Shown here piece by piece: positions 1 through 57,119 of a DNA stretch of 57,119 nucleotides (the first letter of the stretch is position 1; each line of letters begins with the position of its first letter). The position numbers and the translations under genes were made by a program. The DNA is from Asanoa iriomotensis (GTDB taxonomy: Bacteria > Actinomycetota > Actinomycetes > Mycobacteriales > Micromonosporaceae), in NCBI RefSeq assembly GCF_016862515.1, contig NZ_BONC01000051.1:1-57119 (forward strand), written 5' to 3'. The notes below the pieces were generated by a model. It was not told where the DNA came from and ran no database searches. It saw only the letters and a list, made by a program, of their open reading frames with translations.

Positions 1-2
1 CC

Positions 3-905
3 GACACCAAGGCCGACCGGGTGCGGGCGCGCGAGGAGACCGCGGACCTGCGGCCGGCCGTCGAGCGACGCCTGGCGGGGCGGGCCAGCGGGAAGGCGAC
101 CGTTCCGGCACCCGACGCGGGCCCGGTGTTCGGCCGGGTCGAGGTCGCCGACGCGGTGGCCTGGCGGCCGCTCGTGCTGCTCGGGCACCAGCCGCCCGCG
201 ACCGCCGGCGGGCGCCGCAGCCGGTTGAGCGCCACCCGCCTGCTGCACCCGGACCTGCGGGCGCCGCTGGCCGGCCTGCCGGCCACGCTGGTCGCGTCGC
301 TGGCCAGTGACCAGCCGGGCCGGCGCCCCTCGCCGGTCAGCGCGATCGCGATCGCCGCCGACCACGCGGTGCTGGCGGGCCTGCAGGACACCCTCGAGGT
401 GCTGGCCAGCCAGGCGGCGCTGGCCCTGCGCCGGGTCGGCCACACGGTCGAGACGAGCCGGCGGGAGCGCGACGCCTACCTGAGCGCGGTCAGCGAGCGC
501 ACGGCCGACGTGGTGATCCTGCTCGACGCCGACGAGTGGATCCGCTACGCGAGCCCGTCGATGGCCGACATGCTCAAGGTCTCCGTGCCGATCCTGTCGA
601 CCTGGCGCGACATCATCCACCGCGACGACCACGGCCAGGTCGAGAACACGCTCGACCGCGCCCGGTCGGCCATGGACGGCAGCGGCGTCAACACCGAGTG
701 GACGCTGCGCCGCGCCGACGGCTCCTGGATCCAGGTCGAGGTCAACTGCCGCGACCTGCGCAACCACCCGGCCGTGCAGGGCCTGGTGCTGACCCTGCAC
801 GACGTCACACCGGACCGCCGGGTCGACCTACCGTCGACGCTGCGCCGCCTCGACCGCTCCGCACCGGGCCGCAACCGCCGCAGCGTCTGGCGCCGGTTCG
901 GCTAA
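3..905 (+). CDS. PAS-domain sensor protein, C-terminal part (5' truncated by window)
   Basis: The frame is open from the left edge, so the real start lies upstream; a GTG at 21 is only the first possible start inside the window. The visible part has an Ala/Arg-rich region, a helical stretch around bases 360-480 that could be the end of a GAF-like domain or a linker, and then a PAS fold (about 495-810). The PAS part reads ERTADVVILLDAD, then YASPSMADML, then the typical close RRADGSWIQVEV. The protein ends soon after the PAS domain with a basic tail, so no kinase, GGDEF or EAL output domain follows. The missing part may carry the output domain. It overlaps the convergent nhaA stop by four bases. 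Confidence 0.75.
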   Translation, partial: DTKADRVRAREETADLRPAVERRLAGRASGKATVPAPDAGPVFGRVEVADAVAWRPLVLLGHQPPATAGGRRSRLSATRLLHPDLRAPLAGLPATLVASLASDQPGRRPSPVSAIAIAADHAVLAGLQDTLEVLASQAALALRRVGHTVETSRRERDAYLSAVSERTADVVILLDADEWIRYASPSMADMLKVSVPILSTWRDIIHRDDHGQVENTLDRARSAMDGSGVNTEWTLRRADGSWIQVEVNCRDLRNHPAVQGLVLTLHDVTPDRRVDLPSTLRRLDRSAPGRNRRSVWRRFG

Positions 906-2293
906 GGCCTCGTGGGGTCGCGCCAAGGACCAGTAGGTAGGGCTGGGACTCCCTCGTCGTCCTCGACCATGCACAACGGCAGCCGTTCGCCGAGGTAGCG
1001 CAGGAACAGCGAGCCGATCACCGCCGCCACCGCCGAGCCGACCAGCACGCCCAGCTTGGCGTCGGCGATCACCACCGGGTCGTCGAACGCCAGGTCCGTG
1101 ATGAACAGGCTGATCGTGAACCCGATCCCGGCGAGCGCGGCGCCGCCGATCAGGTGGCCGTAGCGCACCCGGCCGGGCAGCTCGCCGAGCTTGGTCCAGA
1201 GCGCGACGGCCGTGCCGAGCGAGATGCCGACGGTCTTGCCGACCACCAGGCCGACGAACACGCCGATCGTGACCGACGACTGTACGGCCCGGGACAGGCT
1301 CTCCTGGTTGATCACCACGCCCGCGTTGGCGAGGGCGAAGATCGGCACGATGACGTACGCGCTGAAGGGGTGCAGGGCGTCCTGCATCCGGTCGTTGGCC
1401 GGCACGGTCGCGCGGGCGGCCAGCACCGTCAGCCGGGCCCGCGCGGCGTCCGCCCGCTCGATCAGCCCGCGGCCGTAGAAGCGCAGGAACTCGAGAAACC
1501 GCGGGTCGACCGGCGTGGCCGGCACGATCAGGCCGATCACGACACCCGCCAGCGTCGGGTGGATGCCGGACTCGTAGACCGCGAACCACAGCACGATGCC
1601 GACGAGCGCGTACCACCGGAGCTGCCAGACCCCGGCCCAGCGCAGCAGGATCAGCACACCCGTCAGCGCCACGGCGACGATCAGCGGCACCATCGAGAGT
1701 GCCGGCGTGTAGAAGATGGCCATCACCACGATCGCGACGATGTCGTCGACGATCGCGAGCGTGAGGAAGAACAGCCGGAGCTGGTCGGGGCAGCGCGGGC
1801 CGAAGAGGGCCAGGATGCCGAGCAGGAACGCGGTGTCGGTGGAGATCGGGATGCCCCAGCCGTGCTCGGCCGGCGTGCCCGCGTTGAACGCGTAGTAGAT
1901 CAGCGCCGGCACGATGACCCCGCCGGCGGCGCCGAAGATGGGCGTCAGCACGTACCGGCCGCGGCGCAGCTCCCCGACCGTGATCTCCCGGTTGATCTCC
2001 AGACCCACGGTGAGGAAGAAGATCGCCATGGCCGCGTCGTTGACCCAGTGGCGCAGGTCGAGCGTTATCCCCCACTCGCCGAGCCGGATCGACGCGGTCG
2101 TCTCCCAGACCGTCTCGTAGCTGTCGCCCGGCACGTTGGCCCAGATCAGCGCCGCGATGGCGGCGGCCAGCAGGAGGAAGCCGCTGCCGGCCTCGGTGAC
2201 GAGGAACCGGGTGACCGGCTGCGGCACCAGCGGCAACGCGCTCGCCAGCCGGGTCCGCGGCCCGGGCCGCGGCGGCAACGACGCGGTGCTCAC
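902..2293 (-). CDS. nhaA: Na+/H+ antiporter NhaA
   Basis: Inner-membrane antiporter that exchanges cytoplasmic Na+ for external H+. The 463-residue protein has the family hallmarks in order: NDAAMAIFFLTVGLEI near 85-100, STDTAFLLGILALFG at 151-165 (Asp153 matches the functional Asp133 of E. coli), and LAIVDDIVAI with the ion-binding pair Asp183-Asp184. About a dozen hydrophobic segments follow. The N-terminus is a short Pro/Arg-rich cytosolic stretch. The start is GTG, seven bases after the stop of the DsbA-like gene, so the two are very likely one transcript. Many actinobacterial NhaA proteins carry a fused DsbA/thioredoxin domain; here that domain is a separate upstream gene. Confidence 0.96.
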   Translation of the reverse strand: MSTASLPPRPGPRTRLASALPLVPQPVTRFLVTEAGSGFLLLAAAIAALIWANVPGDSYETVWETTASIRLGEWGITLDLRHWVNDAAMAIFFLTVGLEINREITVGELRRGRYVLTPIFGAAGGVIVPALIYYAFNAGTPAEHGWGIPISTDTAFLLGILALFGPRCPDQLRLFFLTLAIVDDIVAIVVMAIFYTPALSMVPLIVAVALTGVLILLRWAGVWQLRWYALVGIVLWFAVYESGIHPTLAGVVIGLIVPATPVDPRFLEFLRFYGRGLIERADAARARLTVLAARATVPANDRMQDALHPFSAYVIVPIFALANAGVVINQESLSRAVQSSVTIGVFVGLVVGKTVGISLGTAVALWTKLGELPGRVRYGHLIGGAALAGIGFTISLFITDLAFDDPVVIADAKLGVLVGSAVAAVIGSLFLRYLGERLPLCMVEDDEGVPALPTGPWRDPTRP

Positions 2294-2300
2294 CCGGCGC

Positions 2301-2807
2301 CTAGCGACCGAGCCCGAGGGTGCTGCGCAACGGACCGAGCTCGACCCGGCCCGAGTAGAGGCGGCCGTCGACGAACAGGGTGGGCGTGCCGCGCACGCCG
2401 TCGGACACCCCGGTCGTGTAGTCGCGTTCCACCGCCGGCCGGGAGGCCTGTGCCGCGTCGCCGATCACGGACTCCGGGTCGGGCACACCGGCCTCGGCGG
2501 CGTAGGCGACCAGGTCCGGGTCGGTCAGCCGGGCCTGGTGCTTGAAGAGCTGGTCGTGCATGGCCCAGAAGTGCTCGCCCGACGCTTCGGCGGCCAGCGC
2601 CGCGGTCAGCGCGTACGGGTGCTTGGTGAACACCGGGAAATGCCGGTAGACGAGCCTGACCCGGCCGTCCGCACCGTCGATCAGCTTGCGCAGCACGGGG
2701 AACGCCGCGCCGCAGTAGGGGCACTCGAAGTCGCCGTACTCCACGATGGTGATCGCCGCGCCGGGATCGCCGTACACGTGCCGGTCGGGGTCGATGGCGT
2801 CACTCAC
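2301..2807 (-). CDS. DsbA-family thioredoxin-fold protein without signal peptide
   Basis: A 168-residue thioredoxin-fold protein of the DsbA/thioredoxin_4 type. The active-site pair is CPYC (Cys29, Cys32) in the context YGDFECPYC, and the cis-proline loop is RGTPTLF near residue 140. An alpha-helical insertion typical of DsbA lies between them. There is no signal peptide or membrane anchor, so it should act in the cytosol, unlike classical DsbA. It is the first gene of a pair with nhaA, seven bases apart. A redox or chaperone role toward the antiporter is inference from the known fusions. The GTG start has no good Shine-Dalgarno sequence. Confidence 0.9.
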   Translation of the reverse strand: MSDAIDPDRHVYGDPGAAITIVEYGDFECPYCGAAFPVLRKLIDGADGRVRLVYRHFPVFTKHPYALTAALAAEASGEHFWAMHDQLFKHQARLTDPDLVAYAAEAGVPDPESVIGDAAQASRPAVERDYTTGVSDGVRGTPTLFVDGRLYSGRVELGPLRSTLGLGR

Positions 2808-2863
2808 CCGTTCGATCGTGCCATCCGGACGGGCGCCCGGTGCGAAGATCGAAGATCCTCGGT

Positions 2864-2869
2864 TACCGT
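2864..2869 (+). promoter_or_regulatory. -10 box of first tandem MFS gene (leaderless)
   Basis: TACCGT lies six bases before the GTG at 2876, so transcription would begin at or very near the start codon. The paralogue downstream has TACGGT at the same distance. This supports GTG 2876 over the longer reading from 2840. No convincing -35 box is seen. Confidence 0.5.
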
Positions 2870-2875
2870 CAGCCG

Positions 2876-4093
2876 GTGGTCGACCGGTCGCTGGGTCCGG
2901 CGTTCTGGCGGTTCTGGGGCGCGTCCGCGCTCGCCAACCTCGGCGACGGCATCCGCGTCGCGGCCTTCCCGCTGCTCGCGGCGGCGTTGACCACCTCGCC
3001 GGTCGGCGTGGCCGCGGTGGCCTCCGCGCAATTCCTCCCGTGGCTGGTGACCGGCCTGTGGGCCGGCGCGCTGGCCGACCGGCGCGGCGCCCGCCAGCTC
3101 ATCGTCGCCGCCGACCTCGCCCGGGTGGCCGTGCTGCTCGCCCTGGTCGTCGCGGTCGCGGCCGGCCGGGCGACGGTCGCGGTGGTGGCCGTGGCCGCGT
3201 TCCTGCTCGGCGTGGGCGAGACGGTCCGCGACACGGCGGCACAGACCGCGATCCCCCGCCTGGTCCACGACAGCCAGTTGGAGCGGGCCAACGGCCGGCT
3301 GCTGGCCGGCGAGATCGTCGGCAACGACTTCGTCGGCCCGCCGGTCGGCGCGCTGCTGTTCGTCGCCGGCGCCGCGCTGCCGTTCGCGGTCAACGGCGCC
3401 ACCCTGGCCCTGGCGGTGATGCTGATGCTGTCGCTGCCACTGACCCTGGCACGGGCGGCGGCCGTCACGGCGGCGACGGCGGCGGCGGCAGGACAGCGAC
3501 CCGGCGTGCTCGCGGGCCTGCGCTGGCTCCTGCGCAACCCGATGCTGCGCACGCTGATCGCGGTCGCCGGGGCCGTGGGCGCCGCGGACAGCGCCTGGCT
3601 CGCCACGTTCGTCCTCTACGCCCGCGACAGCCTCGGCCTCGGTGCCGTCGGCTTCGGCCTGCTGCTCGCCACCGGCGCCGGTGGCGGCCTGCTGGGCGCG
3701 TTCGCCGCCGACCGGCTGATCGCCCGGCACGGGCACCGCGCGGTGCTCGCGTGGTCGCTGCCGCTCACCGCAGGCACACCGGCCCTGCTGGTGGTCGCGC
3801 CCGATCGGTGGGCCGCGGCCACCGTCGTGGTCACGACCAGCGCCTCGTTCGCCGTGCTCAACGTGACGGCGCGGGCCGTGCGCCAGCGGTCCGTGCCGCC
3901 GGAGCTGATGGGCCGCGTGGTCGCGGCCGTCCGCACCCTCAGCTGTGGCTGCGCGGCCCTGGGCGCGCTCCTGGGCGGCGCGCTGGCGAGCACCCTGGGT
4001 GCCGACGCCCCGTTCCTGTTCAGCGCGGTCGTGGCCGCTCTGGCCACAGTGGCGTGGTGGACGGCCTCGCACCCGGAGGCGCGGCCGGCCTAG
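2876..4093 (+). CDS. MFS transporter, tandem copy 1
   Basis: A 405-residue major facilitator protein with about 12 hydrophobic segments. The loop after helix 2 carries the MFS signature ALADRRGARQL, and the second half has a matching AADRLIARHGHRAVL. It resembles the MFS_3/enterobactin-exporter type of efflux protein; the substrate cannot be read from sequence. GTG 2876 was chosen because the next gene, a close paralogue, aligns from exactly this residue (VDRSLG), and because a -10 box sits six bases upstream. It faces away from the dsbA-nhaA pair, and only about 70 bases separate the two start sites. Confidence 0.88.
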   Translation: MVDRSLGPAFWRFWGASALANLGDGIRVAAFPLLAAALTTSPVGVAAVASAQFLPWLVTGLWAGALADRRGARQLIVAADLARVAVLLALVVAVAAGRATVAVVAVAAFLLGVGETVRDTAAQTAIPRLVHDSQLERANGRLLAGEIVGNDFVGPPVGALLFVAGAALPFAVNGATLALAVMLMLSLPLTLARAAAVTAATAAAAGQRPGVLAGLRWLLRNPMLRTLIAVAGAVGAADSAWLATFVLYARDSLGLGAVGFGLLLATGAGGGLLGAFAADRLIARHGHRAVLAWSLPLTAGTPALLVVAPDRWAAATVVVTTSASFAVLNVTARAVRQRSVPPELMGRVVAAVRTLSCGCAALGALLGGALASTLGADAPFLFSAVVAALATVAWWTASHPEARPA

Positions 4094-4113
4094 AACCATC
4101 GACATCGCACGGG

Positions 4114-4119
4114 TACGGT
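4114..4119 (+). promoter_or_regulatory. -10 box of second tandem MFS gene (leaderless)
   Basis: TACGGT is six bases before ATG 4126, in sequence clearly homologous to the region before copy 1 (GGTTACCGTCAGCC versus GGGTACGGTCACCC). The duplication therefore included the promoter. Confidence 0.5.
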
Positions 4120-4125
4120 CACCCG

Positions 4126-5331
4126 ATGGTCGACCGGTCACTGGGCACGGCGTTCTGGCGGTTCTGGGGCGCGTCGGCGCTCGCCAACCTCGGCGACGGC
4201 ATCCGCGTCGCCGCCTTCCCCCTGCTCGCCGCGGCACTGACCGCGTCACCGGTCGGCGTGGCCGCGGTCGCGGCGGCCCAGGTGCTGCCCTGGCTGGTGA
4301 CCGGCCTCTGGGCCGGCGCGCTGGCCGACCGGCGCGGCGCCCGCCAGCTCATCGTCGCGGCCGACCTCGCCCGGGTCGCCGTGCTGCTGACCCTCGTCGT
4401 GGCGGTCGCGACCGGCTGGGCGACGGTCGCGCTCGTGGTCGCGGCCGCGTTCCTGCTCGGCGTCGGGGAGACGGTCCGCGACACCGCGGCACAGACCGCG
4501 ATCCCCCGCCTGGTCCACGACAGCCAGTTGGAGCGGGCCAACGGCCGCCTGGTGGCAGGCGAGATCGTGGGCAACGAGTTCGTCGGCCCGCCGGTCGGCG
4601 CCCTGCTGTTCGTCGCGGGCGCCGCGCTGCCGTTCGCGGTCAACGGCGCGACGCTGGCCCTGGCCGTGATGCTCGTGCTGTCGCTGCCACTGAGCCTGAC
4701 CCGCCGCCCGGCCCCGGCGGCGGCCACATCCGAGCGACCGGGCGACCTGGCCGGAATGCGCTGGCTGCTGCGCCACCCCATGCTGCGCACGCTGGTCCTG
4801 GTCAGCGCCGCGGTGGGCGCGGCCGACAGCGCCTGGTTCGCCATCTTCGTGCTCTACGCCCGCGACAGCCTGGGCCTGGGCGCCGTCGGCTTCGGCCTGC
4901 TGCTCGCCACCGGCGCCGGCGGCGGCCTGCTCGGCTCGTTCGCCGCGGACCGGCTGATCGCCCGCTTCCGCCACCGCACGGTGCTGACCTGGTCGCTGGC
5001 CCTCACGGCGGGCACGCCGGCGCTGCTGGTGATCGCTCCTGACCGCTGGGCGGCGGCCACGGTGGTCGTCGTGACCAGCGCGTCGTTCGCGGTCCTCAAC
5101 GTGACCGCTCTGGCCATCCGCCAGCGCACGGTCCCGGCGGACCTGCTGGGCCGGGTGGTCGCCGCCTCCCGCACGCTCACCTACGGCTGCGCGGCCCTGG
5201 GCGCGCTCCTCGGCGGCGCGCTCGCCGGCTCGCTGGGCGCCCACGCGCCGTTCCTGTTCAGCGCCGCCGTGGCCGTCCTGGCCACGGCGGCTTGGTGGTC
5301 CGCCTCCCGCCCCGACACGCGGACGGCTTAG
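4126..5331 (+). CDS. MFS transporter, tandem copy 2
   Basis: A 401-residue MFS protein, collinear with the preceding gene over its whole length and identical at the great majority of positions. Shared blocks include FWRFWGASALANLGDGIRVA, ADRRGARQLIVAADLARVAV and TAIPRLVHDSQLERANGRL. Differences cluster in the central loop after helix 6 (AAAVTAAT in copy 1 against RRPAPAAATSERPG here) and in scattered membrane positions. Recent tandem duplication is the simplest reading. It starts 32 bases after the first copy ends and overlaps the convergent aldo/keto reductase stop by four bases. Substrate unknown; efflux is likely. Confidence 0.9.
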   Translation: MVDRSLGTAFWRFWGASALANLGDGIRVAAFPLLAAALTASPVGVAAVAAAQVLPWLVTGLWAGALADRRGARQLIVAADLARVAVLLTLVVAVATGWATVALVVAAAFLLGVGETVRDTAAQTAIPRLVHDSQLERANGRLVAGEIVGNEFVGPPVGALLFVAGAALPFAVNGATLALAVMLVLSLPLSLTRRPAPAAATSERPGDLAGMRWLLRHPMLRTLVLVSAAVGAADSAWFAIFVLYARDSLGLGAVGFGLLLATGAGGGLLGSFAADRLIARFRHRTVLTWSLALTAGTPALLVIAPDRWAAATVVVVTSASFAVLNVTALAIRQRTVPADLLGRVVAASRTLTYGCAALGALLGGALAGSLGAHAPFLFSAAVAVLATAAWWSASRPDTRTA

Positions 5332-6305
5332 AACCCTTCCGAGTCACGCGGGGTGTAGTGCTCTTCCAGAAGCGCGATCTCGTCTTCGGTGAGGTCCAGG
5401 TCCAGCGCGGCGATCGCGTCGGTGAGGTGGTGTTCCTTGGTCACGCCGACGATCGGTGCGGTGACCGTGTCCTTGGCAAGCACCCACGCCAGCGCCACCG
5501 CGGCGCGGGACACGCCGCGCTTGTCGGCTAGCGTGCCGACCGCCTCGACGATCCGGCGGTCCGCGTCCCGCGACTGCTGGTAGAGGGTCGCGCCGAAGCG
5601 GTCCGTGCCGCTGCGGTCCGTGGTGGTGGCCCAGTCGCGGGTCAGCTTGCCGCGGGCCAGCGGGCTCCACGGGATCACGCCCACGCCCTGGTCGAGGCAG
5701 TACGGGAGCATCTCCCGCTCCTCCTCGCGCATCAGCAGGTTGTAGTGGTTCTGCATGGACACGAAGCGGGTCCAGCCGCCCAGGTCGGCCGCGTGCTGCA
5801 GCTGCGCGAACTGCCAGGTCCACATCGACGAGGCGCCCAGGTAGCGGACCTTGCCCGCGCGGACCAGGTCGTGCAGCGCCTCCATCGTCTCCTCGACCGG
5901 GGTGTTCGGGTCGAAGCGGTGGATCTGATAGAGGTCGATGTAGTCGGTGCGCAGCCGGCGCAGGCTGGCCTCGACCTGCGTCATGATGGCGCCGCGGGAC
6001 AGGCCCGAGCCGTTGGGGCCGTCGCCCATCCGGCCGTGCACCTTGGTGGCGATGACGACCTCGTCGCGGCGGGCCAGCTCGCCGATCACCTGGCCGACGA
6101 TCTCCTCGCTCGAGCCGAGGGCGTACACGTTGGCGGTGTCGAACGTGGTCACGCCCGCCTCGAGGGCCGCTCGGATGAGCGGCCGGGACGCGTCGAGCCG
6201 CAAGCTCCACGCGTGGTGGCCGCGGCTCGGGTCGCCGAAGCCCATGCATCCGACGACGACTTTCGAGATGACGAGGCCGGACGAGCCCAGGCGCGTGTAT
6301 TCCAT
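5328..6305 (-). CDS. Aldo/keto reductase
   Basis: An NADPH-dependent oxidoreductase with a TIM-barrel fold, 325 residues from ATG 6305. The family tetrad is visible: Asp56 (TFDTANVYALGSSEE), Tyr61, Lys88 (VIATKVHG) and His129 (DLYQIHRFDPNTPVEE). The cofactor region PIVGVTKEHHL is near the C-terminus. ATG 6305 is preferred because GGAG lies seven bases upstream, and homologues begin with the same MEYTRLGSSGL; a GTG 33 bases earlier is possible. It resembles the YajO/AKR11-12 group acting on aldehydes or sugars. Convergent with the MFS pair. Confidence 0.93.
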   Translation of the reverse strand: MEYTRLGSSGLVISKVVVGCMGFGDPSRGHHAWSLRLDASRPLIRAALEAGVTTFDTANVYALGSSEEIVGQVIGELARRDEVVIATKVHGRMGDGPNGSGLSRGAIMTQVEASLRRLRTDYIDLYQIHRFDPNTPVEETMEALHDLVRAGKVRYLGASSMWTWQFAQLQHAADLGGWTRFVSMQNHYNLLMREEEREMLPYCLDQGVGVIPWSPLARGKLTRDWATTTDRSGTDRFGATLYQQSRDADRRIVEAVGTLADKRGVSRAAVALAWVLAKDTVTAPIVGVTKEHHLTDAIAALDLDLTEDEIALLEEHYTPRDSEGF

Positions 6306-6408
6306 GGGGGCGCTCCGTTCAGCGAGGGGGTTCGCCACTGGAGGCTACGCCGGGCACGCGGATGCCCGCGCGGCGCATGAGGCCGCGCGGGCTTCCGTCA
6401 GAGCCGAC

Positions 6409-7899
6409 TCAGTGCACCGGCACGTAGTCGGAGCTGTTGTTGCCGGACTCGTCGGCGGTCAGCGGCTGGCCGACCGTGCGCCCGATGCCCTCGTAGACGT
6501 CGGGCCGCGACGACTTCAGGATCGCGCCCCAGATGATGCCGATGAGCGCCGCCGCACCGATCAGGCCGGGCAGCAGCCAGCGCAGGTAGGACGGGTTGGT
6601 CGGCGCCAGCAGGCTGTTGAAGTTGCCGACCAGCGTGATCAGCAGCGCGGTCAGCAGGATCGTCGCCAGGGCCGGGGCGACCTGACCCTGCCAGGTCGAC
6701 TCGTCGGCCCGGCGGACCCGGAAGTAGCCGACGACCGCCGCCGAGGTGGCCGCCATCAGCAGCACGACGCCGACCGCGGACACACCGGACAGCCAGGTGA
6801 ACAGGTCGAGCACCGGGTCCTTGCCGGCGGCGATGAAGCCGACCAGCACGACGATCGCGATGACGGACTGCGACAGCGAGCCGGCGATCGGCGCCATCGT
6901 CCGGCGGCTGGTGCGGCCGAGGAACTGCGGCAGCACCCGCTCACGACCGAGCGCGAACAGGTAGCGCGCCACTCCATTGTGGAACGAGAGCAGAGCGGCG
7001 AACACGCTGGTGAAGAACAGCACGACCGCGATGTCGGCGATCGTGGCGTTGGTGTGCTCGGCCAGGGTGCCGAACACGACACCGGGGCCGGCCTCGGTCG
7101 CGGCCTGCTGCACGTTGTCGGGGCCGACCACGACGGTCATCGCCCACGCCGAGACGGCGTAGAAGAGGCCGGTGAACAGCACGGCGAAGAAGGTGGCCCG
7201 GGCGACCGTGTGGCGGGGGTCCTTGACCTCCTCGCTGTAGATGGCGCCGGACTCGAAGCCGGTGAAGGCCGCGATGCCTAGTGCGAACACCGCGCCGACC
7301 CCGCTGGCGAACAGGTTGCCGAAGTCCCAGCCGGCCATCGAGACGCTGCCGCCGGCCGGGTTGGTCAGGCCGATGATGTCGAACAGGGCGGTCGCCAGGA
7401 TCTCGAGGATCAGCAGCACCGCGAGGACGGTGGCGTTGAGGTCGACGCGGAGCATGCCCAGGATGCCGATCAGCACCCACGCCGCGATGGACCAGACCCA
7501 CCACTGCATGTCGACGCTGAACTTGGTGTTCATGAAGTCGGCGAAGATGAAGCCGAAGAGGCCGTAGAGGCCGATCTGGATCGCGTTGTACGCGGTCAGC
7601 GCGACGAACGAGCCGCCGACGCCGGCGGGGCGGCCGATGCCTTGGGCGATGTACGAGTAAAAGGCGCCCGCGTTGGCGACGTGGCGGCTCATTGCCGCGT
7701 AGCCGACCGCGAAGATGCCCAGGATCACGGCGAGCACCAGGAAGGACAGCGGAACGCCCTTCGAGCCGGTGACGGCGAAGGTCGTGGTGACGCCGCCACC
7801 GAGCACGGTCAGCGGCGCCGACGCCGCCACGACGAAGAAGAACAGGTGTACTACGCCGAGGCGTCGCCTGGCGAGAGTTCCTGCGAGCTGTTCGGACAC
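6409..7899 (-). CDS. APC-family amino acid/amine permease
   Basis: A 496-residue amino acid-polyamine-organocation permease with about 12 membrane segments. The first transport helix contains FFFVVAASAPLTVLGGGV, and the helix 6 region has AFTGFESGAIYSEEVKDPRHTV, a strong APC signature. The cytosolic C-terminus is short. GTG 7899 is chosen because GAGGAA lies about eight bases upstream and a -35/-10 promoter lies just beyond it; the longer frame up to 8088 would run through that promoter. The substrate is unknown, but the nearby amine oxidase makes amines or amino acids plausible. This is inference. Confidence 0.92.
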   Translation of the reverse strand: MSEQLAGTLARRRLGVVHLFFFVVAASAPLTVLGGGVTTTFAVTGSKGVPLSFLVLAVILGIFAVGYAAMSRHVANAGAFYSYIAQGIGRPAGVGGSFVALTAYNAIQIGLYGLFGFIFADFMNTKFSVDMQWWVWSIAAWVLIGILGMLRVDLNATVLAVLLILEILATALFDIIGLTNPAGGSVSMAGWDFGNLFASGVGAVFALGIAAFTGFESGAIYSEEVKDPRHTVARATFFAVLFTGLFYAVSAWAMTVVVGPDNVQQAATEAGPGVVFGTLAEHTNATIADIAVVLFFTSVFAALLSFHNGVARYLFALGRERVLPQFLGRTSRRTMAPIAGSLSQSVIAIVVLVGFIAAGKDPVLDLFTWLSGVSAVGVVLLMAATSAAVVGYFRVRRADESTWQGQVAPALATILLTALLITLVGNFNSLLAPTNPSYLRWLLPGLIGAAALIGIIWGAILKSSRPDVYEGIGRTVGQPLTADESGNNSSDYVPVH

Positions 7900-7947
7900 T
7901 GGGGGGTTCCTCGATTCAGAGGTGTTTGATCGGTTTCGCGACGCCCG

Positions 7948-7976
7948 ATCGTACGACCACGATCTCCACCACTCAA
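7948..7976 (-). promoter_or_regulatory. Promoter of APC permease gene
   Basis: On the minus strand, TTGAGT (7971-7976) and TACGAT (7948-7953) are separated by exactly 17 bases, a well-formed housekeeping-sigma promoter. The leader to GTG 7899 is about 40 bases and holds the GAGGAA ribosome site. Confidence 0.65.
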
Positions 7977-8011
7977 GACTGTGGAGGGTCCTTATCGAAG
8001 GATCACAACGG

Positions 8012-8040
8012 TTGAATGCGGGCCAAGATCGGCGTACAGT
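8012..8040 (+). promoter_or_regulatory. Promoter of GPP34 gene
   Basis: TTGAAT (8012-8017) and TACAGT (8035-8040) are 17 bases apart. Transcription would start near 8047, which excludes the ATG at 8016 and supports ATG 8112, giving a leader of about 65 bases. It is back-to-back with the APC permease promoter. Confidence 0.65.
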
Positions 8041-8111
8041 TTGCCCCGCACAAAATCGGCGCCCCCATCCCACCGCCGGTGATCTCATCGACTCCGACTC
8101 CGCCTGAGGTT

Positions 8112-8756
8112 ATGAGCGACTTAGGGCTTGCCGACGAACTTTTCCTTGCCGGCCACAACGAATACACCGGCAAGACGGTCATCAACCAGGAGATGCTGGA
8201 TGCCGGCCTGGCCGGCGCCGCGCTATGCGAGCTGATCCTGCAGAGACGCGTGACCGTCATGGCCACCAAGGTGGCCGTCGACGATCCGCGCCCCTGGGGT
8301 GACCCGGTCACCGACGTGGTCCTGCGCGAGATCCACAGCAGAGGCAACGAGTTCGTCCCCCGCGCCTGGGTGGAACACCTCCGCGGCAACGTCGGCGAGG
8401 TCGTGGCACAGCGGGCCGTCGCCGCGGGGATGGTCCGTCGCGACGAGCAGCGTTCTGGGCTGTCCAGGAAGATCACTGTGCGTTACCCGGCGGTCAACGC
8501 GCTGACGGCGACCCGGCCGCTCGTGCGACTGTCCTACTACCTACAGCGACCGGCGCAGATCGATGCGCAGACAGCCACGCTCGCCGCCCTGATCAAGGCC
8601 ACTGGCCTCGAACAACGCATCATGCTGGAGTGGACCCGGCAAGAGGTGACCGACAGCATCGGGGCGATCGTCGCGCGCCTTCCCGCTCCGCTGCGTGATT
8701 GCATCCAGGGCGTCGAAGGCGCGGTCGCGGCCATGGCCGTCATTACTCGCCGTTAA
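8112..8756 (+). CDS. GPP34 (Golgi phosphoprotein 3-like) family protein
   Basis: A 214-residue mostly helical protein. The opening DELFLAGHNEYTGKTVINQE, followed by AGLAGAALCELILQRRV, matches the GPP34/GOLPH3 domain, a family abundant in actinobacteria. Eukaryotic members bind phosphatidylinositol-4-phosphate; the bacterial role is not established. The start follows from the promoter at 8012-8040 and from family N-termini. The gene is visibly poorer in G+C than its neighbours (the 60 bases from 8101 are about 58% GC by count), which may mean recent acquisition. It ends before a perfect bidirectional hairpin. Confidence 0.8.
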   Translation: MSDLGLADELFLAGHNEYTGKTVINQEMLDAGLAGAALCELILQRRVTVMATKVAVDDPRPWGDPVTDVVLREIHSRGNEFVPRAWVEHLRGNVGEVVAQRAVAAGMVRRDEQRSGLSRKITVRYPAVNALTATRPLVRLSYYLQRPAQIDAQTATLAALIKATGLEQRIMLEWTRQEVTDSIGAIVARLPAPLRDCIQGVEGAVAAMAVITRR

Positions 8757-8770
8757 TATTCACAAAATAC

Positions 8771-8805
8771 ATTCTGGGGTACGTCCGTCGGACGTACCCC
8801 AGAAT
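8771..8805. terminator. Bidirectional terminator, 16-bp perfect stem
   Basis: ATTCTGGGGTACGTCC is followed by a 3-base loop (GTC) and its perfect reverse complement. It lies between the convergent GPP34 gene (ends 8756) and amine oxidase gene (ends 8811). The minus-strand exit reads GTATTTTGTG, giving a short U-tract; the plus-strand exit has only a weak one. Confidence 0.85.
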
Positions 8806-8810
8806 CGGTA

Positions 8811-10700
8811 TTAATGGCAGTGTTTTGCCGTGCTGGCCGGAACGTCCAACGTGGGGTTCCGGTCGAAGAATCCCACGGGTCGCAGCGTGAATCCGGCGCG
8901 GTCGACAGGCATCACGGGCCAGTCCTCGACCCGCGGGAAATGTGTGCTGCCGAAGGTGTGCCAGACAACAATATCTTCGCCGTCGATCGACTCGTCGTCG
9001 GCGACGAACGCGGGCAGGCCGGCGCCGCCCGGGTGCTGGTTGACGTACTCGCCGGCGGGGTAACGCTCGTCGGCCGCGTAACGGGTGACCCACAGGTGCT
9101 TGCGGGCGAACGCGGCACGCCGCGCGATCGACGAGCTCTCGTCGGCCAGCAACGCCGGCTGGCCCTCGGGACGCAGCACGTAGGCGACGGGCTGCCCGAA
9201 CCGGTTGGTCTTCGTCGGGTTCGAGATCCGCCACACCCGGCCGACGCTGTTGTCGGCGCTGCGGGCCCCCTGCGACTCGGTGGCCAGGCGGGTCGCGGTG
9301 CGGGTGAAGGCGTTGCCGTGCGGGTTCGCCTCGCTGACCGGCAGCCGCCGCACGTCGAGTTCGTCGACCGCGTTGCCGACACCGTCCACCGTCATGTCCA
9401 GCCGGGCGTTGAAGAGGTGCTGGTGGTACGGCGCACCCAGACCCGGCGCGACCTCGACGGCGAACTCGCTGCCCTCGACGTACGACGAGGTGAACACGAC
9501 GCCACTCGTCTTGACCTCCATCTCGACCGCGCCGTCGAGGTAGAGGTACCAGAAGAAGCCGTAGTCGTAGTTGCCGACCGTGGCCCAGTACGAGATGACC
9601 AGGCGGCGCTGCCGGCGGGTCTCGGCCGCCTCGGTGAACAGGTCGCTGTGCTTCCACAGCACACCGAAATCCTCTTCGTGCAGGCAGATGGCATTGGCCA
9701 CCGTGCGCGGGTTGCCGTCGCCGTCGGCCAGCACCGCGTCGAAATAGCGGATCTCACCGAGGCAGTCGCAGCCGAGCACGAGGGAGTTGGCCTGCTGGCC
9801 GAGTAGGTATTCGCCCGCGTCGAAGTAGTTCTGCCAGAACCGGGCCGGGCTCGGGTCGGCGTACGGGACCACCATCTCGGCGATCGACGCGCGGTAGATC
9901 AGCGGGCGGTCCGCGATGGAGAGCTGGTGCAGGACCAGGCCTTCGCGGGGGTCGAAGCCGATCCGGAACCGCCAGCCCTCCCAGGTCACCTCGTCGCCGT
10001 CGACCTGGAAGCTCGGGCCGTCCGGCTGGGTGATCTCCAGCGGCTTGAGCGTCGCGCGGGGCGGTCCGGTGAACGCCGGGTCGTCGTAGTTGCCCTCCTC
10101 GGTCGGCACCGGCAGCAGCGCGCTGTCGACGAGCTGGACGACCTTCTTCTCGATCAGGTCGACGTACGCGACGACGCCGTCGATCGGGTGTGCCCAGCAG
10201 TGGTCCTCGGGCCGGTTGGCCACGAACGACAGCACCCGCAGGAGGCGGCGGCCGCGCTCGCCGGGGATGTCGTAGTTGCCCGCCGAGAGCGGGCAGGGCC
10301 GGACCAGGTCGAACTCGGTGATGCCGCGGCGCTCGATGGCGGCGCGCCACTCGGGGTCGGCCTTGACGATCTCGTCGACCGCGATGAACTCGTCGAGCAG
10401 GACCGGCGGCTGGCCGTCGACCGCCGGGTCGACCTCGACCGCCTCGTCGACCTCCTCGCGGGTCACCGACGCGATCACCCGGCGGACCTGGCCGGTGGCC
10501 ACGTCGAGCAGGGTGGCGTTCACCCGGCGGTCGAGGGGGTCGCCCGGCCGCCAGGCGAGCACCGCGTCCTTCGGCGGCTCCTCGAGGCCGAGCACCGCGA
10601 ACCGGGTGGTCGGTGTGAGCAGGTCGTTCTTCTGGAAGAGCGTGCGTGCGGCATCGATCTCGGCGGCGCTCAGCCGCTCGAGGGGATGACCGGCCGTCAT
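8811..10700 (-). CDS. Copper-containing primary amine oxidase
   Basis: Oxidises primary amines to aldehydes, releasing ammonia and hydrogen peroxide. The 629-residue protein carries the full catalytic set: Asp294 as general base (YFDAGEYLLG), Tyr378 in VGNYDYGF, which is converted to the topaquinone cofactor, copper ligands His426 and His428 (HQHLFNARLD), and His587 in STHFPRVEDWPVMP. Two N-terminal domains precede the catalytic beta-sandwich. No signal peptide is seen, so it should be cytosolic, as in Arthrobacter phenylethylamine or histamine oxidases. GAGGTG sits seven bases before ATG 10700. It lies 65 bases downstream of the pao-type operon on the same strand, which suggests co-transcription and a shared pathway. 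Confidence 0.96.
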   Translation of the reverse strand: MTAGHPLERLSAAEIDAARTLFQKNDLLTPTTRFAVLGLEEPPKDAVLAWRPGDPLDRRVNATLLDVATGQVRRVIASVTREEVDEAVEVDPAVDGQPPVLLDEFIAVDEIVKADPEWRAAIERRGITEFDLVRPCPLSAGNYDIPGERGRRLLRVLSFVANRPEDHCWAHPIDGVVAYVDLIEKKVVQLVDSALLPVPTEEGNYDDPAFTGPPRATLKPLEITQPDGPSFQVDGDEVTWEGWRFRIGFDPREGLVLHQLSIADRPLIYRASIAEMVVPYADPSPARFWQNYFDAGEYLLGQQANSLVLGCDCLGEIRYFDAVLADGDGNPRTVANAICLHEEDFGVLWKHSDLFTEAAETRRQRRLVISYWATVGNYDYGFFWYLYLDGAVEMEVKTSGVVFTSSYVEGSEFAVEVAPGLGAPYHQHLFNARLDMTVDGVGNAVDELDVRRLPVSEANPHGNAFTRTATRLATESQGARSADNSVGRVWRISNPTKTNRFGQPVAYVLRPEGQPALLADESSSIARRAAFARKHLWVTRYAADERYPAGEYVNQHPGGAGLPAFVADDESIDGEDIVVWHTFGSTHFPRVEDWPVMPVDRAGFTLRPVGFFDRNPTLDVPASTAKHCH

Positions 10701-10765
10701 CGGATCACCTCGTCGAAAGGGGGGTTGCGACGATCGTCAAGCTAGTGCGCGAACGTGAGCGGCGT

Positions 10766-12862
10766 CTACAGTGCAGCGCGGGCCGGGGTGATCGGCAGCT
10801 CGCGCTGGCGCACGCCGGTCGCGTGCCAGACCGCGTTGGCGATGGCGGCCGGCACGCCGACGATGCCGATCTCGCCGAGACCCTTCACGCCGGAGGGGTT
10901 CAGCTCGTCGTCCGGGTCGTCGACGACCGCCACGTCCAGCTCGCCGACGTCGGGATTGGTCGCCACGTGGTAGTCGGCCAGGTTGTGGTTGACGTAGTCG
11001 CCGAACCGGCCGTCCATGATGGACTCTTCGAGCAGCGCCGTGGACAGGCCCATCGTCATGCCGCCGAGCAGCTGCGACCGGGCGGTGAGCGGGTTGACCA
11101 CGCGGCCGACCGCGTAGACGCCGGTGAGCCGGGGCACCCGCACCTCGCCCGTGGTCACGTCGACGGCGACCTCGGCGAAGTGCGCGCCCCACGCGTACCG
11201 GGCGAGCTCGTGCCGCGCACGGACCGCGTCGGTGGAGTCGAACGTGCTGGTCAGCCCGTGCGGCGGCACGGCCTCGCCGGAGGCCAGCCGGTGGGCCAGG
11301 TCGCGGCACGCGGTGACCACCGGCCAGCTCCACGACGCGGTGCCCGTCGAGCCGCCGGCACCCTGCGCCGGACCGAAGTCACTGTCGCCGATCAGCACCC
11401 GCACCACGGTCGCCGGCACCTCGAGCGCGTCCGCGGCGAGCTGGGTCAGCGCGGTCCGCGCGCCCGTCCCGATGTCCGTGGCCGCGACCCGCACCACGAA
11501 CTCACCGGACGGCAGCGCGGTGGCGTGCGCGGTGCTCGGCACGGTCCGGGCCGGGTAGTGGGCGCCGGCCACGCCGGTCCCCCGCCACCAGCGGCCGTCG
11601 CGGCCCACCGCCGGGCGCGGGTCCCGGCCGGCCCAGCCGAACCGGTCCGCGCCGACCCGCAGGCAGTCGGCCAGCCGGCGGCTGCTGAACGGCAGGCCGG
11701 TCGTGGGGTCGTCGGCGGTGTCGTTGCGCAGCCGCAGCTCGACGGGGTCGACGCCGCACGCCTCGGCCAGCTCGTCCATCGCGGACTCCAGCCCGAACGA
11801 CCCCGGTGCCTCCCCCGGCGCCCGCATCCAGCGCGGCGTCGGCACGTCCAGGGCCACCACCTGGTGCCCGGTGCGCAGGTGGGGCGCGGCGTACATCGGG
11901 CGGGAGTACATCGTGACCTGCTCGGTGAACTCGACGAGCCGCGAGGTCTGCACCGCGGCGAGATGCTCCACCGCGACGAGCCGGCCGTCCCGGTCGGCGC
12001 CGAGCCGCAGCCGCTGCGCGGTCGGCGTGCGATAGCCGGTGAGCGGCCAGAGCTGCGGCCGGGTCAGGGTGACCCGCACCGGGCGGCCGACCAGCGTCGC
12101 GGCCATCACCGCGAGCGCCGAATCGGGGCGCGGCGGGTTGCCCTTGTTGCCGAAACCGCCGCCGACGTGCTCCGAGAGCACCCGCACCGTCCCGGGAGCG
12201 AACCCGAAGAGCCTGGTCAGGCTCTGGGACCAGGCGTACGCGTACTGCGTGGAGGTGCGCAGCGTGAGGCGGCCGTCGGCCCAGACGGCGGTGGTCGAGT
12301 GCGGCTCCATCGCGTTGTTGTGCTGGGCCGGCGTCCGGTACTCGGCGTCGACGACCACGGCCGCGGCGGCCAACGCGCCGTCGATGTCGCCCTTCTCGGT
12401 CACCGTCTCGTTGTGCGGGTTGACGAACCGGGGCTCGTAGAGGGCGGGATGGTCGGCGCGGAACACGCAGTCCGGCGGCTCCGGCAGGTAGTCGACCCGC
12501 ATCCGCTCGGCCGCCTCGCGGGCCCGCTCCGGCGTGTCCGCGATGACCAGGGCGACGGGCGCTCCCCAGTGCGGCACCCGGTCGCCCTGGAACAGGAACA
12601 GCGTGCCCTCGCCGATGTCGGTGAGCCGGGGCGCGTTCTCCTGGTGCAGCACCGCCAGCACGCCCGGCATCGCCAGCGCGGCCTCGACGTCGAGGTGGAG
12701 CACCCGGCCGCGCGGGATGGTGGCCGGCACCACCCAGCCGTACGCGAGGCCCGGCAGGGCGACGTCGCCGGCGTAGCGGGCCCGCCCGGTCACCTTGTCG
12801 AAGCCCTCGACCCGGGCCATCGGGTGGCCGACGGACGGCGCGGCCTGCCAGGTGCGGGTCAT
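10766..12862 (-). CDS. Molybdopterin-binding subunit of PaoABC-type aldehyde oxidoreductase
   Basis: Large subunit of the xanthine oxidase family, 698 residues. The N-terminal part has DKVTGRARYAGDVALPGL, and the Moco-binding parts include HVGGGFGNKGN, RWMRAPGEAPGSFGLESAMD and AQGAGGSTGTASWSWP. The expected catalytic glutamate is Glu664 in GVKGLGEIG. It is shorter than xanthine dehydrogenase large subunits and matches the E. coli PaoC class. The ATG overlaps the FAD-subunit stop (ATGA). The partner subunits with their iron-sulfur signatures make an aldehyde substrate more likely than xanthine; this is inference from the family. Confidence 0.93.
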   Translation of the reverse strand: MTRTWQAAPSVGHPMARVEGFDKVTGRARYAGDVALPGLAYGWVVPATIPRGRVLHLDVEAALAMPGVLAVLHQENAPRLTDIGEGTLFLFQGDRVPHWGAPVALVIADTPERAREAAERMRVDYLPEPPDCVFRADHPALYEPRFVNPHNETVTEKGDIDGALAAAAVVVDAEYRTPAQHNNAMEPHSTTAVWADGRLTLRTSTQYAYAWSQSLTRLFGFAPGTVRVLSEHVGGGFGNKGNPPRPDSALAVMAATLVGRPVRVTLTRPQLWPLTGYRTPTAQRLRLGADRDGRLVAVEHLAAVQTSRLVEFTEQVTMYSRPMYAAPHLRTGHQVVALDVPTPRWMRAPGEAPGSFGLESAMDELAEACGVDPVELRLRNDTADDPTTGLPFSSRRLADCLRVGADRFGWAGRDPRPAVGRDGRWWRGTGVAGAHYPARTVPSTAHATALPSGEFVVRVAATDIGTGARTALTQLAADALEVPATVVRVLIGDSDFGPAQGAGGSTGTASWSWPVVTACRDLAHRLASGEAVPPHGLTSTFDSTDAVRARHELARYAWGAHFAEVAVDVTTGEVRVPRLTGVYAVGRVVNPLTARSQLLGGMTMGLSTALLEESIMDGRFGDYVNHNLADYHVATNPDVGELDVAVVDDPDDELNPSGVKGLGEIGIVGVPAAIANAVWHATGVRQRELPITPARAAL

Positions 12863-13842
12863 CGGTCACCCACCAGCTCCGACAGCACCGCGACGACGAG
12901 GTTGCGGATCAGCGGCACCTTGTACGCGTTGTCGCGCAGCGGCCGGGCCGCGGCCAGCTCCGCCTCGGCGGCCGCCTCGAACGCCGGCGGTGTGGCGGGG
13001 GCGTCGACCAGCGCGCGCTCGGCGACCCGGGCCCGCCACGGGTGCGAGGCCACCGCGCCGAGGGCGATCCGGACGTCGCGTACCCGGCCGTCGTCGACCT
13101 TCAGCACCGCGGCGACGGAGCCGATCGCGAACGCGTACGACGCCCGCTCGCGCACCTTGCGGTAGGCGGACCGCGCGCCGGCGGGCAGGGGTGGCAGGGC
13201 GACGCCGGTGACCAGTGCGCCGTCGCGGACGGTCAGCTCGAGGTCGGGCCGGTCGCCGACCGGGCGGTAGAAGTCGGCGAGCGGGATCTCCTGCGGCCCG
13301 GCCAGGTCCTGCACGCCGACCCGGGCGTCCAGTGCGGCCAGCGCGACCGCGAGGTCCGACGGGTGGGTCGCGACACAGTGGTCGGACGCGCCGAGGATGG
13401 CCAGGTTGTGGTGCTCGCCCTCGATCGCCGGGCAGCCCGAGCCGGGCATCCGCTTGTTGCACGGCTTCGTCGCGTCGGTGAAGTAGCCGCACCGGGTGCG
13501 CTGCACCAGGTTGCCGCCGGTGGTGGCCACGTTGCGGAGCTGGCCCGAGGCGCCGGCCAGCACCGCCTGGCTGAGCACCGGGTAGCGCTCGCGGACCAGC
13601 GGGTGCGCGGCCAGGTCGCTGTTGCGGACCAGCGCGCCGACGTGCAGGGTGTCGCCGTCCTCGGTGACCTCGTGCATGGGCAGGCCGGTCACGTCCACCA
13701 GCAGGTCGGGCCGCTCGACGCCGAGCTTCATCAGGTCGACGAGGTTGGTGCCGCCGCCCAGGTAGCGGGCGCCGGGATTGTCGGCGACCAGCGCGACCGC
13801 GGCGTCGACGCTGCGGGCCCGGGCGTAGGCGAACTCGCGCAC
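12859..13842 (-). CDS. FAD-binding subunit with extra Fe-S loop, PaoB-type
   Basis: A 327-residue FAD subunit of the molybdenum hydroxylase family. FAD contacts include LGGGTNLVDLMKLG (residues 28-41) and NVATTGGNL. A cysteine-rich insertion places Cys118, Cys128, Cys137 and Cys156 in RTRCGYF, KPCNKR, GSGCPA and SDHCVA. In E. coli PaoB such an insertion holds an additional [4Fe-4S] cluster that ordinary xanthine dehydrogenase subunits lack. This is the main reason to call the operon PaoABC-like. GTG 13842 is two bases after the stop of the small subunit, and the gene overlaps the large-subunit start, so all three are translationally coupled. Confidence 0.93.
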   Translation of the reverse strand: MREFAYARARSVDAAVALVADNPGARYLGGGTNLVDLMKLGVERPDLLVDVTGLPMHEVTEDGDTLHVGALVRNSDLAAHPLVRERYPVLSQAVLAGASGQLRNVATTGGNLVQRTRCGYFTDATKPCNKRMPGSGCPAIEGEHHNLAILGASDHCVATHPSDLAVALAALDARVGVQDLAGPQEIPLADFYRPVGDRPDLELTVRDGALVTGVALPPLPAGARSAYRKVRERASYAFAIGSVAAVLKVDDGRVRDVRIALGAVASHPWRARVAERALVDAPATPPAFEAAAEAELAAARPLRDNAYKVPLIRNLVVAVLSELVGDR

Positions 13843-13844
13843 CG

Positions 13845-14363
13845 TCAGTCGCCCCCGGCGACCTCGCGGATCGCCGCGACGATGTTCGGGTACGCGCCGC
13901 AGCGGCAGATGTTGCCGGCCATCCGCTCGCGGATCTCGGCGTCGTCGAGGCTCGGCGGCCGCCCGTCGGCGGTGACCGCGCTCGGCCAACCCTCGGCCAG
14001 CTCGTCGAGCATCCCGATCGCCGAGCAGATCTGGCCCGGTGTGCAGTAGCCGCACTGGAACGCGTCGTGCGCCACGAACGCGGCCTGCAGCGGGTGGGGT
14101 TCGTCGTCCGCGAGCCCTTCGACCGTGGTCACCTCGCGGCCGTCGACCGCGACCGCCAGCAGCAGGCAGGAGTTGGCCCGGCGGCCGTCGACCAGGACCG
14201 TGCAGGCACCGCACTGACCGTGGTCGCAGCCCTTCTTGGTGCCCGTGTGGTCGAGCCGGTCCCGGAGCAGGTCGAGCAGGGTGGTGCGGTTGTCGACCAC
14301 GACCTCCCGCGGCGCCCCGTTGAGCATGAGGCGCACGGTGCTGTCGAGCTCCGGGACGGTCAT
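13845..14363 (-). CDS. 2Fe-2S subunit of PaoABC-type aldehyde oxidoreductase
   Basis: A 172-residue electron-transfer subunit with two [2Fe-2S] clusters. The ferredoxin-like domain has GCDHGQCGACTV (Cys46, 51, 54) and Cys66. The helical domain has FQCGYCTPGQ (Cys104, 107) and GNICRCGAYPNIV (Cys153, 155). There is no Tat signal peptide, unlike E. coli PaoA, so the complex should be cytosolic. It is the first gene of the operon. The ATG has no Shine-Dalgarno sequence; a TAACGT -10 box ten bases upstream implies a nearly leaderless message. Confidence 0.93.
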   Translation of the reverse strand: MTVPELDSTVRLMLNGAPREVVVDNRTTLLDLLRDRLDHTGTKKGCDHGQCGACTVLVDGRRANSCLLLAVAVDGREVTTVEGLADDEPHPLQAAFVAHDAFQCGYCTPGQICSAIGMLDELAEGWPSAVTADGRPPSLDDAEIRERMAGNICRCGAYPNIVAAIREVAGGD

Positions 14364-14373
14364 GACAAAACCG

Positions 14374-14408
14374 ACGTTACCCGCCGCGCTGGTTGCGCGG
14401 CGGGCAAC
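14374..14408 (-). promoter_or_regulatory. pao-type operon -10 box with overlapping GC hairpin
   Basis: The minus-strand -10 box TAACGT (14374-14379) is ten bases from the ATG. Just upstream, CCGCCGCGC (14381-14389) and GCGCGGCGG (14395-14403) form an inverted repeat with a 5-base loop, where the -35/-10 spacer should be. It could be an operator for a repressor, the terminator of the upstream phosphoesterase gene (stop at 14420), or both. Confidence 0.45.
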
Positions 14409-14419
14409 GGGCAGCGGAG

Positions 14420-15790
14420 TCAGTGGCAGCTACCGGTCCCGCTGTCGTTGTAGGTCTTGCCGGACTGCGGCACGAACTGCCAGTCGTACGAGTTGTCGTG
14501 CAGCGTGAACTTGAGGACGCCGAACGTGTCGCTGTTGCGGGCCTGGCTGTTGGGCTGGATCGTGCCGAAGCCGTAGTGGTCGGCGCCGCCCATGCCGGCG
14601 ACGAACGAGCGCAGGCCGCGGGAGTTGTCCAGGCCGCCGCTGGGGTTCATCGGCGCGAACCGCTCGTACTGGTGGTTGTGACCCCAGACGACCACGTCCG
14701 CGTTGCCGTCGTAGAGCGCCTGGTAGAGCGGGCGGGTCGAGGTCGACGGCGCGTGGTTGGCACCCGAGGTGAACAGCGGGTGGTGCCAGTAGGCCAGGGT
14801 GCACGGACGCGTGTTGGCGGCCAGGTCGTTCTTGAGCCAGGTCACCTGGGCCGAGGTCGCCGACATGCTGATGTTGGAGTTGAGCGAGACGATGTGCCAG
14901 TTGCCGAGGTTGTAGGAGTAGTAACCCTGCCCCGACGGGCCGGCCTGCGCGCCGAAGTAGTTGTAGTAGCCGGTGGCGCCCGAGGTGTTGTAGTCGTGGT
15001 TGCCCGGCGACGGCCGGGTCCGCGACTTGAAGGCGCCCCAGGTCGGCTGGTAGTAGCTGTTGAACTCGCTGGCCGTGCCGTTGTTGTAGACGTTGTCGCC
15101 GGTGGTGAACACCGTGCCCGAGATGCCGTTGATCAGCGCCGCGGTCGTGCTGTCGCCGGAGCCCGAGGTGGCGATGTCGCCGGCACCGACGAGCACCGGG
15201 TCGCCGCTGGGCGGCGGCGTGCTGGTGCCGGTGGTGACGACGAGTTGCGGCGCGTCGGTGCCGCTCTCCCGCGAGTCGTAGTAGGCGCCGTCGGTGCTGC
15301 TGGACGTGGCACCGAAGCTGAACGTGCCGTTGCCGTTGACGATGCCGGTGACGTTGAGCTCGTACCAGCCGTTGGCGGTGACCGTGCCGATCGAGCCGAC
15401 CGACGCGCCGTCGATCGACGGCTGGTTGTTCCACGTCGTGCCGGTCTCGGACCAGGTCGTGTTGGACATGGCCCGGAACGCGCCGCCGTTGTTGCTGCCG
15501 TCGTTGCCGGAGATCGTCCGCAGGCGCAGCGTGGCGTTGGTGACCGTGCCGCTGACGCCGCTCACCGTGAAGCGCAGGAACATCCGGCGGACGGGGCTGT
15601 TGTCGACCGTGATCTGGGTCGACGTGCCGTAGTTGGTCGAGGCCGTGTCCTGCTGCACGTAGGTGTCGGCGGTCGGCCGGAACGTGGCGGTCGCGGCGGC
15701 CGCCGGTGTGGACGAGCTGAGTACGGCGGCGATGATGCCGCCGGCCAGGACGGTCGCCGTGGTGGCGCCGGCCAGGATACGGGTGCGCAT
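14420..15790 (-). CDS. Secreted metallophosphoesterase with N-terminal DNRLRE domain
   Basis: A 456-residue exported protein. The signal peptide covers about residues 1-33 and ends PAAAATA. A DNRLRE/CBM96-type beta-sandwich follows (about 36-190; start FRPTADTYVQ, later NNQPSIDG and WYELNVT). A Thr/Pro linker leads to a calcineurin-like phosphoesterase domain with GAGDIA (Asp205), TGDNVYNNG (231-), GNHDY (263-), HHPLF (336-) and GHNHQYERF (370-), a complete dinuclear metal site. It probably hydrolyses phosphomonoesters or diesters outside the cell; the sandwich domain may bind polysaccharide. A TAGATT box eight bases before the ATG suggests a leaderless message. Confidence 0.93.
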   Translation of the reverse strand: MRTRILAGATTATVLAGGIIAAVLSSSTPAAAATATFRPTADTYVQQDTASTNYGTSTQITVDNSPVRRMFLRFTVSGVSGTVTNATLRLRTISGNDGSNNGGAFRAMSNTTWSETGTTWNNQPSIDGASVGSIGTVTANGWYELNVTGIVNGNGTFSFGATSSSTDGAYYDSRESGTDAPQLVVTTGTSTPPPSGDPVLVGAGDIATSGSGDSTTAALINGISGTVFTTGDNVYNNGTASEFNSYYQPTWGAFKSRTRPSPGNHDYNTSGATGYYNYFGAQAGPSGQGYYSYNLGNWHIVSLNSNISMSATSAQVTWLKNDLAANTRPCTLAYWHHPLFTSGANHAPSTSTRPLYQALYDGNADVVVWGHNHQYERFAPMNPSGGLDNSRGLRSFVAGMGGADHYGFGTIQPNSQARNSDTFGVLKFTLHDNSYDWQFVPQSGKTYNDSGTGSCH

Positions 15791-15798
15791 GACCTTGA

Positions 15799-15804
15799 AA
15801 TCTA
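15799..15804 (-). promoter_or_regulatory. -10 box of phosphoesterase gene
   Basis: TAGATT on the minus strand, eight bases before ATG 15790. An AAGG lies between them, so weak ribosome-site pairing remains possible if transcription starts early. Confidence 0.45.
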
Positions 15805-15909
15805 CGGGCTTGGATGAACTTGATCCGGTCGTACGGGTGAACGACGGACACCGATCTGTTCACCTGGCGGGTGTTGTCCGGGTTTCGTCCGGCGTAGAAG
15901 GTGATCCGC

Positions 15910-17145
15910 GTGTACCTGTCGACGATCGACCGGCCCGGCGCCAAGGGCCGGGGGCGCGGCGTGGCGGTCGTCGGCGGCAACGTCCTGGCGCTCGGCACCG
16001 TCAGCCTGGTGACCGACGTCTCCGCGGAGATGGTCACCGCGGTGCTCCCGCTCTATCTGGTGCTGGGCCTGCACCTGAGCCCGGTGGCCTACGGCGTCGT
16101 CGACGGTGTCTACACCGGAGCGACCGCCCTGCTGCGGATCGTCGGCGGGTTCGTCGCCGACCGGGTGCGGGCCCGCAAGGCGCTCGCGGGCTTCGGGTAC
16201 GCCCTGTCCGCCGTCGCGAAACTCGGGCTGCTGGCCGCCGGGCGCTCGCTGGCCGGGATCGGGTTCGTGGTCGCGGTCGACCGGATGGGCAAGGGGCTGC
16301 GGACCGCGCCGCGGGACGCGCTCATCACGCTGTCCACGCCGCCGTCGGCGCTCGGGCGGGCGTTCGGGGTGCACCGGACGATGGACGCGGTCGGCGCGTT
16401 CCTCGGGCCGCTGGTCGCGCTCGCGGTGCTGGCCGGGTCCGGGCAGTCCTACGACGCGGTGTTCGTCACGAGTTTCTGTGTCGCGGTGCTCGGTGTCGCG
16501 GTGCTGGTGCTGTTCGTCCGGGAGCACGGTCAGCCTTCGCCTTCCGTCGCTCGGCCGGCCGTGCGGGACGCCGCCGCGCTGCTGCGCTCCGGTGACGTGC
16601 GGCGGCTGGTGCTGGCCGCGGCGCTGCTCGGGGTCGCGACGATCGGCGACGGGTTCGTCTACCTGATGCTGCAGCGGCGCACCGAGATCGGGCTGCTCTG
16701 GTTCCCGCTGCTGGCGGTGGGCACGAGCCTCGGCTACCTGCTGCTGGCCGCGCCGCTGGGCGTGCTGGCCGACCGGATCGGGCGGCGGCCGGTGCTGCTC
16801 GCCGGGTACGCGGCCCTCGCGGTCACCTACCTGCTGCTGGTCGCGCCGGTCGGCGGGTGGGCGCTGCTGGTGGCGGCGCTGGGCGCGTACGGGCTCTACT
16901 ACGCCGCGACCGACGGCGTGCTGATGGCGTTGGCCGGGCCGGTGCTGCCGGACGCGTTGCGGGCGACCGGGCTGGCGCTCGTGCAGACCGGGCAGGCGCT
17001 GGCCTACGTGGCCTCCTCGGTGCTGTTCGGGCTGGCCTGGTCGGCGTGGGGGCCGACCGCGGCCGTGCTGGCGGCGGCGGTGGTCGCGGTCGTCGCCGGT
17101 GGGACCACCGCCGGGTTGCTCTTCTACAAAGGACGGACGGCGTGA
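15910..17145 (+). CDS. MFS transporter
   Basis: A major facilitator protein of 411 residues with about 12 membrane segments. The first helix region, LGTVSLVTDVSAEMV followed by VLPLYL, is typical of a bacterial MFS group that includes YxaM/NreB-like efflux proteins. The helix 2-3 loop ADRVRARKALAGFGY and its repeat ADRIGRRPVLLAGY are the MFS signatures. Start GTG 15910 is favoured by AGAAGG eight bases upstream; GTG 15901 is the alternative and adds three residues. It overlaps the following gene by GTGA and heads a run of plus-strand genes that reaches the exonuclease. Substrate unknown. Confidence 0.88.
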   Translation: MYLSTIDRPGAKGRGRGVAVVGGNVLALGTVSLVTDVSAEMVTAVLPLYLVLGLHLSPVAYGVVDGVYTGATALLRIVGGFVADRVRARKALAGFGYALSAVAKLGLLAAGRSLAGIGFVVAVDRMGKGLRTAPRDALITLSTPPSALGRAFGVHRTMDAVGAFLGPLVALAVLAGSGQSYDAVFVTSFCVAVLGVAVLVLFVREHGQPSPSVARPAVRDAAALLRSGDVRRLVLAAALLGVATIGDGFVYLMLQRRTEIGLLWFPLLAVGTSLGYLLLAAPLGVLADRIGRRPVLLAGYAALAVTYLLLVAPVGGWALLVAALGAYGLYYAATDGVLMALAGPVLPDALRATGLALVQTGQALAYVASSVLFGLAWSAWGPTAAVLAAAVVAVVAGGTTAGLLFYKGRTA

Positions 17146-18128
17146 ACGGCTGGAGCGTGCGGGCGCGGGTGCTCGCGGTGCTGGGCGTGGCGATGGTGCT
17201 GGCCGGGGTGGCCACGTTCTACATCCGGGGCGCGGCCGCGCGGGTGGCGGAACCCGTTGCGGTGGCGGCGAAGCCGGTGACGCTCGACGCCGGGCCGGTG
17301 CTGCTGACCGTGACCGACCGGCACATCGCGACGGTGTCCACGTCGGACCCGGCCGGGCCGCGCACGGTCTCGGCCGTTGAGTGCGTGCGGGCGTACGCGG
17401 CCGGGGGCACCGGTGTGTGCCTGCAGCCGGCGACACCGTGGACGTACAAGATGGTGGTCCTGGACCGTCGGTTGGCGCCGGTGCGCTCCGTGGACATCCC
17501 GGGGCTGCCGAACCGCGCCCGGGTGTCGGCGTCCGGGCGGCTGGTGGCTTGGACGACGTTCGTGGGCGGCGACTCCTACAACAGCGGTGGTTTCTCCACC
17601 CGCACCGGCATCCTCGACACCGTCAGCGGGACGCTGGTGGCGTCGCTGGAAGAGTTCGACGCACCGGTCCGGGCCGCGGACCGCAACTTCTGGGGCGTGA
17701 CCTTCGCGGCCGACGACAACACGCTCTACGCGACGATGTCGACCGGCGGCCACCGCTACCTGGTGAAGGGCGACCTCGCGGCGCGCACGCTGAAGACGGT
17801 CGCCGAGAACGTCGAGTGCCCGTCACTGTCGCCGGACGGCACGCGGATCGCCTTCAAGCAGGCGATCTCCGGCGACCCCACGAAGGGGTGGCGGCTGTCG
17901 GTGCTCGACCTGAGCACGCTGGCCGTGACGCCGTTGGCCGAGACCGCGAGCGTCGACGACCAGCCGGCCTGGCTCGACTCCGCCACGGTCGGCTACACGC
18001 TGCGGCAGGCCGACGGCCGGCCGGACGTGTGGTCGGTGCCGGCCTCCGGCGGTGGCGAGCCGCGGCTGCTGGTGCCGGGCGCGGAGTCGCCGGCGGCGCT
18101 GGGCGTAGCGACCGGGACGAACGGGTAA
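17142..18128 (+). CDS. Membrane-anchored WD40-like (TolB/PD40) beta-propeller protein
   Basis: A 328-residue protein with one N-terminal membrane segment (about residues 8-27, ARVLAVLGVAMVLAGVATFY), then an extracytoplasmic domain. The repeats SLSPDGTRIAFKQA and the later WLDSATVGY and PDVWSVPASGG fit PD40/TolB-type propeller blades. The start codon overlaps the MFS stop (GTGA), so translation is coupled. The role is unknown; a sensor or lipoprotein-like accessory to the transporter is possible but not shown. It has no lipobox. Confidence 0.8.
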   Translation: MNGWSVRARVLAVLGVAMVLAGVATFYIRGAAARVAEPVAVAAKPVTLDAGPVLLTVTDRHIATVSTSDPAGPRTVSAVECVRAYAAGGTGVCLQPATPWTYKMVVLDRRLAPVRSVDIPGLPNRARVSASGRLVAWTTFVGGDSYNSGGFSTRTGILDTVSGTLVASLEEFDAPVRAADRNFWGVTFAADDNTLYATMSTGGHRYLVKGDLAARTLKTVAENVECPSLSPDGTRIAFKQAISGDPTKGWRLSVLDLSTLAVTPLAETASVDDQPAWLDSATVGYTLRQADGRPDVWSVPASGGGEPRLLVPGAESPAALGVATGTNG

Positions 18129-18139
18129 GCACTCTCGCC

Positions 18140-18826
18140 ATGCGCCACGTCCTGCTCCGGCTGTTGCTGCCGCTCGCCGCCCTCTACGGGCTGATGGTCC
18201 TGCTCGGCCACGTCGTCACCGCCGACTGGTGGCCCCGCCAGGCCGAGGACCAGGTCAACGTGTCGTTGGAGGAGGCCCGGTCGGGCACCCTGACGGCCGC
18301 GTCGCTGGTGTTCAGCACGATCGCCGACACCTGGTCGGTGATCGCGGTGTGCGCGTTCGCGGTGGTGATCCTGCTGGTCACCCACCGCCCGTGGCGCGAG
18401 CCGCTGTTCCTCGCGGGCGCGGTCGCCGCGCAGGCGCTGATCTTCCTGTGCACGACGCTCGCGATCGACCGCGAACGCCCGGCGGTCGAGCACATGGACG
18501 TCTCACCGCCGACGTCGAGCTTCCCGTCGGGCCACACGTCGGCGGCGACCGCCCTCTACTGCGGCCTGGCGGTGCTGTTCGCCCTGCGGTCGACGAACTG
18601 GAAATGGGAGACGGTGGTCTGGACGGTGTTCGTCCTGATCCCGATCGGCGTGGCGCTGACCCGGCTCTACCGCGGGATGCACCACCCCAGCGACGTGATC
18701 GGCTCGTTCGTCAACGCCGGGCTCTGTCTGACCATCATGTATTTCGGCGTGCTGCGCTGGCGCGGTGCTCCCCCACCGCGGCCGGCCGAGGAACGGAAGC
18801 GAATGTCGCTGGCGCGTTCCCGCTGA
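18140..18826 (+). CDS. PAP2-family membrane phosphatase
   Basis: A 228-residue membrane protein with about five hydrophobic segments, related to undecaprenyl-pyrophosphate and phosphatidate phosphatases. Motif 2 is PSGHTS (129-134). Motif 3 is TRLYRGMHHPSDV, with Arg175, His181 and Asp185 in the standard spacing. Motif 1 ends in RERP (Arg113-Pro114), but the lysine expected seven residues before that arginine is Thr106. Substrate position may therefore differ, or the motif may have shifted. ATG 18140 lies 11 bases after the previous stop. Confidence 0.88.
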   Translation: MRHVLLRLLLPLAALYGLMVLLGHVVTADWWPRQAEDQVNVSLEEARSGTLTAASLVFSTIADTWSVIAVCAFAVVILLVTHRPWREPLFLAGAVAAQALIFLCTTLAIDRERPAVEHMDVSPPTSSFPSGHTSAATALYCGLAVLFALRSTNWKWETVVWTVFVLIPIGVALTRLYRGMHHPSDVIGSFVNAGLCLTIMYFGVLRWRGAPPPRPAEERKRMSLARSR

Positions 18827-18845
18827 GGGTCGCCACCATGGTCCC

Positions 18846-20072
18846 ATGCCGCCACAGATCTCCTCCGGCCGCGCGACGGCCGCCCTGGTCGCACTCTCCC
18901 TGGCGGCGTTCGCCTATGTGACCACCGAGTTGCTGCCCGTCGGCCTGCTCACCGTGATGGCGCCCGACCTCGACCGGTCGGAGTCCGAGATCGGGCTGCT
19001 GGTCACCGGCTACGCGTTCGTCGTCGTGCTGGCCTCCCTGCCGCTGGCGCACGTCACCAGGCGGATACCGCGGCGGTGGCTGCTCGCCGGGACGTTCGGC
19101 GTGTTCGCCGCGGCCACCGTGGTCTCCGCGCTCGCCGGCGGCTACTGGGTGCTCGCCGGTGCGCGGCTGGCCACCGCCGCCACCCAGGCGCTGTTCTGGA
19201 CGGTCGTCGGGCCCACGGTGACCGGGTTGTTCCCGGTCGGCGTCCGCGGCCGCATCGTGGCGCGGTTCGCCGTCGGCCCCGCGCTCGCGCCGGTGCTCGG
19301 GGTGCCGCTGACCACCTGGATCGGCCAACAGGCCGGCTGGCGCACCGCGTTCGCCGTGCTGGCCGGCCTCGGTCTGGTCGCCGGCGCGGTCGTCACCACC
19401 TTGCTGCCGTCGTTCCCGCCGGCCGACGGCGGCGCCGCCCGCGGCACGATGCCGGACCGGTCCCGGTTCCGCATGCTGCTGGTGGTCACCGCCGTCGGCA
19501 TCACCGGCTACTTCGTCGCGGCCACCTACATCACGCCGTTCCTGCTCGACGTCAGCGGCTTCCCGGACGCCGCGCTGTCGCTGCTGCTGCTGGTCTCCGG
19601 CGTGGCCGGGGTGTGCGGCACGATCGTGATCGGACGGTTCATCGACTCCCGGCCGGCGCTCGCGCAGATCGTCCCGCTCACGGTGGTCAGCGCCTGCCTC
19701 TTGCTGTTGTACGCCCTCGGCACCGTCCAGGCCGCCACCGTGGTGCTGCTCGCGCTGTTCGGGTTCGCGTTCAGCGCGTTCGCGGCCACCGTGCAGGGCC
19801 GCACGCTGCAACTCGCGCCCGGCAACACGGACCTGGCCTCGGCGGCGTCGGGTTCGGCCTTCAACGTCGGCATCGCGGGCGGCTCCCTGCTGGGCGGCGC
19901 GCTGCTGCCCACGACCGGCCTGCGGCCGCTCCCCCTCGTCGGCGGCCTGCTGATGCTGGCGGCCCTCGCGGTGGCTGTGCACGACGCCCGTCGGCCGGTT
20001 CCGGCGCCCGTGCCCGCGCCGCGCCCCGCTGGGGCCCTTGCTCATGACGATCTAGGGCGTGGCAGAGTGTGA
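18846..20072 (+). CDS. MFS transporter, SotB/YdhP-like
   Basis: A 408-residue MFS efflux protein. LAAFAYVTTELLPVGLLTVMA in helix 1 and GVPLTTWIGQQAGWRTAF after helix 4-5 are hallmarks of the sugar-efflux/purine-efflux (SotB, YdhP, NepI) branch. There are about 12 membrane segments and a Pro/Ala-rich C-terminal tail. ATG 18846 lies 19 bases after the PAP2 stop. The gene overlaps the exonuclease start (GTGA). The substrate is not deducible. Confidence 0.88.
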   Translation: MPPQISSGRATAALVALSLAAFAYVTTELLPVGLLTVMAPDLDRSESEIGLLVTGYAFVVVLASLPLAHVTRRIPRRWLLAGTFGVFAAATVVSALAGGYWVLAGARLATAATQALFWTVVGPTVTGLFPVGVRGRIVARFAVGPALAPVLGVPLTTWIGQQAGWRTAFAVLAGLGLVAGAVVTTLLPSFPPADGGAARGTMPDRSRFRMLLVVTAVGITGYFVAATYITPFLLDVSGFPDAALSLLLLVSGVAGVCGTIVIGRFIDSRPALAQIVPLTVVSACLLLLYALGTVQAATVVLLALFGFAFSAFAATVQGRTLQLAPGNTDLASAASGSAFNVGIAGGSLLGGALLPTTGLRPLPLVGGLLMLAALAVAVHDARRPVPAPVPAPRPAGALAHDDLGRGRV

Positions 20073-20998
20073 CGATGACCAACCGACCACTGCTGCTCGT
20101 GGACGCGCCGAGCCTCTATTTCCGGGCCTACTTCGGCATCCCGGAGTCGGCGGCCCGCGCCCCCGACGGCAGCCCGGTCAACGCGGTCCGCGGTTTCCTC
20201 GACATGGTCGCCCAGCTGATCCGCACGCGCCGCCCGGACCGCTTGGTCTGCGCGCTCGACTACGACTGGCGACCGGCGTGGCGGGTCAAGCTGATCCCGT
20301 CCTACAAGGCGCACCGGCTCGCGCCTGGCGGCGGGCCGTCCACGGAGGTCGTACCCGAAAATCTCGAGGCGCAGGTGCCGTTGATCCTCGAGGTCCTAGC
20401 CGCGGTCGGCATTCCCGCGATCGGCGCCAACGGCTACGAGGCCGACGACGTGCTGGGCACGCTGGCCACCACGCAGCCGGGCCCGGTCGAGGTGGCCTCC
20501 GGCGACCGCGACCTCTACCAGCTCATCGACGACGCGAAGCCGGTGCGGTTGCTCTACTGCGGACGCGGCGTGGCCAAGCTGGAGGACAGCGACGACGCCG
20601 CGGTCCAGGCGAAATACGGCGTCCCGGCGGCGGGTTACGCGGACTTCGCGGCGCTGCGCGGCGACCCGAGCGACGGCCTGCCCGGCGTGCCCGGCGTGGG
20701 CGAGAAGACCGCGGCCCGCCTGGTGACGCGCTACGGCACCCTCGACGCGATGCTGGCGGCCCTCGACGACCCGAAGGCGGGCTTCGCACCGGGCTTGCGC
20801 GGCAAGCTGGACGCGGCCCGGGACTACCTCGCGGTCGCACCGACGGTGGTCAAGGTGGCCCGCGACGTCGCCCTCCCCGACCTGGACCCGACCCTGCCGA
20901 CCGCCCCGGCCGACGGTGACACCCTGCTTGCCCTGGCCGAGAAATGGAACCTCGCGGGCCCGTGCCGCCGCCTCGTGGACGCGATCAGTCTCAAATAA
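20069..20998 (+). CDS. 5'-3' exonuclease (flap nuclease family)
   Basis: A 309-residue stand-alone relative of the DNA polymerase I N-terminal nuclease. The N-terminal PIN-like part has LLLVDAPSLYFRAYFG, then ALDYDWRPAWRVKLIPSYKAHR, and the acidic metal site NGYEADDVLGTLA and ASGDRDLYQL. The helix-3-turn-helix DNA-binding motif is GDPSDGLPGVPGVGEKTAARL. GTG 20069 overlaps the preceding stop; an ATG at 20075 is an equally good start. It removes RNA or flap ends in repair and replication. Actinobacteria usually keep both this protein and a full PolA. Confidence 0.92.
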   Translation: MTMTNRPLLLVDAPSLYFRAYFGIPESAARAPDGSPVNAVRGFLDMVAQLIRTRRPDRLVCALDYDWRPAWRVKLIPSYKAHRLAPGGGPSTEVVPENLEAQVPLILEVLAAVGIPAIGANGYEADDVLGTLATTQPGPVEVASGDRDLYQLIDDAKPVRLLYCGRGVAKLEDSDDAAVQAKYGVPAAGYADFAALRGDPSDGLPGVPGVGEKTAARLVTRYGTLDAMLAALDDPKAGFAPGLRGKLDAARDYLAVAPTVVKVARDVALPDLDPTLPTAPADGDTLLALAEKWNLAGPCRRLVDAISLK

Positions 20999-21078
20999 AC
21001 AGAGCGTCGTCCCCCAGTCACTCGCGCTGGTGTGGCAGTCTCTCCTGGGGCGGGACGGAGCGGGAAATTTCGATGTCC

Positions 21079-21084
21079 TAAAGT
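21079..21084 (+). promoter_or_regulatory. Possible -10 box of a small transcript
   Basis: TAAAGT, about 50 bases before a tiny reading frame with its own ribosome site. No clear -35 is visible, so this is tentative. Confidence 0.3.
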
Positions 21085-21136
21085 AGGCACATCGGACAAA
21101 CGCGGATCTAGATCCCAGCAGGGAAAGGGGCCTGGC

Positions 21137-21169
21137 ATGTCGGGCGAAGGTGGCAGCGGCGGCAACTGA
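21137..21169 (+). CDS. Candidate 10-residue peptide MSGEGGSGGN
   Basis: A 33-base reading frame (ten Gly-rich residues and a TGA) preceded by AGGGAAAGGGG, with its last G six bases from the ATG. A rho-independent terminator follows 32 bases after the stop. The three signals in order suggest a short independent transcript of about 140 bases. The peptide may be real, or the frame may be incidental to a small RNA. Confidence 0.3.
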   Translation: MSGEGGSGGN

Positions 21170-21201
21170 GCCGTCCGAGTTGTTCCTGTTCTACCAATTG
21201 A

Positions 21202-21232
21202 CCGCGCTCGGCCGACGCCGTCGCGGTTTTTT
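21202..21232 (+). terminator. Rho-independent terminator
   Basis: CCGCG and CGCGG close a stem with an inner CGGC/GCCG helix, a CGAC loop and a small internal loop, followed by TTTTTT (21227-21232). It is 200 bases past the exonuclease stop and right after the tiny reading frame. It works only on the plus strand. Confidence 0.85.
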
Positions 21233-21237
21233 GGGCC

Positions 21238-22488
21238 CTACGTGGGCCAGGAGAAGGCGATGCCGTAACTCTCCCGGGGTTGGCCGTACCGGTCGGTGAA
21301 CGTGTGACTCACGTCGTTTCCGGCGAGCGACAGGAGACGGCGGTGCCCGGGCGGTGGACGGTCGTAGCGCTCGCTCTCGTTGAGCTCCGCATACCACCAC
21401 ACCGCTTCCGGAAGGTCGTTGTCGTCGAACCGGACGCGAATCGTCAGCCCGCTGATCGGCAGCCGGCCACCATGCACCAGCGCGCCTTTGGCAATCCCAT
21501 GGTGGTCGACGTCCACGTCGATCCACTGCCGTTCCTCGGTGATGTTCTCGTCGACGATCTCCGAAGCGAAATGTGCCTGCTCGCCGGCCCGCAACGGTTT
21601 CGGGAACCACAGCCGCGTGACCGCCGGCCGGCCCGGCCGGCTCGACTCGACGAACTCCGCGTCGCACCCCCACAGTGCTTTCACCGGGACGTACGTCAGG
21701 CGTGGCGGTTTTCCCGCGAATCCACGCGCCGTGTAGTAGGCGACGTCGTCGGTGCGGGCCGTTATGAGTCGCTCGGTGATCCGGCGGTAGACGGCCCGTC
21801 GCTTCATGAACACGGTCGTGATGAAAAGGTTGATGAAAATCGGCTGCGCTCCGGACGACGGTTCACGCAACAGCGCCTCGTTGTAGCCGAATGAGTCCAC
21901 CTGGGCCTGAATCTCGTCGAGTCGCCCCTCCCGTTCGACGCCGGACGGGTACGCGACGCGCCGATATTCGTCCCAGTCGGTGGGCTGCGCCAGAGCCGCG
22001 AATCGGCCTTCCAGGTGCGCGGCCAGCAGGTGCACAGCACGCTTCCAGGCCGCCTCCATGGGCTGCGTCGTCGTCGGGCGTCCGAAGACATGCACGAGTG
22101 GCACCAACTGGGTGAAACGCTCGGTCAAGGACGAGCCCCAAGGCTCGTGGATGTCCGAGTCCGGTAGCCGGAACGCTGCCTGCAGCACACGACGCCGCCG
22201 CGACAGATGGGCGGGACTGACGTCTGGGTCGCGGATGCCTTCCCTGATGACCTGCCACAGGGCGTGCGCCAGTTGCGCGGCCGTCCAGCCATCGAGGTGC
22301 TTCGTGGGCGAGGTGAGCGCGGAGAGCCTGGTGCCGATCGGGCTGCCGGGCCGCTCGACGGCGTGTTGCAGGAGATCGACCGGCAGCTCATGAGTTCTCG
22401 TGCCCAAATAGCGCAGCGCGGCTTCGATCTCGGACCGTTGTGGCCCAGGTGCGGGGTCCGCACCCACTGATTGATCGACTTCAGGCAT
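21238..22488 (-). CDS. Unknown protein, 416 residues
   Basis: Not recognised. The protein is soluble, with an N-terminal helical half and a C-terminal half rich in beta strands and aromatic residues (RLWFPKPLRAGEQAHFASE, VWWYAELNESERY, SLAGNDVSHTFTDRYGQP). The C-terminal pattern resembles one I associate with actinobacterial regulators and unknown proteins, but no HTH is evident here. The coding sequence is visibly lower in GC than the window (the 60 bases from 21781 are about 53% GC by count), suggesting transfer. ATG 22488 has AGGG at about -13. It ends next to the terminator at 21202-21232. Confidence 0.75.
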   Translation of the reverse strand: MPEVDQSVGADPAPGPQRSEIEAALRYLGTRTHELPVDLLQHAVERPGSPIGTRLSALTSPTKHLDGWTAAQLAHALWQVIREGIRDPDVSPAHLSRRRRVLQAAFRLPDSDIHEPWGSSLTERFTQLVPLVHVFGRPTTTQPMEAAWKRAVHLLAAHLEGRFAALAQPTDWDEYRRVAYPSGVEREGRLDEIQAQVDSFGYNEALLREPSSGAQPIFINLFITTVFMKRRAVYRRITERLITARTDDVAYYTARGFAGKPPRLTYVPVKALWGCDAEFVESSRPGRPAVTRLWFPKPLRAGEQAHFASEIVDENITEERQWIDVDVDHHGIAKGALVHGGRLPISGLTIRVRFDDNDLPEAVWWYAELNESERYDRPPPGHRRLLSLAGNDVSHTFTDRYGQPRESYGIAFSWPT

Positions 22489-22628
22489 CGCGGAAACCCT
22501 GACGACGAAAAACGATGCCTAACGATAGCTCACGGTGGCCTGCGCCCAAAGGATGGCCGTCCAAGCCGGATCACTGGCCTCCGCAACACTGTCTAGCTGG
22601 CTGAACGGCATACCGTAGTGGTGGGGAC

Positions 22629-22970
22629 ATGGCGCGTCGAAATGGCTGCTCCGCTGTGGAGGGGTGCTTCGCATGGTCGCGAAAAGGGCATACCTATACC
22701 TCCACGCCGGTCGCAGTCGCGCTACGGCTCGTGATGGTTGATTGGCTGTCCAACCCGTTGACGCCGGTGATGGCGGCGTTCGCATATCCCTGCTATCTGC
22801 TCCTGATGGCGGCGGTTCTGCGAATCATCGGCGTTCGGCGCCAGGACATAGCCGCCTGGGCGCTGAAACAGGCGGACCGGCGGCGCCTGCTCGATTTCGT
22901 CCGCGTCGCGCGGCGGCAAAGGCCATCCATTCCACCGACCGATGTTGGCGCCCAGGATCCTAAGCGTTGA
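22629..22970 (+). CDS. Small single-span membrane protein, unknown
   Basis: Up to 113 residues. One hydrophobic segment (PVMAAFAYPCYLLLMAAVL) is followed by a basic amphipathic tail (QADRRRLLDFVRVARRQR). GGGGAC directly precedes ATG 22629, and a TACCGT box lies about 12 bases upstream. An internal GTG/ATG pair (22731/22734) would give a more typical 78-residue protein. GC is lower than the surroundings, as in the gene at 21238-22488. It overlaps the helY stop by 11 bases. Confidence 0.5.
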   Translation: MARRNGCSAVEGCFAWSRKGHTYTSTPVAVALRLVMVDWLSNPLTPVMAAFAYPCYLLLMAAVLRIIGVRRQDIAAWALKQADRRRLLDFVRVARRQRPSIPPTDVGAQDPKR

Positions 22971-25731
22971 CGTACGCCAGGACGCCGCGGTTGATGGTGC
23001 CGATGGCCTGGCGGGCCGTCGTGCGGACCGTTTGCGAGGCGCCGCCGGCGTCGGCGATCTGGCCCAGCAGGTCGACCACCTGGCGGGCCCAGCGGACGAA
23101 GTCGCCCGCCGGCATGTCGCCGTCCAGGTTGTGGCCGCTGGCCAGCACCTTGGCCAGTGCCTCGCCGCGGGCCCAGCGCACCATCGGCCACACGAAGCCG
23201 AGGTCCGGCTCCCGGGTGCGGTCGACGCCGCGGGCCGCCTCGTCCGCTTCCAGTTCCGACCAGATTTTCATGGTCTCGTCGATCGCGTCCGTGATCGGGC
23301 CGCGCGGGACCGACGCCCGCTCGTCGCCCTCGCGGCGCGCCTCGTAGAGGACCACCGAGACGGCGCCGGCGAGCTCGTCGGGCGTCAGCGCGTCCCACAC
23401 GCCGCGGCGCAGGCACTCGGCGACCAGCAGGTCCGCTTCGGACCAGATCCGGGCCAGCATCCGGCCGTGGTCGGTGACCTCACCGGACTCGGACAGGTAG
23501 CCGCGGGCCGCCAGCAGCGCGCACACGCGGTCGAAGGTCCGGGCCAGCGAACCGGTCCGGCTCGCGACCCGCTTGCGCAGCTCGTCGGTGTCGAGCAGCA
23601 GCCGCCGGCGCCGCTCGGCCCAGCGGGCGTGCTCCTCGCGGTCCGGGCACGCGTGGCACGGGTGCTTGCGCAGCTTCTCCCGCAGGTCGGTCAGGTGCTT
23701 GTCCTCGCCGGTGCCCCGCGCGCGCCGGCCGCGCCGGCTGTGCCGGTCGAGGCCGGTGCCGGTGACCTCGGCGGCCAGGTCGCGCCGGGCCGACGGGTTG
23801 CGGTGGTTGAAGTGCTTGGGCACCCGGATCCGGGCCAGCACCTCGGCCGGCGACGTGAAGTCGGCCGACGTCACCCGGCCCGCCCACCGGTCCTGGGTGA
23901 GCACCAGCGGCCGCGGGTCGCCGAAGCCGCCCGTGCCCGGGTCCAGGACGACCGCGAGACCGGCGCGCCGGCCCGACGGCACCCGGATCACGTCGCCGAT
24001 CCGCAGGCGCTCCAGCGACGACACCGCCTGGGCGCGGCGCTGGGTCTGGCCCTGCCGGGCCAGCGCCCGCTCGCGCTCGCCGATCTGCATCCGCAGGTCG
24101 AAGTACTCGTCGAAGTCGCCGTGGCTGCACGTGACCTCGTCGGCGTACTGCGCGATCGTCTCCTCGTTGCGCTGCACCTGCTTGGCCAGCCCGACCACCG
24201 ACCGGTCGGCCTGGAACTGCGCGAACGACGCCTCCAGCAGCGCGCGGGAGCGCTCGGCGCCGACCGTCCCGACCAGGTTCACGGCCATGTTGTACGAGGG
24301 CCGGAAGCTCGACCGCAGCGGGAACGTGCGCGTCGACGCGAGGCCGGCCACGTGCCGCGGGTCGACCTCGGGCGACCAGACGACCACGGCGTGGCCCTCG
24401 ATGTCGATGCCCCGGCGCCCGGCGCGACCGGTGAGCTGCGTGTATTCGCCCGGCGTCAGGTCGACGTGCGCCTCGCCGTTGAACTTGACCAGCCGCTCCA
24501 GCACCACGCACCGGGCCGGCATGTTGATGCCCAGCGCCAGCGTCTCGGTGGCGAAGACCGCCTTGACCAGGCCGCGTACGAACAGCTCCTCGACGACCTC
24601 CTTGAACGCGGGCAGCATGCCGGCGTGGTGCGCGGCCAGGCCCCGCTCGAGGCCGTCGAGCCACTCCCAGTAGCCGAGCACCGAGAGGTCCTCGCCGGGG
24701 ATCGCGGTGATCCGGTCCTCGACGACGCGGCGGATCTCGGCCCGCTCGTCGGGCGTGGTCAGTCGCAGCCCGGCGGCCAGGCACTGCTGCACGGCCGCGT
24801 CGCAGCCGGCGCGGCTGAAGATGAACAGGATCGCCGGGAGCAGGTTTTCGCGGTCGAGGCGCTCGACGATCTCGGCACGCAGCGGGCCCTTCCAGCGCGG
24901 GCCGCGGCCGCCGCGGGCGGCGCCGCCGGACCAGCCGTCGCGGCCCATCTCCAGCCGGCGCAGCATCTCGCGGGAGTAGCGCAGCAACTCGGGGTGCACG
25001 TCGTGCTTGCGGGCCGCGGCGGCGTCGTGGAACAGGTCGAACATCCGCCGGCCGACCAGCATGTGCTGCCAGAGCGGCACCGGCCGGTGCTCGCTGACCA
25101 CCACGTCGGTGTGGCCGCGGACCGTGACCAGCCAGTCGGCGAACTCCTCGGCGTTGGAGACGGTGGCCGACAGTGAGACCAATGTCACTGACGCCGGCAG
25201 GTGGATGATCACTTCTTCCCAGACCGCGCCGCGGAAGCGGTCGGCCAGGTAGTGGACCTCGTCCATCACGACGTACGCCAGGCCCTGCAGCGCGGGCGAG
25301 CCCGCGTACAACATGTTGCGCAGCACCTCGGTGGTCATGACCACCACGGGCGCGTCGCCGTTGATCGCGTTGTCGCCGGTCAGCAGGCCGACGTTGGCGG
25401 TGCCGTGCCGCTCGACCAGGTCGTGGTACTTCTGGTTGGACAGCGCCTTGATCGGTGTCGTGTAGAAGCACTTCTTGGGCGGGGTGTCCGAATCCGGGGC
25501 GTCCTTGGCCAGCGCCAGGTGCACCGCGAACTCGCCCACCACGGTCTTCCCGGCGCCCGTGGGCGCGCAGACCAGCACGCCGCTCCCCCGCTCCAGGGCC
25601 TGGCACGCCTCGCGCTGGAACTCGTCCAGGTCGAAGCCAAGACCGAGGGCGAAATCTTCCAGGGCCGGGAACGCGCTTGCCCGGGCGGCCCGGCGGCGCG
25701 CCGCCGCATAGCGCTCGGCTGGGCTCGACAT
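22960..25731 (-). CDS. helY: Ski2/Mtr4-like RNA helicase HelY
   Basis: A DExH helicase of 923 residues. Motif I is APTGAGKT (56-63), motif II DEVH (157-160), motif III SAT (188-190), and motif VI QLTGRAGRRGID. An insertion with WSGGAARGGRGPRWKG sits between the RecA lobes. The C-terminal part has a Cys pair (HPCHACPDREEHARW) and the DSHCT-like domain of the Ski2 family. It is the standard neighbour of tatC/tatA and pafBC in actinobacteria; a role in RNA processing is presumed. ATG 25731 is supported by TAATCT seven bases upstream (leaderless). The longer frame reaching 26031 would overlap the divergent HAD gene. Confidence 0.94.
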   Translation of the reverse strand: MSSPAERYAAARRRAARASAFPALEDFALGLGFDLDEFQREACQALERGSGVLVCAPTGAGKTVVGEFAVHLALAKDAPDSDTPPKKCFYTTPIKALSNQKYHDLVERHGTANVGLLTGDNAINGDAPVVVMTTEVLRNMLYAGSPALQGLAYVVMDEVHYLADRFRGAVWEEVIIHLPASVTLVSLSATVSNAEEFADWLVTVRGHTDVVVSEHRPVPLWQHMLVGRRMFDLFHDAAAARKHDVHPELLRYSREMLRRLEMGRDGWSGGAARGGRGPRWKGPLRAEIVERLDRENLLPAILFIFSRAGCDAAVQQCLAAGLRLTTPDERAEIRRVVEDRITAIPGEDLSVLGYWEWLDGLERGLAAHHAGMLPAFKEVVEELFVRGLVKAVFATETLALGINMPARCVVLERLVKFNGEAHVDLTPGEYTQLTGRAGRRGIDIEGHAVVVWSPEVDPRHVAGLASTRTFPLRSSFRPSYNMAVNLVGTVGAERSRALLEASFAQFQADRSVVGLAKQVQRNEETIAQYADEVTCSHGDFDEYFDLRMQIGERERALARQGQTQRRAQAVSSLERLRIGDVIRVPSGRRAGLAVVLDPGTGGFGDPRPLVLTQDRWAGRVTSADFTSPAEVLARIRVPKHFNHRNPSARRDLAAEVTGTGLDRHSRRGRRARGTGEDKHLTDLREKLRKHPCHACPDREEHARWAERRRRLLLDTDELRKRVASRTGSLARTFDRVCALLAARGYLSESGEVTDHGRMLARIWSEADLLVAECLRRGVWDALTPDELAGAVSVVLYEARREGDERASVPRGPITDAIDETMKIWSELEADEAARGVDRTREPDLGFVWPMVRWARGEALAKVLASGHNLDGDMPAGDFVRWARQVVDLLGQIADAGGASQTVRTTARQAIGTINRGVLAYVNA

Positions 25732-25738
25732 GCATCCA

Positions 25739-25744
25739 AGATTA
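25739..25744 (-). promoter_or_regulatory. -10 box of helY (leaderless)
   Basis: TAATCT on the minus strand, seven bases before ATG 25731. Confidence 0.5.
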
Positions 25745-25803
25745 CGGCGTGCGCGCCGCGCCGACGCGGTAGGCCGTGCGGGACCCGCCCGGTAGGTCCT
25801 GGG

Positions 25804-25809
25804 TAAGGT
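25804..25809 (+). promoter_or_regulatory. -10 box of HAD hydrolase gene (leaderless)
   Basis: TAAGGT, seven bases before GTG 25817. It is back-to-back with the helY promoter in an 85-base gap. Confidence 0.5.
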
Positions 25810-25816
25810 CCACGGC

Positions 25817-26575
25817 GTGCCCAACCCAGAACATGTGGACCCGCCCGATCCACGTGTGCCGGAGCGACCGGACCAACCGGCCCGGCACCCGGTCGAGGCC
25901 GTGCTGTTCGACTTCCACGGCACCCTCGCCCAGGTGGAGGACCCGGTCGCGTGGGTGGTCGCCGCCGCGCTGGCCTGTGGTGCGCAGCTCGACCGGGGCA
26001 GGGCGACGGTGCTCGCCGACCGGCTGGTCACCGCCGGGCGCGCCGGCGGGCCGCTGCCCGTGCGGGTGCCGGTGCACCTGGCCGAGGTGTGGGCGGACCG
26101 CGATCTCTACCCGCACGCTCACCGGGCCGCGTACGTGGGCCTCGCCGCGACCGTCAACACCGACATCGAGGGGCTGGCCGACGCCCTCTACGAGCGGCTG
26201 CTGGGCGCGGACGGCTGGCAGCCCTACGCGGACACCGCGGAGACGCTCAAGGCCCTGCGCGCGGCCGGGGTGCCGGTGGCGGTCGTCAGCAACATCGGCT
26301 TCGACCTCCGGCCGCACTTCGCCGAGTGGGGGCTCACCGAGCTGGTCGACGCGTTCGTGCTCTCGTACGAGGTGGGTCGGGTCAAGCCGGACCCGGCGAT
26401 CTTCCTGCGCGCGTGCGGCATGCTCGGCGTCGACCCGGAGCGGGCGCTGATGGTCGGCGACACGCCGGCCGACGCGGGTGCGGTGCGGGCGGGGCTGTCC
26501 GCGCTCGTCCTCCCCGCGGGTGACCCTGGTGCGGTCAACGGCCTGGCCGCCGCGGTGGCGCTCACCCGGCCGTAA
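25817..26575 (+). CDS. HAD-superfamily hydrolase
   Basis: A 252-residue haloacid-dehalogenase-like protein. Motif 1 is FDFHGTL with nucleophile Asp32; the usual second aspartate is His34. Motif 2 is VVSNIG, motif 3 RVKPDP (Lys), and motif 4 MVGDTPADAG. A helical cap domain fills about residues 45-125. The His at the general acid/base position resembles the variable position in dehalogenase-type and phosphonatase-type members, so phosphatase activity is not assured. It starts with GTG, is probably leaderless, and overlaps the convergent lipid kinase by 14 bases. Confidence 0.9.
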   Translation: MPNPEHVDPPDPRVPERPDQPARHPVEAVLFDFHGTLAQVEDPVAWVVAAALACGAQLDRGRATVLADRLVTAGRAGGPLPVRVPVHLAEVWADRDLYPHAHRAAYVGLAATVNTDIEGLADALYERLLGADGWQPYADTAETLKALRAAGVPVAVVSNIGFDLRPHFAEWGLTELVDAFVLSYEVGRVKPDPAIFLRACGMLGVDPERALMVGDTPADAGAVRAGLSALVLPAGDPGAVNGLAAAVALTRP

Positions 26576-27473
26576 GCACGCTCAGCGCTCCCGGCACGCA
26601 CTCCACGGTCACCGGCAGCGGCGCGACCCGCTCGCCGTCGGCGTAGCCCACGATGCCGTCGGCGGCCAGCTCGACCCGGGTCGCCCGGTAGGTGTCGACG
26701 GCCGGGTGGCTCACGTGGGTGCCGGCGTAGATCCGCGGTTTGACCCGGACCAGGGTCGTGCGGCTGATCGGCCGCACCACGGTCAGGTCGAGCGTGCCGT
26801 CGGCCGGGTCGGCGTCCGGGCAGATCCGCATGCCGCCGCCGTAGCTGCCGGCGTTGGCCACGGCCACGAGGACGGCGTCCAGCTCGTGGACGACCCCGTC
26901 GAGCACCAGGCGGTAGCGGCGGGCCCGCAGCCGGGCGAGCTCGACGAGGATCGCCAGGTCGTACCGGATCGGGCCGCGCGGCCAGCGCATGCGGTTGCCG
27001 CGCTCGTTGACGATCGCGTCGAAGCCGGCGGCCAGCACACCGCCGAACCAGCGGAGCGTGCCGTCGCCGGCGGTGAGCCGGGCCAGGTCGAGCGTGCGCG
27101 TCCCGCCACCGCCGGCGAGGGCGGCGTCGATGCGGGCCAGCGCGGTGTGCGGGTCGGTGGTGAAACCGACCGCGGCGGAGAAGTCGTTGCCGGTGCCGGC
27201 CGGCACGATCGCCAACGGCACGCCCGTCCCGGCGAGGGCCTGCAGGGCCAGGTGGACGGTGCCGTCGCCGCCGACCACCACCAGGGCGCCCGCGCCGCCG
27301 GCCACGGCCTCCTGGGCGGCGCGCAGGGCCTCCGCCGCCGTCGTCGCGGACAGGGGCTCGACGGCGTGACCGTGTGCGCGGAGGTGGGCCAGCACGAACG
27401 GCAGGACGCCGCGGTGCCGGCCACGCCCCGCTCCGGGGTTGGCCAGCACCGCCAGCGGTCCGTCGATCTTCAC
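26562..27473 (-). CDS. Diacylglycerol/lipid kinase (DagK/YegS family)
   Basis: A 303-residue lipid kinase. The nucleotide-binding signature GGDGTVHLALQAL starts at residue 68, and PAGTGNDFSAAVG lies at 91-103. The C-terminal beta-sandwich contains CPDADPADGTLDL and YADGER, as in the family. It phosphorylates diacylglycerol or a related lipid in phospholipid recycling. GTG 27473 is preceded by TAGGGT at six bases (leaderless). It lies 39 bases downstream of the tatC start and has its own promoter. Confidence 0.93.
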   Translation of the reverse strand: MKIDGPLAVLANPGAGRGRHRGVLPFVLAHLRAHGHAVEPLSATTAAEALRAAQEAVAGGAGALVVVGGDGTVHLALQALAGTGVPLAIVPAGTGNDFSAAVGFTTDPHTALARIDAALAGGGGTRTLDLARLTAGDGTLRWFGGVLAAGFDAIVNERGNRMRWPRGPIRYDLAILVELARLRARRYRLVLDGVVHELDAVLVAVANAGSYGGGMRICPDADPADGTLDLTVVRPISRTTLVRVKPRIYAGTHVSHPAVDTYRATRVELAADGIVGYADGERVAPLPVTVECVPGALSVLTAG

Positions 27474-27479
27474 GGCGGC

Positions 27480-27485
27480 ACCCTA
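27480..27485 (-). promoter_or_regulatory. -10 box of lipid kinase gene (leaderless)
   Basis: TAGGGT on the minus strand, six bases before GTG 27473. Confidence 0.5.
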
Positions 27486-27512
27486 CCCGCGGGCCGGGTG
27501 CCGCGATAGAGA

Positions 27513-28445
27513 TCAGGTGATGTCGTCGTCGAAGCGCCGGTCGAGCGGCCGCGGCGCCGCCACCGGGGCGATCGACTCGATCGGTGCACCGGCCGCGACC
27601 GGCTCACGCTCGTCCTCGAGCTGCGACATCTCGTCGTCGTCGACCCCGGCGTAGATCTCCTTGCCGCGCCCCCGCCGCTTGTCGTTGACGAAGGCGATGC
27701 CGACGGCGCCGAAGTAGAGCGCGCTGAGACAGGCGCCGAGCGCCGTCATGCCGAACGGGTCGGGTGTCGGGGTGACCACCGCGGAGAACAGGAAGAACAC
27801 GAAGACCGCGACCCGCCACCAGCCGAGCAGCCGCTTCGCGCTCGCGATGCCCACGAAGTTGAGCATCAGCACGATGAGCGGGAACTCGAACGCCACGCCG
27901 AAGATGAGCAGCATGTTGGTGACGAACGAGATGTAGCGGGTGACCTCGAGCTGTTGCTCGACGCCCGTCACGCCGGCCTCGAGCAGGAAGTGCATGCCCT
28001 TTGAGACGACGAAGAAGGCCAGCACGGCCCCGCCGATGAACAGCGGCGCCGCGAGCGCGACGAAGAAGTAGGCGTACTTGCGCTCGTTGCGGTGCAGGCC
28101 GGGCGCGATGAACGCCCAGAGCTGGTAGAGCCAGACCGGTGACGCGACGATCAGGCCGATCCAGAGCGCCAGCTTGAGCTTGAGCAGGAAGCCGTCGCCG
28201 ACGCCGAGCTGGAGGAACTCCACCTCGGCGCACGGCTTGCCCGGGAACTGCGCACAGTAGGGCTGCTTGAGGATCTCGAAGACCGGCTGCGCCAGGAAGT
28301 AGCCGACGATGATGCCGACGAGCAGTGCCAGCGACGCCTTGAACAGCCGGTTGCGCAGCTCGCGGATGTGCTCGATCAGCGTCATCGAGCCGTCGGCGGC
28401 CCGCTGGAACTCGGTCGGGCCCTTACGACGCAGGGTGATGGCCAT
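27513..28445 (-). CDS. tatC: Twin-arginine translocase subunit TatC
   Basis: The 310-residue receptor of the Tat protein-export complex in the cytoplasmic membrane. MTLIEHIRELRNRLFKA is the conserved N-terminal start, PVWLYQLWAFIAPGL and ERKYAYFF follow, and FEFPLIVLMLNFVGI is the glutamate-containing helix. There are six membrane helices, then a C-terminal acidic/Pro tail of about 50 residues (GVDDDEMSQLEDERE). It forms an operon with tatA 21 bases upstream, transcribed leftward, in the usual actinobacterial pafBC-tatAC-helY order; the lipid kinase and HAD genes lie between tatC and helY. Confidence 0.97.
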   Translation of the reverse strand: MAITLRRKGPTEFQRAADGSMTLIEHIRELRNRLFKASLALLVGIIVGYFLAQPVFEILKQPYCAQFPGKPCAEVEFLQLGVGDGFLLKLKLALWIGLIVASPVWLYQLWAFIAPGLHRNERKYAYFFVALAAPLFIGGAVLAFFVVSKGMHFLLEAGVTGVEQQLEVTRYISFVTNMLLIFGVAFEFPLIVLMLNFVGIASAKRLLGWWRVAVFVFFLFSAVVTPTPDPFGMTALGACLSALYFGAVGIAFVNDKRRGRGKEIYAGVDDDEMSQLEDEREPVAAGAPIESIAPVAAPRPLDRRFDDDIT

Positions 28446-28466
28446 GACCGGACGACGTCTCGGTCG

Positions 28467-28751
28467 TCAGATCACGTCGCGGGTGCGCTGCACCGGGTCG
28501 ACCACCGGCGGGTTCTGTGCCGCCGGCTGCTGCTGCACCTGCTGCGGGGGCAGCGGCTGCCGCGCGGCCTGGGCGTCGGCCTTCTCGGCCAGGTCGCCCT
28601 TGTCGTCGTCGACCAGCCCCTTGGTCTCCGCCTTGATGATGCGCAGGGAGCGGCCGAGGGAGCGGGCCGCGTCAGGGAGCCGCTTCGCGCCGAAGAGCAG
28701 AACCAGCACGACGACGAGTACGGCTATGTGCCACGGCTTGAGGGCGCCCAT
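28467..28751 (-). CDS. tatA: Twin-arginine translocase subunit TatA
   Basis: 94 residues. A short N-terminus, one membrane helix ([15 protein letters not shown]), the hinge [16 protein letters not shown] with the invariant Phe-Gly-Ala-Lys-Arg-Leu-Pro, an amphipathic helix, then a Gln/Pro-rich disordered tail. It forms the protein-conducting assembly with TatC. GGAG lies five bases before the ATG. A TAGGAT box about 40 bases upstream, after CCCG, is a likely -10 with a short leader. Confidence 0.96.
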
Positions 28752-28886
28752 GGGAACTCCAAAGTCGATGAGTGTCGGGGTGACGTGCCCATCCTACGGG
28801 TGACTTTTGGCCACGCCACCCGCCGGTGGACCCCAATACCTGGTGAAGTCTGATGGACGGGCGGCGTCAGCTCGACATTTCGGGCT

Positions 28887-29138
28887 TCAGGCGCGACCGC
28901 GACCGGCCTTGATGACCGTGATCCGTTCCTGCGCGACCACGGCCCGTTGCTGGACCGCCTCGGCCTGCTCCTGGAGGACCGCCAGTTTGGCGCCGAGCTC
29001 CTCGGCTCGGGCCTGCCGGTCCTCGAGGCGGCGCAGCGCGCGGGCGAGCTCGGGCAGTCGGGCCAGCACCGGTCGCGCGGCCAGGGCCAGGATGAGCAGG
29101 CCGAGCACCGCCGCGCCGATCACGATCCAGAGCACCAC
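28887..29138 (-). CDS. Small membrane protein with coiled coil
   Basis: 83 residues: an N-terminal membrane helix (LWIVIGAAVLGLLILALAA), then a charged heptad-like helix (RALRRLEDRQARAEELGAKL continuing to QERITV). Function unknown. It sits between pafC and tatA, and GTG 29138 is seven bases from a TAAGCT box, so it may be a separate leaderless unit. A role in envelope organisation is only a guess. Confidence 0.75.
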   Translation of the reverse strand: MVLWIVIGAAVLGLLILALAARPVLARLPELARALRRLEDRQARAEELGAKLAVLQEQAEAVQQRAVVAQERITVIKAGRGRA

Positions 29139-29145
29139 GGCGGAC

Positions 29146-29151
29146 AGCTTA
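29146..29151 (-). promoter_or_regulatory. -10 box of small coiled-coil membrane protein
   Basis: TAAGCT on the minus strand, seven bases before GTG 29138, overlapping the pafC stop codon. Confidence 0.4.
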
Positions 29152-30132
29152 GTGCGCCGGCGACGCGTACGCGTCGAGTGCGGCCGTCGCGGCGTCCCGG
29201 ACCCGCTCGACCAGTTCCGGCGGCGACACGGCGGTCGCGTCCGGCCCGAGGCCGAGCACGAACCGCTGTGCCCAGGCCAGGTCGGTGACCCGCAGCGAGA
29301 CGACCCACTCGTCGGAGTCGCGCCGGTCGGGCCGCACCTCCTCGCACGGGTAGTACTCGGTGATCCACCGGCCGCCGCGACCCACCTTGAGGGTGATCAG
29401 CGGCAGCTCGGCACCCGGGCTGAACACGCCGTCGCTGACGTCGTGCAGCTCGGCGGTCGGCGGCGGCACGGCCGGCTCGTCGAGCTCGACCAGCGCGTCG
29501 ATCCGGTCCGCGCGGAACAGCCGGACCGCCTCGGCCCGGCGGCACCACGCCTCGACGTACGCCCGGCCCTCGACCATCAGCAGCCGGATCGGGTCGATCA
29601 CCCGTTCGGTGGTCTCGTCGCGGGTCTGTGCGTAGTAGGTGATCCGCAGCGCGCGGCCCCGCTCGACCGCGCCGCGCAGGGTGCCGAGCCGGTCGTCACT
29701 GCCGGGCATGCGCACCGCCACCGGCGCGTCGGCGAGGTCGCCGGCCGCGTGCTCGATCTTGGCGAGCGCCCGCTCGATCGCGTCCCGGTTGGCCATGCCC
29801 GGCGTCTCGGCGAGCATCCGCAGCGCGACCACCAGCGCGAGCGCCTCGTCGGGGGTGAGCCGCAGCGGCCGGTCGATGCCGGCGTCGTAGGTGATCGTCA
29901 CCCGGTCGCCGTCGAAGGCCATGTCGATCAGGTCGCCCGGGCCGTAGCCGGGCAGGCCGCAGACCCAGAGCAGCTCCAGGTCCTCGCGCAGCTGCCGCTG
30001 GGTCACGCCCAGGGCGGCGGCCGCCTCCGCCACCTCGATGCCCGGCCTGGCCAGCAGGTAGGGCACCAGGTTGAGTAGTCGGCCCAGTCGGTCAGCGCTC
30101 GGCCGGCCCCCACGGCCAAATGCCGAAGTCAT
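29149..30132 (-). CDS. pafC: WYL-domain regulator PafC
   Basis: 327 residues: a winged HTH (DRLGRLLNLVPYLLARPGIE, VTQRQLREDLELLWVCG), then a WYL domain (RALRITYYAQTRDETTERVIDPIRLLMVEGRAYVEAWC in outline) and a WCX C-terminal part. With PafB it forms the transcriptional activator of the LexA-independent DNA-damage response described in mycobacteria. ATG 30132 overlaps the pafB stop (ATGA), so the two are translationally coupled. The longer frame up to 30573 lies inside pafB. Confidence 0.94.
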   Translation of the reverse strand: MTSAFGRGGRPSADRLGRLLNLVPYLLARPGIEVAEAAAALGVTQRQLREDLELLWVCGLPGYGPGDLIDMAFDGDRVTITYDAGIDRPLRLTPDEALALVVALRMLAETPGMANRDAIERALAKIEHAAGDLADAPVAVRMPGSDDRLGTLRGAVERGRALRITYYAQTRDETTERVIDPIRLLMVEGRAYVEAWCRRAEAVRLFRADRIDALVELDEPAVPPPTAELHDVSDGVFSPGAELPLITLKVGRGGRWITEYYPCEEVRPDRRDSDEWVVSLRVTDLAWAQRFVLGLGPDATAVSPPELVERVRDAATAALDAYASPAH

Positions 30133-31118
30133 GCCGGCACCGGGGTGACGTCGTGCCGGGAGGCGGTCTCCTTGAGTCGCTGGATCACCGCTTCGCGCAC
30201 CTCGGGCGGCTCCAGCACCCGCACCTCGGGTCCGTAGCCGACGAGTTGGGTGGCGATGAAGTCGACGTCCGCGTACCGCAGGACCACCCGGTCGAACTCG
30301 GCGCCCGGCGTGGTCTCCTGCGCCCACCGGCGCAGACCGGCGGCGCGGCCCCTGCGGACGAGCACCGTGGTGCGCCCGGTGCGCTCGATCGGCCCGCTGA
30401 ACCGGGCGACGTAGCTGATCAGGTCGAGGTCGCGGGGCGGCTCGTAGGCGCCGGGCCGCCCGGTCACCCGGACCCCGCCGACGACCCGGGAGAGCCGGAA
30501 GCACCGCGGCGCGGCGCGGTCGAGGTCGTGGCCCACCACGTACCACCGGCCCCGCCAGCACACCACGCCCCACGGCTGGAGCCGGCGGCTGGTCGCGGCG
30601 TCCTGCTCAGGCACCCGGTAGTCGAAGGCGACCGTGCGCCGGTCGCGGGCGGCCGCCGTCAGCGGCGCGAAGGTCGGGTCGACGCGGACGATCGGCTCGA
30701 CGCCCAGGGTCGCCTGCGGGTCGACGTCGACGCCCGCGGCGCGCAGCTTGGCCAGCCCGGACGACGCCGCGGCGGCCAGGCCGGCGTGCTGCCAGAGCCG
30801 CCCGGCGATGCCCACGGCGGCGGCCTCGTCGGGCGCGAGCGGGATGTCGGGCAGGGCGTAGTCGCGGCGGGCGATGCGGTAGCCGGGCTCGGTGTCGAAC
30901 GCGCTCGCGGCGCCGGTCTCCAGCGGGACGCCCAGCTCACGCAGCTCCGACTTGTCGCGTTCGAACTTGCGCTGGAACGCCTCGTGGTCCTTGGGATCCT
31001 CGGGGTCGTGCTCGTAGCCCGGCACGGTCGCGGCGATCTGCGCGGCGGTGAGGAACCGTCGCGTCGAGAGCAGGCAGATCACCAGGTTGACCAGGCGCTC
31101 GGTGCGGGTCCGCGACAC
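30129..31118 (-). CDS. pafB: WYL-domain regulator PafB
   Basis: 329 residues from GTG 31118: a winged HTH starting TERLVNLVICLLSTRRFLTA, a charged loop (EHDPEDPKDHEAFQRKFERD), then WYL and WCX domains (VAFDYRVPEQDAATSRRLQP, CWRGRWYVVGHD). It is the partner of PafC. GTG 31118 is chosen because PafB proteins begin just before TERLVNLV and because TAGCGT lies seven bases upstream; ATG 31148 is the alternative. The paf genes are often linked to pafA, but here a CDF transporter, a DUF3866 gene and a small gene lie between them. Confidence 0.94.
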   Translation of the reverse strand: MSRTRTERLVNLVICLLSTRRFLTAAQIAATVPGYEHDPEDPKDHEAFQRKFERDKSELRELGVPLETGAASAFDTEPGYRIARRDYALPDIPLAPDEAAAVGIAGRLWQHAGLAAAASSGLAKLRAAGVDVDPQATLGVEPIVRVDPTFAPLTAAARDRRTVAFDYRVPEQDAATSRRLQPWGVVCWRGRWYVVGHDLDRAAPRCFRLSRVVGGVRVTGRPGAYEPPRDLDLISYVARFSGPIERTGRTTVLVRRGRAAGLRRWAQETTPGAEFDRVVLRYADVDFIATQLVGYGPEVRVLEPPEVREAVIQRLKETASRHDVTPVPA

Positions 31119-31125
31119 TCCCAAG

Positions 31126-31176
31126 ACGCTAGCAGTGTTGGTACGCATGTGCGCACACCCCGGCGGGGCATAGCCT
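31126..31176. promoter_or_regulatory. Divergent pafB / CDF transporter promoters
   Basis: Minus strand: TAGCGT (31126-31131), seven bases before pafB GTG 31118. Plus strand: TAGCCT (31171-31176), seven bases before CDF GTG 31184. Between them, GTACGCATGTGCGCAC (31141-31156) is a palindrome with one mismatch, a possible operator. Both messages would be leaderless. Confidence 0.5.
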
Positions 31177-31183
31177 TGCCATC

Positions 31184-32227
31184 GTGACCTCGGAACACCC
31201 GGGCGGCCCGGAGCGGCCATCGGACATGGACGACATCGATCTGGAAGGTGAACCCGAGGTACGGCACGCGGCGATTCCGGACCAGGACGACGCCCCGTCG
31301 GAGTCGGTCCTCACGGTCATCGTCGCCGGCCTGGCCAACCTGGCGATCGCGGCGGCCAAGTTCGTGGCCGGCCTGCTGACCGGCTCGGCCGCGATCCTCG
31401 CCGAGGCCGCGCACTCGCTGGCCGACACGACCACCGAGGTGCTGCTGTTCACGGCGTTGCGGCGCGGCGCGAAGGAGCCCGACGACCGTCACCCGTTCGG
31501 GTACGGCAAGGAGAGCTACGTCTGGGCGTTCATCGCCGCGTTGTTCACGTTCGTCGCCGGCGCGGGCTTCTCCATCGAACGCGGCGTCGAGACGATCCTG
31601 CACGGCGAGGACGCCGGCGACTTCCTCGTCGCGTACATCGTGCTGATCGTCTCGGCGGTCCTCGAGGCCATCTCGTTCTACCGCGCGCTGCGCCAGGTCC
31701 GCGGCGAGGCCACCCGCTGGCGCACCTCGCCGTTCCGCTTCCTGCGGGCCACACCGGACACCGCGGTCAAGGCGGTCTTCCTGGAGGACAGCGCCGCCCT
31801 GATCGGCCTCGCGCTGGCCGCCGGCGGCCTGGGCCTGACCGAGGCGACCGGCGACCCCGTCTGGGACGGCATCGCGTCGATCGGCATCGGTGTCCTGCTG
31901 CTGTTCGTGGCCGCCACGCTGTCGGTGGCCAACGTGTCGCTGCTGGTCGGCCGGGCGGTCCCGCGGCGGCTGCACCAGCGGCTGCGCGCGGAGCTGTCGG
32001 CCGTGCCCACCGTCGAGCGCGTCGACCAGTTGCTGACCATGCAACTCGGCCCCGAGGACGTGCTGGTGGCCGCCAAGGTCGACTTCGACGACGAGGCCAC
32101 CGGCGCCGACATCGAGGCGGCTGCCGACGCCGCCGAGCGGCGGCTGATCAGCATCTACCCGTCGATCCGGTACGTGTTCCTGGATCCCACCCGCGGCCGC
32201 GCGGGACGCGGCGGCCCGGACCGGTAA
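31184..32227 (+). CDS. Cation diffusion facilitator (divalent metal efflux)
   Basis: A 347-residue CDF transporter that exports Zn2+ or a similar ion in exchange for H+. A long acidic cytosolic N-terminus (about 40 residues) precedes six membrane helices. The helix 2 site is AHSLADTTTEVLLF (His and Asp) and the helix 5 site is FLEDSAALIGL, as in the SLC30A9-like branch. DRHPFGYGKESYVWAF is a typical loop. The C-terminal domain has the ferredoxin-like fold (VDQLLTMQLGPEDVLVAAKV). The GTG start is leaderless, divergent from pafB. Confidence 0.93.
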   Translation: MTSEHPGGPERPSDMDDIDLEGEPEVRHAAIPDQDDAPSESVLTVIVAGLANLAIAAAKFVAGLLTGSAAILAEAAHSLADTTTEVLLFTALRRGAKEPDDRHPFGYGKESYVWAFIAALFTFVAGAGFSIERGVETILHGEDAGDFLVAYIVLIVSAVLEAISFYRALRQVRGEATRWRTSPFRFLRATPDTAVKAVFLEDSAALIGLALAAGGLGLTEATGDPVWDGIASIGIGVLLLFVAATLSVANVSLLVGRAVPRRLHQRLRAELSAVPTVERVDQLLTMQLGPEDVLVAAKVDFDDEATGADIEAAADAAERRLISIYPSIRYVFLDPTRGRAGRGGPDR

Positions 32228-32230
32228 CCT
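32225..32230 (+). promoter_or_regulatory. -10 box of DUF3866 gene (leaderless)
   Basis: TAACCT, eight bases before ATG 32239, overlapping the stop codon of the CDF gene. Confidence 0.5.
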
Positions 32231-32238
32231 TTCCTGCC

Positions 32239-33363
32239 ATGGTCAGGTGGCGCAGCGGTGTGGTCGCGGAGGTGCGGCGCCGCTGGCGCGGCGCGGTCGA
32301 GCTGACGGTGACCGTCGACGGCGCGCCGACCCGGGCCCTTGCCTATCCCGAGCTGGTCGGCGAGCCCGAGCCCGGCGACCGGGTGCTGCTCAACGTCAAC
32401 GCCCAGCTCATGGGCCTCGGCACCGGCGGATACGCGCTGGTCGTGGCGCTGCCCGACCGGCTGCCGCCGGACCCGCCGGGCACGGGCACCGACCGGGCCG
32501 GCGGCCACGTGGTCAAGGCCCGCTACACGCCGCTGCAGGCGATCGTCCGCGGCGTCGAGGAGCCCACGTCGCCGCACCACGCCGCGATCGCGGCCGCCGA
32601 CACGCTGGCCGGGATGCCGGTGGTCACCGCCGACCTGCACTCGGCGCTGCCGGCCATCGTCGCCGGCATCCACGCCGACCATCCGCAGGCGCGGATCGCG
32701 TACGTGATGACCGACGGCGGCGCCCTGCCGGCCTGGTTCTCCCGCACGGTGGACGGGCTGCGCGACCGGCTGGCGGGCACCGTCACGGTCGGGCAGGCGT
32801 TCGGCGGCGACCTGGAGGCCGTCACCACGCACAGCGGGCTGCTGGCCGCCCGCTACGCGCTGGGCGCCGACGTCGCGGTGGTCACGCAGGGCCCCGGCAA
32901 CCTGGGCGCGGGGCTGCCCTGGGCGTTCTCCGGTGTCGCGGTCGGCGAGGCGGTCAACGCGGCCGCCGCGCTCGGCGGGCGGGCCGTCGGCGCGCTGCGG
33001 ATCTCCGACGCCGACCCGCGGGCACGGCACCAGGGGATCTCACATCACAGCCTGACCGCGTACGGGCGGGTCGCGCTCGCACCCTGCGACCTGCCGCTGC
33101 CGGACGGGCTGGCCGAGCCGCTGGCGGCGAAGGTGGAGGAGCAGATCGCGGACCTGTCGGTGCGGCACCGGATCGTCCGCGTGGCCACCGACGGCCTGGA
33201 CGCGGCGCTGCGGGCCTCGCCCGTGCCGCTGTCGACGATGGGCCGGGCGCTGGACGCCGACCACGGCTATTTCCTGACGGCGGCCGCCGCGGGCCGGCAC
33301 GCGGTGGGGCTAGCCGTTCAGGAAGACGATGAGCAGCCAGCCGGCCAGCACCGCGACCAGTAG
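32239..33363 (+). CDS. DUF3866 family protein
   Basis: A 374-residue soluble protein of the actinobacterial DUF3866 family. Recognisable stretches are VLLNVNAQLMGLGTGGYALVV, HVVKARYTPLQAIVRGVEEP, ADLHSALPAIVAG, VTQGPGNLGAGLPWAFSG and GISHHSLTAYGRVALAP. The conserved Gly-rich and His-containing segments suggest an enzyme, but no activity is known. The start is directly after the CDF gene (11-base gap) with its own -10 box. The C-terminal 18 codons overlap the convergent small membrane gene. Confidence 0.85.
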   Translation: MVRWRSGVVAEVRRRWRGAVELTVTVDGAPTRALAYPELVGEPEPGDRVLLNVNAQLMGLGTGGYALVVALPDRLPPDPPGTGTDRAGGHVVKARYTPLQAIVRGVEEPTSPHHAAIAAADTLAGMPVVTADLHSALPAIVAGIHADHPQARIAYVMTDGGALPAWFSRTVDGLRDRLAGTVTVGQAFGGDLEAVTTHSGLLAARYALGADVAVVTQGPGNLGAGLPWAFSGVAVGEAVNAAAALGGRAVGALRISDADPRARHQGISHHSLTAYGRVALAPCDLPLPDGLAEPLAAKVEEQIADLSVRHRIVRVATDGLDAALRASPVPLSTMGRALDADHGYFLTAAAAGRHAVGLAVQEDDEQPAGQHRDQ

Positions 33364-33564
33364 GGCCGCCAGCACCCAGGTGGGCACCCTGTAGTCGCCG
33401 CGGCGGTTGCGCTCGATCTCGTCGCGCACCTTCTGCTGGCGCTTCTGCAGCCAGCCCTCGCGCATGAGCTCGGGCCGGGTCTCGGGCATGGACACGCCGG
33501 ACGTGCGGGTGGCATCGGGCCACCCCTCCTGCGGGGCGCTGTCGCGTTGCTCGGGGAGCGTCAT
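33310..33564 (-). CDS. Small C-tail-anchored membrane protein
   Basis: 84 residues: a polar N-terminal half with basic helix (REGWLQKRQQKVRDEIERN) and one C-terminal membrane helix (WVLAALLVAVLAGWLLIVFL) ending two residues before the stop. Function unknown. TACGCT lies ten bases before ATG 33564. It sits immediately downstream of pafA, 26 bases from its stop, which may mean a functional link, but that is inference. Confidence 0.75.
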   Translation of the reverse strand: MTLPEQRDSAPQEGWPDATRTSGVSMPETRPELMREGWLQKRQQKVRDEIERNRRGDYRVPTWVLAALLVAVLAGWLLIVFLNG

Positions 33565-33590
33565 GGTGCCCCACAGCGTACCCGCGTGTC

Positions 33591-34949
33591 TCACATGCTG
33601 GCGATCAGCCGTTCCACCCGTTCGTCGTACGCGCGGAAGGGGTCCTTGCAGAGGACGGTGCGCTGCGCCTGGTCGTTGAGCTTGAGGTGCACCCAGTCGA
33701 CGGTGAAGTCGCGCCGCTTCTCCTGCGCGTGCCGGATGAACTCGCCCCGCAGCCGCGCCCGCGTGGTCTGCGGCGGGGTCTCCTTGGCCTCGAAGATCTC
33801 CAGGTCGGTGGCGACCCGGTCGACCTGGCCGCGCTTTTCCATGAGCCCGTAGAGGCCGCGCCCGCGCCGGAGGTCGTGGTAGGCGAGGTCCATCTGCGCG
33901 ATCCGGGGGTGCGACAGGGGGAGGTCGAACTTGTCCTGGTAGCGCTCGATCAGCCGGAGCTTGGTCACCCAGTCGATCTCGCGGGACACCGGCTCCAGGT
34001 CGCCGGTCTCGATCGCCTTGAGCACGCGGCCCCACAGCTCGACGACCCGCTTGGCGGTCTGGTCGCCGCCCCGGCGCTCGACGAACTCGGTGGCCTTGGC
34101 CAGGTATTCCTGCTGGATCTCGAGGCCGCTGATCTCCTTGTTGTTGGCGAGGCGGACCTTGCGGCGACCGGTCACGTCGTGCGAGACCTCGCGGATCGCC
34201 CGGATCGGGTTCTCCAGCGACAGGTCGCGCATGACCACGCCGGCCTCGATCATCCGCAGCACGATGTCGGCGCTGCCGACCTTGAGCAGCGTGGTGACCT
34301 CGTTCATGTTGCTGTCGCCGACGATCACGTGGAGGCGGCGGTAGCGCTCGGCGTCGGCGTGCGGCTCGTCGCGGGTGTTGATGATCGGCCGGGACCGGGT
34401 GGTCGCCGAGGAGACGCCCTCCCAGATGTGCTCGGCGCGCTGGGAGAGGCAGTAGACGGCGCCGCGCGGGGTCTGCAGCACCTTGCCGGCGCCGCAGATC
34501 AACTGGCGGGTGACCAGGAACGGGATCAGCACGTCGGCCAGGCGGCCGAACTCGCCGTGCCGGGACACCAGGTAGTTCTCGTGGCAGCCGTACGAGTTGC
34601 CGGCGGAGTCGGTGTTGTTCTTGAAGAGATAGATCTCGCCCGCGATGCCCTCGTCGTGCAGCCGCTTCTCGGCATCGACGAGCAGCCCCTCGAGGATCCG
34701 CTCACCGGCCCGGTCGTGCGCCACCAGGTCGGCGACGTTGTCGCACTCGGGGGTCGCGTATTCCGGGTGGGAGCCGACGTCGAGGTAGAGACGCGCGCCG
34801 TTGCGCAGGAAGACGTTGCTCGACCGACCCCAGGACACGACTCGGCGGAACAGGTAGCGGGCCACCTCGTCCGGCGACAACCGACGCTGCCCCCGGTAGG
34901 TGCAGGTGACCCCGTATTCGGTTTCGAGCCCGAAGATTCGCCGCTCCAT
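33591..34949 (-). CDS. pafA: Pup-protein ligase PafA
   Basis: Attaches the C-terminal glutamate of Pup to lysines of target proteins, using ATP. It is a 452-residue member of the glutamine-synthetase-like carboxylate-amine ligases. The N-terminus [16 protein letters not shown] contains the metal and catalytic acidic residues; [41 protein letters not shown] and [11 protein letters not shown] are diagnostic. The C-terminal domain has [16 protein letters not shown]. It is about 30% similar by eye to dop at 43692 in the same window. The message is probably leaderless. It is separated from prcA by about 6.5 kb. Confidence 0.97.
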
Positions 34950-34955
34950 AGCAAG

Positions 34956-34961
34956 ACATTA
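34956..34961 (-). promoter_or_regulatory. -10 box of pafA (leaderless)
   Basis: TAATGT on the minus strand, six bases before ATG 34949; CTGACC about 19 bases further upstream is a possible -35. No Shine-Dalgarno sequence is present. Confidence 0.55.
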
Positions 34962-35005
34962 GCCGGGAAACCCGGTCGGTGGTCAGTGCCGCGACGCGCC
35001 GTCAT

Positions 35006-35629
35006 TCACCGGGTATTCTTGCCGCCCGATTCGTCGCCTTTGAGCCCTGACACGTAGCCGCGACACGCGTCATAGTCGGGCAGCAGCCCGGCCTCCCGTG
35101 CCGCCGCCAGTGACGGAGCGGCCTCGTCGCGGGCCGAGAGGATCGGCGCGTCGGCGGGCCAGTCGATGGCCAGGTCCGGGTCGAGCGGGTGCACGGTGTG
35201 CTCCCCCGCCGGGTGGTAGCCGGTCGAGCAGAGATAGGCCAGCGTCGCGTCGTCGGTCAGGGCGCAGAAGCCGTGCCCGAGCCCCTCCGGGATGTAGACG
35301 GCCCGCCGGTCGACGTCGTCGAGCCGGACGGCCTCCCAGCGGCCGAACGTCGGCGAGCCGACCCGCACGTCGACGACCACGTCGACCACCGCGCCGCGTA
35401 CACAGGTGACCCATTTGGCCTGACCCGGCGGCACGTCGGCGAAGTGGACGCCGCGCACCACACCCCGGGCCGAGACCGACATGTTGGCCTGGGCGAGGGT
35501 GAACGGGTGGCCGGTCGCCGCCGCGAACGTCTCGGCCTTGAACCACTCCAGGAACAGCCCGCGCGGGTCGCCGTGCTGCTGCGGCGTGACCTCCAGGGCA
35601 CCCTCGATGCCCAGCTCACGGATCTTCAT
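35006..35629 (-). CDS. rfbC: dTDP-4-dehydrorhamnose 3,5-epimerase
   Basis: Third enzyme of dTDP-L-rhamnose synthesis, 207 residues, cupin fold. [39 protein letters not shown] (His of the active site), [17 protein letters not shown] and [13 protein letters not shown] are the standard motifs. A C-terminal extension ends in a polar tail. The ATG overlaps the rfbA stop (ATGA), so the two are coupled. The rhamnose links arabinogalactan-like or other surface glycans, or decorates natural products; which one cannot be read here. Confidence 0.95.
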
Positions 35630-36507
35630 GCCAGGGTCTTGCCCTTCTCCGCGAGGAGGCTCAACAGGTAGGTGCCGTAGCCGCTCTTGGTCAGCGGGGT
35701 CGCCAGGTCGCGCAGGGCGGCGTCGTCTATCAGGCCCGCCCGCCAGGCGACCTCCTCGACACAGCCGATCTTGAGACCCTGGCGTTCCTCGATCACGCGT
35801 ACGTAGTCGGCGGCCTGCATCATCGACGTGAACGTGCCCGTGTCGAGCCAGGCGGTGCCCCGGTCGAGGACGGTGACGGTCAGCTCGCCCCACTCCCGGT
35901 AGGCCTCGTTGACCGCGGTGATCTCCAGCTCGCCCCGGTCGCTCGGCTTGAGCGCCTTGGCGATCTCCACGACGCGGTTGTCGTAGAAGTAGAGGCCGGG
36001 CACGGCGTACCGGGACTTAGGAACGGCGGGCTTCTCCTCGATCGAGAGCACCTTGCCGTCGGCGTCGAAGTCGACGACGCCGTACTCCCGGGGATTGGCC
36101 ACCGGGTAGGCGAAGACGCGCCCGCCGACGATCCCGTTGGTGTCGGATAGCTGACGGCCCAGGCCGACGCCGTGGAAGATGTTGTCGCCCAGGATCAGCG
36201 CCACCGACTCGTCGCCGATGAACTCCTCGCCGAGCAGGAACGCCTGCGCGATGCCCTCGGGGCGGGGTTGCGCGACGTAGTCGAGCCGGAGGCCGAACCG
36301 GCTGCCGTCGCCGAGCAGCCGGCGGAATTGTGCCTGGTCATCGGGGGTGGTGATGATCAGGATCTCGTCGACGCCGGCCATCACGAGCGTTGACAGCGGG
36401 TAGTAGATCATCGGCTTGTCAAACACCGGCATGAGTTGCTTGGAGACGGCCATCGTGATCGGCCACAACCGGGAGCCCGTGCCGCCGGCCAGAAGAATCC
36501 CTCGCAC
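35626..36507 (-). CDS. rfbA: Glucose-1-phosphate thymidylyltransferase
   Basis: First enzyme of dTDP-rhamnose synthesis: glucose-1-phosphate plus dTTP gives dTDP-glucose. 293 residues, the usual length. [20 protein letters not shown] is the nucleotide-binding start, then [28 protein letters not shown] and [20 protein letters not shown]. The GTG start follows from the family N-terminus and from TAGGCT seven bases upstream. It is divergent from rfbB across a 90-base gap. Confidence 0.96.
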
Positions 36508-36514
36508 GGGCGGC

Positions 36515-36588
36515 AGCCTATAGCCCCTGTGCCCGCGTTTGGATCGTCCGTCGCGCGGGCGTGTTCGGGCCGCGACGTCGCGTAGACT
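36515..36588. promoter_or_regulatory. Divergent rfbA / rfbB promoters
   Basis: Minus strand: TAGGCT (36515-36520), seven bases before rfbA GTG 36507. Plus strand: TAGACT (36583-36588), nine bases before rfbB GTG 36598. Both imply leaderless or nearly leaderless messages and joint expression of the rhamnose genes. Confidence 0.5.
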
Positions 36589-36597
36589 CCCGAAGCC

Positions 36598-37584
36598 GTG
36601 AGGATCCTCGTGACCGGCGGTGCCGGGTTCATCGGTTCGGAGTACGTCCGGATGCTGTTGACCCCGGGCGCGGGCCCTGACCTGGCCCCGAGCGCGGTGA
36701 CCGTGCTCGACAAACTGACCTATTCGGGCAATCGCGCCAATCTGGCTCCGGTCGCCGACGACCCCCGGCTGCGCTTCGTGCACGGCGACATCTGCGACCC
36801 GGCGCTGGTCGACTCGGTGGTCCCCGGCCACGACGTGATCGTCCACTTCGCCGCCGAGTCACACGTCGACCGGTCGATCGCCGGTGCGACGCCGTTCGTG
36901 ACCACCAACGTGGTCGGCACACAGACGCTGCTGGACGCGGCCCTGCGGCACGGGACGGGCCGGTTCGTGCACGTCTCCACCGACGAGGTCTACGGGTCGA
37001 TCGCCGCCGGGTCGTGGACCGAGGAGTGGGCGCTCGCGCCGAACTCGCCGTACTCGGCCTCGAAGGCCGGCTCCGACCTGCTGGCGCTGGCCTACCACCG
37101 CACGCACGGCATGGACGTGGTGGTCACCCGGTGCTCCAACAACTACGGGCACTACCAGTACCCGGAGAAGGTCATCCCGCTGTTCGTGACCAACCTGCTC
37201 GACGGTGGCACCGTGCCCCTCTACGGCGACGGCGGCAACATCCGCGACTGGCTGCACGTGCACGACCACTGCGTCGGCATCGCGCTGGTGCAGGACAAGG
37301 GGCGGGCCGGCGAGGTCTACCACATCGGCGGCGGCACGGAGCTGACCAACAAGGAGCTGACCGGGCTGCTGCTGTCCGCGTGTGACGCGTCGTGGGACCG
37401 GGTCGTGCCGGTGGCGGACCGCAAGGGGCACGACCGGCGCTACTCACTGTCGATCGCGAAGATCCAGAACGAGCTCGGGTACGCGCCGAGCATCGACCTC
37501 GCGTCGGGGCTCGCGGCGACGGTGGACTGGTACCGCGCCAACCGGGCGTGGTGGGAGCCGCTGAAGGCTGCCCCGGCCCGATGA
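36598..37584 (+). CDS. rfbB: dTDP-glucose 4,6-dehydratase
   Basis: Second enzyme of the pathway, 328 residues, an extended short-chain dehydrogenase. The NAD-binding [13 protein letters not shown] is at the N-terminus; [22 protein letters not shown] (Asp-Glu pair), and the catalytic [11 protein letters not shown] (Tyr, Lys) follow. [13 protein letters not shown] and the C-terminal [13 protein letters not shown] complete the family pattern. The start is GTG; the stop overlaps the rfbD ATG. Confidence 0.96.
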
Positions 37585-38435
37585 CCAAGGTTCTGGTGAC
37601 CGGCGCCGGCGGGATGCTGGGGTCCGACCTGGTCGCCGTGCTGTCCGACCTGCCGGCCTTCACGGTGACCGCGGCGCGGCGCACTGATCTTGACCTGCTC
37701 GATCCGGCCGCGGTTGCCGCTGCCGTGCCCGGGCACGACGTGGTGATCAACGCGGCGGCCTGGACGGACGTGGACGGCGCGGAGACGGCCGAGCCCGCGG
37801 CGACGGCCCTGAACGGGACCGCGGTGGCGTCGCTGGCGTCGGCGTGCGCGCTGGCCGGTGCGCGGCTCTTGCACGTGTCCACCGACTACGTGCTGTCCGG
37901 GGGGTCGTCCCCGTATCCGGAGTCCGCGGTGCCCGCGCCGGTCAACGCCTACGGCCGCAGCAAGCTGGTCGGTGAGCGGGCGGTGCTCGCGGCGTCCGGG
38001 TACGTCGTGCGGACCGCCTGGCTCTACGGGGAGCACGGACGGAACTTCGCGGCGACGATGCTGCGGCTCGCCGGGTCCCGTCCGACGGTCGAGGTGGTGG
38101 ACGACCAGTGGGGGCAGCCGACGTGGTCGCGGGCGCTCGCCCGGCAACTGGTCGCGCTGGCTTCGTCCCCCTCGGCGCCGGCAGGTGTCTACCACGGGAC
38201 GGCGTCGGGTGCGACGACCTGGTACGGCTTCGCGCGCTCCGTCTTCGAGCTGAACGGGCTGGACCCTGACCGGGTGCGGCCGACGACCAGTGCCGCGTTC
38301 GTACGGCCGGCCGTGCGGCCCGCGTACAGCGTGCTCGGTCATGATCGTTGGTCTTTGGCGGGTTTGCCGGCGTTGCCAGACTGGCGCACGTCGCTGGCGG
38401 CCGCGGTGGCGGCGGGAGCGGTCCGTGCTGGCTGA
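37581..38435 (+). CDS. rfbD: dTDP-4-dehydrorhamnose reductase
   Basis: Last step, NADPH-dependent reduction to dTDP-L-rhamnose, 284 residues. VLVTGAGGMLGSDLVA binds the cofactor; VVINAAAWTDVDGAE, STDYVLSGG and NAYGRSKLVGE (Tyr, Lys) are the catalytic landmarks. It is coupled to rfbB by ATGA. Its last codons overlap the GTG start of the acetyltransferase gene, suggesting a three-gene operon. Confidence 0.95.
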   Translation: MTKVLVTGAGGMLGSDLVAVLSDLPAFTVTAARRTDLDLLDPAAVAAAVPGHDVVINAAAWTDVDGAETAEPAATALNGTAVASLASACALAGARLLHVSTDYVLSGGSSPYPESAVPAPVNAYGRSKLVGERAVLAASGYVVRTAWLYGEHGRNFAATMLRLAGSRPTVEVVDDQWGQPTWSRALARQLVALASSPSAPAGVYHGTASGATTWYGFARSVFELNGLDPDRVRPTTSAAFVRPAVRPAYSVLGHDRWSLAGLPALPDWRTSLAAAVAAGAVRAG

Positions 38436-39069
38436 ATATTGGCCCCTGCTCGCATTGCGTGTCCGGGTCGGCCCGGTCGAACTGCGCCCGCCGTCCGAGG
38501 CGGACCTGGCCGCACTGGCGGCGCTGGCGTTCGACGGGGTCCAGAAGCCGGGCACGCGCACGTTCCTGACGCCATGGACGGACCTGCCGCCGGCCGAACG
38601 GGCGCGGTGGGTGGTGCAGTCCACCTGGTCGGACTTCGGCGATTGGACGCCGGCTTCCTGGTCGCTGGGCCTCGCAGCCCTCCGCGACGGCGTGGTCGTG
38701 GGCATGCAGGCCCTGCGGGCGTCGTCGTTCGGGCAGCTACGCGAGGTGGGCACCTGGTCGTGGCTGGGCCTGTCCCATCAGGGTCGCGGCACGGGAACCC
38801 TGATGCGGCAGGCGGTGCTGCACCTGGCCTTCGAAGGCCTGGGCGCGGAACAGGCGGCCACAGCGTCCTTCGTGGACAATCCAGCACCGCTGGCGGTGTC
38901 GCACAAACTGGGCTACGAGAACGACGGCATCACCCGAGACCTCCTCCACAACGAAGTGGTCGTCTCCCAACGGCTGCGCCTGACCCGCGCCCGCTGGGCT
39001 TCCCTGGCCCGCCCCGAGGTCTCGGTCGTCGGCCTGGAGCCCTGCCTGCCACTCTTCGGCGCTGCCTGA
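38425..39069 (+). CDS. GNAT-family N-acetyltransferase
   Basis: A 214-residue acetyltransferase. VELRPPSEADLAALAAL is the typical beginning, GTWSWLGLSHQGRGTGTLMRQ is the acetyl-CoA loop, and ATASFVDNPAPLAVSHKLGYENDG matches RimJ/RimL-like members. GTG 38425 overlaps the end of rfbD by 11 bases. The substrate is unknown; modification of a nucleotide sugar or a protein N-terminus are both possible, and the operon context favours neither strongly. Confidence 0.88.
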   Translation: MLAEYWPLLALRVRVGPVELRPPSEADLAALAALAFDGVQKPGTRTFLTPWTDLPPAERARWVVQSTWSDFGDWTPASWSLGLAALRDGVVVGMQALRASSFGQLREVGTWSWLGLSHQGRGTGTLMRQAVLHLAFEGLGAEQAATASFVDNPAPLAVSHKLGYENDGITRDLLHNEVVVSQRLRLTRARWASLARPEVSVVGLEPCLPLFGAA

Positions 39070-39070
39070 C

Positions 39071-39697
39071 TCAGAGCACCAGCGGCACGACCTCGGCGCT
39101 GGCCTGTCGGGGCCGCAGCAGGCGCACCGCTTCCCGCGCGTCGGCCTCCGTCAGGAACACGCCGACGACGCGGCGGCGGCCGTCGTCGGCCTCGATGACG
39201 ACCACGTGTGCGGGGTGCTGCCGGTCCCGGCGCGCGTCCTCGTCGAGCCCGTCGGTGACCGCGCTCTCGACCTCGGCCCGGGACGCCTGGCCCAGCCCGC
39301 CGTCCAGGCCCCAGACGGGCTGGGTCGGCCAGACCCGGTCGGCTTCGGAGACCGGGTTGAACAGGCTCCGCTGGAGGCGGTCCAGCACGCCCTCCCGCCA
39401 GCCGAAGGCCCCGCAGACGACGTAGCCGTCGCCGGGAAGCGTCAGCACTCGCCCGCGTCCCTCGGTGGCGGCGGCGCTGACGACCAGGCCGTCGTAGCGC
39501 TCCTCGAGCCGCATCGCCGCGACCCGCTTGAAGAGCAGGTTGACGGTGGTTCCGCCGGCCGCGGCGGGCGGCGAGGTGAGCAGGAGTTGGCCGTGCGAGA
39601 CCGTGTAGGCCTCCACGTGGAAGGCGCGGTCGCTGCGGAAGAGCTCCGCCCCGGGCTGGAAGTCGTGGTCGGCGCTGAGCCACCGATCGGCGATCAC
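39071..39697 (-). CDS. Unknown actinobacterial protein, 208 residues
   Basis: Not recognised. A soluble alpha/beta protein with no membrane segment. Notable stretches are HGQLLLTSPPAAAGGTTVNLL, VLTLPGDGYVVCGAFGWREG and HVVVIEADDGRRRVVGVFLT, the last followed by a helix like that of small regulatory domains. It is convergent with the acetyltransferase (one base between the stop codons) and 19 bases downstream of the peroxiredoxin-like gene start on the same strand side. GTG start. Confidence 0.75.
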   Translation of the reverse strand: MIADRWLSADHDFQPGAELFRSDRAFHVEAYTVSHGQLLLTSPPAAAGGTTVNLLFKRVAAMRLEERYDGLVVSAAATEGRGRVLTLPGDGYVVCGAFGWREGVLDRLQRSLFNPVSEADRVWPTQPVWGLDGGLGQASRAEVESAVTDGLDEDARRDRQHPAHVVVIEADDGRRRVVGVFLTEADAREAVRLLRPRQASAEVVPLVL

Positions 39698-39716
39698 CCC
39701 GCGAGTATCCCCTTTG

Positions 39717-40310
39717 TCAGGAGGCCGGCGCGCCGCTCGCGGCCTTGCGGTCGTAGCCGTGGAACTTGGACCAGTCGCCCGCGTCCCAGGCCTCGCGGAG
39801 CCCGGGCGCGCTCAGGTCCCAGTCGGGCCGGACCTCGGCGGTCGCGGCTCGCAGATCGCGCCAGAGGTCGGCGATGGACGGTCGCCCCCAGAACCAGTAG
39901 CCGTTGTAGACGCTGTGCACGACCAGCCCCGGCTTGAGTACCAGCGTGTGCGGGATCATCGGGTTGTTCTCCGGGTCGGTGTACTCCTCGATGTCGAGGT
40001 CCTGCTGCACCGTCCGCTCCACGTCGGAGAGAAACGTCCACTGCGCACCCACCGAGGCCCGAAACTCCTGCAACGTATGGTGATCGTCGGTGGCGATGGT
40101 GACGATCTGCGTGTACGCGACCGCGATCTTCGGCTGCGCCGCCGCCAACTCGAGATGCTGCTGGTGTTCCTTGGGGCAGTAGTGACCACGGGCCAGCGTG
40201 AGAATCATCGGATCGTCGCCTTGGAGCTCGCTTAGCCGACGGACGGTGCTGGTGTGGTCAGGCAGGGCGTAATCCGGAAAGGTCCCGCCCGGAACAATGT
40301 CACTGCGCAT
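39717..40310 (-). CDS. Peroxiredoxin-like protein with a single cysteine
   Basis: A 197-residue AhpC/TSA-type redoxin. FPDYALPDHTSTVRRLSELQ is the family start. The only cysteine is Cys45 in LARGHYCPKEHQQH; the threonine normally three residues before the peroxidatic cysteine is Gly42, and no resolving cysteine exists. Later parts (FLSDVERTVQQDLDIEEYTD, PHTLVLKPG) keep the fold. It may be a 1-Cys peroxidase using an external thiol, or have lost peroxidase function. The message is probably leaderless (TACCGT six bases before the ATG). Confidence 0.85.
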   Translation of the reverse strand: MRSDIVPGGTFPDYALPDHTSTVRRLSELQGDDPMILTLARGHYCPKEHQQHLELAAAQPKIAVAYTQIVTIATDDHHTLQEFRASVGAQWTFLSDVERTVQQDLDIEEYTDPENNPMIPHTLVLKPGLVVHSVYNGYWFWGRPSIADLWRDLRAATAEVRPDWDLSAPGLREAWDAGDWSKFHGYDRKAASGAPAS

Positions 40311-40316
40311 ACCCCA

Positions 40317-40322
40317 ACGGTA
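40317..40322 (-). promoter_or_regulatory. -10 box of peroxiredoxin-like gene (leaderless)
   Basis: TACCGT on the minus strand, six bases before ATG 40310. Confidence 0.5.
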
Positions 40323-40460
40323 AGCACGACCAGGGCGCGCCCCAGTGCCAAACAGCGATGCCCGCCGGGCTCACCTGGTGACCTTTTGGGCCCGCAATCC
40401 CCGACGCGGAAGGCGACAATTGGCTCGTCATCACGACGCGCCTACCAGGACGGTGACCGG

Positions 40461-40649
40461 ATGGAGGTCCCTACTCTGACCGCCCTACTCCGCGAAGCCG
40501 AGGAACACCACGCCGCTTTCGAGGCGACGGCGCCGAAACACCAGTGGTCCGACTACTACGCCGCCTACATCGTCGCCCGCCAGAACGGCAGCTCCCCCGC
40601 AGACTCGGCCGAGGCCGCAGGCCGCCACATGGCCGACGTCCTCGGCTGA
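40461..40649 (+). CDS. Small conserved helical protein, 62 residues
   Basis: A short acidic helical protein: TLTALLREAEEHHAAFEATA, then PKHQWSDYYAAYIVARQNGS and a C-terminal helix. I have seen this pattern as a stand-alone small protein and as a C-terminal tail of glyoxalase/bleomycin-resistance-like (VOC) proteins in actinobacteria; no VOC domain is present here. Function unknown. The start ATG follows GTGACCGG, without a strong ribosome site. It is the last gene before the repeat array. Confidence 0.65.
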   Translation: MEVPTLTALLREAEEHHAAFEATAPKHQWSDYYAAYIVARQNGSSPADSAEAAGRHMADVLG

Positions 40650-40740
40650 CAACGGCCCGCGCGGCACCCCCACGGGGCAACCACCGAAGTCAACCGACGC
40701 AGCGCGCGGCGCGCCGCCGCTGACGCGGCCATCCCGCCTG
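40650..40740. other. Intergenic lead into repeat array
   Basis: About 90 bases with no gene; the composition grades from ordinary to almost pure C/G towards the array. Confidence 0.5.
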
Positions 40741-41105
40741 GCTCTGCCCTGCCGCGCTCTGCCTGCCGCGCTCTGCCCTGGCGTGCCGCCCCGCCGCGCC
40801 GCACAGCGCCGCCCCCGCCGCGCCACCCCGCCCCGCTCCGCCCCGCCGCTCCGTGCCGCCGCTCCGCCCCGCCGCGCCGCCCCGCCCCGCTCCGCCGCCC
40901 CGCCCCGCTCCGCCCCCCGCGCCGCCCCGCCCCGCTCCGCCCCCCGCGCCGTGCCGCCGCTCCGCTCCGCCCCGCCGCGCCGTGCCGCCGCTCCGCTCCG
41001 CCGCGCCGTGCCGCCGCTCCGCTCCGCCGCGCCGTGTCGCGGCCCCGCGCCGTGCCGCCGCTCTGTGCTGCCGCGCCGTGCCGCCGCTCTGTGCCGCCGC
41101 CCAGC
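40741..41105. repeat. CCG-rich tandem repeat array (26-27-bp units)
   Basis: About 365 bases made of short C/G words (CCGC, CCCCG, CTCCG). Two ordered unit types are visible. Near 40879-40950 a unit beginning GCCCCGCCCCGCTCCG recurs at 40879, 40897 and 40924 (18 and 27 bases apart). From 40951 to about 41103 a unit beginning GTGCCGCCGCTC recurs at 40951, 40982, 41008, (41034 variant), 41052 and 41078, mostly 26 bases apart. Because 26 is not a multiple of three, the repeats cannot encode a regular peptide repeat, so the reading frames across it are composition artefacts. Confidence 0.8.
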
Positions 41106-41433
41106 GCGGCGCTAGGCCGTCCGGGGTCGCGTCGGCCGCGCGGTCCTTCAAGAGGCGTCATCGCCCCGAGGGCAGCTCCCAACGACCAACCCGGTTCGCC
41201 CACCGGGCCAACGGATCGGAGGGTCGCCGCGCACACCCCCTAAGGCATCCTAGGATGAAGCTGGTTGCGCCTCGACCTCAGGACAACGCCAGTCCCGGCC
41301 CGCGGTGCGACGACGACGCCAGCGCCACGCCTGAACAGCGCCGCACACGCCCTAGCGGCGAGCTGCCGTCGCCAGATACGGCCGATCCCCGCTCCGCAGT
41401 ATGCGGAGCAGGGATCCAGGGCGTTCGGGAGCG
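41106..41433. other. Gene-free region downstream of prcA
   Basis: No convincing gene. It holds a perfect 12-base palindrome CATCCTAGGATG (41246-41257) and the hairpin at 41384-41416. The long frames crossing it on both strands have no start, composition or family support. Confidence 0.5.
41384..41416 (-). terminator. Hairpin after prcA
   Basis: GATCCCCGCTCCGCA, a 3-base loop, and TGCGGAGCAGGGATC: a 15-bp stem with one G-T type mismatch. It lies 18 bases beyond the prcA stop on the minus strand and is the likely end of the pup-prcBA transcript, although no U-tract follows. Confidence 0.65.
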
Positions 41434-42279
41434 TTACTCCAGGTCGGCGGAGCCGGCCGACGACGTCGGCTTGTCCGGGCCCGGGGCCGGCGGCTTGGCC
41501 GCGCCCTCGGTGCCCTCCGCCGCCTTGTCGTCCGTCGGCTCCTTGCCGTTCTTCGGTGCCGCCGCTGCCGCGGCGCCGCCGTTGCCGTCCAGGATGTTCG
41601 TCAGGACCGGGCCGATCAGGCGCCGGAACGTGCGGCCGCGGCGGGCGCGGTCGAGGATGGCCACCTCGAGCTGGTTCGCGGCGATCGTGCGGGACGCTCC
41701 ACCGTCACCGCCCACGCTGCTCAGGGCCTTGACCGCCAGTTTGACCGCGTCGGTAAGCGACATGTCGCTCTTGTGCGCGCCCTTGAGGACGTTGGCGATC
41801 GCCTCGGCCGAGCCGCCCATCGCCATGTAGCCCGGCTCGTCGTTGACCGAGCCGTCGTAGGCCAGGCGGTAGATCTGGTCCTCGGCCGGCGTCGGGCCGA
41901 CCTCAGCCACGCAGATCTCGACCTCGAACGGCTTCTGCTGATCGCTGAAGATCGCACCAAGGGTCTGGGCATACGCGTTGGCCAGGGCCAGGCCCGTGAC
42001 GTCGCGGCGGTCGTACGAGAGGCCGTCAAGATCTGCCTTGCGCACCCCCGCACGCCGCAGGTTTTCGAACTCGTTGTAGCGGCCCACCGCGGCGAAGCCG
42101 ATGCGGTCGTAGATCTCGCTGATCTTGTGCAGCGAGCTCGACAGGTTTTCGGCGACGAAGAGGATGCCGCCGGCGTAGGTCAACGTCACCGCGCTCCGGC
42201 CGCGGGAGATGCCCTTGCGGGCCAGCTCCGAGCGGTCCCGCATGATCTGGTCGATGTTGGTGTAGAACTGCATCGCCAC
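41434..42279 (-). CDS. prcA: 20S proteasome alpha subunit PrcA
   Basis: A 281-residue alpha subunit that forms the outer gate rings of the proteasome. The N-terminus ([21 protein letters not shown]) is the gating segment, and [39 protein letters not shown] and [19 protein letters not shown] are family blocks. There is no catalytic threonine, as expected. A disordered tail of about 45 residues rich in Ala, Pro, Lys and Asp follows the fold ([20 protein letters not shown]), longer than in mycobacteria. AGGAG lies eight bases before the GTG. The gene follows prcB by 43 bases. Confidence 0.97.
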
Positions 42280-42322
42280 GGCGGCGGCTCCTAGCGGTGG
42301 TCGTGAACGTTGGACAAGGAAC

Positions 42323-43165
42323 TCAGCCGCCCGGGTTCTCCAGGCGGCCCGACACCACGGCGTTGGCGATCGCCGCGGTCTCCTCGTCGGTCAGCCGGTG
42401 GGTGCCCTCGGCCGTCGCGGTCATCACGACCGGGAAGATCCGCCGGGCCATATCGGGGCCGCCGGTGGCGGTGTCGTCGTCGGCCGCGTCGTAGAGGGCC
42501 TCGACGGCGAGCCGGCTGGCGTCCTCGATCGAGAGGCCGGCCCGGAACCGCTTCTTGAGGGCCGCGTTCGCGAAGAGCGAGCCGGAGCCGATCGCGTCGT
42601 AACCCGCGCGCTCCTCGTAGGGGCCGCCCGTCACGTCGTAGCTGAAGATGCGGCCGGCGCGGGCCGGGTCGCTCGCCGACAGGTCGTAGCCGGCGAACAG
42701 CGGCACGACCGCGAGACCCTGCAGGGCCGCGCCAAGGTTGCCGCGGATCATCGCGGCCAGCCGGTTGGCCTTGCCGTCGAGCGAGAGCATCGCGCCCTCG
42801 ATCTTCTCGTAGTGCTCCAGCTCGACCTGGAACAGCCGCATCAGCTCGATGCCGACGCCGGCGGTGCCGGCGATGCCGACCAGCGAGTATTCGTCGGCCG
42901 GGTGGACCTTCTCGATGTCGCGGCTGGCGATGAGGTTGCCCATCGTCGCCCGTCGGTCGCCGGCCATGACCACGCCGCCGGCGGCGGTGATCGCGACGAT
43001 CGTGGTCGCGTGGGGTGCGACGTCGCCGCTGACGCCGGGCGGCAGGGGCCGGCGGCCGGGCAGGAGCTCGGGAGCCACCTGGCTCAGGAACTGCGTGAAC
43101 GACGAGGTGCCCGCGCTCGTGAACGCGCCGGGAAGGCGCCCGGAAGGATCGAATCCCGCTGCCAC
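42323..43165 (-). CDS. prcB: 20S proteasome beta subunit PrcB
   Basis: The 280-residue catalytic subunit. A propeptide of about 53 residues (including [17 protein letters not shown], like mycobacterial propeptides) is removed autocatalytically before Thr54 in PHATTIVAI, which becomes the nucleophile. [20 protein letters not shown] and [17 protein letters not shown] follow. GTG 43165 is chosen from GAAAGGG six bases upstream and from propeptide length; the longer frame to 43309 has no support. It is transcribed after pup and before prcA. Confidence 0.97.
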
Positions 43166-43322
43166 GTGGTCCCTTTCAGATGTAGGCGCCGATGATCCGG
43201 CGCTGGAGCAGACTATCCCCCGTCCGGCACGGACGCGACGATCCGCGCCCAGAGACCCCGGACGGCAATGGTTGCGGCGCCGCAGGACAAACCCGCCGCG
43301 CCGCACCAAACCGGACTGGAGC

Positions 43323-43538
43323 CTACTGGCCGCCCTTTTGGACGTACCCCCTCACGAACTCCTCCGCGTTCTCTTCGAGAACCGAGTCGATCTCGTCGAG
43401 CAGGTCGTCAACGTCTTCGGTGATCTCTTGCTGCCGTTCGGCCACCTCGGGGTTGGCCTCGGTGGTGACGTCCTCAACCTCTTCGTCGCGGCGGGCCTTG
43501 CCCGACTGCGACTGGCCGCCGCTGTCCCGAGTTGCCAT
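43323..43538 (-). CDS. pup: Prokaryotic ubiquitin-like protein Pup
   Basis: A 71-residue disordered modifier. The C-terminal half is the conserved [20 protein letters not shown], then GYVQKGGQ; the final Gln must be deamidated by Dop to Glu before PafA can ligate it. The acidic coiled-coil region binds Arc. The N-terminal part is charged and Gln/Ser-rich. GAGGGAGGG precedes the ATG. The order pup-prcB-prcA is standard. Confidence 0.98.
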
Positions 43539-43691
43539 GCGTGCCCTCCCTCAACAGGCCTCAAATGTGCCTGCGAAAAACCTACCTCGCCGATACGACA
43601 ATCCGTCCCGCCGAACGCGATGTTTCGCGCACGGCGGACGGTTCAGGGACAATGCCAGACCCTGACGGGGTACGCACGGCGACGCGCGGCA

Positions 43692-45209
43692 TCAGCCGCC
43701 GGTGATGGCCTCGAGGAGGTCCTTGGCGCTCGGGCAGCGGTCGAACAGGGCACCCACGTGCTTCTTGGTGCCGCGCTCGGGCTCCATCATGGGCACCCGG
43801 ACCAGCGACTCGCGCCCGACGTCGAAGATCACCGAATCCCAGGACGCGGCGACCACCTCGGACGGATACTGCGCGAGGCAACGGCCACGGAAGTAGGCCC
43901 GCGTGTCCTCCGGCGGCTCCACCATGGCCGTGCGGGTCTGCTCGTCGGTCAACAGCGTCTTCATCGACCCGCGCGCGACCAGCCGGTGGTAGAGGCCCTT
44001 CTCCGGCCGCACGTCGCTGTACTGCAGGTCGATCAGCTGCAGCTTGGGTGACGCCCAGCCGAGGTTCTCCCGGTCGCGGTAGCCCTCCAGCAGCCGCAGC
44101 TTGGCCACCCAGTCGAGCTCGTCCTGCGCCGACATCGGGTCGCGGCTGAGCTTGTCGAGGATGCCCTCCCAGCGGTCGAGCACCTCGACGGTGTCGGTGT
44201 CGGCGTCAGCGCCGAACCGGTCGTCGACGAACGCCTTGGCCCGCTCGAAGTAGGCCCACTGCAGGTCGAGCGCGGTCAGCCGCCGCCCGTCGCGCAGCCG
44301 CATGCGGTGCGTGAGCGTGGTGTCGTGGCTGACCGCCTTGAGCTCGGCCACCGGGTCCGCGATGCCGAGATCGGGCGTGAGGACCTTTTCCTCGATCATC
44401 GTGAGTACGAGCGACGTCGTGCCCACCTTGAGGAAGGTCGAGATCTCCGACAGGTTGGCGTCGCCGATGATGACGTGCAGCCGGCGGTATTTGTCGGCGT
44501 CGGAGTGCGGCTCGTCACGCGTGTTGATGATCGGCCGCTTCAGCGTGGTCTCCAGCCCGACCTCGACCTCGAAGAAGTCGGCGCGCTGGGTGAGCTGGTA
44601 GCCGGGCTGCGAACCGTCCTGCCCGATGCCGACGCGGCCGGCGCCGGTGAACACCTGGCGGGTCACGAAGAACGGGGTCAGGTAGGCGACGATGTCGGCG
44701 AACGGGGTCTGCCGGCGCATCAGGTAGTTCTCGTGCGCGCCGTAGCTGGCACCCTTGTTGTCGGTGTTGTGCTTGTAGAGGTGGATGGGGTGCGTGCCGG
44801 GAATCGTGGCCGCCCGCCGGGACGCCTCCGCCATCACCCGCTCGCCGGCCTTGTCCCAACGGACGACGTCCATCGGGTTGGTCACCTCGGGCGTCGAGTA
44901 TTCGGGGTGGGCGTGGTCGACGTACAACCGTGCGCCATTCGTAAGGATGACGTTGGCGAGCCCCAGATCCTCGTCGGCGAGCGCCTCGGCCGGGTCGTAA
45001 GCGGCACCCGAGTAGGTGAAGCCCCGCGCGTCCCGCAGGGGAGACTCCTCCTCGTAGTCCCAGCGCGCGCGACCGCCCCGGGTCAACTCGGGTCGGGCGC
45101 CGTAGGCATTGACGACCTGCGACGATGTCACCATCGGGTTGGCTCCGGCCTGGCCCGGCACCGAGATCCCGTATTCGACTTCGGTGCCCATGATTCGCCG
45201 TACCGTCAC
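43692..45209 (-). CDS. dop: Pup deamidase/depupylase Dop
   Basis: Deamidates the C-terminal glutamine of Pup and removes Pup from substrates. 505 residues, a paralogue of PafA with the same glutamine-synthetase-like core: [16 protein letters not shown], then the Dop-specific loop after it, [39 protein letters not shown] and [11 protein letters not shown]. The catalytic Asp region is within [13 protein letters not shown] 45209 has GAGGTGG five bases upstream and is preferred over ATG 45191. It lies between arc and pup. Confidence 0.96.
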
Positions 45210-45310
45210 GTCGCCACCTCGTTCCGCTGCCCCATGACGTCAAAGCGTAGTCCGACCGGACCCTCCACCGCCCCCGGGCCGCCTGCGAATCTCCGGTGCG
45301 GTCGGCCCGG

Positions 45311-45362
45311 AACAGGCCAACGGGGCGGCGCCCGAAGGTGCCGCCCCGCCGTTGAGCCTGTT
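45311..45362 (-). terminator. Long imperfect hairpin between arc and dop
   Basis: Arms AACAGGC...GCCTGTT (45311-45317 with 45356-45362), CAA/TTG, and a 12-bp GC-rich inner stem (45321-45332 with 45337-45348, one G-T pair) around a 4-base loop. It begins one base after the arc stop. No U-tract follows, so it may be a terminator, an attenuator, or an RNA-processing site. Confidence 0.55.
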
Positions 45363-45363
45363 C

Positions 45364-47145
45364 TTACAGGTACTGACCGGTGTTGCTGGCCGTCTCGATG
45401 GAGCGGCCGGCCTCCGTGCCCTTGCCGCCGGAGACGAGCGTGCGGATGTAGACGATCCGCTCGCCCTTCTTGCCGGAGATGCGGGCCCAGTCGTCGGGGT
45501 TGGTGGTGTTGGGCAGGTCCTCGTTCTCCCGGAACTCGTCGACGCAGGCGTCGAGCAGGTGCTGCAGGCGCATGCCCTTGCGGCCCGAGGCGAGGAACTC
45601 CTTGATCGCCATCTTCTTGCCCCGGTCGACGATGTTCTGGATCATCGCGCCGGAGTTGAAGTCCTTGAAGTAGAGGACCTCCTTGTCACCGTTGGCGTAG
45701 GTGACCTCGAGGAACCTGTTCTCTTCGGACTCGGAGTACATCCGGAGCACGACGGCCTCGATCATCGCTTCGACCGTGGCCTGGGTGTCGCTGCCGTGCT
45801 CGGCCAGGTCGTCCTGGTGCAACGGCAGGCCGGCCAGGATGTACTTGCTGAAGATGTCCTTCGCCGCCTCGGCGTCCGGACGCTCGATCTTGATCTTCAC
45901 GTCGAGCCGGCCCGGCCGCAGGATCGCGGGGTCGATCATGTCCTCGCGGTTGGACGCGCCGATCACGATGACGTTCTCGAGCCCCTCGACGCCGTCGATC
46001 TCCGACAGCAGCTGCGGGACGATCGTGTTCTCCACATCGGAGGAGACACCGGAGCCGCGGGTGCGGAACACGGAGTCCATCTCGTCGAAGAACACGATGA
46101 CCGGCGTGCCCTCGCTGGCCTTCTCACGGGCCCGCTGGAACACCAGGCGGATGTGCCGCTCGGTCTCGCCGACGTATTTGTTGAGCAGCTCGGGACCCTT
46201 GATGTTGAGGAAGTAGCTGGTGTGCTTCTCCTCACCGCGCCGCTCGGCGATCTTCTTCGCCAGCGAGTTGGCGACCGCCTTGGCGATCAGGGTCTTGCCG
46301 CAGCCGGGCGGACCGTAGAGCAGGATGCCCTTCGGCGGCCGCAGCTGGTGCTCGCGGAACAGGTCGGCGTGCAGGAACGGCAGCTCCACCGCGTCCCGGA
46401 TCGCCTCGATCTGGGTGTGCAGACCACCGATGTCCTCGTAGCCGACGTCGGGGACCTCCTCGAGGACGAGCTCCTCGACCTCGCTCTTCGGGATCCGCTC
46501 GTAGGCGTACGACGAACGGGGCTCGATCATGAGCGAGTCGCCACTGCGCAGGGCGCTTCCGATCAGCGACTCGGCCAGGTGGACGATGCGCTCCTCGTCG
46601 GCGTGCGAGATGACGAGGGCACGGTCACCTGCCCCACCGGACGGGTTGTCGAGCACCTCCTTGAGCATCACGACCTCGCCGACCCGCTCGTAGCCGAACG
46701 CGTCGACCACGTTGAGCGCGTCGTTGAGCAGGACCTCCTGGCCGCGCTTGAGCTCCTCGGTGTTGATCGAGGGAGACACGGCCACGCGCAGCTTGCGACC
46801 GCCGGTGAACACGTCCACCGTGCCGTCGTCGTGGCGGGTCAGGAAGACGCCGTAACCGCTCGGCGGCTGCGCCAGGCGGTCGATCTCTTCCTTGAGGGTG
46901 ACGATCTGGGCCCGAGCCTCTTTGAGGGTCGTGACGAGCCGCTCGTTGTTTTCGGACACTCGGGCCAGCTGCGCCTGCGTTGCCGCGAGCCGCTCCTCGA
47001 GCTGACGGACGTGTCGGGGGCTCTCTGTGAGCCTGCGCCGCACCAGAGCGAGTTCCTCTTGAAGGAACGCGACCTGGGTGGAGAGATCGTGGGTCTCCTT
47101 CTCCCACCGTGCGGCGCGCGCATCCGCGTCGTCGCTGCGTGCCAC
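45364..47145 (-). CDS. arc: Proteasome-activating AAA ATPase Arc (Mpa)
   Basis: 593 residues. The N-terminal coiled coil (about 15-90, [20 protein letters not shown] and later) captures Pup. An OB double domain follows ([20 protein letters not shown]), then the AAA module with [15 protein letters not shown] and the SRH around [15 protein letters not shown]. The C-terminus ends GQYL, with the penultimate tyrosine that docks into PrcA pockets. It unfolds pupylated proteins for PrcBA. GGGAGGTG precedes the GTG by five to six bases. It is divergent from the ferredoxin gene. Confidence 0.97.
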
Positions 47146-47295
47146 GTCCCACCTCCCCGGGGGGCTAAAAACGTTCTGTCATAACACTAACCGCTCCGAC
47201 GACGTTTTAGACCCAGGCAACACCCTCGTCACCGACTCTTGATCTCGTCCGGTTGGCGTTCGTCACTGTCGACCGGCGCCAAAAACATCGTCGGG

Positions 47296-47330
47296 TACGG
47301 TCGGGACGTACGAACGTAGCTCGCAGGAGG
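47296..47330 (+). promoter_or_regulatory. Ferredoxin promoter -10 and consensus ribosome site
   Basis: TACGGT (47296-47301) could be the -10 box; the leader then contains the perfect AGGAGG (47325-47330), four bases before GTG 47335. This is one of the strongest ribosome sites in the window. Confidence 0.5.
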
Positions 47331-47334
47331 CGAA

Positions 47335-47634
47335 GTGACGACTCAGACCGAGACTGATCAGTTGCGTGTCTGGGTCGACCAGGACCTGTGTACGGGTGAC
47401 GGGCTCTGCGTCCAGTACGCGCCGGACGTCTTCGAGTTCGACATCGACGGGCTGGCGTACGTCAAGGACGCGGCAGGATCGCTCCAGGTGTCACCTGGTG
47501 TCCGGGTTGACGTGCCCGCTCACCTGCGGTTGGACGTCCTGGACTCGGCCAAGGACTGCCCCGGCGAGTGCATTCACGTGATGCGCGGCGACTCCGACGA
47601 AGAGGTCGCCGGCCCCAACGCGCCCGTCGAATAA
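47335..47634 (+). CDS. Ferredoxin (Cys-x2-Asp-x2-Cys type)
   Basis: A 99-residue small ferredoxin. The cluster site is LCTGDGLC (Cys19, Asp22, Cys25) plus KDCPGECI (Cys75, Cys79). The residue between the first two cysteines is Asp, so the protein may hold a [3Fe-4S] cluster or a [4Fe-4S] cluster with an Asp ligand, as in the Pyrococcus furiosus type. It probably donates electrons to a cytochrome P450 or a similar oxidase. Divergent from arc, a common arrangement in actinobacteria. The tail is acidic. Confidence 0.93.
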   Translation: MTTQTETDQLRVWVDQDLCTGDGLCVQYAPDVFEFDIDGLAYVKDAAGSLQVSPGVRVDVPAHLRLDVLDSAKDCPGECIHVMRGDSDEEVAGPNAPVE

Positions 47635-47659
47635 TCCGTCCCGGAATGGGTGGACCGTC

Positions 47660-50390
<2,731 letters not shown>

Positions 50391-50397
50391 CGTATCG

Positions 50398-50450
50398 ATG
50401 CTATCGACACGACCCACCCGCGCGGTTTCGTCGTACCCCTCGTTTAGCGT
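50398..50450. promoter_or_regulatory. Divergent M50 protease / RecB-like nuclease promoters
   Basis: Minus strand: TAGCAT (50398-50403), seven bases before ATG 50390. Plus strand: TAGCGT (50445-50450), seven bases before ATG 50458. Both imply leaderless messages. Confidence 0.55.
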
Positions 50451-50457
50451 CTGGGGC

Positions 50458-51390
50458 ATGACGACGCAGGCTGTGTCCCTCGAGCCGGGTGACGAGGCGC
50501 CGGTTTATCCCTCGCTGTCCCCCTCCCGCGCGGCCGACTTCAAGACCTGCCCGCTGCTCTACCGGTTCCGCACGATCGACCGGCTACCCGAGACGCCGAC
50601 CCCCGACCAGGCCCGGGGCACGCTGGTGCACGCGGTGCTGGAGCGGTTGTTCGACCTGCCGGCCGCCGCCCGCACGTCGTCGGCGGCCGCTGACCTCGTT
50701 GCCCCCGAGTGGGAGCGGATGGTCTCGGAGGCGCCTTCGCTGGCTGAGCTCTTCGCCTCCGACTCGGCGCCATTGCTTGTGGTGGACGACCCGGCGGTCG
50801 ACGTTCGGCGCCCGTGGACCACCGACGACTTCCTCTCCTCGGCGCGCTCGTTGCTGTCCGGTTACTTCTCCGTGGAGGACCCGAGTCGGTTGGAGCCCGC
50901 CGAGCGGGAGAGCCTGATCAGCGCGGTGGTCGACGAGCAGCTGCTGATCCGGGGCTACATCGACCGGCTCGACGTGTCGCCCGACGGGGCGCTGCGGGTG
51001 GTCGACTACAAGACCGGCGGCGCGCCGCGCGAGGCGTTCGAGGCGCGGGCGTTGTTCCAGCTCAAGTTCTACGCGCTGGTGCTGTGGCGCACGCGGGGCG
51101 TGGTGCCGCGGGTGCTGCGGCTGCTCTATCTCAAGGACCAGGAGGTCTGCGACTACTCCCCCGACGCCGAGGAGCTGGCCCGGTTCGAGCGCACGCTGGT
51201 GGCGCTCTGGAAGGCCATCGAGCGGGCCACCGAGGCCAAGGAGTTCCGGCCGCAGCCGAGCCGACTATGCGGGTGGTGCGCGCACCAGGCGGTGTGCCCG
51301 GCGTTCGGCGGGACGCCGCCGCCGTTCCCGGCTCCTCGGCCGCGGGCCGAGCTTCCCGTGGAGGTGGTGACGCCGGGGGCCGACGAGTGA
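50458..51390 (+). CDS. RecB/PD-(D/E)XK nuclease with Fe-S cluster cysteines
   Basis: 310 residues of the PDDEXK_1 (RecB/AddB/Cas4-like) family. Nuclease motifs are GTLVHAVLERLF (His), YIDRLDVSPDG (Asp), RVVDYKTGG (Asp-x-Lys) and the QLKFYALVLWR helix. Cys31 (FKTCPLLYR) and Cys271, Cys274, Cys280 (LCGWCAHQAVCP) would hold a [4Fe-4S] cluster, as in AddB and Cas4. It is a stand-alone DNA nuclease. No cas genes or CRISPR repeats are nearby. It is leaderless and is coupled to the next gene by GTGA. Confidence 0.92.
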   Translation: MTTQAVSLEPGDEAPVYPSLSPSRAADFKTCPLLYRFRTIDRLPETPTPDQARGTLVHAVLERLFDLPAAARTSSAAADLVAPEWERMVSEAPSLAELFASDSAPLLVVDDPAVDVRRPWTTDDFLSSARSLLSGYFSVEDPSRLEPAERESLISAVVDEQLLIRGYIDRLDVSPDGALRVVDYKTGGAPREAFEARALFQLKFYALVLWRTRGVVPRVLRLLYLKDQEVCDYSPDAEELARFERTLVALWKAIERATEAKEFRPQPSRLCGWCAHQAVCPAFGGTPPPFPAPRPRAELPVEVVTPGADE

Positions 51391-51968
51391 CCCGGGTGCT
51401 GAGCGCCGCGGTGGTGGCGGCGTTGAGCTACTGGCCCGATTACGTGCCGGTGCCTCGGCAGCGCGTGGACATCTCGGTGTTGCCGCCGTTCTTCGACGGG
51501 CTGTTGGGTGAGCTGCCGTGGTGGAATCCGGCCTGGCGGGTGGTCGAGGTGCGGCACGCTTGGCCGTGCTTCACCGCGGTTGGTTCCACCCGGGTCGTCG
51601 AGGTGTCGGTGCCGGGTCAGGTCGGCGGCGCGTCTCCGCTGCCGTTCTCGGCGCGGGTTCGCTTCGAGGGCGACCGGCTGGTGCGGTTCCAGGCGAAGGT
51701 CGGCGACGTGGTGATCGGTCCGGCGGCTGCGGGCGCGGGTGAGCCGGAGCCGGATCCGTTCGGGGTGGTGATCGGGAAGCTCATCGACGCGCGTGGTCTG
51801 CCTGATCGGGAGGTGGCTCTGCGGGCCGGCATCTCGCGGGCGACGGTTCGCGCGTTGCGCCGTGGCTGGGCGCCCGATCCGGTCATCGTGGCGCGGCTTG
51901 CGGCGGCCCTGGAGGTGACGCCGGCGGACCTGCTCGCGATTGCTGGGCTCGAAGGGGTTGCGCGCTAA
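51387..51968 (+). CDS. HTH (XRE-like) protein with N-terminal unknown domain
   Basis: 193 residues. The N-terminal 120 residues form an unrecognised beta-rich domain (ALSYWPDYVPVPRQRVDIS, PWWNPAWRVVEVRHAWPCF). The C-terminus is a helix-turn-helix (IDARGLPDREVALRAGISRA, then TVRALRRGWAPDPVIVARLA, ending AALEVTPADLLAIAG) like XRE regulators. The GTG overlaps the nuclease stop, so the two proteins are made together. A regulator of, or DNA-targeting partner for, the nuclease is plausible inference. Confidence 0.78.
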   Translation: MTRVLSAAVVAALSYWPDYVPVPRQRVDISVLPPFFDGLLGELPWWNPAWRVVEVRHAWPCFTAVGSTRVVEVSVPGQVGGASPLPFSARVRFEGDRLVRFQAKVGDVVIGPAAAGAGEPEPDPFGVVIGKLIDARGLPDREVALRAGISRATVRALRRGWAPDPVIVARLAAALEVTPADLLAIAGLEGVAR

Positions 51969-51971
51969 CTC

Positions 51972-51985
51972 TATCTAGGTAGATA
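51972..51985. promoter_or_regulatory. Dyad operator TATCTA-GG-TAGATA upstream of padR gene
   Basis: A perfect 6+6 inverted repeat with a 2-base spacer, AT-rich in a very GC-rich context, nine bases from the PadR ATG. The second arm also gives a -10-like TAGATAT. It is most likely the autoregulatory site of the PadR protein. Confidence 0.7.
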
Positions 51986-51993
51986 TTAGTGGC

Positions 51994-52317
51994 ATGGCAC
52001 GCGTACGACGCCCTTCGCCGCAGACCTCGGCCGTGCTCGCCGCCCTCGCGGAGGCGGGTCCGGAGTGGAGCCACGGCTACGACCTGTGCCGCGCCCTGGA
52101 TCTGAAGGCGGGCACGGTCTATCCGATCCTCATCCGGCTCACCGAGCGCGGGCAGGTGGAGACCACCTGGGAGACCGACCCGCCGCGCGGGCGCCCGGCG
52201 CGACACCTCTACCGGCTCAGCACCGCGGGCGCGGAACTGGCCCGCTCACTCGCGGCGCAGGCCGCCGACCGCGCACCCGCTCCCGGCGCGACCCGGCTCG
52301 CGCCGCGGACCACCTGA
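51994..52317 (+). CDS. PadR-family transcriptional regulator
   Basis: A 107-residue winged-helix repressor: SPQTSAVLAALAEAGPEWSHGYDLCRALDLKAGTVYPIL in outline, with the recognition helix in LKAGTVYPILIRL, the wing ETTWETDPPRGRPARHLYRL, and a short C-terminal helix for dimerisation. It probably represses itself and the adjoining membrane-protein gene through the dyad at 51972-51985. The ligand is unknown. Confidence 0.93.
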   Translation: MARVRRPSPQTSAVLAALAEAGPEWSHGYDLCRALDLKAGTVYPILIRLTERGQVETTWETDPPRGRPARHLYRLSTAGAELARSLAAQAADRAPAPGATRLAPRTT

Positions 52318-52336
52318 CCTGTTTCGGAGGCCATCG

Positions 52337-53566
52337 ATGTTCGAGTTCCTCCTCGTTTTCGTGGTGGTCGCGCCCGCGCCGGCGCTCGCGCTCGGGGTGC
52401 TCGTCGCCCGGCTGCGGCGCGGCGGCGCCCTCGCCCGTCTCTGGCCTGGGTTGCGGGGCGGCGTCGCCCGGCCGGTGTGGATCGGCCTGGTCGCGACGGT
52501 CGTCTTTGCGGGAGCGTTGACCGCCGGCCTGGAACAGGCCTACCTCGCCGCCATGCCCAACCGGCCCGAACGGGGCTTCGACACCGGGCTGTTGGCCCTC
52601 GTCATCGGACAGTTCGCGGTCGTGCTGTCCGCCGCGCTGGCCGCCGTGGCCGCCGCCGCCGTGGCCCGTGCCCGCGGTTTCGGCGCGGGGGCCGTCGCGG
52701 GGGTGCTCACGCTGGTCGCCGTCGGCGCCGGTGCGGCGGCCGCGCACCTGCCGCTGCGGGCTTATTACCTGGCGAACCCGAGTAGCTTCCCGCCCCCGCT
52801 GAACCTCGGCGAGGGCGGCCTGCTGGTCCCGTTCGACGCCTTCCTGATCACGCTGGCCTGGGCCCTGCCGTGGCCGGTGATCGGCGCGGCGCTCGCCACT
52901 CGCGGCCGTCGTCGCCCGGTCCGCGACCTGCCGCAGCTCGTGCTCGACCTGGCCACCTCGGACCTGCCGGCGAACCGTGCGGCGTGGGGTGCCGCGCTGC
53001 GGGCGGAACTGGCGGCGATCGACCCGCCGGCCGAGCGCCGACGGTTCGCCCGGGGCGGCGCCTGGGCGGCGCTGCGGACCGGTCCACCGCGGGGCGCGTG
53101 GTTGGTCGGAGCGGGGGTCGCGGTTGTGGTGGCGTTGGGTACGTTGGCTGCGTCCCGCTGGTCGCTGGCCCATGGCGGGGGCGGCGTGCTCGGCTTCTGG
53201 GCGGAGGCACCGACCGTCGTGCTGTTCGTGGTGGCCCTGCTGGCGGCCTGGCGGTCACGCTCATTCGGTGCGGGCCTGCGCGGCGGGATCGTGGCCGGTT
53301 TGGGGGCGCTGGTCGCGGTGGTCGCGGTCGGCATTCCGGAGGCGATTCTGTGGACCAACGAACGAGCGGGCTTCCTGAGCACCGGCGACGCGGTCCCACC
53401 GGACTGGCAGACCGCGGTCCGCGACACACTGCGCCCGGAGTTCCTGATCGGAATGGCCCTGTTCTGGACCACCGCCACCGCCGGCGGCGCGGCCCTCGGC
53501 GCGGCTCTGGCCCGACTACACACCCGCACCAGCGACGAGGTCACCGCCGCCAGGGTCATTCACTGA
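52337..53566 (+). CDS. Multi-span membrane protein of PadR locus
   Basis: 409 residues, about nine to ten hydrophobic segments in two blocks. They are separated by a cytosolic stretch with the pattern AWGAALRAELAAIDPPAERRRFARGG, which I associate with actinobacterial membrane proteins encoded after PadR regulators. No transporter family signature is clear. GGAGG lies seven bases before the ATG; the gap to the padR gene is 19 bases, so they form one operon. A permease or stress-response membrane protein is a guess. Confidence 0.8.
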   Translation: MFEFLLVFVVVAPAPALALGVLVARLRRGGALARLWPGLRGGVARPVWIGLVATVVFAGALTAGLEQAYLAAMPNRPERGFDTGLLALVIGQFAVVLSAALAAVAAAAVARARGFGAGAVAGVLTLVAVGAGAAAAHLPLRAYYLANPSSFPPPLNLGEGGLLVPFDAFLITLAWALPWPVIGAALATRGRRRPVRDLPQLVLDLATSDLPANRAAWGAALRAELAAIDPPAERRRFARGGAWAALRTGPPRGAWLVGAGVAVVVALGTLAASRWSLAHGGGGVLGFWAEAPTVVLFVVALLAAWRSRSFGAGLRGGIVAGLGALVAVVAVGIPEAILWTNERAGFLSTGDAVPPDWQTAVRDTLRPEFLIGMALFWTTATAGGAALGAALARLHTRTSDEVTAARVIH

Positions 53567-54063
53567 CTCGACGCACCGGGCCGCTGGCGCGGCGGCCGGT
53601 TGACCGTCCGCGCCTCGGGCCGTTCCGCTTCCGGGGTTGTCCTGAGCTGATCATGTGTGGCTGGTCAGCCCGGTGATGGTGCGCACCGAACGATCCGGTG
53701 TGGTTGGTCTGTGCGACACGCCGCCGGATCAGCTGATCCCGCACACCCGATCAGGTAGGCGCGGTTGTCCCGATCCGATGAGGTTCACACGATCACGGCC
53801 GGGGCCGACTCGGGCTGGGGCTGGCCGATCGACCTGCTGAGGAGCGGGGACCCGCTCAGGGACATTGGTTCAGTCGCGAGCCGGCGCCGCGCGGCTCCTG
53901 CTCGGGTCCAGGTCGCGGCGGAGCGACCGCGAGCGTGGCCCAGACGATGTGCGAAGGCCGTCCAGCGCCGGGAGCGCCTCGCGGAGGCTCGCCCGGGCGT
54001 TCAATTCGCGGATGAAACCGATGGTCGCCATCCGCCACCGCCGCCGGTGGTGGGCGTTGGCGG
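53567..54063. other. Gene-poor region with palindromes
   Basis: About 500 bases. It holds a perfect 14-base palindrome GGATCAGCTGATCC (53726-53739), several other GATC-containing words, and the hairpin CCACCG-CCGC-CGGTGG (54035-54050) just after the response-regulator stop. One weak minus-strand frame (53870-54031, 53 residues, starting MATIGFIREL) lacks a good ribosome site. Other frames look accidental. Confidence 0.5.
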
Positions 54064-54768
54064 TTAGGCGCCTGGGCGGACCAGGCCCGACTCGTACGCC
54101 AGGACTACCGCCTGGACGCGGTCGCGGAGGCCGAGTTTCGTGAGGACGTGGCCCACGTGGGTTTTGATCGTGGTTTCGCTGACCGAGAGCTTGCGGGCGA
54201 TCTCCGCGTTGGACAGGCCGCGGGCTACCTGGACCAGGACCTCGCGCTCCCGTTCGGTCAGGGTCGCCAGGGCCGGCGGTGTCGTCTCGCGGGGGTCCGG
54301 CAGCGACGCGGCGAAGCGGTCCAGCAGGCGCTTCAGGATTCGGGGGGCGACCACCGCCTCGCCGGCGGCTACGGTGCGGATCGCGGTCACCAGGTCGTCG
54401 GCGGGGACGTCCTTCGCCAGGAAGCCGCTGGCGCCCGCGCGGAGCGCGCCCACCACGTACTCGTCGAGGTCGAAGGTTGTCAGGACCAGGACCCGGACGG
54501 GCAGGCGGGTTTCGACGATCGCGCGGGTGGCGGCCACGCCGTCCATCCGGGGCATGCGGACGTCCATCAGCACCACGTCGGGGAGCAGGCGCCTGGCCAG
54601 GTCGACCGCCTCGACGCCGTCGCCGGCCTCGCCGACCACGTCGAGGTCGCCCTGGGCGCCGAGGACCAAGCGGAATCCGGTGCGCAGCAGGGGCTGGTCG
54701 TCGGCGAGCAGCACCCGGACCGGCCGCCCGGGTGCGTTGGTCCCGTCGGCCGCGGCCTCCGCCGTCAT
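54064..54768 (-). CDS. NarL/FixJ-family response regulator
   Basis: 234 residues from ATG 54768 (an alternative ATG is at 54801). The receiver domain has the acidic pair LLADDQPLLRTG, the phospho-acceptor Asp69 in LMDVRMPRMDG, and Lys119 in FLAKDVPADD. The LuxR-type HTH is LTEREREVLVQVARGLSNAE followed by IARKLSVSETTIKTHVGHVL. GGGGTGG precedes ATG 54768. No histidine kinase gene adjoins it on either side, unlike most NarL-type pairs in actinobacteria. It diverges from the ABC ATPase gene, which it may control. Confidence 0.93.
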   Translation of the reverse strand: MTAEAAADGTNAPGRPVRVLLADDQPLLRTGFRLVLGAQGDLDVVGEAGDGVEAVDLARRLLPDVVLMDVRMPRMDGVAATRAIVETRLPVRVLVLTTFDLDEYVVGALRAGASGFLAKDVPADDLVTAIRTVAAGEAVVAPRILKRLLDRFAASLPDPRETTPPALATLTEREREVLVQVARGLSNAEIARKLSVSETTIKTHVGHVLTKLGLRDRVQAVVLAYESGLVRPGA

Positions 54769-54915
54769 CGCCACCCCACAATCGTCGCGTACCCGCGTCA
54801 TCTTTCCGCACCTGTGTTGCGGCGCGTGTCCCCGGCCGGGCCGGCCCGAATGAGGCCGGGCGTTTCGCCATCAAATGTCCAGTTATTTGGGGCTGCTGGG
54901 GAATGATCGGACAAC

Positions 54916-57119
54916 ATGACCACGACTGCCGTGACGGGGCCGGCCGCGCGGGCCGTCCACGTGTGGAAGGTGTACGGGGCCGGCGAGACCGAGGTCGTCG
55001 CCCTCCGCGACGTGAGCGTCGACCTGGAACGGGGGAAGTTCACCGCGATCATGGGCCCGTCCGGGTCGGGCAAGTCGACGCTGATGCACTGCCTGGCCGG
55101 ACTCGACTCGGTGAGCCGGGGCGAGGTCTACGTCGGCGACACCCAGGTCACGGGCCTGGGCGACGCGGGCCTGACCCGCCTGCGGCGAGACAAGATCGGG
55201 TTCGTCTTCCAGCAGTTCAACCTGCTCCCGACGCTGACGGCCGAGGAGAACATCCTGCTGCCGCTGTCGATCGCGGGCCGCAAGCCGGACCCGGAGTGGT
55301 ACCGCACGGTCATCGAGACCGTCCGCCTCGGCGACCGCCTGGGCCACCGCCCGACCGAGCTCTCGGGCGGACAGCAGCAACGGGTGGCCTGCGCCCGCGC
55401 CCTGGTCGGCCGACCGGACGTCATCTTCGCCGACGAGCCGACGGGCAACCTGGACTCCCGCTCGGGCGCGGACGTGCTGACGTTCCTGCGTGACTCGGTG
55501 CAGACCCACGGCCAGACCATCGTGATGGTCACCCACGACCCGGTGGCGGCCTCGTACGCGGACCGGGTCCTGTTCCTGGCCGACGGCGCGGTGGTCGACG
55601 AGATCCTCGACCCGACCGCCGACGCGGTCCTGGACCGCATGCGCACCATCGACGCCCTGGACGAATCTGTGCCGGGCCCGACGACGGTGCCGGTCACGGG
55701 CCCGGCACCGGAAAGCCGCGGTACGACGGACCCGACGGGCCGCACCCCACACCCGGGCGCCGCCGACGTCGGCGACGCACCTGGTGGTCCACATCGGACC
55801 GGCACCGACACCGGCACCGGCGGCGGGTCGGCGGGACCGCGCGAGCCGGACGACCCGACGGCCCGCGCCGGCGCGCCGACCACCGACGCGTCGCGGGCGG
55901 CGAAGGTTGAAAGAGCCCCAACCGCCAGCGCGACCCAGACGACCACAGCGACGCTGACGGCCGCCGAGCCGACGTCGGTCTCCCCTGCCGGCCCGGCCGC
56001 GGTCAGGGGCACGGTGACGCAGCGTTCGCGGCCGCGCAAGGCATCCGTCGACACCGCGCGCCCGGTGCGAAAGGCCGCCAAGGCGACCCCGGATCAGAAA
56101 CGCCGGAAGGCGGAGGCCCTTGACGCGGCGGTGAAGAGGAGGAAGTCGGGCCGCACCGCCGCCGGTGACGACACCCCCACCACGCCGCCAGGCACGACCG
56201 AGACGAACCGCACGACCCCGACCGAGCCAACCTCGACCGGTGCGGCCACGTCTGCGACACAGCGCGACGTGACGGCCGCGAACGCGGCGCGGCCCGGCAC
56301 GGACGAGGGAACCGCTTCCACCGCATCGCGTTCCGCGAAACCGGTTAAGGGCACGGGCAGATCGCGTCCCAAGGCCGCGACCTCCTCGGCGAGTGCCGCC
56401 GATCCACGCAAGGCTGGCAGGACCGCCGGCACGGTGCGACCCCGGCCGACCGCGGCCGAATCAAGCGCGAACATCGCCCAAACGGACCGGGGGCCGGCGG
56501 CCTCCACCACGGACGCGGCGCAAATCGACGCGAACGGCGGCAGCACCCACAAGGCGACCATGCCGGTGCACGCGGCGCAGATTGACGAGACCAGCGCCGG
56601 CACGGCCGAGCCGACCGTGCGACCGGACGCGGCCCGGACTGACACGAACACCACCACCACCACCACCACCGAGCCGACCACGCCGCAGGACACGGCACGG
56701 ATCGACGGCACCAGCGCCAGCACCACCAAGACGGCCACGCCACCAGACCAGTCGCAGACCGATGGGAAGACCGCCGGCACGGCAGAGACGACCACGCCAC
56801 CAAGCGCGACGCGGACTGAGCGGAAGACCGCCGGCACGACTGAGGCGACCACGCCGCCAGACCTGTCGCAGGCTGACGGGACGAAGGCCGCAACCGACGA
56901 GGCGACCACGACGGCGGACGCGGCGCGCGATGGTGCGGACGGCGCCGGTGCGGTCGGGGTCGCGAGACAAAGCGACGCTGCAGCGGCCGCGGACGGTGCG
57001 GTGGGGGCCGGTCCTTCCGCCACGTCTGAGCCCGAAGGCGCCGACGTTGAGTCGGCCAGCACCGGTGCGGTGCGGTCCGGTGAGGGTGAGCGGCGGGCGG
57101 CGCGGCGGAAGCCCGCCGG
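54916..57119 (+). CDS. ABC transporter ATPase with a very long Thr/Ala/Pro-rich tail (3' truncated by window)
   Basis: The frame runs from ATG 54916 to the window end without a stop: at least 734 codons. Residues 1-235 are a MacB/LolD-type ATPase: Walker A GPSGSGKST (47-55), Q-loop near 99, LSGGQQQRVACARAL (149-163), Walker B VIFADEP with Glu174, H-loop His207. From about 250 on, the protein is low-complexity: a Pro/Asp/Gly part, a basic part (370-414, with RSRPRKAS, DQKRRKAEALD and KRRKSGRT), then at least 300 residues of degenerate repeats with TTPP, TAGT, AARTD and QIDGT words. Family members normally stop near 230-260 residues. The partner FtsX-like permease is expected downstream, outside the window; the tail might be fused to it. 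Confidence 0.85.
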   Translation, partial: MTTTAVTGPAARAVHVWKVYGAGETEVVALRDVSVDLERGKFTAIMGPSGSGKSTLMHCLAGLDSVSRGEVYVGDTQVTGLGDAGLTRLRRDKIGFVFQQFNLLPTLTAEENILLPLSIAGRKPDPEWYRTVIETVRLGDRLGHRPTELSGGQQQRVACARALVGRPDVIFADEPTGNLDSRSGADVLTFLRDSVQTHGQTIVMVTHDPVAASYADRVLFLADGAVVDEILDPTADAVLDRMRTIDALDESVPGPTTVPVTGPAPESRGTTDPTGRTPHPGAADVGDAPGGPHRTGTDTGTGGGSAGPREPDDPTARAGAPTTDASRAAKVERAPTASATQTTTATLTAAEPTSVSPAGPAAVRGTVTQRSRPRKASVDTARPVRKAAKATPDQKRRKAEALDAAVKRRKSGRTAAGDDTPTTPPGTTETNRTTPTEPTSTGAATSATQRDVTAANAARPGTDEGTASTASRSAKPVKGTGRSRPKAATSSASAADPRKAGRTAGTVRPRPTAAESSANIAQTDRGPAASTTDAAQIDANGGSTHKATMPVHAAQIDETSAGTAEPTVRPDAARTDTNTTTTTTTEPTTPQDTARIDGTSASTTKTATPPDQSQTDGKTAGTAETTTPPSATRTERKTAGTTEATTPPDLSQADGTKAATDEATTTADAARDGADGAGAVGVARQSDAAAAADGAVGAGPSATSEPEGADVESASTGAVRSGEGERRAARRKPA
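56500..56940 (+). repeat. Degenerate ~60-bp coding repeats in the ABC ATPase tail
   Basis: Recurring codon blocks encode variants of a roughly 20-residue unit: KTAGTAETTTPP, KTAGTTEATTPP, TSASTTKTATPP, and DAAQID / DTARID / DAARTD. One point (56650-56670) has seven ACC codons in a row (seven Thr). Every change keeps the frame, as expected of translated sequence. Confidence 0.75.

Follow-up and report, generated by a model that had tools for sequence, protein, structure and literature searches.

A gene at the right-hand end of the window encodes an ABC ATPase with a long C-terminal tail. The window, the whole stretch of 57,119 nucleotides analysed from Asanoa iriomotensis, takes up all of contig C51, one of 187 that make up this 8.57-Mb genome, and the ATPase frame is open at its end because the assembly breaks there. 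The frame (54916–57117, + strand, ORF reading of the window) encodes 734 aa and is stop-free to the contig end. Another contig of this genome, C24, opens with the 21 bases that close the window. Reading through both gives a protein of 802 aa with a stop at C24:224–226, and a separate permease gene starts with the ATG at C24:236, 9 bases past that stop. The join is supported by the seam residues ARRKPAGAAGSRPAASRPP, which match an unbroken gene of the congener G004. The features of the gene are as follows, with their evidence in brackets.

54916..57119 and onward to C24:224–226, + strand: tailed ABC ATPase gene (ORF reading and C24 overlap)
54916..55650, + strand: ATPase (nucleotide-binding) domain, residues 1–245 (PF00005, predicted fold, pN/pS)
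55711..55758, + strand: 16-residue motif ESRGTTDPTGRTPHPG, residues 266–281 (identity, pS/pN, genome search)
55945..55959, + strand: TATLT element, residues 344–348, weakly conserved (alignment window identity)
56089..56145, + strand: Lys/Arg-rich predicted helix, residues 392–410, in this species only (AlphaFold2, search of six genomes)
56649..56670, + strand: CAC array encoding a Thr7 run (tandem-repeat listing)
56715..56871, + strand: 57-bp imperfect tandem repeat, 2.8 copies, with a 19-residue unit containing TTPP words (TRF)
57100..57119, + strand: start of the distal basic block ARRKPAGAAGSRPAASRPPAGKQRRR, residues 729–754, with the remainder on C24 (alignment)

The permease gene (C24:236–2785, 849 aa) contains two stretches each of PF02687 (FtsX) and PF12704 (MacB_PCD). 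Directly after it lies a second ATPase-permease cassette of the same family, without a tail (C24:3120–6412, L120). Both cassettes stand in tandem in all five congeners, where a congener search placed the second ATPase cassette about 4.5 kb downstream. On the other side, a LuxR-type response regulator (54064–54801, − strand) is divergent from the tailed ATPase, with 114 bases between them. BceAB-type peptide-antibiotic modules have a sensor kinase and a response regulator of their own next to the transporter. No sensor kinase was found among the five window ORFs searched. A 409-aa membrane-protein-like ORF with no Pfam match (52337–53566, + strand) lies behind a PadR-type regulator (51994–52317).

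ATPase domain and transporter class

PF00005 was matched at residues 30–176 (110 bits), and Pfam gave no match outside the ATPase domain of the window protein up to an E value of 1. In a 29-sequence alignment no variation was seen at GPSGSGKST (47–55), SGGQ (150–153), E174 or H207, and very little at L149. AlphaFold2 predicted the ATPase with block pLDDT values of 87–98 after the first ten residues and a last core helix at 235–250. The domain has a pN/pS of 0.11–0.16 over 15 species pairs (pS 0.25, pN 0.032). An earlier note, made from this single sequence, had placed ATPase motifs at residues 47–55, 149–153, 174 and 207 and had read the frame from 54916 as open at the window edge; both readings hold, the frame running for 734 aa with no stop. 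Its suggestion that the tail links an ATPase-permease fusion fell once extension onto C24 gave a stop and a separate permease 9 bases on.

The best solved relatives of the domain (about residues 15–230) are MJ0796 (3.3e-57) and BceA (1.6e-52), followed by YbbA, MacB and LolD. The closest among 80 named relatives are from Micromonospora (79–80% identity) and Actinoplanes (75–80%), which makes a place in the Micromonosporaceae probable. No NCBIfam cut-off was reached among the matches listed (25 of 186). The MacB equivalog score is 193.8 bits against a cut-off of 966, and the scores for LolD (186 of 307.75), DevA (186.3 of 295.8) and FtsE (178 of 264.85) also lie below their cut-offs. The protein falls short of MacB proper by this score and by its separate permease gene, and of LolD, DevA and FtsE by their curated scores. 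Because MJ0796, BceA, YbbA, MacB and LolD are closest and no NCBIfam cut-off was reached among the matches listed, the ATPase was placed with the type VII ABC systems. In these systems an ATPase dimer sits beneath the permease, as in the MacB and LolCDE structures. The window domain matches all five of these known ATPases, and its partner permease has FtsX and MacB_PCD domains. An early end after the ATPase domain is typical of type VII ATPases, if not formally defining. The 27 solved sequences matched at E values up to 1e-40 have 218–273 aa, except for the long MacB and Rv1281c chains, whereas the protein described here has 802 aa, 557 of them past residue 245.

Distribution of the tail

The search of related genomes that the earlier note had suggested recovered a tailed orthologue, with the permease directly downstream, in 6/6 genomes of the genus, this one included. 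The tails diverge fast in sequence and vary in length. Past position 245 there are 557 residues here, 535 in G001, 419 in G005, 378 in G003, 324 in G004 and 315 in G002. In all six species the frame is open up to an ATPase stop 3 to 15 bases ahead of the permease ATG. A query with the tail of this species matched just three of the six genomes (G000, G004, G005) because the tail sequence diverges.

Outside the genus, likely orthologues were identified via the permease in seven genomes of four other genera (54–59% identity; next best 47%). They have just 3–34 residues after the conserved Asp aligned with residue 246, as counted by eye from the alignment. In a family search the ATPase matched at E values up to 1e-115 in 166 of 200 genomes. 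Frames of >400 aa outside the genus, among the matches listed, were fetched together with some shorter ones, giving 14 loci. Seven long frames (>400 aa) outside the genus, among the matches listed, are open upstream and not tailed. All 20 ATPases read at these 14 loci end 98–131 residues after the signature. The same holds for 78 of the 80 named relatives, which end 98–123 residues after it; the only two tailed ones are labelled Frankia. The computed length of one relative (L058) was inflated by an earlier signature-like match and is normal by eye.

Other MacB-type ATPases in the six genomes were also read. A further 27 matches were listed, 24 were fetched and 22 were readable by script, and all 22 end 97–108 residues after the signature. 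L117 and L118 fit no motif pattern, no locus was available for three of the 27, and L095 is the tailed gene itself, truncated where its locus ends. L001–L008, ABC ATPases of other kinds with 86–247 residues after the signature, were not counted. On these gene comparisons, no MacB-type ATPase read in the genus other than this one has the tail. The tail-less outside orthologues, relatives and other MacB-type ATPases argue that it is an expansion in one gene of one genus.

The translated tail and its 16-residue motif

Of 300 dinucleotide shuffles per tail, 5 were stop-free for the full tail of this species and 10 for one congener tail; the four remaining congener tails gave 48 to 91. In DNA of 72% GC the absence of stops alone is therefore weak evidence for coding. 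The reading frame is settled by comparison, since it is open to a stop near the permease ATG in all six species. In the motif at residues 266–281, 60% of synonymous sites differ on average across the six species (pS 0.60, pN 0.021) while nearly all letters are kept, which means selection on the protein that is stricter than on the ATPase. By this comparison the tail is translated. The earlier note had proposed translation and can be followed on that point; its reasoning that no repeat disrupts the frame pointed in the right direction but is weak alone, given the stop-free shuffles.

Frame-preserving indels were examined in 5 of 15 pairs and are useful for the closest pair alone. In that pair (G002–G003), 19 of the 27 gaps have lengths divisible by 3, the two frames stay in register over 876 of 930 aligned bases, and substitutions by codon position number 35/34/81, third positions being the most changed. 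In four more distant pairs, where DNA alignments are unreliable, gaps are multiples of 3 in 25/59, 17/72, 36/99 and 31/86 cases. The tail as a whole has a pN/pS of 0.48–0.85 (15 pairs). As most of it nears neutrality, most of the tail may be dispensable.

The motif ESRGTTDPTGRTPHPG shows a single substitution across the six species. Mean pairwise identity is 0.98 in the motif, whereas 16-column windows of the tail have a median of 0.13; the motif's pN/pS is about 0.035, against 0.13 for the ATPase. A strong motif site was found once per genome in 6/6 genomes of the genus and only in the tailed gene (next match E 1.4). Among 354 family genomes, strong matches occur only in these six. As the six species are closely related, this conservation covers no more than a single genus. 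The motif starts about 15 residues after the last ATPase core helix, and no fold or secondary structure was predicted for it in the single-chain AlphaFold2 model (pLDDT 43–49 in ten-residue blocks). It is visible only by comparing sequences and is absent from the earlier single-sequence note. Weak matches were seen in another genus (G303:C2:6194163–6194210 and G274:C23:35917–35970; E 0.018–0.019, 67–69% identity).

The tail is predicted to be disordered. AlphaFold2, run on the protein of this species only, gave a pLDDT below 50 at 417 of 734 residues, in keeping with the disorder suggested earlier. The 557-residue tail contains no Phe, Trp or Tyr, and congener tails contain none to two Phe. 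Its composition is 20% Ala, 17% Thr, 11% Pro and 10% Gly. TRF arrays were found in five of the six tails, and 17/17 rows, many of them overlapping, have periods divisible by 3. The periods are 57 bp here, 21/63 in G001, 15–66 in G005, 24 in G003 and 18 in G002; PGQT words are common to the G003 and G002 repeats. The threshold that yields these 17 rows gave no array in the G004 tail. A lower threshold applied to the window gene gave seven rows, three of them short, low-scoring and not divisible by 3 (periods 10, 5 and 7). The (Thr)7 run and TTPP repeats described earlier are encoded by the CAC array at 56649–56670 and the 57-bp array at 56715–56871.

Smaller elements are less well kept. The Lys/Arg helix at 392–410 was predicted with block pLDDT values of 86 and 78. 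The weight formerly placed on a histone-tail-like Lys/Arg cluster at 370–414 is not sustained: the cluster is absent from five congeners, and a query with residues 382–419 against the six genomes found only itself (next best E 0.185). The TATLT element (344–348) has related letters in five of six species, with a mean identity of 0.44 in its 16-column window. The distal basic block, RRK...RPAA..PP.GK, is recognisable in five of six species (best 16-column window mean identity 0.55) and not in G005. Third-position GC is 0.94–0.97 in the ATPase domain and 0.79–0.88 in the tails of the window gene and congeners, and second-position GC is 0.47–0.49 and 0.71–0.74, respectively.

Possible roles of the tail

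The main reading, given a probability of about 0.6, is that the ATPase is a separate subunit of a type VII (MacB/FtsX-like) ABC transporter, with its permease gene adjoining, and that its tail is disordered and carries a conserved candidate docking peptide. In this genus the ATPase would have gained a long intrinsically disordered cytosolic tail, which would hang in the cytosol beside the membrane, anchored at the ATPase under the permease. A near-invariant short peptide within freely changing, fast-evolving, predicted disordered sequence is what a short linear docking or modification motif typically looks like, and the peptide may be one. It could bind one cytosolic partner, or the transporter itself, and docking could hold the partner at the membrane or gate ATP hydrolysis. 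The Thr-rich motif could be phosphorylated. Other tail sequence may act as a spacer in which disorder and rough length matter and not the letters, with the distal basic block possibly contributing a weak affinity for acidic lipid or nucleic acid. Among the uses proposed for the tail in the earlier note, a partner-recruiting role is probably the best reading, on account of the conserved motif.

In FtsZ a folded NTPase is followed by a disordered stretch that leads to a conserved peptide at the far end. The tailed ATPase is alike in outline, not homologous, and has its conserved peptide near the ATPase instead. A doubtful but serious alternative is intramolecular regulation: folding back onto the ATPase dimer or the coupling helices of the permease, the peptide would inhibit or couple ATP hydrolysis, and no outside partner would be involved. 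The motif, about 15 residues past the last core helix, is within reach of the ATPase or permease; it is, however, of low confidence and without secondary structure in the single-chain model. A precedent is Bacillus subtilis FtsZ, whose core is described as inhibited by its own disordered tail (PMC12747378).

It is unlikely that the tail is an almost neutral low-complexity accretion, formed when a stop near the permease was lost or displaced and GC-rich repeats slipped, with the polypeptide tolerated. Tail pN/pS reaches 0.85, lengths run from 315 to 557, repeats differ by species, and the Lys/Arg helix is private to one species, all as accretion would have it. However, the 16-residue block is more constrained than the ATPase (about 0.035 against 0.13), more than 300 residues are kept in 6/6 species, and the other MacB-type ATPases read in the same genomes are not extended. 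Far less probable is that the tail DNA is untranslated and that the conserved block works at the DNA or RNA level as a regulatory element. In GC-rich DNA chance alone yields open frames not infrequently, and gaps are mostly not multiples of 3 in the four distant pairs with unreliable alignments; yet the block is kept as protein and not as DNA (pS 0.60), this synonymous change within the motif is taken as grounds for rejection, and the closest pair keeps its frame (19/27 gaps, 876/930 bases, 35/34/81 substitutions). A linker in an ATPase-permease fusion, which the open frame at the contig end might suggest, has next to no probability and was rejected, as the stop at C24:224–226 lies 9 bases before the separate permease gene at C24:236 and the genes are also separate in five congeners.

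Under the docking-peptide reading, the locus is a clean natural example of a bacterial enzyme that has gained a long disordered tail in a single genus. The nearly tail-less orthologues outside it (seven, four genera), the repeat turnover in six species and the near-invariant peptide, which marks where function must lie, make a hunt for a partner directly testable. They also offer a model for the origin of disordered tails in GC-rich bacteria and for the way in which such tails become functional. The motif letters had no match in the literature searched. A survey of 1581 ABC transporter sequences describes regions outside the domains that are disordered and evolutionarily dynamic (PMC13257379); MacB and "linear motif" each occur 0 times in its main text, and the tail described here is on a stand-alone bacterial ATPase subunit.

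The two tailed Frankia relatives, Frankia R82 (L021) and a MAG labelled Frankia alni (L025), have ATPases 71% and 69% identical to the window domain and tails of 374 and 230 aa, also just before the permease. These tails are unlike the one described here: Gly, Pro and Tyr are prominent, Lys is absent, and the kept elements are DAAQRGL-like and AGWA. The 16-residue motif was not found in the L021 and L025 tails. One weak low-complexity alignment of the L025 tail covers the motif (E 0.017, 39 of 92 BLOSUM points, low-complexity filter off), which counts against a clean separation of the two tails. The Frankia permease starts with a KSLLARK type that resembles the tail-less second cassette here. 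The differing composition, kept elements and permease start suggest that the Frankia tail probably arose independently.

We tentatively propose, at somewhat less than even odds, that the same step was taken independently in two or more actinobacterial lineages, among them this genus and Frankia: long disordered tails, each with its genus-specific conserved peptides, would have made a MacB/FtsX-type ATPase a tethered hub, through which the transporter recruits, or is switched by, a lineage-specific cytosolic partner. In the literature searched, a collection with incomplete journal coverage, no account was found of such a regulatory layer in type VII ABC transporters, of Frankia tails, or of disordered or extended tails of such ATPases. 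In the genus of R82 the ATPase is present in 13/13 genomes; 11 closed frames are all tailed (124–375 aa) and two run off the sequence. Most of L213, L216, L217 and L219–L226 have DAAQRGL-like letters after the ATPase. In 10 of the 11 closed frames the C-terminus is AGWA or EWA, so that these end in WA.
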